From a virus: DNA of 30,746 nucleotides. Position 1 is the first letter of the stretch. Each line of letters starts with the position of its first letter. The DNA lies in the IMG/VR virus record IMGVR_UViG_3300029448_000085, positions 1 to 30,746 of that record; one strand, written 5' to 3'. The notes beneath the pieces were generated by a model. It did not search any database. It saw only the letters and a program-made list of their open reading frames with translations, and was not told where the DNA came from. Made by a program: the position numbers and the translations under genes. Shown here one piece after another: positions 1 through 30,746 of the stretch.

Positions 1-460
1 TATCTGCAATCATTTGAAAACCACCTATTGTATTTAATTGTTTTAAAACTCCAGCACCTATAAATGTTCTGCCCTCTGTTCCGCTCATACCACCGCTTTC
101 AAATGAGTAAAAAGTATAGGCATAGTTATATGGATTAAAAACATAAGCAACTGTTCCTAATCCTAAATCTGAATTAGATTGTCCTAAGCCTGTTGTAAAT
201 TTTGTGTCATCAGTATCTAATACTTCGTTAGCTCCACTTGACCTAAGTCTAGCAAAACCATAAGCGTACTCCGTTCCGCTTACCGCTGAACTACTTGTGT
301 TAAGAAATCTTAAACTTAAATCATTGCTGCTTGTATCTGTAACGGTATTTGAAACCATAATTTTATAAATATCATAATCAGCAGTAAATACATCTTGAAT
401 ATTTACCGTTGAAACCGAGCTTGTAACATTTGTTTCATTAAGAAGTCTTAGGTTACTCAT
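1..460 (-). CDS. Tail-fibre-like structural protein, C-terminus cut by window edge
   Basis: The frame opens with ATG at 460 and stays open to base 1, giving at least 153 codons; the 3' end lies outside the window. The protein begins MSNLRLLNETNVTSSVSTV and continues with short beta-type stretches rich in Ser, Thr, Asn and Tyr, for example DYDIYKIMVSN and LSLRFLNTSSSAVSG. This layout is typical of beta-sandwich fibre or fibre-associated proteins of marine phages, and the YDI-(Y/H) segment recurs in the upstream neighbour, suggesting tandem paralogues. Its ATG overlaps the stop of that neighbour in an ATGA junction, so it is probably translated by reinitiation. The fibre role is inferred from fold style and position at the distal end of the virion operon; no receptor-binding or enzymatic motif is visible. 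Confidence 0.7.
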   Translation of the reverse strand, partial: MSNLRLLNETNVTSSVSTVNIQDVFTADYDIYKIMVSNTVTDTSSNDLSLRFLNTSSSAVSGTEYAYGFARLRSSGANEVLDTDDTKFTTGLGQSNSDLGLGTVAYVFNPYNYAYTFYSFESGGMSGTEGRTFIGAGVLKQLNTIGGFQMIAD

Positions 461-1083
461 ATTTGTTTAATTCCAAAAACTTTATAATATCCTGTAAGAG
501 TTCCAGTGTTTGGGTAAAATCTAATTGCATTTATTGTATCTTTTGCTGGTCTAACTCCACCACCATACTCCATTTTAAATTCTCCCGCGTCGCCACTTTT
601 TGAAAAAAAACTTTGACCTGTATAATAACTATATTGATTTGCATTGCCTAAATTATATAAATATCCCTCTGCGGTAAAACCAACATTTGTATCAGCACTA
701 GAACCAATTTGTATTCCATATAAATCTGTATTTGTTTGAGTTCCGTCGCCAGATGAAGTTTCAATATATTGTTTATAGTATCTAAAATCGTCTGTTATGT
801 ATGAACTACCGCCGTCAGTACTCATATCTAAAAATACTGTACAATCTTGATGAGCGCCTGTTAAAACTAAACTAAAAAAATGAATATCATAAACGCTTTC
901 TTTTAATGTAGTTATCGTAATAGAGCTACTAGATGAAAAACTATTAGCAATTATTAATTCTAAACTACCGCCAAGAAATCCTTGACTTTTTAAATTTAGG
1001 ACATCACTAACTGATAGAACTCCTGCGTTCTTTTTCTGTTGTTTAATACTTGAAGAAGTATCGCCTATATATCCATACGACAT
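457..1083 (-). CDS. Tail-fibre-like structural protein, 208 aa
   Basis: A 208-aa beta-rich protein with few charged residues and no signal peptide or membrane segment. Residues ~60-100 contain ESVYDIHFF and a following strand pattern that matches the start of the next gene downstream, so the two look like diverged copies. The C-terminus (DTINAIRFYPNTGTLTGYYK then VFGI) is a pattern I associate from memory with the end of many marine phage fibre or appendage proteins. The start is set by AAAGGAG six bases before the ATG. The gene uses more GCG, CGC, CGG and CCG triplets than the structural genes upstream of it. A fibre or appendage role is likely, but the ligand is unknown. Confidence 0.7.
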   Translation of the reverse strand: MSYGYIGDTSSSIKQQKKNAGVLSVSDVLNLKSQGFLGGSLELIIANSFSSSSSITITTLKESVYDIHFFSLVLTGAHQDCTVFLDMSTDGGSSYITDDFRYYKQYIETSSGDGTQTNTDLYGIQIGSSADTNVGFTAEGYLYNLGNANQYSYYTGQSFFSKSGDAGEFKMEYGGGVRPAKDTINAIRFYPNTGTLTGYYKVFGIKQI

Positions 1084-1094
1084 GGCTTACTCCT

Positions 1095-1427
1095 TTATGT
1101 TATCTCTAAATAACTTACAAATATTTCTACATCACTTGCTGCTGATGCTAATGCCTGAATTTTATCTCCAGTTTCTAAAACTATTTTAGAAGAACCTGCT
1201 AACTCTAAAGAAGTGTCTGCAGGAACTGACATTGTTTTAGCTATGTATGCTGTAGGTGAACCACCTGTATCAACTACTTGTACATCAACTGTTGCATCAT
1301 TAACTCCGTCTACATTAGTTGCTCTAATAGAAAGAGCAATAGTTTGTGTAGATGCAGCTACTGCAGGAACAATATCTTGATTAGATGTTGTTAATGCTAC
1401 ATGATTTGCTTTAAATGTTTCTGCCAT
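1095..1427 (-). CDS. Small virion structural protein (Ig-like/decoration type), 110 aa
   Basis: This 110-aa protein is nearly all predicted beta strand, with the pattern SIRATNVDG, then VDVQVVD, SVPADTSLEL, and a closing LETGDKIQALASAASDVEI. From memory, small proteins with this VPADTS...LETGDK...ASAASD signature are common in marine phage structural clusters, usually listed as virion proteins without a defined job. It could be a head decoration, neck or fibre-base protein. A Shine-Dalgarno sequence (CGGAGAT) sits four bases upstream of the ATG. It lies between the 65-aa gene and the fibre-like gene in the same leftward operon. No catalytic motif is visible. Confidence 0.75.
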   Translation of the reverse strand: MAETFKANHVALTTSNQDIVPAVAASTQTIALSIRATNVDGVNDATVDVQVVDTGGSPTAYIAKTMSVPADTSLELAGSSKIVLETGDKIQALASAASDVEIFVSYLEIT

Positions 1428-1443
1428 TTATATCTCCGTATTT

Positions 1444-1641
1444 CTATACTCCCATTACTATAGCACGAGCTTGTGTACTTGTACTATTCGTAACAGAAAT
1501 TGCTTGCATTATTAACCTAAATGCTAGTGATGCTCCACCACCAACATCAGGTAATAAATCTATATCTTCATCTATTGGTAATCCACCTATACTATCTATA
1601 AGTAAACCTCCACCTTCTTTAAGCATTATCAGTATACCCAT
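1444..1641 (-). CDS. Small uncharacterised phage protein, 65 aa
   Basis: A 65-aa protein whose ATG shares one base with the stop of the upstream gene (TAATG), which supports it being real and translationally coupled. The middle is acidic and Gly/Ile/Leu-rich (SIGGLPIDEDIDLLPDVGGG), followed by a helix-like segment (SLAFRLIMQAISV). I do not recognise the family. Its position among tail-distal structural genes suggests a small virion component or chaperone for the fibre proteins, but that is inference only. An overlapping frame on the other strand (1415-1717) is treated as a shadow because it has no ribosome site and opposes the operon. Confidence 0.6.
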   Translation of the reverse strand: MGILIMLKEGGGLLIDSIGGLPIDEDIDLLPDVGGGASLAFRLIMQAISVTNSTSTQARAIVMGV

Positions 1642-2162
1642 TATGACAACGCTATTACAAGTCCTAAACTTGCACCTACAGCTTGTGCTGCATTTTGTGC
1701 ATCAACATAAGCTTTAACTGATTGTTGTGAAGGAACTGAGGTAGCACTATTACTAGCCATGTTATCTTCGTCAACAAGTGTTAAGTGTGTTGTTAAAGCA
1801 GCATGTGTATCTACTCTATCATTTACATCTACAAACATTTCAGCTAATACAGCCATACGTACTGTAGTTCCAGATTGATGATTAGGGTCTGAACTTGTAT
1901 GTCTACCTTCTATGTCTCTTGTAATTGTTGTTAATGTTTCATCAGTAGATTGTGTAACTAATACAACTTCTCTAGTACCAGAGTTATCAGGGTCTATTAC
2001 TAAAAAATAATGTGTAGAGCTGTCACCTGAAGATGCACTAATTTTTGTAGTTCCATTTGTTGTAGGTGCAGCAGTTAAAGTTGCAGATGTAGCACTAGAA
2101 GCTAACAATGCAGCTAATGTGCTTTCGTAAAAATTTACTACTTTTGTTTTTCTATCGGCCAT
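1641..2162 (-). CDS. Tail-fibre/appendage-associated structural protein, 173 aa
   Basis: A 173-aa protein. The N-terminal half is Ser/Thr-rich and beta-like and contains REVVLVTQSTDETLTTITRD followed by the IEGRH segment. The C-terminal part carries DEDNMASNSATSVPSQQSVK then AYVDAQ, a signature I recognise from memory in tail-fibre and fibre-adaptor proteins of marine phages, often at the junction to a trimeric shaft. It starts immediately after the stop of the 660-aa gene and ends in a TAATG junction with the 65-aa gene. A fibre-connector role is therefore likely. No receptor-binding domain is present in this short protein, so it may need the downstream fibre-like proteins as distal parts. 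Confidence 0.75.
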   Translation of the reverse strand: MADRKTKVVNFYESTLAALLASSATSATLTAAPTTNGTTKISASSGDSSTHYFLVIDPDNSGTREVVLVTQSTDETLTTITRDIEGRHTSSDPNHQSGTTVRMAVLAEMFVDVNDRVDTHAALTTHLTLVDEDNMASNSATSVPSQQSVKAYVDAQNAAQAVGASLGLVIALS

Positions 2163-4145
2163 TTATCCTCCGAACCTCATAATACCTAATGCTGATATAC
2201 CAACACCATGTATAGATGTTACATCCGTTAAAACTGGTTGTCTAGTACCACGCACTGTAATAATAGCATACAATGTATCACTTCCAACTACATCATTAGA
2301 TTGTATAGGATAAGTTATTCTTTCAACAACTCCTCTTATAATTTCAGATGGTTCAAATAATTCTAATGTTACAGAATCTCCTTCTTTATCACGAAGTGTT
2401 TTATATATAGCATCTCCTAAACCTTTAACTCTTAATGGTTTTCGACCAGGTCTTTCTACTCTATCTGATATATTAATTGGTACTTCAACTACAACTAATT
2501 CAGGCCTTGCTAATGCACGAAATTGTACAGATTTAACTTTAGGAGTATTAGTTCCAGTAGCACTATTAAGTATTACTTTACCTACAATATATCTTGAAAC
2601 TTCTGCAATTTGTTTTTCAACATCTCCAGAACCACCGACTTGTATTACTGCATCTGTATATGATGAATCATCTGGATTATCTAAAGATTCAAATTTTGTA
2701 GAATATTTTAATTCAACGCTAGTATCTGTATCTAATGTAAATGTTGATAATTCTGCACCTACAAATTGTTTTGATTCAGCTGTAAAAAAATCAGCTGCTG
2801 ACATTACTAAATAACCTGTTGAAGCATAAGTAGAACTTTCTTTAAATATATCTACACCTGCTACAGTCATAATAAATTTATCATTTGTATTTGTAATACT
2901 TGTAACAGGACCTGCACCACTCATAGACAAATCTCTAGCTATACCACCTGTTGGTAAATAATATCGCCACAAATTTGTTTCAGTACCAGATTCATTTATT
3001 CCACAATAAACACTATCTCTTGAAGTAAACATAAACTTTGGTGTTGTATCACGCCCTGCAATAACCCATTCTTTTATTAATTGTCTATTAGCTAAAACAT
3101 ATAAATCATCAGCTACAACTAATTCTGCTCTATAAAATCTTCCTACATCTCTTGAAAATTCTTTTGTTCCAAAAAATACTTGACCTTCTGCAGCTGCAAT
3201 AGAATGAACTTGCTCAAAAGGTATATTTGTTTGGCCTTTTAATATATAAGTACCAGCATTATCTTTAACTGAATATATATCTCCATTAGTACATGCTACT
3301 AAAATGACTGCACCAGCATCTACAACTTGAGAAACATGATGTGTATCTTCAAAAGAAAATAATGAATCTGCATTTGCTATATCTCCTGCTGCCCAAGTTT
3401 GATTAAATGGAGTTATAGCCCAAACTCTTTCTAACTCTCCATCATCTGCTGATATTATTAACATACCTTTAGCAAACCATATACCAGTTAATCCAGCTGC
3501 AGATGTTTGAGCTGTAGTTCTAGCGTTCCAAGAACTACCATTCCATTCTAATAATTGTGAAGCACTTGTACCATTAGCTGTAGTTGCAAATACTCTATTA
3601 CCTACAGATGTAATTCCTGTAAAATTATGTGTAGCACCTGTAGTTTCTGCAGCCCATGTGTCACCATTATTTGTTGATTTATATAAAGCAGTTGCATCTG
3701 TTACCCATAAATGTCCATTAGTAGTTTGTGTCATATAATTATTAGAACCAGAAAATGTAGTGCTAGAACCTTTTACATTTTTATCTTCAGTTGTATAAAG
3801 TAAATGTATATTGTATGATGTTTCATCATCACCGTGAAATACATCTATATTTTTACTATCCCAAAATCTATGAACATCATCTGGTTGTGCATCTAATCTA
3901 TGTGCAGTATCTAATCCTTGACCTGCTTTAAAATTATTTCTTGAATATATACGTCCTAAATTAGATGTAAAATCTTCTGGATTTTGTTTAACATTTATAC
4001 TTTGTTGTTGATTAACATCTGATGATTGTATTGTTAAAGGTCTTTCAGTAGATACAGCTGTTCTTAAAAATATATCATCTAATTGAACATCATATCCATA
4101 TCTTTTTGGATTTGTAATGTGTGAAGTATTAGCAACTCTTGGCAT
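2163..4145 (-). CDS. Large tail protein, probable nozzle/tail-tube component with propeller-like repeats
   Basis: A 660-aa protein with no signal peptide or membrane helix. Residues ~120-340 hold repeated blade-like units (LWVTDATALYKSTNNGDTW, NRVFATTANG, LLEWNGSSWNART, GLTGIWFAKGMLIISADDG), each a short beta hairpin with Trp and Gly, which suggests a beta-propeller. The flanking N- and C-terminal thirds are also beta-rich. T7-like nozzle proteins contain a propeller inside a tubular beta protein, and the position directly after the connector gene fits that role. I infer a nozzle or tail-hub function; no sequence signature proves it. The ATG overlaps the connector stop in TAATG, indicating stoichiometric coupled synthesis. 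Confidence 0.65.
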   Translation of the reverse strand: MPRVANTSHITNPKRYGYDVQLDDIFLRTAVSTERPLTIQSSDVNQQQSINVKQNPEDFTSNLGRIYSRNNFKAGQGLDTAHRLDAQPDDVHRFWDSKNIDVFHGDDETSYNIHLLYTTEDKNVKGSSTTFSGSNNYMTQTTNGHLWVTDATALYKSTNNGDTWAAETTGATHNFTGITSVGNRVFATTANGTSASQLLEWNGSSWNARTTAQTSAAGLTGIWFAKGMLIISADDGELERVWAITPFNQTWAAGDIANADSLFSFEDTHHVSQVVDAGAVILVACTNGDIYSVKDNAGTYILKGQTNIPFEQVHSIAAAEGQVFFGTKEFSRDVGRFYRAELVVADDLYVLANRQLIKEWVIAGRDTTPKFMFTSRDSVYCGINESGTETNLWRYYLPTGGIARDLSMSGAGPVTSITNTNDKFIMTVAGVDIFKESSTYASTGYLVMSAADFFTAESKQFVGAELSTFTLDTDTSVELKYSTKFESLDNPDDSSYTDAVIQVGGSGDVEKQIAEVSRYIVGKVILNSATGTNTPKVKSVQFRALARPELVVVEVPINISDRVERPGRKPLRVKGLGDAIYKTLRDKEGDSVTLELFEPSEIIRGVVERITYPIQSNDVVGSDTLYAIITVRGTRQPVLTDVTSIHGVGISALGIMRFGG

Positions 4146-5152
4146 TAGGTTGGATAATTCACACCATGCATTAACACAGCTTCTGGATATTTACTTCTTA
4201 AATTACTTCTTGCTTGTTGTATTAATAATTGTTGATATCTTAATAAACTACCACTAATACTATTTGAACTACCAACTGGATATGCTGCAGCTTGTAATTG
4301 TTCTGTTATATAAGAAGCATTGACTAAATTAATATCTTTTCCTGATACTAATTGTGCAGCAACTCCTGTCATAATAATTGGTTCATATTCTTCTTCTAAT
4401 CCTACAGTAGTTAAAGTAGATGATTCTGCAGTTGGAGCTACAAATTTCTTTTTAAAAGTTACATAAACTGTATGACCTGAATCAATACCATAAAATTGTA
4501 ATGCATGTACTACATCTGGGCCTGTTGTGTACGTTTTTGTTCTTGATACTCCGCCATCATCTGTATAAGTAAATGGATTAGGTAAATCTAATAATTCAAC
4601 AGCTACTGGTTTATAAGTTAAACCTGTTTGGTCTGACCCTGTTGACCAGTCAGTATATTGCGATACTGCTTTAATTGGAGATACCATGTAATTATAACTA
4701 TCTACATTACTACCATATGTTCCAAGTAATCTATATCCTGTTCCAGATGTAAGAGTTAATGTTTCTACTGCGTATAATGTAGGAAATAAATTTTTAATTT
4801 GGTCTGATACAGCTTCAAATACATTTTTACGTGGAAAACTTGGTGTTATTTTAATTAAATCATTAGCACTATGTGCAATTGCTGTTGTTCCTCTAGCACC
4901 TCTTTGTACTGTTATTTCATTAGTAACAGTATTTAAAGCTGTAGAAAACATTAATTCTTGGCCTATTTCTATAATAATGCCAGCGTCTAAAGAATCTTCT
5001 TCTTCAACTGAAAACATACTTCCTGCATAACCAATGGTAGTTGCAGAATCTGATATAGCTCCAGTTAAATATGAATAACTTTCAACGCTATCAACTGGTT
5101 CTAAATATTCTCTATATATCCTATCAACTAGGTCACCAACAGTTGTACTCAT
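4145..5152 (-). CDS. Head-tail connector / neck protein
   Basis: A 335-aa protein that opens MSTTVGDLVDRIYREYLEP. A segment at ~85-110 has the pattern VQRGARGTTAIAHSANDLIK, and the helical C-terminus (SLLRYQQLLIQQARSNLRSK) ends with a Tyr-Pro-rich tail. The combination of an amphipathic N-terminal helix, a central beta domain with an RGxxGTT...H loop and a C-terminal helix is what I recall for neck or adaptor proteins of podovirus-like marine phages, analogous in place to T7 tail tube A. It lies between the capsid cluster and the long tail protein, as expected for a protein docking under the portal. The exact family name is not certain from sequence alone. Confidence 0.7.
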   Translation of the reverse strand: MSTTVGDLVDRIYREYLEPVDSVESYSYLTGAISDSATTIGYAGSMFSVEEEDSLDAGIIIEIGQELMFSTALNTVTNEITVQRGARGTTAIAHSANDLIKITPSFPRKNVFEAVSDQIKNLFPTLYAVETLTLTSGTGYRLLGTYGSNVDSYNYMVSPIKAVSQYTDWSTGSDQTGLTYKPVAVELLDLPNPFTYTDDGGVSRTKTYTTGPDVVHALQFYGIDSGHTVYVTFKKKFVAPTAESSTLTTVGLEEEYEPIIMTGVAAQLVSGKDINLVNASYITEQLQAAAYPVGSSNSISGSLLRYQQLLIQQARSNLRSKYPEAVLMHGVNYPT

Positions 5153-5159
5153 TGGTTAC

Positions 5160-5489
5160 CTAACTTCTTCTTAAATATACTTCTATTGTTCTGTCAGCTG
5201 CTTCAGTACCATCAGATGTTATTCTTAAATATCCGTTACTTGCAAAAGCCCAACCTGAAGGGTCAAGTCTTATAAGGTCACCAGCTGATACTGTATAACT
5301 TGTATCACTTCCATCTGTTTCTTTAACATCTGACCAAGCGGAATTATCTAATGAATGGTCGAATGTAATATTAGAACCTGTCATTGCTGCAGGAAATTTA
5401 ATACCACATAACAATAATCCATCAGTTTGAAAACTTGTTGAATTACTTGCGTCTGCTGATATATCTATTACAACACTTTTTACTTTCAT
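5160..5489 (-). CDS. Small beta-rich structural protein, 109 aa
   Basis: A 109-aa protein beginning MKVKSVVIDISADASNSTSF, then several predicted strands (GIKFPAAMTGSNITFDHSLD, GDLIRLDPSGWAF, GYLRITSDG) and a basic end (VYLRRS). Similar small beta-sandwich proteins beside capsid genes often decorate heads or form neck parts; I have no named family to offer. It is the first gene after the terminator that follows the capsid gene and has its own strong ribosome site (GAGGAAAG directly before ATG). It may therefore be made at a different level from the capsid protein. No cysteines beyond one, no membrane segment and no catalytic motif. Confidence 0.7.
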   Translation of the reverse strand: MKVKSVVIDISADASNSTSFQTDGLLLCGIKFPAAMTGSNITFDHSLDNSAWSDVKETDGSDTSYTVSAGDLIRLDPSGWAFASNGYLRITSDGTEAADRTIEVYLRRS

Positions 5490-5510
5490 ACTTTCCTCAC
5501 TATAGCAGAA

Positions 5511-5539
5511 GAAAAGGGTGAGAGGTGGATTCCCACCCT
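5511..5539 (-). terminator. Rho-independent terminator after the capsid gene
   Basis: Read on the minus strand, AGGGTG (5539-5534) pairs with CACCCT (5520-5515), and the RNA then runs into TTTTCTTC. A second pairing, GGTGG with CCACC around an ATTC loop, is possible inside it. The site lies 15-40 bases past the capsid stop. It probably raises capsid mRNA relative to the connector and tail genes, with partial read-through. Confidence 0.7.
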
Positions 5540-5553
5540 AATCTTCAAATTTG

Positions 5554-6681
5554 TTAGTCTTTTACTTTAGCTATCTTCAAATGGACTGAAGGAGGACCGA
5601 AGTCGTATCCCATTTCCATGTAGATTGCTTTTCCAACTCTTGCATAATCATCTTGGTCTAAGTCTCTTACGAACACTGTTCCATATCCTGGGATATTTGT
5701 GAACACTGGTTGTATGAAAGCAAAGTCTAAGATAAATGCAGTGTTGCCAGGCATGATATTAGGGTCAATAACCATCATTCCGATTGCTCCGAATGGGGTT
5801 ACGATTGTATCAACATCAATACCAGCAATGTTTCTATCTCTAGGTACAATTGTTCCTAAAGTTCCTGACAATGAGTTATTTACTAACTCTTTGTTTAGGT
5901 CCAACAACATTTGCGGTGATATGCATAGAACTGGTTGAATCATAGGTGCGTGTGCATCATACAGTCTCTTTAAAGAACCTGCAATAGCATCCCAAGAAAG
6001 AACTTGGTTTGTACCTGTAGACCCGTTACCTGTTGTACCGTTCCAATAAATGTTACCTGCTGTTGCTACTGGAGCTACAGTGTTGTCAGAGTTAGCATTT
6101 AAGGAAGTGTATTCTGAAATACCACGCATTTCTCTAGTACCTGCACCTGGTGTTGTATTAGCACCATCTGCGAATGTACCATTGAATGCGAACCATTCTA
6201 CTTCTCTAGCCACTTTTTCGAGTGCTAAAGACATTTGCTCTGAAAACTCATCAACAATTGGGTTACCGCCAGCAAGACCTAATTTGTCTGCAGCTGTAAC
6301 TGTTCCGTCACCATCAGATGAAGCAGCAATATTTGCTGATAAATCAAATGGATTTTGATGTTGGTAAGTTGCCATAGCTGTGTAGGTCATCTTTACACCT
6401 TTATGGAAGACTTGTGTCACACCTGTGTAAGCAACTCTATCTCTTCCAAGATATTCTGTTGGTTGCGCACCTTCTTGGCCTTTAGTAGGCTCAGAAGAAA
6501 CTGTGTGACCATCAGCAGCTTGGATTTGCCAGAAAGTAGATTGTAAAACCTTACCTCCGTTTAATCCTCCTGTTGCTGATAAGAAAGGAGTACGTTGACC
6601 ACCTACACGGAATAACTCACCAGAAAAGTTATTTATCTTCTGGGAGTAAATTGAATTATTTGTCAAACTAATGTTTGCCAT
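5554..6681 (-). CDS. Major capsid protein, SU10-like (HK97 fold)
   Basis: A 375-aa protein that matches from memory the SU10-type major head protein family: an N-terminal arm with RTPFLSATGG, a stretch with FWQIQAADGHTVSSEPTKGQ and GRDRVAYTGVTQVFHKGVKM, a helix (EFSEQMSLALEKVAREVEWF) typical of the HK97 spine helix, and a C-terminal domain with RDLDQDDYARVGKAIYMEMG ahead of KIAKVKD. The scaffold gene lies just upstream and a terminator directly follows, as usual for capsid genes. The ribosome site GGAGGT five bases before the ATG is among the best in the window. G and C at third codon positions are more frequent here than in neighbouring genes, consistent with codon adaptation for high expression. 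Confidence 0.9.
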   Translation of the reverse strand: MANISLTNNSIYSQKINNFSGELFRVGGQRTPFLSATGGLNGGKVLQSTFWQIQAADGHTVSSEPTKGQEGAQPTEYLGRDRVAYTGVTQVFHKGVKMTYTAMATYQHQNPFDLSANIAASSDGDGTVTAADKLGLAGGNPIVDEFSEQMSLALEKVAREVEWFAFNGTFADGANTTPGAGTREMRGISEYTSLNANSDNTVAPVATAGNIYWNGTTGNGSTGTNQVLSWDAIAGSLKRLYDAHAPMIQPVLCISPQMLLDLNKELVNNSLSGTLGTIVPRDRNIAGIDVDTIVTPFGAIGMMVIDPNIMPGNTAFILDFAFIQPVFTNIPGYGTVFVRDLDQDDYARVGKAIYMEMGYDFGPPSVHLKIAKVKD

Positions 6682-6715
6682 TAATTACCTCCGTATTTAA
6701 CTATTTAACTTGTAC

Positions 6716-7183
6716 TTAATTTTTAGAGTTCTTTTCGTTTTCTATTAAGTTTAATTTTGCTCTAATAGAATCTTTTGGAGACCCTTTAGCAATTATCTCA
6801 CTTAATTGAGTAAGAACATCTGTTGGTACGTCACTTGTAGAATTTGCATCAAGTGCAGCTACTCTGGACCGAGCATCATCCTGAACAACAGGAGCAACTT
6901 CTGGTTGTGGTTCACCCTGAACTTGGCCTTTTGCCTCATAACCATACTCTTCCTTAGCAAACTGTGAGATAGACTCTGTATTTATTGGTCCATCATACAC
7001 TTGTTTTAACGCTTTACCGAAACCTTTGTCAGTAGATAATCCTATATCTTTGAATACTGAATCAATTTCTTTTTCTTTAAAAGAAGCTAATTCTGCTTCA
7101 AGTTTTTTAATAGATTCATCTTTTCTATCAATTGTTTCTCTCATGTGTTTAACACCATTATCTGGTGCTTCAAATTCACTCAT
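6716..7183 (-). CDS. Capsid scaffolding protein
   Basis: A 155-aa, highly charged protein with no cysteines. Residues ~10-45 form a predicted coiled coil (HMRETIDRKDESIKKLEAEL). A middle section rich in Gln, Pro and Val follows (QVQGEPQPEVAPVVQDDAR), and a helical, basic C-terminus ends the protein. Short length, N-terminal coiled coil and a basic C-terminal helix that can dock on the capsid protein are the usual scaffold features. The gene directly precedes the capsid gene, 34 bases away. It has a strong Shine-Dalgarno (GGAGGT) and is the first gene after a 207-bp leader, so scaffold and capsid may form a separately promoted late unit. No protease motif is seen, so there is no evidence of a fused maturation protease. 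Confidence 0.85.
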   Translation of the reverse strand: MSEFEAPDNGVKHMRETIDRKDESIKKLEAELASFKEKEIDSVFKDIGLSTDKGFGKALKQVYDGPINTESISQFAKEEYGYEAKGQVQGEPQPEVAPVVQDDARSRVAALDANSTSDVPTDVLTQLSEIIAKGSPKDSIRAKLNLIENEKNSKN

Positions 7184-7390
7184 TTAGTACCTCCACTATG
7201 TGTTTACCTTACAAACAAAACCATAGGAATTTTGTTGCGGTGCTACCTTACCACTTGACTTACGCTCTGGTAGCAAAAAGCTATAAGTCCATTACTCTGC
7301 GATTTAAGTACAAGCTTTCTACGCAGGCATTGAAAGCCGAATGCAGGTCAATTGTCAGCGGACCACGCAACGCTTAATATATATTATACA
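7184..7390 (-). other. Non-coding, structured leader before the scaffold-capsid unit
   Basis: This 207-bp spacer is unusual in an operon whose genes mostly overlap. On the minus strand it holds TATAAT (7388-7383), which could be a -10 box although no good -35 is visible. Several perfect stems follow: GCTTTC/GAAAGC, GCATT/AATGC, GCTACC/GGTAGC and AACAAAA/TTTTGTT (the last at 7235-7213). I see no convincing ORF; a 70-codon frame on the plus strand lacks a ribosome site and opposes the operon. It may be a late promoter plus leader, or a small RNA. Confidence 0.5.
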
Positions 7391-7409
7391 CTAATCTGCT
7401 ATAAGTCCA
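7280..7409. repeat. Direct repeat pair of 12 bp flanking a 106-bp segment
   Basis: GCTATAAGTCCA occurs at 7280-7291 and again at 7398-7409, with the next bases also similar (TTA versus GTA). The right copy lies inside the last codons of the 329-aa gene and the left copy in the spacer. The segment between them contains much of the hairpin structure of the leader. The layout resembles an inserted element with a target duplication, or a tandem duplication that decayed. Confidence 0.5.
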
Positions 7410-8380
7410 GTAACTTCGTCACCTTTTTTTGCAGCCCCTAATTGTATACCACTTCTAGCAGCTATTTCTGCTTCTGTTCTAGCAATTCTTTTACGTGATA
7501 TAACATCACCTAATGCAGCTTCTTCTAATGTTTCTATACCTAATTCTCTACCAACACCAGCAGCTCTATTAATAAAATCAGAACCTTGTGCATATAATCC
7601 TTTAGCCATTTCTTGTGTTAATCCACGTTTTCTAAGTTCTGCAAACCTTGCAAATGAAGTACTAAATCCTCTTGTTGAAGCTTCTGCTTGTAATTGTAAT
7701 GTTTGTATTTCACCTTTTAATAATTTGTCTTCTATTTCTGGTTTTATTAAAGCAGCAAATATAGTTCCACTGTCTGACTCAATACCATATCTATCTCTAA
7801 ATAATTTTTCTACTTCAGGTATTTGGTCTTTAACACCATCGTATACTAAATTAATTCTGTCTTGAAATTCAATAGCAGATACTTCATCGGTAATTAATTT
7901 TTTAAAATCTTCTTCAAATTCTGCAGTATCACCAATACCTACTTCACCTAATGTTTCTCTATAAGAAGCTAAAGTAGATAATGATTCTAATTCAGTCATA
8001 ATTAAAGTATTATCTTCTCTTAATAAATAATCAAAATTTTTTTTCCAAGCACCAGTATTTCTTACTGCTACTGAAGCTTGTTGTGCATTTCCATATTTAA
8101 CCCATGCATTAGCAAACTCTTTAGTAACTTCTTCTGGAAAAAAACTAAATAAATCTTGTGCCATAGATATGCCTTTGTCATAGCTATATCCAGTTTGTGA
8201 AGAATTAGAAGCACCGCCAAATGTAGGACTTAAACTCCAACCATCAGCTAATTTTCTTGTTAATTCTGATACTCCTTGGTCTTTTTCTCTAATACCTTCT
8301 TGTGCAGTAGATACAGCACCATCTTTATAAATAGTTACTTGATTATTATCTGTACCGTCTACAAAATCTAAAGCTGCCAT
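7391..8380 (-). CDS. Probable internal virion protein, 329 aa
   Basis: A mostly helical 329-aa protein. It has a less ordered N-terminal 50 residues and then long helices, including LREDNTLIMTELESLSTLAS, EFQDRINLVYDGVKDQIPEV, EKLFRDRYGI and FARFAELRKRGLTQEMAKGL. From memory, the segment FARFAELRKRG...QGSDFINRAAGVGREL recurs in uncharacterised structural proteins of marine phages with short tails. It sits last in a run of four large helical genes between portal and scaffold, where podovirus-like phages carry ejection (internal core) proteins. I infer ejection or core function; no lysozyme motif is present. The upstream gene ends one base before its ATG. Confidence 0.6.
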   Translation of the reverse strand: MAALDFVDGTDNNQVTIYKDGAVSTAQEGIREKDQGVSELTRKLADGWSLSPTFGGASNSSQTGYSYDKGISMAQDLFSFFPEEVTKEFANAWVKYGNAQQASVAVRNTGAWKKNFDYLLREDNTLIMTELESLSTLASYRETLGEVGIGDTAEFEEDFKKLITDEVSAIEFQDRINLVYDGVKDQIPEVEKLFRDRYGIESDSGTIFAALIKPEIEDKLLKGEIQTLQLQAEASTRGFSTSFARFAELRKRGLTQEMAKGLYAQGSDFINRAAGVGRELGIETLEEAALGDVISRKRIARTEAEIAARSGIQLGAAKKGDEVTGLIAD

Positions 8381-8381
8381 A

Positions 8382-9656
8382 TTATTCCCTAAATCCTCCT
8401 GACCTTACAACACCTGTACCGTAACTTGTAGCTAAAGCAGTTGAAAAATCGTTCATTGGTTTTGTATATCCTCTATCTAAACCTACTTGTCTTAATGTTT
8501 CTTGTGCTTTACTTGGGTCATTATCCATTAACAATTGTATTATTGCTGAATCATCGTCTTTAATATTATTTATACTAATACCCCAAACACCAGAAGCCAT
8601 AGATTTTTTACCACCAACTATACTTGACCAAGGTATATTTTTATCATATTGTGGATAAACTGCATATCTTTCATTTTTTAAATCTTCAATAAATTTATTT
8701 TTAAATGATGGGTCATTTCTGTATTTTCTTGCTAATTCTTTGACGTTATGTATAGTTTGTAAATCTGATGGTAAGTATGTATTTAAATCATCTTGTACTT
8801 CTTTTTCTTTTAATGTAGTTTCTGTAATTTCAGTTCCTTCAAGAAATGACATAAACCCAGCATCTAATGTACCTGGTTCACCAGGGTCAATTGCTTTAAG
8901 TACTTGTCGTCCAGCTTTTGCAGCATCCCATCTACCCCAAGCCCATTCATTAGCAGCATACTCTAAAGCTTCATTAGATAATTTTCCACCTGCACCAATA
9001 ACTTTATCTTCTAACTGACCTTTATAATCAGCAAGTTTATCATTCCATTTTGTTTCTGATTTAGAATATTCTTGCCAAGCTTCATATGTTCTAGGGTCAT
9101 AACCATTTTCTTCTAACCATCTGTCATGTGTAGTGTCTAACCATAAATCATATCCTGTAGCACCATATTTTTTATACCATTGTGCAGCTTCTTGTCTATA
9201 AGCAGAGTCTTTCCACCAAGGTGCATTAGTAGCATTTTGTTCTAATTTATCTACAAACCTTGCTATTGCTTTAGAACCATGAGAATTAATAGCTAAATTT
9301 AATTGTGAGTAATCATAATCTACATATACAAATTTTTGTAAATCTCCTATACCTTTTGCAGTATAAAAATTTTCTTGAGTATCAATAATCATAGCTAAAC
9401 CTTTGTTTGCTAATTGTTGTATATAAGATTTTTCTTGTAATTTTTTACTAGGAGTAGATGTAACAGTCATACCAGCTTCTATTTCTTGTGTTTTAGGTTC
9501 TGTTATTTCATTAAAATAAGTTAAACTAGATAAACTGTTATCAGTTTCAAATAATAATGAATAATCACCTTCATCATAAGCAATAAACAATTCACCAGTT
9601 TCTTCAACAAAAACTAAATAAGAACCTTCATCAAGTTTTAAATCATAATCAGACAT
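8382..9656 (-). CDS. Probable internal virion protein, 424 aa
   Basis: A 424-aa protein. The first ~60 residues are acidic and beta-like (YLVFVEETGELFIAYDEGDY), and the rest is helical and Trp/Tyr-rich, for example APWWKDSAYRQEAAQWYKKY, AANEWAWGRWDAAKAGRQ and LARKYRNDPSFKNKF. I do not recognise a named family. Neighbourhood and size fit an ejection or core protein. The ATG shares its first base with the stop of the preceding gene (TAATG), so its synthesis is coupled to that gene. No membrane segment or catalytic motif is evident. Confidence 0.6.
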   Translation of the reverse strand: MSDYDLKLDEGSYLVFVEETGELFIAYDEGDYSLLFETDNSLSSLTYFNEITEPKTQEIEAGMTVTSTPSKKLQEKSYIQQLANKGLAMIIDTQENFYTAKGIGDLQKFVYVDYDYSQLNLAINSHGSKAIARFVDKLEQNATNAPWWKDSAYRQEAAQWYKKYGATGYDLWLDTTHDRWLEENGYDPRTYEAWQEYSKSETKWNDKLADYKGQLEDKVIGAGGKLSNEALEYAANEWAWGRWDAAKAGRQVLKAIDPGEPGTLDAGFMSFLEGTEITETTLKEKEVQDDLNTYLPSDLQTIHNVKELARKYRNDPSFKNKFIEDLKNERYAVYPQYDKNIPWSSIVGGKKSMASGVWGISINNIKDDDSAIIQLLMDNDPSKAQETLRQVGLDRGYTKPMNDFSTALATSYGTGVVRSGGFRE

Positions 9657-10786
9657 TAGCTATCACCACCTAACATTTTACCAAATTTTTGCCAACCTTG
9701 TATAGGGTCACTTATACCAGTCTTAGGGCCTATTACATCAGTAAATAATCTAAATGATGGAGACATTCTTGAGTATTGATACATTTGATTAGCAAAATAT
9801 GTTTTATGTCTTTTACCTTGTTCTTCTTTAGACATACCACCTTCTGCTTCAGGAACTATTTGTTCAGGCATACCAGCACCATATAAACCTGCTATACCAT
9901 TTGCAATATCAGTAGGTAATCTTGATGCAGTACCTTGCATAGCTAAACTTCCATGTGCTAATCCAGCTATACCTACGTTGGCTTTAAATAAAAGGTCCTC
10001 ATAAACCAATGCAGCCCTTGTAAGACCACCTACTGCTTTTCCTGGTAATCCTAGGCCTAATGCTTTTAAACCTTTCTCTGCAAGCAATAACGGTGAATAT
10101 AATAATTCTTCATCAATAGCTTGTAATATTTTTGTACCTGCTTGTATTGCTATTTTAAAAGCTTTAGTATCTTTAATACCAGCTTTATTAGCAGTTTCTT
10201 CTAATTCAGCTTCATATTGTGCTTGAGCATCTGCTATTTTATTATCCATATCGTTACTTCTATCTTGGTCGTCTATTAATTGTTGCATTTCTTCGTCTGT
10301 TAAATCACCAGATACATATCGTTCCATATAATCTTTGGATTTATCATCCCAAGAATCGTCATAACGCCACCAATGTGTATTTAATTCGTTATCCATAATT
10401 CCTTGAAATTCTTTATCTGTAGGATTTATTTCATCTACTACTTCACCTTCTAATCTAACTCCATCTTCAGACTCAGTAAAAGGTTTATCTGCTGAAGAAG
10501 TTTCTTCATTTTTAAAATCTTCAGTAGCCATTTCTATTTCATCATCAGTAAGTGAAGGTATTATTATGTCATCTGCAGGATTAGTATTAAATGCACCAGC
10601 ACGATATGCTGTCATTTCTAACATTTGACCACCATATCTTTTTAATGCTCCTTCATCTTCTAATAATTCAGCAACATTATCATAATCTAAAATAACTCTA
10701 TCTATTTCTACTTGTGGAATATCGTATTCATTTTGATAAGCTTGTAACGATTCTAAAAATTCTTGCCTTAATTTTTCTTTATCCAT
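9656..10786 (-). CDS. Probable internal virion protein with hydrophobic centre, 376 aa
   Basis: A 376-aa protein. Residues ~1-185 are strongly acidic and helical. A central stretch at ~215-300 is Gly/Ala/Leu-rich (LLLAEKGLKALGLGLPGKAV, NVGIAGLAHGSLAMQGTASR, NGIAGLYGAGM) and could be membrane-active. The C-terminus is again charged. A soluble protein with a glycine-rich amphipathic centre fits a protein ejected to form a trans-envelope channel, but this is inference. It overlaps the upstream gene by 8 bases and the downstream gene in TAATG. No enzymatic motif is recognised. Confidence 0.6.
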   Translation of the reverse strand: MDKEKLRQEFLESLQAYQNEYDIPQVEIDRVILDYDNVAELLEDEGALKRYGGQMLEMTAYRAGAFNTNPADDIIIPSLTDDEIEMATEDFKNEETSSADKPFTESEDGVRLEGEVVDEINPTDKEFQGIMDNELNTHWWRYDDSWDDKSKDYMERYVSGDLTDEEMQQLIDDQDRSNDMDNKIADAQAQYEAELEETANKAGIKDTKAFKIAIQAGTKILQAIDEELLYSPLLLAEKGLKALGLGLPGKAVGGLTRAALVYEDLLFKANVGIAGLAHGSLAMQGTASRLPTDIANGIAGLYGAGMPEQIVPEAEGGMSKEEQGKRHKTYFANQMYQYSRMSPSFRLFTDVIGPKTGISDPIQGWQKFGKMLGGDS

Positions 10787-12131
10787 AAATCATCCTTAAT
10801 ATATCTTTGTCTTCTTGTATAGATTTTTTACCAACTTCATATGATTCCATTTGTTCAGCATATATATCATCAAATCTATCTTCAGATTGTAGTAATGGAT
10901 TTTCTTGTGCTAATTGTGCAGAAATATCAGTCATATCATTAAATGTTTTCTTTTTCATTTCTGTATTTTCATCATTACCAAATGAAGCAAGATAACCTGT
11001 TTCCCAATCTCTTAACCCCATGTCTGATTGTAATGCCATTACATCTTTTACTAATGTACTAAATACACTTGAATAATTTAGTGCTATATTATTAGCCCAT
11101 TCTTCAATTTCTCTTTTACTACCTTTTCTACCAAGTTTTTGTTCAAACCAAGATTGCACTTCATCTTCTCTTTGTAATGGTGTCATTACTTGATATTGAG
11201 TTTTTAATTGATTTACAAGTTGTTCATCAGCCATTTGTTCTTCATAAGCTGCATACTTTTCATAATCTTTACGGATTTCTTGAATACCCCAATTAAATAA
11301 TTTAAGGTCTTGAGTTCTTCTTAAACCTTCTTCAGTTGGTACAGGTATATTATTATTATCTAAAGTGTAATCTCCAGCTTGAGAGCTACTAAAAAATATT
11401 GGGTCATCATTCATAATTTGATTCCACTGTTCAGTACCTTCTGCAATATAATGTTCGTTATCTAAATATGCCATAACTGTAACTACTGCAGCTTCTAATG
11501 CACTACTGTATTCACCTTCACTACCGATAAAAGTATTAGGTGCAACAACTCTATTTTCAATTAAATATTTTTGAAATTGTTCAATTTCTCCAAAATCTGT
11601 CATTGAGTTCATAAAATAATGAAAGTCTGTAGAAAAATGTGTTTGAAAACTTTTATATACAGGAGTTCCATTTTCCATTTTTTGTTTACCATTTTCATAA
11701 ACAGGAACTTTTCTACCAGCTTTAGCATCATATTCTCTATCTAAATCACCAGCACCCATTGCACCTAATACTTCTTCAAAAGAAGCACCACCCTGAAACA
11801 TTTGATAAACTGCTGATATTCCAGCTTCATCTGGTGCATTAAAATTATCTGGTTGTTTTCTTGAGTTAAATATTTTTTGTAATATTAAATCTACAAAAGC
11901 AGCTTCTTTATTACCATCAATTGCATCTTGAAGTTCTTGAAGATTTGTTTCTGTTAAATTATATTTATTTAAACCACCGTCATTAAAATTTTTTTCATTT
12001 AGAATTTGTAACATTTGGACACCAGAAGAGGCATCTATTCCTAATAAACCTGCATACTTTTTAACTAAATCATCTAGTTCATCTAAAGTAGCTTTATTTA
12101 CATTATCTGAACTTACGCTATAATCTACCAT
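10779..12131 (-). CDS. Probable internal virion protein, 450 aa
   Basis: A 450-aa acidic, helical protein. Near the N-terminus is DDLVKKYAGLLGIDASSGVQ, then Asn/Gln-rich helices, a segment with DREYDAKAGRKVPVYENGKQ, and a C-terminal half with QSWFEQKLGRKGSKREIEEW. The last piece resembles a helical repeat found in tape-measure-like and internal proteins. The family is not known to me. It is joined to the 2016-aa gene by a TAATG overlap, so the two are probably made in fixed ratio and may assemble together. No catalytic residues stand out. Confidence 0.6.
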   Translation of the reverse strand: MVDYSVSSDNVNKATLDELDDLVKKYAGLLGIDASSGVQMLQILNEKNFNDGGLNKYNLTETNLQELQDAIDGNKEAAFVDLILQKIFNSRKQPDNFNAPDEAGISAVYQMFQGGASFEEVLGAMGAGDLDREYDAKAGRKVPVYENGKQKMENGTPVYKSFQTHFSTDFHYFMNSMTDFGEIEQFQKYLIENRVVAPNTFIGSEGEYSSALEAAVVTVMAYLDNEHYIAEGTEQWNQIMNDDPIFFSSSQAGDYTLDNNNIPVPTEEGLRRTQDLKLFNWGIQEIRKDYEKYAAYEEQMADEQLVNQLKTQYQVMTPLQREDEVQSWFEQKLGRKGSKREIEEWANNIALNYSSVFSTLVKDVMALQSDMGLRDWETGYLASFGNDENTEMKKKTFNDMTDISAQLAQENPLLQSEDRFDDIYAEQMESYEVGKKSIQEDKDILRMIYG

Positions 12132-15100
12132 TAATCCTCATCAAACATATCTTCTAGTAATTCTTTATCGTCTCTATAAAACTTTAGCATAAGACTTGTC
12201 CATACATGCCAAAAATCAGGATATTCTGCTATAATGTCCTGTGCTATTTGATTCATAAGTATTCGCATAAATCTAGCTTCTGGTTTTTCTGATTCTAACC
12301 ACCAAGTTTTAGTTTTACTAGGTGATATTTCCATTGAGTATTTTTCAAATTCTTCCCATTGTTCTAACATTGCAACAAAACCTTTACCTGTTTCTTGTTC
12401 CATAATTAATTCATTACCAGGCCATACTCTTCTCATTTCATTAAATATATCTTTAATACTTACAGAACCAGGCAGTCCCCAATCATCTTCTTGGAAACCT
12501 TCTTTAGCAAGTATTAAATTATTTCTAAATTGTCTTTTAAGCATTGTTGCTTGTAATGTAGGTAAATCTGCTGAATCAATCATATTTTTGTAATTTGTAT
12601 ATGCAAAGTAACCCAATGTGTCATTAACTTTTCTTCTAAATTGGTCAGGTGTTAATTGTGTTTTTTCAGGAGCTAAATCCCAAGAAGCTCTATCTCCAGC
12701 TGGATTATCAGGCAATATTAAAAATGCAGACAATTGTGCTTCTTTTAATACTTCTCTATTATCATATCTCCACTTTAATGATTTTTGTGTATAGTTCTGT
12801 CTACCAGTATCTGATACTTTAGATGGTGCAGTTAAATAACCATGCTCCATACCATATGTTTCTAAAAATTGCATAGCAGCTTCAGCGTCATTACCTTCTT
12901 TATCTCTTAATATATTTCTATATTCATCAGCTAATACTTGAGCATTCCACATAGTTCCTTGTTTATCTTCTATATAGTAAGTAGGAGTAAATCCTGTAGG
13001 TAATATAAATTGTGCTAATGCTTGTACACCAAATAAATGCTTAGCTTTTGTTTTAGAATATTCTAAATATGCTTCATCAAGTACTCTTAAAAATTGATAA
13101 TATTCTTGAGAATACTCTGGAGCATTTGCTAATAATTCCCAATCTCTATCTACAGAAGTTAACCATTTATTCATTTTGCCAGCATCATACAACCTTCTTG
13201 GTTCACCAATAACAGAACCATATCTAAATATAGATATAGTTGCTGCAGCTCTCATTTGTGCAAATTCACTTTTTTCTATATTTAATTCATCATTTGTATC
13301 TGGAGTTAATGCAGCAAATGCTTTTTTAAGCCATGGAGACAACGGTACTAAATCTTTTATTCTTTCTGGAGGCAAGAAACCACCAAATAAAAATTCTTTA
13401 AATTCTGGTTCCCAACCTTCTATAGGTATAAGTTTGTCTAAAGCAAATCCTACAGCTGGGTTAGGACCTGGTACAAAACCTTGACCTAACAAATTAATAC
13501 CAGATAAATATGCTTTAGCAGCTATATCTACTTTACGTGTTTGTCCATTTTCATCTTTATATGTTTCTTTGCCATAAACTAATCTTGATAAGAATGGAGC
13601 AAATGGATACACAAACATTTTTTCATTTTCCCTACCAGGTTGTGGATTATTTGTAATCCAACCTTCAGTACCATATCCACCAATCTTAAATGTTTCACCA
13701 CCTCTAACAGCTACTTGTGCTTGTCTCATCATGTATGGTTTGTTTGCTAGTAACTTGCCCCATGTAGTTGCAACTTCAAACCAAATTTCAGGGAATGGAA
13801 ATATGTTTCTTGTTATATCAGATATAAGGTGTCGTTTAGATGCATCATACAATAAATCTTTAGTACCAGCTAATCCAAATGCTTTTGATGTATTATTAGC
13901 TACTTCAAATGTCATAGCACCTTTAGCAACAGGCATTGTTTTATTTAACTCTTTCATTTCATCAATAACAGGTTTAGGAATATTTAATGCTTCAGCTTCT
14001 CTAACAAATCTTGCTCTTGCATCTTTATTAAAGTTTGCCCAGTTTTCTGTTATATACATATAACGATATTGTTTAAATACAGTTGCTCTGTTTAAATAAG
14101 CTATTGGTTTTGTCATTAATGTATTAAATGCTGTATCAACAAAAGCATCCCAAGCTTGTCCAATTCTATTTTGATTATCTGCACTATCATCAATAGCTTT
14201 TACATAACCTAAATCTAAATCTAAACCTTTTCCTTTTTGCCCTTTTGTAATATAAGATTCTTGTAATATATCTGAAAGGTTTTCTAATTGTCTTTTGTTT
14301 AATCCAGGTGCTTTAAAATTAATATCTTTACCTTTAACATTATCTAATAAATTTCCTTCATAAATAAATCTTCTTAAATCTTGATTACCTAAACCTTCAG
14401 CTGATGCTGAAATATTAAATCTATATTTTGTATTAGGTAAATCACCTTCTTTAAAATTAGTTATTTTTACATATTGAACACCTTCTTCAACTTTTCCACC
14501 TGTTTTAAGTCTTATACGTGCTTCAACAGATTGTAAATATTGGTCGATAGTTTTTTTGTTATTAGTAATTCCTGACCATCTTCCACCACCCCAATCAGCT
14601 AAATCCTGCCTAGCTGCAGCACCTTCTTTAGAAAATATCCAAGCAGCTAATTCATCAGAACCATATCCAAACTGAGCTACTTTTCTTGATATTAAATCAT
14701 TTCTTAATTGTAGTAATTCCATTCTTACACCATCTACATATTGTTTAGTATTAGTATCTGTTTTTTTACGCATAATATAATTCATGCCTTTAATTCTTCT
14801 TTGTTCTCTACCTTGCATACCAGCTAAATTAAATGTTTTTTGTGTAGCTTCTAAATATTCATAACTATCCATTAATCTTATAGCATCAAGATTTTCATCT
14901 GACCAAGACATATATGCTTCTTCTTTAGTTAATCCTTTATCTAACCATTTTTTTAATTGTCCAGATGCAAATACTTCGTCTATTTGTGCTGCTTCTCTAG
15001 CTAAATTTCTAGCTTTTTTACCAGAAGTAACCCATTGAATATAATGTATAGGATGATTAAAAAATCCATCAAGGCCTGCAGCAACTACACGCATTTGTTC

Positions 15101-18100
15101 TTCCATAAATACCCTTGTAAAAAAAGCACCTCTTAAAAGTACAAATGGTTTAAATAACTTTCTTGTATAAAAGTCAGCAAGCATAGTAAAAGCATCCTCG
15201 TTTAATTTACTTGTTCCTAAATATCCATTTGCATATGGATTTGCAACATTCGCATCATCATAAAAATAAAAATTATATTTCATCCATCTACCAACATTTT
15301 TTGTATTTTCCATTGCAGCTTTAAATGCAGAATCAGCAGTTTCTAATTCATTCCAAGCATTACCATATGCACGTCTAATTAATCTGTAATCTATAAATGG
15401 TTGTATATTATCTGCAAATTCAGAAAACAAATGAGCTGAACCTATATCAATACCGTATGTTTCACCTTTATAATCTTGCCAAATCATTCTTTCAGTTTTG
15501 GTATATTTATTTCCTATATGAGGCATAGATATAGCTTCATCTGCATAACCACCTACAAAATATGCTGTAGCTGTTTCCATAGATGTATTGTACATTTTTG
15601 CAAAAGCTCTCATTACTGGTTGCCATTGACCACCTAATGTTTTTACTCTATTAACATCTCTTACATTTTGGTCAAACATAAATTTGCTAACTTGACGTTT
15701 TTTTCTAAAATCTATTTTCCAAAATTGTTTTGTTATGTTTGCCATTTCATCTAATGAATATCCAACTGTTTGTAAATGTGAAACTAATTGGTCGTACGCT
15801 GCATTTTTATTTAAACCTTTAATTCCAAAATCTGGTACTGCACTCATTAAACTTCTAAAATATGGGTCTGAATTATTATAAAAAGCAGAAGAAAATCCTA
15901 AGTATTTTTCAAACTCTGTTCCAGCTTTAGTATCAGTAATACCTATTTTATTTAATGCTTCATTTAATCTATCTTTAATAATTTTTGATTCAGTTTGTAT
16001 TGATTGTGGACCTACAACAAGTTCATCTGTAGATTTAGGTCTTACTAATCTTATTTGTTGTTTTGCAAAACTTTGACCTTTAGTAAATGTTCTCATAGCA
16101 CCTAAAGCTTTAATTGGTAATCCTGGTAATGCTTTTAATCCAGCAAGTCCAGCACCTATTGTTCTTGTAGTAACTTTAGTTGGCACTCTTAATACGCTTC
16201 CTAAATATGTACCAATACTTCTAAATGCAGCATCTTCTTTACCTAATACAGAATAAGTTCTTGCACCAATTCTTTGTAATACTGTTGGGTCTGGTAAATC
16301 TTTTAATTTTTTAGCTCTATAAGCATTTTGTATTAATATTTTATTAGTTAAAAAAGAAGCACCTTTAGGTAACATTTTGTCAGGTAAGTAATCTCTTGGT
16401 ACTTTACCTCCTACATAAACACCTTCATCTATTAATTTACCAAATGTATCTTTAACTCCATCAACACCTTTTTTTTCTGCAACACGAATTAATTTTTGTC
16501 TTGTGCTTTTTTGTAAATTTTTATAAACAGGATTTGTATCCATTAATACAGCTGCTATTTCTGGATTTTTTTGAACTTCTTCAACTAAAGGTTTGTAAAT
16601 TTTTTCAATCATAAAAGGCCTGTTAAGCATTTCATCTTTAGTTTCTCTAAATATTTTAGGCATTACATTATTAGCTAAATATTTTTTCTTAACTTTTCTT
16701 TCAACTTGACCAATTTTTCTTTTTCTTTTATAATTTTTCCAAATACCTAAATGGTCATTAATATCTTCAGCAGTATCACCAGGTTTAGTACCATCAATTT
16801 TTGGTCCTATATCATCTAATACTTCTTTTGCATCATCTAATGGAGAGTTGTTAGAAACTTTACCTGCTCTATTTATATCAATAGTTTTTGTTTGTGCATC
16901 TAATAAAGGATTTATTTGTCTTAAACCTCTTCTTGCTTTACCAATTTGTGATATACCTTTACCACCATAAAATTCTTCAACAGCCATAGCACTAAAATCT
17001 ATAGCTCCAGATAATAAATTATATGCACCTGAACCTGGTTTGGCGAATAAAGAAGCTTGATATCTTCCAGGAGAAAATAATATTCTTTGTTCTTCCTCAT
17101 TGTCATAAATAGATTTTTGTTGAAAAGCCCAACCACCTGCACCATATTGTGTATTTGTAGTAAATGCAGCTGTCATACCAGAAGATTTTCTACCAGCAAA
17201 AAAATGTATTCTTGATGGATTATCTAAACTTGTATAATGTTGTTCACCATTTTCATCATAAGCTTTTAATGGTCTACCTACTTTGTTATAAAATAAATCT
17301 TTAGCTTGTTGTTCTGAATAACCATATTCTGTAATTAATTCTTGATATCTTGGGTCATTTTCTGGTTTTAATGTCTCCATACGCATCCAGTGGTCTCTAT
17401 TAAAGTTAATAGGCCTACCTGCATACATTTCTTTCCACATAGTTCTAAATACAGTTTCACCACCCATTGTGTGAGCTTCTTGAAACATATCCACAAATTT
17501 GTTCAAAGTTCCTCTTACATCTAATTTTTCACCAATACCATCAACTTGAGTAAAACTAACATCAATAGCTAATGCATCTTGAGCTTCTTGTTTTGTAGCT
17601 CCTTGTCTTATTTTTCTATCATATAAAACTAAATCTCTTAAATATGCTTGAGACCTACCTACAGGCATCCCTCCCCATAACATAGGTACCATACCTGCAG
17701 GACCACCAGTCCATTTACCTCTTAAACCAAAGTTTTGCCAAAAAGCATCATAAGCTTGTGCAGCCCAAACACCATATTGTATATCACCTGGTTTAGCTCC
17801 ACCTTTTGATAATCCCATTGTCCAAAAATCAATTGGTTTAATATGCATAGTATTTTCAAAATCACCACCAAATTTATAATGGTCTTCAGTTAATTTATCC
17901 CATAACTCTGATTGTTCTTGAACATTAGATAAAGATACTTCTTCTACTATATTTTGTACAGCTTCATTTTGTGAAGCATTAGGTACAGTTAAAGCTATAT
18001 CTTTAGCTAATGTTTTTGGTAATGCTGGATATGCAGTTGTAGTGTCAATTAAATTATCACTAATAACTTGACCTTCAGGACTTTTAAATATATCTTGCCA

Positions 18101-18181
18101 AATCTTATATTGTTTATTTAAAGAATCTATAGCAGATAAATTATCTCTTTCTATAAAAGGGTCATTAAACAAAAAACCCAT
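12131..18181 (-). CDS. Giant internal-virion/ejection protein candidate, 2016 aa
   Basis: This single gene fills 6 kb, about a fifth of the window. The protein is mixed helical with few cysteines and no signal peptide. Visible landmarks are a Gly/Trp-rich region at ~150-180, a very basic patch at ~482-500 (KNYKRKRKIGQVERKVKKK), a helical, aromatic mid-part around 1000-1050 (FKPFVLLRGAFFTRVF), and near 1460-1490 an NIFPFPEIWFEVATTWGKLL segment that I recall as conserved among giant proteins of marine and actinobacterial phages. These are sometimes described as polyvalent or tape-measure-like proteins carried into the cell. No peptidoglycan hydrolase, polymerase or ADP-ribosyltransferase motif could be recognised by eye. 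Role by position: core/ejection machinery, possibly with a host-takeover domain. Confidence 0.7.
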   Translation of the reverse strand: MGFLFNDPFIERDNLSAIDSLNKQYKIWQDIFKSPEGQVISDNLIDTTTAYPALPKTLAKDIALTVPNASQNEAVQNIVEEVSLSNVQEQSELWDKLTEDHYKFGGDFENTMHIKPIDFWTMGLSKGGAKPGDIQYGVWAAQAYDAFWQNFGLRGKWTGGPAGMVPMLWGGMPVGRSQAYLRDLVLYDRKIRQGATKQEAQDALAIDVSFTQVDGIGEKLDVRGTLNKFVDMFQEAHTMGGETVFRTMWKEMYAGRPINFNRDHWMRMETLKPENDPRYQELITEYGYSEQQAKDLFYNKVGRPLKAYDENGEQHYTSLDNPSRIHFFAGRKSSGMTAAFTTNTQYGAGGWAFQQKSIYDNEEEQRILFSPGRYQASLFAKPGSGAYNLLSGAIDFSAMAVEEFYGGKGISQIGKARRGLRQINPLLDAQTKTIDINRAGKVSNNSPLDDAKEVLDDIGPKIDGTKPGDTAEDINDHLGIWKNYKRKRKIGQVERKVKKKYLANNVMPKIFRETKDEMLNRPFMIEKIYKPLVEEVQKNPEIAAVLMDTNPVYKNLQKSTRQKLIRVAEKKGVDGVKDTFGKLIDEGVYVGGKVPRDYLPDKMLPKGASFLTNKILIQNAYRAKKLKDLPDPTVLQRIGARTYSVLGKEDAAFRSIGTYLGSVLRVPTKVTTRTIGAGLAGLKALPGLPIKALGAMRTFTKGQSFAKQQIRLVRPKSTDELVVGPQSIQTESKIIKDRLNEALNKIGITDTKAGTEFEKYLGFSSAFYNNSDPYFRSLMSAVPDFGIKGLNKNAAYDQLVSHLQTVGYSLDEMANITKQFWKIDFRKKRQVSKFMFDQNVRDVNRVKTLGGQWQPVMRAFAKMYNTSMETATAYFVGGYADEAISMPHIGNKYTKTERMIWQDYKGETYGIDIGSAHLFSEFADNIQPFIDYRLIRRAYGNAWNELETADSAFKAAMENTKNVGRWMKYNFYFYDDANVANPYANGYLGTSKLNEDAFTMLADFYTRKLFKPFVLLRGAFFTRVFMEEQMRVVAAGLDGFFNHPIHYIQWVTSGKKARNLAREAAQIDEVFASGQLKKWLDKGLTKEEAYMSWSDENLDAIRLMDSYEYLEATQKTFNLAGMQGREQRRIKGMNYIMRKKTDTNTKQYVDGVRMELLQLRNDLISRKVAQFGYGSDELAAWIFSKEGAAARQDLADWGGGRWSGITNNKKTIDQYLQSVEARIRLKTGGKVEEGVQYVKITNFKEGDLPNTKYRFNISASAEGLGNQDLRRFIYEGNLLDNVKGKDINFKAPGLNKRQLENLSDILQESYITKGQKGKGLDLDLGYVKAIDDSADNQNRIGQAWDAFVDTAFNTLMTKPIAYLNRATVFKQYRYMYITENWANFNKDARARFVREAEALNIPKPVIDEMKELNKTMPVAKGAMTFEVANNTSKAFGLAGTKDLLYDASKRHLISDITRNIFPFPEIWFEVATTWGKLLANKPYMMRQAQVAVRGGETFKIGGYGTEGWITNNPQPGRENEKMFVYPFAPFLSRLVYGKETYKDENGQTRKVDIAAKAYLSGINLLGQGFVPGPNPAVGFALDKLIPIEGWEPEFKEFLFGGFLPPERIKDLVPLSPWLKKAFAALTPDTNDELNIEKSEFAQMRAAATISIFRYGSVIGEPRRLYDAGKMNKWLTSVDRDWELLANAPEYSQEYYQFLRVLDEAYLEYSKTKAKHLFGVQALAQFILPTGFTPTYYIEDKQGTMWNAQVLADEYRNILRDKEGNDAEAAMQFLETYGMEHGYLTAPSKVSDTGRQNYTQKSLKWRYDNREVLKEAQLSAFLILPDNPAGDRASWDLAPEKTQLTPDQFRRKVNDTLGYFAYTNYKNMIDSADLPTLQATMLKRQFRNNLILAKEGFQEDDWGLPGSVSIKDIFNEMRRVWPGNELIMEQETGKGFVAMLEQWEEFEKYSMEISPSKTKTWWLESEKPEARFMRILMNQIAQDIIAEYPDFWHVWTSLMLKFYRDDKELLEDMFDED

Positions 18182-18585
18182 TAAACGCTCCTGGTATTTA
18201 TTAACTCCGCTATAGCTGGATGTGGGTTAACAGAATATAAAGCTGCAAGAATAATATCGGTTTCATCTTCTAATTGGTCAACAGGGCCAGTTCCTGGACC
18301 AAAAGCAGCTCCTTGTGTAATAGGTTCCTGTGGTCTTTCAGTTCCAGCAAATACATTAGGTCTTGTTTGTTCTTGCATAGGAAAAGGTGAATTAGCACCT
18401 CCTGAATCTCCTAATGGAGAAGCAGCTTGTTGTGCAAGCAATTCTGTTTGTTGTCCATAAGGCATATCAGGCATTCTAATTTCTGGTTGTTTTCCATCAG
18501 TTCTTTGACTTAATGCACCTGGACCTGCAACAGCAGCTGGTTGAGATGGTTTTCTATATCCACCTCTACCTCTTTTTTTAGCCAT
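18181..18585 (-). CDS. Small Gly/Pro/Gln-rich phage protein, 134 aa
   Basis: A low-complexity protein with a basic start (MAKKRGRGGYRKPSQPAA), a disordered middle rich in Gly, Pro and Gln (TERPQEPITQGAAFGPGTGP), and an acidic, helical end (QLEDETDIILAALYSVNPHP). I recall similar short basic-to-acidic proteins next to portal genes in actinobacterial and marine phages, without a defined function; a DNA-packaging or portal-associated role is possible. The start is placed at the ATG at 18585 because AAAGGA lies eight bases before it. An upstream in-frame ATG at 18594 directly abuts that Shine-Dalgarno and would give 137 aa. The gene overlaps the 58-aa ORF by 8 bases and the giant gene in TAATG. 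Confidence 0.7.
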   Translation of the reverse strand: MAKKRGRGGYRKPSQPAAVAGPGALSQRTDGKQPEIRMPDMPYGQQTELLAQQAASPLGDSGGANSPFPMQEQTRPNVFAGTERPQEPITQGAAFGPGTGPVDQLEDETDIILAALYSVNPHPAIAELINTRSV

Positions 18586-18754
18586 AGTAATCATCCTTTA
18601 TCATTATTATTATTCCTGGAGCAGGATTAAATATAGTAAATGCTTGATTTCTAAAAGGGTCAAATAAATTAACTTCTTCTTCATCAAGTTCATCTACAAT
18701 ACCAAAATTGCTTTCGATTATATTCCAAAAATTTATTTCTGTTTCGTTATCCAT
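18578..18754 (-). CDS. Small acidic protein, 58 aa
   Basis: A short frame beginning MDNETEINFWNIIESNFGIV, with an acidic centre (DELDEEEV) and a hydrophobic stretch (PAPGIIIMI) near the end. It exactly bridges the portal stop (TAATG overlap at 18754) and the start of the next gene (8-base overlap), so it is very likely translated although it is short. GGAGG lies 9 bases before its ATG. Family unknown. Its position between portal and the Gly/Pro-rich protein suggests a small assembly or packaging accessory. Confidence 0.65.
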   Translation of the reverse strand: MDNETEINFWNIIESNFGIVDELDEEEVNLFDPFRNQAFTIFNPAPGIIIMIKDDYYG

Positions 18755-20535
18755 TATATTCCTCCTAATGCTTGTGCAACACTAGGTGGTCCTGCTTGTT
18801 GTTGTGCCATTTGTTGTTCAATAATTTGTTGTTCTGCAGGTGGTAATTGTGGTTCTTGTGGTGTATAAAACATTTTAAGTATTTCTGTCATTTCACCTGG
18901 ATACTCATAAATAGCAATAACTGCCATTGTTGCAGCCATATCACCTTGAGCAGACCTAGCTAATACAGATTCAAACAAAACATTTTCTGCTTTATTTTTC
19001 CTAATACGTTCTTGTACTTTAGCTATATTATCAAGACCATCAATATTATCTTGTAGTGTTTCTGTATCTATAACACCAGCTTGTAACAATTGTAAACCAG
19101 TAACAATTTTTTGTGGTTCATCAAAACCAGCCATAACACCGTAAACACGTCTTGTTCTGTATTCACCTGCAATATCTTGCATAGGAGAATAATTTTCAGA
19201 AAAACTTGTACCTGCATAATAACCTTGTATTGGTTTTTTAGACAATTGAGGAAATTGTGCTGCTAATAAAGTATCTAGTTCTAATCTTTTAGCATCCATT
19301 TGTTGCATACCATGTTTAACAATTTCTCTATATTCATTAATCATTAATGACATAGTGCTATTTAATTCAGTAAGTCCAGCACCAGTAACAAAAGAATTAG
19401 GTGATTGTGAGTCATCAGTAACTGGATAACCACCAACCATTCTTAATTGTCTTTCTAATCTGTCTACTTGTTGAAATAATTGATAAGGTATATTGTTTTG
19501 TGGTTTAGAAACTTGTGTACCAGGTGCTAAGTAGTTTACAGCAAATCTACCTTTTCTGTATTGTCCTGATTCTAATTCACCAGATATATTTGTTTCTGTA
19601 AATACTGAGTCTTCCATAGCTATAGCTGACATAATATTTATTTTTGCCATCATAGCCATAAGACCTATTACGTGGTCGTATTGTCCTTTAAGTTCATCAA
19701 AAGCTAATCGTTTCATAAATACAAATGGAGGCCCAGACATAAAGTTTGGTATAAAATCTAATATCATTTTCTTTTCAGGAAATACTATGTATGTTCCACC
19801 TACGTCATAGTATTCAATAATTCTTACGCCTTGGCCTGTATTATCTTCCCAATTAGATTGCCTATCTGTTTCATATTGTTCCCCTACTCCGCCAGGACCA
19901 TATGCAGCTTCATTAGTTTCTTCTTCATCTGGATTTAAAATTTCTTTTGAAAACTCTGGATACAATTGTGCAAGTTTATATCTAGGTACTCTTCTTAATA
20001 CTGCTAATTCACGTGGTTGTTGGTCAGGACCGAAGTTACCTGGGAAAGTATCGTACGGGTCACGGAGTTCTGCCGTAGGATATATATAACCATTTTTATC
20101 TGTGCGTGTCGTTATTATCCAGGCGCAGTATCCGTAACCTGGCAACCATCTAGCTGCCTGTCCTAATTGTAGTGAAAGATTTTGTTTTTCGTCATAACTT
20201 GTAACAATTCTTTCTAATTTTTCTGCTCTGAACTTAGCTCTATCAGATGTATTATGATTTAATATATCTACACGAACTTGTGGTATTCCTGAAATTTTTT
20301 GTGCAAGTCGGTCAATACCTGATTGCAACATGTTTGGAGCTGGTAATAAATCAGCGTCTGATGATTCCATTTTTTCACCAAGTAATGCTTTCATACCTGC
20401 TACTCCACCATTTAAAATAGATTTAATTCTTGCTTTTTGAACTTGTCTTTCTTTTGATGGTTTACCATTTACTAATTGAGTAGCGTTATCAACTATCTCT
20501 CTGTAATTTTTAATATCTAAATTTTCTATCCCCAT
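18754..20535 (-). CDS. Portal protein
   Basis: A 593-aa protein in the expected place after the large terminase. The N-terminus is helical and basic. At ~126-160 it has the portal-like pattern QAARWLPGYGYCAWII, then a turn to ELRDPYDTFPGNFG and the DQQPRELAVLRRVPRYKL segment. A long helical region at ~270-420 follows (stem/crown), ending in a Gln-rich tail (PPAEQQIIEQQMAQQQAG). Portals form the dodecameric ring through which DNA is packaged and to which the connector binds. Length is in the usual 500-700 range. The ATG lies inside the terminase 3' end (10-base overlap) with GAGG four bases upstream. Podovirus-like portals have similar length, but the precise family was assigned by pattern memory. 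Confidence 0.85.
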   Translation of the reverse strand: MGIENLDIKNYREIVDNATQLVNGKPSKERQVQKARIKSILNGGVAGMKALLGEKMESSDADLLPAPNMLQSGIDRLAQKISGIPQVRVDILNHNTSDRAKFRAEKLERIVTSYDEKQNLSLQLGQAARWLPGYGYCAWIITTRTDKNGYIYPTAELRDPYDTFPGNFGPDQQPRELAVLRRVPRYKLAQLYPEFSKEILNPDEEETNEAAYGPGGVGEQYETDRQSNWEDNTGQGVRIIEYYDVGGTYIVFPEKKMILDFIPNFMSGPPFVFMKRLAFDELKGQYDHVIGLMAMMAKINIMSAIAMEDSVFTETNISGELESGQYRKGRFAVNYLAPGTQVSKPQNNIPYQLFQQVDRLERQLRMVGGYPVTDDSQSPNSFVTGAGLTELNSTMSLMINEYREIVKHGMQQMDAKRLELDTLLAAQFPQLSKKPIQGYYAGTSFSENYSPMQDIAGEYRTRRVYGVMAGFDEPQKIVTGLQLLQAGVIDTETLQDNIDGLDNIAKVQERIRKNKAENVLFESVLARSAQGDMAATMAVIAIYEYPGEMTEILKMFYTPQEPQLPPAEQQIIEQQMAQQQAGPPSVAQALGGI

Positions 20536-22439
20536 GGTGCCTCATTATAGTCTGTATATCCGTAATCAGTGTAACTAGCATCATAATCTAGTCCCATACC
20601 TGCAAGTTGTTCCTTGTTCATTCTTCTAAAAACTTTCATAGGAAACCACCCTGCCATAACTATATCAGTTTTTTCTTTGTTTCGCTGAGAAACTGGCTTT
20701 CCATCAAAATAAAGTAATTGTTGTCTATAAGCATTAACTTTAGACTGTGATTCTGAATCTCCAACTGGTAAATGTATTTTTTGTGCTTCAAACAATCCAG
20801 CCATCGAACCAACACCATACATAGGGTCATGCTTGTTACTTCCAGTAACATGGCCTTGCATTGTAATACCACCTCTTAAAACAAATTCTTTTATCTTATC
20901 ATCTTGTCTAATAGCTGTTTGAAATCCATTTTCTTCGATAACCCAATGTTGTAAATCATATTTATGTAACCAATCAGACATAATTTGCAAAGCATGTTTT
21001 ACTCCACCACCTTGTCTATTTTCAATATCAATTAAAAATAGTTCTCCTCTAGGTACATTAATACCCCATAGTACAGCTGCTTGATAACCAGAAGAAGCAG
21101 GGTCAAGTCCAGCAACTAAATATAAATTGCCTGGTACCTGCCCAATAACTAAATCAGGCCTCATACATTGGTCAACCATATTCATTGTAAATATTTGTGT
21201 ACCTTCAACAAATGCTTGATTGTAATAAACCATTTCAAATATTTTTCTACCACCTGTAGTTTCAGCAGCTTGCATTCTTGTGTTAAGCCATTTGTAAGTT
21301 CTTTTGTTAGGCCATAACATACAATCAATATGTTCATCAACTATGTGGTCAGGTATTGTACATTCTATTTGATGTGCTGTTTCGACTATTTGGTCAAAAT
21401 TTTCATTAGCTAAAAGATGATGATATAAATCATCAGAGTGTTGTCTTGAACCTATAACAACAACAGCAGTATGTTCTTCTTTTCTTGAAGATAAAGTTGT
21501 TGTCCACCATTGTCTAGTATTTTCTCTTGCACCAGGTTGCATTGTTGTTTGATGGTCTTCAATGTCATCAGCAATAATTAAGTCGCAATCTCTTGAAAGA
21601 ATCTTGCCACCTTTACCTACAGCAACCATAGTAGGTGATTTAATTCCTGGTACTGTTCTAGTGCCTACAGTAAATTGATTTTGTGACCACATTTTACCTG
21701 ACCTATTATCAGGTTTAAATTTCTTTCCAGGTGCGCAAAAGTCTTCTTGTAATCTTTCATTATCATCAAGATGTTCTAATACTGCTGATACAGCATTCTT
21801 TGCAATATCTTCATTTCCACCTACCCACATTATTCTTATGTTTGGGTTTTTCATTATTTGATACACAGCAAAATGTATTAATAATTCTGTTTTGCCATGT
21901 CTAGGAGGACTTAATATAATTAATTCTTTACCCCCCTCTATAGCTTGTATAATATTTGTTATCCAGTTTTCGTGAAAATCAGCTGTTTCATATTTTTCCC
22001 CTGTTTCTGTAGCAAAATATCGGTTGCGAAAGCTAGAAAAATTTTCTAAACTTTCTTTAGTTTCTTCTGATATATCCCAACCCTCTGCAGCTATTTCGTT
22101 TTTAACATCTATTTTGTACGCACCTGCCATTCTTGATACTGTAGCACTGGTGGTTCCTAATGCTTGCGCTATATCACCCACAGTAATGGTGCCTGCTGCA
22201 AGTTCTTCAGCGAATTTTTCTTTAAATTCATCATAAAAATTACCCCTACGTATACTTGTTGAATCGCCAGTATCTGCTTTAATTGATTTGTTTATAGGTT
22301 TTTCTTTTATCTCTCCATTTTGAGATTGCGCCCAGGTTCTTTTATTACATGTAGTACTACAAAACTTTCTTTGCTTGCCTTTAAGACGTTTCTTACAGCT
22401 GCTGCCAGCACATATAACACGGGTATTTTTATCTGTCAT
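20526..22439 (-). CDS. terL: Terminase large subunit with N-terminal zinc and HTH segments
   Basis: A 637-aa packaging motor. The ATPase shows Walker A (SPPRHGKTE, ~177-185), Walker B with catalytic acids (DLIIADDIED, ~286-295) and a likely coupling motif (VIGSRQHSDDL, ~328-338). The RNase H-like nuclease has D446 in GLDPASSG, E502/E503 in VIEENGF and D592 in TDIVMA. Before the ATPase the protein carries Cys10, Cys15, Cys27 and Cys31 (a probable zinc finger) and a helix-turn-helix-like stretch at ~84-110 (TVGDIAQALGTTSATVSRMA). Small terminase subunits typically recognise DNA with an HTH, so this N-terminus may supply that function. No separate small subunit gene is seen upstream. There is no Shine-Dalgarno before the ATG. 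Confidence 0.93.
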   Translation of the reverse strand: MTDKNTRVICAGSSCKKRLKGKQRKFCSTTCNKRTWAQSQNGEIKEKPINKSIKADTGDSTSIRRGNFYDEFKEKFAEELAAGTITVGDIAQALGTTSATVSRMAGAYKIDVKNEIAAEGWDISEETKESLENFSSFRNRYFATETGEKYETADFHENWITNIIQAIEGGKELIILSPPRHGKTELLIHFAVYQIMKNPNIRIMWVGGNEDIAKNAVSAVLEHLDDNERLQEDFCAPGKKFKPDNRSGKMWSQNQFTVGTRTVPGIKSPTMVAVGKGGKILSRDCDLIIADDIEDHQTTMQPGARENTRQWWTTTLSSRKEEHTAVVVIGSRQHSDDLYHHLLANENFDQIVETAHQIECTIPDHIVDEHIDCMLWPNKRTYKWLNTRMQAAETTGGRKIFEMVYYNQAFVEGTQIFTMNMVDQCMRPDLVIGQVPGNLYLVAGLDPASSGYQAAVLWGINVPRGELFLIDIENRQGGGVKHALQIMSDWLHKYDLQHWVIEENGFQTAIRQDDKIKEFVLRGGITMQGHVTGSNKHDPMYGVGSMAGLFEAQKIHLPVGDSESQSKVNAYRQQLLYFDGKPVSQRNKEKTDIVMAGWFPMKVFRRMNKEQLAGMGLDYDASYTDYGYTDYNEAPWG

Positions 22440-22473
22440 AAACTAATATATATTAGATTGTTGCATAGATAGA

Positions 22474-22502
22474 ATTATATGCTATATTTTACAAATATAC
22501 AA
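22474..22502 (-). promoter_or_regulatory. Sigma70-type promoter for the virion operon
   Basis: On the minus strand TTGTAT (22502-22497) and TATAAT (22479-22474) are separated by exactly 17 bases. Transcription would start near 22467, giving the terminase mRNA a leader of about 28 bases without a Shine-Dalgarno. Another AT-rich box (TATATT) lies only five bases before the ATG, so a leaderless form is also possible. Confidence 0.65.
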
Positions 22503-22807
22503 ACATTGAAGGCTAGTAAATAGTCACAAGTGAAGGTGCCATCGGGAGGCAAAAAGCTTAGAATCGGTAATACGATACAGTAGTAACACAAACTAAGTAC
22601 TCAAGAACTTTAGAAAAACTTCAATAATCATAAGGCCCAACACTATAGCCCGCTACGCTCAACAGTACTCCCCATACATCCTTACGGAAGTTACCAGCAT
22701 ATATTTTACTGGATACGTATAAATAGAAAGAGACTTAAGTTGATATGTGTAGGTCAAAGCTTTAGATGGTGTAGTATAAGACAAAGTACATACAAAAGTC
22801 TATCATA

Positions 22808-22836
22808 TGTTCCAATAAAGAGTGATAGTATATAAT
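22808..22836 (+). promoter_or_regulatory. Candidate promoter for the rightward early genes
   Basis: TATAAT at 22831-22836 is a perfect -10 box. The -35 is weak (TGTTCC at 22808, or TTCCAA at 22810). A start near 22843 would place the whole conserved leader element at 22851-22920 inside the mRNA. Confidence 0.45.
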
Positions 22837-22850
22837 GTAAAAAGAAGTCA

Positions 22851-22927
22851 TTGTCCACATCCCTACTTCGTTTAAATGGGGGTATATATATCATTCTGGA
22901 TATTGTATATATAATCAATGAAAGGAG
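22851..22927 (+). promoter_or_regulatory. Repeated leader element, copy A
   Basis: This block and the one at 23246 align without gaps for about 55 bases: TTGTCC, then CAT, then CTTCGT, GGGGG 27 bases after the first T of TTGTCC, TATAT, and TTCTGGAT 16 bases after the first G of GGGGG. The Shine-Dalgarno AAAGGAG of the next gene follows 27 bases later. A C-run can pair with GGGGG, and AT-rich arms can pair around the TTCTGG segment. It is either a phage-specific promoter element or, given the upstream TATAAT, a leader RNA. Confidence 0.6.
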
Positions 22928-22932
22928 TTATT

Positions 22933-23151
22933 ATGCAATGTGAAATATGTGATGAAGTCATGGAAGTTGTCGAATATGATGATGGCGGAAATGGTGTCAA
23001 AGGTGGTAAATTTGGCGTAGTTAAAAGCTGGAGTTCAACCACTAATGATAAAGGTTATAGAACTGCGAATACTAAGTCATTAGATATTCATAGAAAATGT
23101 GGATTTAAAGCTTTAATGAAAGCTGGAGTAGATTTAAGTGAATTAGTCTAA
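22933..23151 (+). CDS. Small putative zinc-binding protein, 72 aa
   Basis: The first rightward gene. It begins MQCEICDEVMEVVEYDDGG, with C3 and C6 as CxxC and H53/C56 as HRKC near the C-terminus, together a plausible zinc site. A Gly/Lys-rich middle and a short C-terminal helix complete it. The start at 22933 is chosen because AAAGGAG sits six bases before it; an upstream in-frame ATG at 22918 would place that ribosome site inside the gene. First position after a divergent promoter, with its own terminator behind it, fits an early regulator or host-takeover protein. Family not recognised. Confidence 0.75.
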   Translation: MQCEICDEVMEVVEYDDGGNGVKGGKFGVVKSWSSTTNDKGYRTANTKSLDIHRKCGFKALMKAGVDLSELV

Positions 23152-23163
23152 ACCACATATTGG

Positions 23164-23205
23164 CTAGAGGGTTAGTTTAAATATACTAGCCCTTTAGTTT
23201 TTATT
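23164..23205 (+). terminator. Rho-independent terminator
   Basis: CTAGAGGGTTAGT (23165-ish) pairs with ACTAGCCCTTTAG over 13 positions, with two G-T wobbles and an AT loop, followed by TTTTTATT. It closes the 72-aa gene and makes the next leader element an independent unit. Confidence 0.85.
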
Positions 23206-23245
23206 AAGATTTAGTGGTAGCAAAATAAAAACGAATAAAGTGTTC

Positions 23246-23319
23246 TTGTCCCCATTTCTCTTTCGTCTTGTCGGGGGTATATCTTTCCTTCTGGATTATT
23301 TATATATATTATTAAGGAG
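23246..23319 (+). promoter_or_regulatory. Repeated leader element, copy B
   Basis: This is the second copy of the element at 22851, with identical spacing between TTGTCC (23246), GGGGG (23273) and TTCTGGAT (23289). The Shine-Dalgarno AAGGAG of the 50-aa gene begins at 23314. CCCC at 23250 can pair with GGGG at 23273. Its TTTCCTTCTGG stretch also resembles the loop motif TTTCCTTAYGGG of the hairpins at 24522 and 26838. Since a strong terminator lies just upstream, this block must carry or lie next to a promoter, but no clear -35/-10 pair is visible before it. Confidence 0.6.
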
Positions 23320-23323
23320 AATT

Positions 23324-23476
23324 ATGAAAGTATATGAATTAAAACAAATGATTAGTGCATTTGATAATTATTACAGAACTGATTGGTTGGATGAATATAT
23401 GCCAAACAATTATATAGAAATGTTGAAGTTATGTAATGATTTAATGATGGATGATAAAGCAGAAGGAAATTATTAA
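23324..23476 (+). CDS. Small uncharacterised protein, 50 aa
   Basis: A 50-aa acidic, Tyr- and Met-rich protein beginning MKVYELKQMISAFDNYYRTD. It looks like two short helices. The start at 23324 is supported by AAGGAG six bases upstream; a longer frame from 23240 would run through the conserved leader element and is rejected. Family unknown. Its expression is set by leader element B, the same signal as for the zinc-binding protein before it, so both are probably co-regulated early genes. Confidence 0.65.
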   Translation: MKVYELKQMISAFDNYYRTDWLDEYMPNNYIEMLKLCNDLMMDDKAEGNY

Positions 23477-23486
23477 TAGATAGTTT

Positions 23487-23572
23487 GATGGGCTTGAGAG
23501 GAGTTCGCCATTTAATATATGGTTTAAAGTAACCAAAGTCCATCTAAGTATTTATTAAGGAGGTAATAAATA
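23487..23572 (+). promoter_or_regulatory. Structured leader with ribosome site in a hairpin loop
   Basis: GATGGGCTT (23487-23495) pairs with AAGTCCATC (23536-23544), enclosing smaller alternatives (CCAT/ATGG or GGTT/AACC). Next, TATTTATT (23549-23556) pairs perfectly with AATAAATA (23565-23572), leaving AAGGAGGT in the 8-base loop and the start codon at the stem base. The strong Shine-Dalgarno is therefore shown in a loop, a layout suited to control by a protein or RNA. Confidence 0.6.
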
Positions 23573-24132
23573 TGTGTCCCAAATGTAAACGAAAACATAA
23601 ACACGCAGTACTTGATGGAACATTATGTAATGAGTGTTGGGATTTGAGTTTTAGCGTTCCACTTCCCCCATGGGTTAGTTGGCCCGCTAAAGTAAATAAG
23701 GATAAAATGAAAGGAGCTACGATGTTAGCAAATTATCCAAGTTCACTAGATAATGTGAACACAATTGTTGCAACCGGTGCGTTGACAACATTAACTAGAG
23801 ATGGAAATCCAACTATTGGAGTTTCATCTAAAACTGGAGATAAATTTATGAATGGTCTTAAATTTATTTTTGATGGTAGAGATAATAAGCAAGCCAATTT
23901 GAATTGTGTTGCTTATGGAGAGGATTTAGTAAATCAAATTACTGAGTTCTTGAAAGCTAATCATACAGAAGGTAAAGTTAGACCATTTGGTAGGTTAATG
24001 GTTGAATGTAAAGTTCAAGCAAATAACTATGAAAAGAATGGCGTAATACAATATAAGAATGAACTTGTAATTAAGAACATTTGGAATGCACCTAGTAAAG
24101 GTGATGATAGCTTTACTTACGAAGAGGAGTAA
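23572..24132 (+). CDS. SSB-like protein with N-terminal zinc ribbon; internal start likely
   Basis: A 186-aa protein. Residues 1-45 have C2/C5 and C19/C22, a zinc ribbon. From ~58 the sequence follows the single-stranded-DNA-binding OB fold: VATGALTTLTRDGNP, a strand pair, LNCVAYGEDLVNQITEFLK (compare the usual LNCVAWGKLAE pattern), GRLMVECKVQ, and YKNELVIKNIW. It ends in an acidic tail (DDSFTYEEE) as SSBs do for partner binding. An internal ATG at 23722 (Met51) has AAAGGAG five bases upstream, better than many true starts here, and would yield a 136-aa SSB without the ribbon. Two products from one gene are likely. Expected role: coating single-stranded DNA in phage replication or recombination. 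Confidence 0.75.
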   Translation: MCPKCKRKHKHAVLDGTLCNECWDLSFSVPLPPWVSWPAKVNKDKMKGATMLANYPSSLDNVNTIVATGALTTLTRDGNPTIGVSSKTGDKFMNGLKFIFDGRDNKQANLNCVAYGEDLVNQITEFLKANHTEGKVRPFGRLMVECKVQANNYEKNGVIQYKNELVIKNIWNAPSKGDDSFTYEEE

Positions 24133-24141
24133 GTAATAACA

Positions 24142-24185
24142 TAGTTGAGGGTGTCTAGCAATAGATGCCCTTAGCTATTTTTTTA
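24142..24185 (+). terminator. Strong rho-independent terminator after the SSB-like gene
   Basis: A continuous 16-pair stem, from TAGTTGAGGG at 24142 to CCCTTAGCTA ending at 24177, is closed by a GCAA tetraloop and followed by seven T residues (24178-24184). All pairs are Watson-Crick or G-T. It should stop most transcription, so downstream genes need read-through or another promoter. Confidence 0.92.
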
Positions 24186-24202
24186 TTGGAGAACCTAGAA
24201 TA

Positions 24203-24475
24203 ATGCAAAATATAAACGACATAAACATACAACCGTGCATAAGAAGTGGCTATTGTTGTAACAAAGCACCTTGCTATTTTGGAGAAGTAACAAGTGATAC
24301 TAACCCTAGTTGTAAATTCCTAGAAGGTAACAGTCCAGGCAATTACAAGTGTGGTAAATATGACGAAATTGTAGCAGGTATGCCAGAAAATAATGCTGAA
24401 TTTGAACCAGCTTTTGGTGCAGGTTGTAGCAGTGCATTGAACCCAGTAAGATTAAAAATGAAAGGAAATATTTAA
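24203..24475 (+). CDS. Cysteine-cluster protein (YkgJ-like), 90 aa
   Basis: A 90-aa protein with C12, C18, C19, C24, C37, C50 and C75 in the order CIRSGYCCNKAPC...C...YKC. This resembles the Fe/Zn-cluster pattern of the YkgJ-type family, where such cysteines are thought to bind metal. It ends with a basic tail (VRLKMKGNI). The family assignment rests on the CxxxxxCC...PC and KCxxYDEI arrangement. Function in phages is not established; a metal-dependent modification or regulatory role is possible. It has a weak, distant ribosome site (TTGGAG) and lies between a strong terminator and a structured leader. Confidence 0.65.
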   Translation: MQNINDINIQPCIRSGYCCNKAPCYFGEVTSDTNPSCKFLEGNSPGNYKCGKYDEIVAGMPENNAEFEPAFGAGCSSALNPVRLKMKGNI

Positions 24476-24521
24476 AAAAGGATGCGTAGATAAGAGCAAA
24501 ATAAAGACGATGTTTTGCTTC

Positions 24522-24576
24522 GGCCTACTTTCCTTATGGGCTAGTTAGGCCTTACTAAATAATAGAATGGAGAAAA
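24522..24576 (+). promoter_or_regulatory. Leader hairpin C1 before a Shine-Dalgarno site
   Basis: GGCCTA (24522-24527) pairs with TAGGCC (24546-24551) around an 18-base loop containing TTTCCTTATGGG. It is followed by TTACTAAATAATAGAA and then TGGAG, the ribosome site of the next gene. The hairpin at 26838 has the same loop motif and same tail but a different stem sequence that still pairs, which points to RNA-level conservation. Confidence 0.7.
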
Positions 24577-24578
24577 TA

Positions 24579-24917
24579 ATGGAAGATGAGATAACAAGTT
24601 ATAGTGCTGGTGCAATATTAGATATTATACCAGGCATGTTACAAAGACACGCAATGTCAAATATTGTAATGCATCCAGGACCTAACAAAGATAATGAAAG
24701 AGGCGGTGTTAGTTTTACGGTTACCATAAACGACATTGGTTTAAGATGGAAAGTCATACATAATTGGGGAGATTTGTTTACAGTTTTATATACATCACCT
24801 AATGATGAATACAATGAGGACTTACCATTTACAGAAGAAATGGATAGGGGAGCATTTGTTGAAACTATGGAACAACTTATGTCATATATGCTTGATAATG
24901 TAATGGAGGAGGAATAA
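24579..24917 (+). CDS. Uncharacterised protein, 112 aa
   Basis: A 112-aa acidic protein beginning MEDEITSYSAGAILDIIPGM, with a beta-rich centre (GVSFTVTINDIGLRWKVIHN) and an acidic helical end (FVETMEQLMSYMLDNVMEEE). I do not recognise the family. The start at 24579 is set by TGGAG six bases before it; an in-frame ATG at 24567 overlaps this site. The gene is controlled by hairpin C1. Its terminal Glu-Glu-Glu codons contain the ribosome site (GGAGGAGG) of the following gene, with a TAATG overlap. Confidence 0.7.
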   Translation: MEDEITSYSAGAILDIIPGMLQRHAMSNIVMHPGPNKDNERGGVSFTVTINDIGLRWKVIHNWGDLFTVLYTSPNDEYNEDLPFTEEMDRGAFVETMEQLMSYMLDNVMEEE

Positions 24918-25057
24918 TGGATAAAGAAATAAAAGATTTATGGACAGCAATTGAAGGATTAACTAAGTCTATGCAAAACATAGCTACTGCGTTAGAAACA
25001 ATTACAGAATTTGATAAAGCTGTTACACAAAAATTATTAGAACTAGAAAACAAATAA
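24917..25057 (+). CDS. Small helical protein, 46 aa
   Basis: A 46-aa protein starting MDKEIKDLWTAIEGLTKSMQ. It has heptad-like spacing of Leu, Ile and Met through most of its length (NIATALETITEFDKAVTQKL), indicating a short coiled coil that probably forms dimers or trimers. The ATG overlaps the previous stop (TAATG), with GGAGGAGG just upstream. Function unknown; its coupling to the 112-aa protein suggests a partner role. Confidence 0.7.
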   Translation: MDKEIKDLWTAIEGLTKSMQNIATALETITEFDKAVTQKLLELENK

Positions 25058-25063
25058 AGTTCT

Positions 25064-25210
25064 AGCTACCTATTGTATTATATCTCCCCGATATATGTAC
25101 GTATGCACTGTAGGTAGCTTAGTGTCTATAAGTAAGAGTCCAAAATACAGCCCTGTTTGCGGACCACTGAAAGTAGGCACTAAGCTATTTATATAGCTAG
25201 AAAGGAATAT
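25064..25210 (+). ncRNA. Candidate riboswitch, glutamine / Downstream-peptide-like
   Basis: Two mutually exclusive folds share bases 25117-25119. One is a 9-bp stem AGCTACCTA (25064-25072) with TAGGTAGCT (25111-25119). The other is P1, GCTTAGTG (25117-25124) with CACTAAGC (25178-25185). Inside P1 lie an inner stem GTCC/GGAC (25138-25141 with 25161-25164) and, just before the closing strand, ACTGAAAGTAGG. From memory the AAGUAGG block next to P1 is the hallmark of glutamine-binding glnA and Downstream-peptide RNAs, and the latter precede short ORFs in marine phages and cyanobacteria; a 46-codon gene follows here. A further hairpin, AGCTAT/ATAGCT, lies before the ribosome site. The class is not proven. 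Confidence 0.5.
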
Positions 25211-25351
25211 ATGTATAAAAAATTAAAAGTACTTAAAAGATTTATATCTTGGAAAATTAAAGATATTAAACATACAAGAAATATAGATAAAGCACTTAAA
25301 GCATTACATATTGAAGCATTAAAAGCAGATAGAAAGGATAACAATGCCTAA
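25211..25351 (+). CDS. Small basic peptide behind the riboswitch candidate, 46 aa
   Basis: A 46-aa, strongly basic protein (MYKKLKVLKRFISWKIKDIK at the start, then RNIDKALKALHIEALKADRK), essentially one or two amphipathic helices. AAAGGA lies four bases before the ATG. It overlaps the next gene by 8 bases. If the upstream RNA senses a ligand, this peptide and the Api92-like gene behind it are the controlled genes. Basic amphipathic peptides can bind nucleic acid or a host enzyme. In cyanobacteria short peptides behind a glutamine riboswitch regulate glutamine synthetase, but no sequence match is claimed here. Confidence 0.7.
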   Translation: MYKKLKVLKRFISWKIKDIKHTRNIDKALKALHIEALKADRKDNNA

Positions 25352-25979
25352 TTGGACAAGTAATGATATAACAATTAAAGGTAATGCAGAACAACTTAAT
25401 GAGCTGCTTAGCGTAATACAAAATAATGACGAAACAATATCGTTAATAAATATTAATCCAATTCCAGAAATATTTTCTGGTTTACACTCAGGTAGTAGAG
25501 AGATTAATAATAAAAGATATTCATTATGGCTTGAACCAGAAGGTAAAGAACCTATTGGTTTAGATGAAAATGAAGTATCTAAAATTATGAAACTTACAGG
25601 TGCTACAGATAGTATTGATTGGCAATACAAAAATTGGGGTACAAAATGGGGAGATTGCGATACACACTTAGTTAAGAAACAAAAATATGAATTACATATA
25701 TATTTTGAAAGTGCGTGGGGAGAACCATTTATATTATTAGATGATATTGCTAATAAATATGACGTTAGTATAAAGAATGTATGGTGTGTTGAGTTTGAAC
25801 ATGAACATACAATTAGTAAATATCCTTTAAGTAAATTAGATAGAATGCAAATTGATAATACTTATGCTAATTCATTAGACCAACAAAAATTACAAATCGA
25901 ACAAATGTTCGATAAAAATGAAGTAGAAATAAAAACAGGTTCATTTGATGATTTCTTTAATAAATCTGAGGAAGAATAA
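25344..25979 (+). CDS. Api92-like protein (DUF1281-type ferredoxin-like domain)
   Basis: A 211-aa protein with the hallmark start MPNWTSNDITIKGNAEQL and, at ~85-130, the WGTKWGDCDTHL and HIYFESAWGEPFILLDDIAN segments. The pattern 'MPNW.N.l.i.G ... WGTKW.. ... f.tAW.pP' is that of Api92-like proteins found in phages and plasmids. Their structure is ferredoxin-like but the function is not settled. Here the usual AWxPP is AWGEPF. The C-terminus is acidic and ends Glu-Glu-Glu, whose codons provide a purine-rich ribosome site for the next gene (TAATG overlap). Confidence 0.8.
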   Translation: MPNWTSNDITIKGNAEQLNELLSVIQNNDETISLININPIPEIFSGLHSGSREINNKRYSLWLEPEGKEPIGLDENEVSKIMKLTGATDSIDWQYKNWGTKWGDCDTHLVKKQKYELHIYFESAWGEPFILLDDIANKYDVSIKNVWCVEFEHEHTISKYPLSKLDRMQIDNTYANSLDQQKLQIEQMFDKNEVEIKTGSFDDFFNKSEEE

Positions 25980-26134
25980 TGGCTACTTTATGGATTAGTT
26001 TTAATTTTGAAGTACCTTTTGATATTGATGACCAAGAAAAATTACACGAAGATGTAATGGATTGGTTTCAAAATATAAGACCAGACAATTTACCTTTTTA
26101 TGAGGTAAGAAATAAATCTAAGGAGGAAGAATAA
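25979..26134 (+). CDS. Small acidic protein, 51 aa
   Basis: A 51-aa protein beginning MATLWISFNFEVPFDIDDQE, a strand-helix-strand layout with several Trp and Phe, and an acidic end (NKSKEEE). It may be a single ferredoxin-like half domain, and since it follows the Api92-like gene it could be a partner or derived fragment, though no sequence match is claimed. It is embedded in a chain of TAATG overlaps on both sides. The last codons contain AAGGAGG, the ribosome site of the next gene. Confidence 0.65.
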   Translation: MATLWISFNFEVPFDIDDQEKLHEDVMDWFQNIRPDNLPFYEVRNKSKEEE

Positions 26135-26244
26135 TGTGTGCTGTAGAAGATTGTAATCTTGAAGGCGTCGCTTTCAAAGATTTTGGTAAACGTGAAGATA
26201 CTAAAACTGTTTATGAATGGGTTTGTAAATATCATGAGTTGTAA
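26134..26244 (+). CDS. Micro-protein with C2-CH zinc-like motif, 36 aa
   Basis: A 36-aa protein, MCAVEDCNLEGVAFKDFGKR, then VYEWVCKYHEL. C2 and C7, with C31 and H34 twenty-four residues later, fit a minimal zinc-binding fold. AAGGAGG lies seven bases before the ATG, which shares its A with the preceding stop. The strong ribosome site and two-sided overlap make translation likely despite the tiny size. Function unknown; single-zinc micro-proteins in phages often act as inhibitors or adaptors of host enzymes, which is only a suggestion. Confidence 0.6.
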   Translation: MCAVEDCNLEGVAFKDFGKREDTKTVYEWVCKYHEL

Positions 26245-26473
26245 ATTAGGTGTATCTAGGTACGCTAAAGATGTTACAGAACAAGACGAACTAATAACTA
26301 TAGGTCATAAAAGCATACCAATTATACAAATATCACGTGCATTTGGTAAAACAACCATAACATATGGTGATGACAATAAACCTACACAAAAGGTATTTCA
26401 TAATATGGACAATGTAGTTATTAATGAAAAAATATATAAAAGTAATTTAAAGTCTCAAACAAATAGGAAGTAA
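26234..26473 (+). CDS. Uncharacterised protein, 79 aa
   Basis: A 79-aa protein beginning MSCKLGVSRYAKDVTEQDEL, followed by beta-type stretches (SIPIIQISRAFGKTTITYGD) and a basic end (YKSNLKSQTNRK). The start at 26234 overlaps the stop of the 36-aa gene by 11 bases; a longer frame from 26159 would run deep into that gene and has no ribosome site, so it is not used. No family recognised. No clear Shine-Dalgarno precedes it, so reinitiation after the micro-protein is the probable mode of translation. Confidence 0.55.
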   Translation: MSCKLGVSRYAKDVTEQDELITIGHKSIPIIQISRAFGKTTITYGDDNKPTQKVFHNMDNVVINEKIYKSNLKSQTNRK

Positions 26474-26536
26474 TTGCGGAGCAATAAAACAATGAGTGCA
26501 AAGCCTTACTAACTATGGTAAGAGGAAGGAGTTCAT

Positions 26537-26830
26537 ATGAATAATGAACTACCAATGACAGCTGAAGTTGGCATGACTTTAGCTGAACTACCAACCCCTA
26601 ATGGATTTGGGCCTAAAAGAAGGGCTGATTTCTATGATAAGGGATTTGATAGAATGATGATGAAAGCACCTAATCAATGGGTGTGTCTCAGAGTCAAAGA
26701 CATGCAATCTGGTTATTTTTGGACAATAGCTAAAAAATACAATGCTGAGTTTGGACACTTAGGCTTTGAATTTAAAGCTATGACCTTAAATGGCAAAAAA
26801 ACTATGTGGGGTAGATACACCACAAGTTAA
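26537..26830 (+). CDS. Uncharacterised protein, 97 aa
   Basis: A 97-aa protein. The N-terminal 25 residues look unstructured and Pro-rich. The compact part that follows contains GPKRRADFYDKGFDRMMMKA, then NQWVCLRVKDMQSGYFWTIA, then FEFKAMTLNGKKTMWGRY. The central Trp/Tyr-rich basic strand-helix pattern may bind nucleic acid, but I recognise no named family. AAGGAG lies five bases before the ATG. The 63-base leader has a small hairpin, CTTAC/GTAAG, at about 26503-26520 and shares the CCTTACTAA word with leaders C1 and C2. Confidence 0.65.
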   Translation: MNNELPMTAEVGMTLAELPTPNGFGPKRRADFYDKGFDRMMMKAPNQWVCLRVKDMQSGYFWTIAKKYNAEFGHLGFEFKAMTLNGKKTMWGRYTTS

Positions 26831-26837
26831 TTAGGAC

Positions 26838-26892
26838 GGGCTGGTTTTTCCTTACGGGTTATTCCAGCCCTACTAATAATAGAAGAGAGGAG
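26838..26892 (+). promoter_or_regulatory. Leader hairpin C2 before a Shine-Dalgarno site
   Basis: GGGCTGG (26838-26844) pairs perfectly with CCAGCCC (26864-26870) around a 19-base loop that contains TTTCCTTACGGG. The stem is followed by TACTAATAATAGAAG and the ribosome site AGGAG 18 bases after the stem. C1 at 24522 shares loop, tail and spacing while its stem differs by compensating changes. It probably regulates translation or stability of the gene at 26898. Confidence 0.7.
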
Positions 26893-26897
26893 ATATA

Positions 26898-27107
26898 TTG
26901 TTAAATATAGATGATAAATTACAACAATTAGAAAAAGTGCAACTTATTCAAATAATTAAGTGGTCGCTTAATGATACAGAAAATGCAGCTACTAACTACA
27001 AAGGACTTGATAAAAGAGTTAAAAGTTGGTGTGCAATGTTAAACGAAGCAATCATTTATCAAATAGATAAAGCATACAATAAATTAGTTAAAGGAGAAGA
27101 ACAATGA
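26898..27107 (+). CDS. Small helical protein with TTG start, 69 aa
   Basis: A 69-aa protein read from a TTG start with AGGAG five bases upstream: MLNIDDKLQQLEKVQLIQII, then a helix with NAATNYKGLDKRVKSWCAML and a basic end. It is probably a short helical bundle. It is preceded by leader hairpin C2 and overlaps the next gene in ATGA, with AAAGGAG of that gene located in its last codons. The weak start codon and hairpin leader suggest that its level is deliberately low or regulated. Family unknown. Confidence 0.65.
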   Translation: MLNIDDKLQQLEKVQLIQIIKWSLNDTENAATNYKGLDKRVKSWCAMLNEAIIYQIDKAYNKLVKGEEQ

Positions 27108-27622
27108 GTGACATTGCTTTTAATAAAATTGATGCGCCTAATGAAGAACAACATAAATACGAAGTAATGATGTCATATCATAAAGATGATAGACATTTAC
27201 AAAACTTATCTGATTCTGAATCAAGTTTAGCTTGGGCAGAATTACATGATAATAGAATTGTTGTGTTTAAATACCATGTTATAGCTGGTTCAATTCAATC
27301 AGCTATTAATCGTGCTATTAAATTAGATGACCAACGTAAGTCAGAAACAGGTGCTACTTGGCCTAGTATATTTTCACAATGGGAAAATATGGCAGGTGAA
27401 CCATTAAATGATGATTTGTTAGAAAAAATGTATCATTTCTTACAGGAACAAGAACATTTTGAAGACTGGTTCAATGCACAACCAACTACAGTATCAGCAA
27501 TTTTATTAGATAATAAACCTATGGTACATAAAGATATGGAAAATCAATTTATAGAGAAAAATGAAACATTTATATCTGATATAGCTGATTGGGCAAATAA
27601 AGATGTAACTGAGGAGGAATAG
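27104..27622 (+). CDS. Uncharacterised acidic protein, 172 aa
   Basis: A 172-aa acidic protein. It shows a mixed N-terminal half (EVMMSYHKDDRHLQNLSDSE, then RIVVFKYHVIAGSIQSAINR) and a helical, Trp-containing C-terminal half (MYHFLQEQEHFEDWFNAQPT). No catalytic motif is seen. It starts in an ATGA overlap and ends with Glu-Glu-Glu codons that contain GAGGAGG, the ribosome site of the next gene. It belongs to the coupled run of five genes that ends with the HExxH-VWA gene, so it could be an accessory factor of that system, but this is position only. Confidence 0.6.
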   Translation: MSDIAFNKIDAPNEEQHKYEVMMSYHKDDRHLQNLSDSESSLAWAELHDNRIVVFKYHVIAGSIQSAINRAIKLDDQRKSETGATWPSIFSQWENMAGEPLNDDLLEKMYHFLQEQEHFEDWFNAQPTTVSAILLDNKPMVHKDMENQFIEKNETFISDIADWANKDVTEEE

Positions 27623-27927
27623 TGAGTATTGTTAACAACAATATCTCAAGAGAGGAACCACCTGCAGCTGGTTTAAGTAGAAGCGGTAAACAACCAACAT
27701 TACTTACAGATGACAAAGTCGAGACATTGTTATCTACACCAGAAGTATGGTATTTAATAGCAGAAACTGATACTTGGATATCAGGTGTTAAAAAGAATAT
27801 TGAAAGTATGAAACAAGTAAATATTAAACACCTAATAAACAAAGGTAAGTTTGAAATTAAACAACGTAAAAAGAAAAATGGAAATATAGGTATATATTGT
27901 AGATATATGCCTCATAAACCATTTTAA
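27622..27927 (+). CDS. Uncharacterised basic protein with GTG start, 101 aa
   Basis: A 101-aa protein from a GTG that shares a base with the previous stop (TAGTG) behind GAGGAGG. It begins MSIVNNNISREEPPAAGLSR, and its second half is basic (IKHLINKGKFEIKQRKKKNG then IYCRYMPHKPF), with the look of a winged-helix or small nucleic-acid-binding fold: a helix at ~45-60 and a basic hairpin near the end. This is a guess from residue pattern; no family is recognised. It directly precedes the MoxR-type ATPase gene. Confidence 0.6.
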   Translation: MSIVNNNISREEPPAAGLSRSGKQPTLLTDDKVETLLSTPEVWYLIAETDTWISGVKKNIESMKQVNIKHLINKGKFEIKQRKKKNGNIGIYCRYMPHKPF

Positions 27928-27946
27928 ATATGAAAGGAGCAACAAC

Positions 27947-28690
27947 ATGGATTGTTGGAAATTAGTAGCTAACGCTATTGGTAATGCAGATAGAATATTG
28001 TTATATGGCCCACCAGGGACAGGTAAAACATATGCAGCTGCAACAAATAAAATAGGATATAACTTAGAGGGTGACCCTAATGTATATCAAATAACAATGA
28101 CAGAAGATACAGCAAGTGCAAACTTAGAAGGATTTTATAAACCAAATTCTTCAGGTGGTTTCGAATGGCATGATGGTATTGCAATACAAGCTTGGCGTAC
28201 AGGTGGTAGGTTAGTAGTTAATGAGATTGACCACGCATCGCCAGACGCAATGACTTTTATGCACGCTATTATGGATGACAAACAAATTGCACAATTGACA
28301 TTAAATAATGACAATAAAGAAACTGTACGACCAAAAAGCGGTTTTACTGTTATTGCAACAACAAACTCTGAACCAGATAGTTTGCCTATGGCATTGAAAG
28401 ATAGATTTCCTGTAAAGATTATGGTTGATACTATACATCCTGCAGCATTAGAAATCTTTCCTAAGTCATGGCATAAAATTATATCTGATACATCTTTAAC
28501 AGAAGATATTGATATAAGATTATCTATTAGAAGTTGGAAAGAGTTCTTTGATTTAACAGCTAAAGGTGTAAAGAAAAAGACTGCAGCTTATTTAGTCTTT
28601 GGTACACGTGGTGAAGAACTACTTGACGCAATCATACTTGCTGATGAAGCAAATATTGATGAGTTAGGTAAGTTAAATGAAGAGGAATAA
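27947..28690 (+). CDS. MoxR-type AAA+ ATPase
   Basis: A 247-aa AAA+ protein of the AAA_5/MoxR type. Walker A is GPPGTGKT (21-28). Walker B is LVVNEID (89-95), with Asn at the usual first Asp, a change I recall in other phage and midasin-like members. Sensor 1 is ATTN (137-140), and an arginine-finger candidate is R153 in LKDRF. The lid region is short. Such ATPases form hexamers and work with VWA-domain partners to remodel proteins or insert metals (CobS/CobT, NorQ/NorD, CbbQ/CbbO). The gene immediately downstream encodes a VWA protein, overlapping by 14 bases. AAAGGAG precedes the ATG by nine bases. Confidence 0.85.
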   Translation: MDCWKLVANAIGNADRILLYGPPGTGKTYAAATNKIGYNLEGDPNVYQITMTEDTASANLEGFYKPNSSGGFEWHDGIAIQAWRTGGRLVVNEIDHASPDAMTFMHAIMDDKQIAQLTLNNDNKETVRPKSGFTVIATTNSEPDSLPMALKDRFPVKIMVDTIHPAALEIFPKSWHKIISDTSLTEDIDIRLSIRSWKEFFDLTAKGVKKKTAAYLVFGTRGEELLDAIILADEANIDELGKLNEEE

Positions 28691-30170
28691 TCACGTAAAT
28701 GCACCATTTCCAGAGATAGTATCAGGTAAACCTGATTGGAAAATCTTTGATGATGCAGATAATCCAAGAACATCTAACTTATCAAAAGAAATGCACGTTC
28801 CATTAAATAATGAATGTGAAGATTGTGGTATAAACCATTCAAAGTTAATACGTAGGCATGAACTTGCACACGTTAAATGGTCACCACAAACTATTGGTAA
28901 GTTAGGACCTGATGAAGATAGTAAATCAGTTGAAGTATGTGAAGAAGTTAGAGTTAATTACTTACTAATGTTAAAAGGATTACCACTTGATGATTGGTGT
29001 ATGTGTGAATACAAAGTAGAACTTATGATAGAAAAAGCTATATATACGTTCTCAGAGTATGAATTAATATGTATGTTATTAGCTATGATGTGGCATAATC
29101 CAGAAAAAGAAAGTTATTACTGGAATCGTGCTGCAAACAATCCAGAATATGAATTGTTTTGTCTTAGAGCTAATGAACATCTTGATGGTACAGAACTAAC
29201 AGGATTAAGAAAAGCACAAATAAAATGGTCTATAAGACAAGCTGATAATTTTTATAGACGTATTTGTCAAAATCGTAGTTCATATACTAACAACGTTAGT
29301 TATCGCAAAGTACGTAAAGTAGCTAAAGAATTACATAAATTACGTGATGAATTTAATGAAGTTCCTAAAGATGAGGAAGTTTATGAATCTTTACGTAAAG
29401 CTAAAGAAGCAGAGAAAAATAAAGCTTCTAGTAATCGTAAAGCACCTAGTACAAGTGATAATGATAGTGATGATAATGTAACATTAAGTGAATCAATGTT
29501 AGAATCTAAACAACAATTGTTAGAAATGATGAGTGGTGGAGATATACTTTATACACCTGATATTAATAATATGACAGGTAGATGGGGTTTAATGGATATC
29601 TATACACCAGAACTTAGTGTTAACCTACAAGGTAAAATCAAAGGTGGTAGAGAATATAGACCTATGGATTACGGTGTTAATCCTAAGTATATGAATAGAT
29701 GGTGTGTAGATAAGAAAGTCTTTAAACAAAGACAACGTACTTATGGTGGTACAATTCTTATTGATGCATCTGGTTCTATGCAATTTTCAGGTGATGATAT
29801 ATTAGAAATAATGCAAATGTTACCTGCTGTAAAAATTGCAATGTACAATTCTACTAACAATCGTGAAGGTTGGAACCATAATGTAGGTTCATTACGTATT
29901 GTTGGCAATAAAGGTAAAAGAGTTAATCAATTTTACTTAGATAAATATAGTGGTGGTGGCAACTTAGTTGATGGCCCAGCATTACGTTGGCTAAGTAAAC
30001 AAGCACCAAGCAGAATCTGGGTATCAGATATGTATGTATTCGGTGCTGATAATACAAGTAGTGCTAACTTATTGAAAGAGTGTAACCAGATAATGAAACA
30101 ATCTGGGATAACTAGGTTAGCTAATATAGATGATGTGAAACGTTTCGCATTACAAATTAATCAACTATAA
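28677..30170 (+). CDS. Zincin-like (HExxH) protein with C-terminal VWA domain
   Basis: A 497-aa two-part protein. The N-terminal part has HELAH at 61-65, then VCEEVRVN at ~87-94, where E89/E90 may be a third zinc ligand, in the style of the ED-x-R motif in CobT- and DUF2201-type proteins. A Lys/Ser/Asp-rich linker (~232-275) follows. The C-terminal VWA domain (~355-480) has the MIDAS DASGSM (363-368), a glycine stretch SGGGNLVDGP, and VSDMYVFG (449-456) as the second metal-loop element. MoxR-VWA pairs act as ATP-driven chaperones; the intact HExxH suggests that cleavage or metal handling is also possible. No Shine-Dalgarno is evident, so translation probably depends on the ATPase gene. Substrate unknown. 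Confidence 0.8.
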   Translation: MKRNNHVNAPFPEIVSGKPDWKIFDDADNPRTSNLSKEMHVPLNNECEDCGINHSKLIRRHELAHVKWSPQTIGKLGPDEDSKSVEVCEEVRVNYLLMLKGLPLDDWCMCEYKVELMIEKAIYTFSEYELICMLLAMMWHNPEKESYYWNRAANNPEYELFCLRANEHLDGTELTGLRKAQIKWSIRQADNFYRRICQNRSSYTNNVSYRKVRKVAKELHKLRDEFNEVPKDEEVYESLRKAKEAEKNKASSNRKAPSTSDNDSDDNVTLSESMLESKQQLLEMMSGGDILYTPDINNMTGRWGLMDIYTPELSVNLQGKIKGGREYRPMDYGVNPKYMNRWCVDKKVFKQRQRTYGGTILIDASGSMQFSGDDILEIMQMLPAVKIAMYNSTNNREGWNHNVGSLRIVGNKGKRVNQFYLDKYSGGGNLVDGPALRWLSKQAPSRIWVSDMYVFGADNTSSANLLKECNQIMKQSGITRLANIDDVKRFALQINQL

Positions 30171-30180
30171 TACAGGGTTA

Positions 30181-30245
30181 GGATGGCGTCAACACGCAAG
30201 TGTGCCTGGTCCTCCTTTCCCAGGTTAAGCGTCATCCTTTCTCTT
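30181..30245 (+). ncRNA. Three-way-junction RNA with anti-Shine-Dalgarno loop, possibly also the terminator
   Basis: P1 joins GGATGGCGT (30181-30189) to GCGTCATCC (30229-30237), with two G-T pairs. P2 is ACAC/GTGT (30192-30195 with 30200-30203) capped by a GCAA tetraloop. P3 is CCTGG/CCAGG (30205-30209 with 30220-30224) with loop TCCTCCTTTC. That loop repeats CCTCCTTTC, the 16S rRNA 3' tail that pairs with Shine-Dalgarno sites. A moderate T tract (TTTCTCTT) follows P1, so the element may terminate the operon and leave a stable 3' RNA. Confidence 0.6.
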
Positions 30246-30252
30246 ATATACC

Positions 30253-30280
30253 TTTACATTCATTTATATTTGATTATACT
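30253..30280 (+). promoter_or_regulatory. Promoter giving a nearly leaderless mRNA
   Basis: TTTACA (30253-30258) and TATACT (30275-30280) are 16 bases apart. The next ATG begins seven bases after the -10 box, where transcription is expected to start. No Shine-Dalgarno lies in front of that ATG, in line with leaderless translation. Confidence 0.6.
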
Positions 30281-30287
30281 TGCTTGT

Positions 30288-30518
30288 ATGACAGATATAA
30301 ATAAACTGTTATCTGAAGCTGAGTATGGCCTTAAAGGTAATTTTGTAGAAAATAAAATTACTGAAGAGGCTGCTGAGTTTTGGTCAGCAGTAAAAAATAG
30401 GGTTATCAATGATAAAGTAAAACTAAAACCATACACATTGTGTAGAATTTTAGAAGAAAATTACAGTATAAAAATATCAGAAACAGCTATGAATAATTAC
30501 TTAAGAAAGTTAAGTTAA
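30288..30518 (+). CDS. Small helical, possible DNA-binding protein, 76 aa
   Basis: A 76-aa protein beginning MTDINKLLSEAEYGLKGNFV. The first half is helical with EEAAEFWSAVKNRV, and the second half is basic with a helix-turn-helix-like run (KLKPYTLCRILEENYSIKIS, then ETAMNNYLRKLS). The start at 30288 is chosen because the longer frame from 30183 would run through the three-way-junction RNA and the promoter. The start of the next gene has a similar acidic helix (NIDEILAEAES), hinting at related ends. Likely a small regulator or packaging-type HTH protein; not proven. Confidence 0.65.
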   Translation: MTDINKLLSEAEYGLKGNFVENKITEEAAEFWSAVKNRVINDKVKLKPYTLCRILEENYSIKISETAMNNYLRKLS

Positions 30519-30640
30519 TGGCTAAAAAAGATATAAACATAGACGAAATATTAGCTGAAGCTGAGTCTAAACAAATACAAGACCTTAAAAAAGACTGGCG
30601 CAATTTTCATGATGCAGCAGTCTGGAGTTACTACGTTTGA
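30518..30640 (+). CDS. N-terminal part of an apparently frameshifted gene, 40 aa as read
   Basis: The frame starts in TAATG overlap with the previous stop and reads MAKKDINIDEILAEAESKQI, then ends at TGA 30640. An A6 run lies at 30587-30592. Dropping one A would continue as DLKKTGAIFMMQQSG and join the longer frame described next. The last ~12 residues read in the present frame are therefore probably not native. Cause: assembly or sequencing indel at the homopolymer, a true mutation, or slippage. Confidence 0.55.
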   Translation: MAKKDINIDEILAEAESKQIQDLKKDWRNFHDAAVWSYYV

Positions 30641-30746
30641 CAAAGCTTCAGGTCAGGTTAGAGAGTTGAGATACTGCCCTAACGAACCTTCTGCGTGGAG
30701 AGACGAGCAAAGCGACAACGCAAGGCGGCAGCCTGTCGTATTTAAC
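30609..30746 (+). CDS. Conserved phage-type protein, 5' part only, cut by window edge
   Basis: From ATG 30609 the frame stays open to the window end: MMQQSGVTTFDKASGQVREL, then RYCPNEPSAWRDEQSDNARR and QPVVFN. I recall this 'RY.P.E.S.w.DEQSDN...P..F' pattern from hypothetical proteins of T4-like and marine phages, without a defined function. GC content here (~50%) is far above the rest. It lacks a ribosome site at the ATG, so it is more likely the continuation of the gene starting at 30518 across a one-base shift. The 3' end is not in the window. Confidence 0.55.
   Translation, partial: MMQQSGVTTFDKASGQVRELRYCPNEPSAWRDEQSDNARRQPVVFN

Follow-up and report, generated by a model that had tools for sequence, protein, structure and literature searches.

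A MoxR-type ATPase and a peptidase-like VWA protein encoded together, ahead of a candidate structured RNA, in a group of small uncultured phages

The window, the whole stretch of 30,746 nucleotides that was analysed, comprises bases 1–30746 of a 45,144-base virus record. Towards its 3′ end, the plus-strand reading frame of an ATPase (27947–28690, 247 amino acids) overlaps by 14 bp the plus-strand reading frame of a VWA protein (28677–30170, 497 amino acids). An earlier note on this DNA had described a coupled phage pair of a MoxR ATPase and an HExxH-containing VWA protein with no matching metabolic gene; both reading frames are present, and we also found no such gene. The locus contains the following features:

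27622–27927, plus strand: conserved 101-residue protein encoded directly 5′ of the ATPase gene, the best candidate for an accessory factor (conservation among homologues).
27947–28690, plus strand: MoxR-type AAA+ (AAA_5) ATPase (Pfam AAA_5; residues invariant in 77 distinct homologues).
28677–30170, plus strand: 497-residue co-factor with a zincin-like N-terminal domain, a helical middle part, and a C-terminal VWA domain with a MIDAS (motifs and AlphaFold2 model).
30181–30237, plus strand: candidate three-way-junction structured RNA (covariation and covariance model).
30288–30518, plus strand: next conserved gene, 76 residues, no assigned function (start shared by most homologues).

The gene 3′ of the RNA probably begins at position 30288 and not at 30183, judging from its homologues, which mostly start at the equivalent of 30288; the reading frame starting at 30183 reads through the RNA.

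The first scan of IMG/VR identified 29 loci with VWA proteins of 43–100% identity, wider VWA queries found 36 and 31 loci, and an ATPase scan returned 159 relatives, 80 of which were kept. Loci from the separate scans overlap, so that the counts given here refer to loci or distinct sequences rather than to independent genomes. The VWA gene is located directly 3′ of the ATPase gene in 139/139 ATPase loci, with a gap of −40 to +7 bp, and the nine loci with only a VWA gene start at a contig end inside or at that gene. Travelling of the two genes together in related phages had been set as a test of their coupling, and they were never found apart. In the first 29 loci, the order of the gene at 27622, ATPase, VWA protein, 30183-like gene, and metallophosphatase is kept wherever the contig extends. 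The protein encoded at 27622 is 57–100% identical in near relatives, contains invariant motifs, is present in 107/139 ATPase loci, and belongs to no Pfam or PHROG family. Of the three upstream genes that had been suggested as coupled specificity factors, only this one is widespread. Those at 26898 and 27104 occur patchily or diverge strongly among relatives and were rejected as fixed specificity factors. SSB-like, Rad52-like, and metallophosphatase genes share a plus-strand block with the pair, and the SSB-like one (23572–24132) was named by eye, without a family match; the virion genes are on the minus strand. The metallophosphatase gene, intact in homologues, is broken by a run of N at positions 30745–30760 of the record, just past the end of the window.

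The ATPase passes the Pfam cut-off for AAA_5 (66 bits vs 22, E 4e-18) and contains a Walker A motif GPPGTGKT, a Walker B motif VVNE (VVN92E93), sensor-1 residue N140, and Arg finger R153. Its sequence identity within the phage group is 66–96%. The catalytic Glu, sensor 1, and Arg finger are invariant in the 77 distinct homologues, and Walker A is intact in nearly all of them. The position of the Walker B Asp is occupied by Asn in 77/77 homologues, with the catalytic Glu kept, and this exchange could reduce ATP hydrolysis. In the PDB, the ATPase profile matched the sequences of Midasin, NorQ, and CbbQ best, although Midasin differs in containing several AAA modules per chain, which inflate its profile score. 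All three are ATPases of the MoxR/AAA_5 class that work with VWA/MIDAS partners or domains; they act on ribosome precursors, NO reductase, and rubisco, respectively.

The VWA protein contains the motifs HELAH (residues 61–65), CEEVRVN (88–94, with EEVR at 89–92), DASGSM (363–368), and SDM (450–452), and its N-terminal domain also carries CxxC..H...C. DxSGSM is invariant in 86 aligned sequences and SDM in 85/85 that cover that stretch; the MIDAS residues D363, S365, S367, and D451 are invariant in all sequences covering each of them. All 86 sequences have Asn (N429) in place of the MIDAS Thr; the cyanophage and IncC plasmid proteins described below have GGT there. Judging from the alignments, the Asn residues in Walker B and in the MIDAS are conserved departures and not signs of decay. 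The claim that both active-site sets are intact therefore applies to HELAH, DASGSM, and SDM of this phage, but not to Walker B and the MIDAS Thr position. The pattern of motifs in the VWA protein is shared by more than 80 distinct homologues and is therefore not due to chance.

The HExxH triad (H61, E62, H65) is intact in 69/84 distinct VWA homologues and lost in 15/84, which carry the degenerate variants KQLGY, KQIAH/KQIGH, TELAH/VELAH, LQLGH, or HQLGR and have EExR altered as well. On a tree built without the motif columns, the loss requires three changes, two of them forced by well-supported branches, compared to 14 with shuffled labels. The gluzincin combination of HExxH and a downstream Glu does not extend across the whole family, and is complete in the window phage. 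The zincin-like motif that had been read from the sequence is thus intact in this phage but optional among its relatives, and the repeated loss of the catalytic site with retention of the MIDAS weakens an obligate protease role. Residues C47, C50, H54 (84/84), and C110 (86/86) vary less than the triad, and suggest a structural metal site. The pair could be a host-takeover or anti-defence protease or unfoldase that dismantles a host complex, which would be consistent with its plus-strand position among non-virion genes, with the missing metabolic partner, and with the HExxH motif being complete in this phage and most relatives. However, the protease motif was lost about three times, and the pair is universal in the group and its ATPase well conserved, unlike rapidly swapped anti-defence genes. 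We consider this explanation improbable.

The AlphaFold2 model of the VWA protein, calculated from 52 sequences, has a pLDDT of 83.8 and a pTM of 0.79. HELAH is in a helix of residues 55–68, EE89–90 is in the next long helix (82–99), and strands are formed in the segment 22–41; as modelled, the helices of the N-terminal domain follow the order expected of a gluzincin. A PDB fold search with this model gave no significant match, with selecase at E 0.97. An earlier model based on 21 close relatives (pLDDT 59.7) was set aside, and fold searches with it were not used. The protein has no match in Pfam or NCBIfam and one in PHROG (phrog_33218, function unannotated). A profile search found no relatives in the PDB, and tblastn none in 50,697 phage records and none in plasmids.

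Pairs of a MoxR ATPase and a metallopeptidase-VWA protein are known from jumbo phages, where a role in virion assembly with processing has been proposed (Iyer et al. 2021, PMC7824862). Such viral pairs have also been termed cobST, and the "peptidase" annotation of the cyanophage protein was judged mistaken (Liu et al. 2021, PMC8651126); this annotation is explained by the HExxH motif of that protein. Viral MoxR-VWA pairs have thus been read in two competing ways in the literature, as a cobalt chelatase and as a virion-assembly protease, and the present phage group provides a comparative test, with invariant MIDAS and ATPase residues, an optional protease motif, and a putative host family lacking CobN. 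The pairing was already known, and the present pair is a divergent small-phage version of it. Compared by architecture alone, it resembles the jumbo-phage pair (PMC7824862) in that a MoxR AAA+ gene adjoins a gene whose VWA product has a metallopeptidase domain at its N-terminus. It differs in belonging to phages of another group with genomes of about 45 kb, in the structured RNA behind the pair, in the absence of a VWA sequence match in the phage records searched, and in the partial loss of the peptidase motif.

A viral MoxR ATPase with a VWA partner is also represented by p618/p892 of ATV, which were concluded to function in tail development (reviewed in PMC4124505). In contrast to the present pair, they lack a peptidase domain according to Iyer et al. 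(PMC7824862), and belong to an archaeal virus with extracellular tail development. Together with the jumbo phages, ATV provides precedent for a virion-assembly chaperone that processes structural proteins, and the pair is present in every sampled phage of the group, as expected of an assembly factor. Nevertheless, the pair is located outside the minus-strand virion genes, and several lineages do without the peptidase motif. Furthermore, the wider architecture is also carried by IncC conjugative plasmids, which make no virion, and this speaks against virion assembly as its general role. A function in virion assembly is therefore unlikely, even though it is the strongest of the alternatives considered here.

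In the IncC plasmids, genes for an AAA ATPase and for a VWA protein containing HEAAH..LEDCRIE and DMSSSM are found together with bet and exo. They resemble the phage pair in having a zincin-type motif and a MIDAS in one VWA protein and an AAA+ gene in the same block, but differ in that bet, exo, and other genes separate the two. We found no discussion of the AAA and VWA genes in papers on IncC/SXT recombination genes. In a Cupriavidus plasmid, the gene of a DLSGSM protein with HECAH precedes that of a MoxR ATPase, and dnaE lies a few genes further on. In Gordonia phage ChisanaKitsune, the gene after that of an AAA-ATPase encodes a CobT-like protein, which contains HELCH and DASGSM. Cyanophage S-H25 contains a 706-residue "peptidase" (HEVGH..LEDARIE..DWSGSM) near "CobS" and beside sliding-clamp and clamp-loader genes, and the arrangement in HTVC008M is similar. 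The cyanophage and pelagiphage pairs share with that of the window the succession HExxH..E[DE]xR..DxSGSM near an AAA+ gene, but their ATPase identity is about 27% and their gene order is opposite, with the peptidase first. Profiles of the family and of the cyanophage peptidase could not be aligned over their full length; the zincin-motif region alone was alignable, with the HELGH..EEVR stretch matching the cyanophage HEVGH..EDARI stretch (hhalign probability 46%). This HExxH..ExR motif and the common architecture are the grounds for a putative kinship with the VWA proteins of plasmids and cyanophages.

The bacterial host bears on the cobalt-chelatase reading. A locus with a 78%-identical VWA protein is present in the Actinomycetota MAG contig PBPX01000048.1, which may be misbinned, and the metallophosphatase is nearest to those of Streptomyces phage Dagobah and of an actinomycetia phage. 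The host is likely, though not proven, to be actinobacterial, and the uncultured phage group probably infects marine actinobacteria. CobN/Mg-chelatase H (PF02514) is missing in the MAG and in all 42 genomes searched in the putative host family. These genomes are small and probably incomplete, and their assignment as hosts is indirect; the same search detected CobN in 5/14 control genomes. CobT proper (PF06213) scores above the cut-off in 0/198 Actinomycetota genomes. Because the CobN and CobT searches were negative in the host family and the Actinomycetota, respectively, a cobaltochelatase role is unlikely. The ATPase reaches 14.9 bits with the CobS equivalog model, compared to a cut-off of 558.55, and Pfam CobT matches neither the VWA protein nor two divergent homologues. 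The suggestion of a CobST-like cofactor-insertion module is thus not supported. For similar pairs of tailed viruses, it has been proposed that a viral CobST takes over the CobN of the host for cobalt insertion into the corrin ring (Liu et al. 2021, PMC8651126), and cyanophage homologues of the ATPase are annotated as CobS, but against the missing CobN and the negative CobS and CobT comparisons we regard such a role as very improbable for this phage. The comparison within this group speaks against accepting labels of such genes as "cobST" auxiliary metabolic genes as they stand.

The same RNA element is positioned between the VWA stop codon and the next gene in 136/136 loci with downstream sequence. 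In the window, it comprises P1 of 9 bp, P2 of 4 bp with a GCAA loop, P3 of 6 bp with a UCCUCCUUUC loop, and a UAA junction. Across loci, P1 has about 9 bp, P2 usually 4 bp with a GNRA-type loop, and P3 6–7 bp, the junction is UAA or a variant of it, and CCUUUC in the P3 loop is kept throughout. An explicit three-way-junction parser fits 64/66 distinct RNA cores. In 15 sequences of the window clade, standard pairs make up 99.3% of the pair cells, 15/19 pairs vary on both sides, and a covariation score of 0.787 was obtained, compared to 0.241 after shuffling (0/500) and at most 0.128 after sliding. The last P1 pair, read on the plus strand, is U-G in 10/15 of these sequences and the first P3 pair is G-U in 13/15, and two A-C cells are the only non-pairs. 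The frequent wobbles on this strand, and the A-C cells as sole non-pairs, indicate a plus-strand RNA.

The covariance model R1 recognizes the RNA in the window with E 3e-19, the window being one of its 15 seed sequences, and detects it behind the VWA gene in a distant clade (E 2e-14 to 5e-3). Exactly one copy was found in 18/21 whole records. The RNA of the distant clade is about 165 nt long with four more stems; 96.9% of its cells are paired, and 19/43 pairs have changes on both sides. RNAalifold favours a helix competing with P1 in this clade. The three-way junction is preferred because the competing helix has no compensatory changes, but the RNA might switch between both. Rfam 15 gave no match over the RNA core at the gathering score, either in the window or in two further searches, and ARAGORN called no tRNA at its position. 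Three pattern-scan matches in viral contigs outside the group, which lack the ATPase-VWA pair and are not recognized by the RNA model, were rejected. The element is a new candidate structured RNA with strong covariation in phages apparently infecting marine actinobacteria, and is the newest part of the locus. The P3 loop (window positions 30210–30219) appears to resemble the anti-Shine-Dalgarno tail of 16S rRNA; as CCUUUC is conserved, the loop might base-pair with ribosome-binding sites. Many loci have a −10-like hexamer across the end of the VWA gene, overlapping its stop codon, but the promoter count in the region equals that of shuffled sequences; a separate promoter of the RNA is no more than a possibility.

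The pair and the RNA could form one ribonucleoprotein machine, similar to the VWA protein Ro60/Rsr with Y RNAs. Wherever downstream sequence is available, the RNA follows the VWA gene, mostly as one copy per record, while between about 110 and 730 nt separate it from the next gene. However, any element at that place would co-occur with the pair in these syntenic phages, so adjacency alone is insufficient to demonstrate that the RNA works with it. The VWA protein has no TROVE or RNA-binding domain (Pfam, E ≤ 1), and model R1 did not find the RNA beside the cyanophage and plasmid pairs tested. We consider such a ribonucleoprotein doubtful, and it is equally doubtful that the RNA is a targeting or scaffold part of the MoxR-VWA remodeller, a combination of which we found no description.

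A tRNA-like element with a 7-bp acceptor stem, a T-arm, and an ACCA or ACTA end is located behind the RNA in locus L061 (5520–5598), and also in L056, L057, L058, L067, and L072, about 85 nt past the VWA stop codon. The L061 element scores 51.4 bits with the Rfam tmRNA model and lacks the mRNA-like part, and ARAGORN calls none there.

Based on the conservation of the two proteins and their genomic context, a function of the pair can be proposed. The pair is a divergent small-phage form of the known phage module and most likely acts as an ATP-driven remodeller with optional peptidase activity. A remodelling or adaptor function outranks proteolysis, because the MIDAS is invariant whereas HExxH was lost in 15 of the 84 homologues through three changes. 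More specifically, we favour, at somewhat less than even odds, a client-remodelling machine of the DNA-metabolism region. The MoxR ATPase would be the motor, presumably hexameric, and the VWA protein its dedicated adaptor, whose MIDAS metal site may couple to the ATPase, the client, or both by docking. The N-terminal peptidase-like domain would hold the client and, since the gluzincin-type motif is complete in this phage, may also clip it. The likeliest client is a phage or host complex that acts on DNA during infection, and not a metabolic enzyme or the virion, because the pair is in the plus-strand block with the SSB-like, Rad52-like, and metallophosphatase genes; the pair probably acts early. 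In a handful of examples, the genes neighbouring similar pairs, namely those of the sliding clamp and clamp loader in T4-like cyanophages and pelagiphages, bet/exo in IncC plasmids, and dnaE in Cupriavidus, are by analogy consistent with a role in DNA metabolism.

Further genes were noted in other parts of the record. A minus-strand protein of 2016 residues is encoded at window positions 12131–18181 and has no Pfam family above the cut-off. A 100-residue SET-domain protein (PF00856, E 9e-9) encoded at record positions 34687–34989 is conserved across the phage group. Similar minus-strand proteins are encoded near both ends of the record (window positions 2163–4145 and record positions 44524–45144), and are probably tail-protein paralogues or the result of a duplication.
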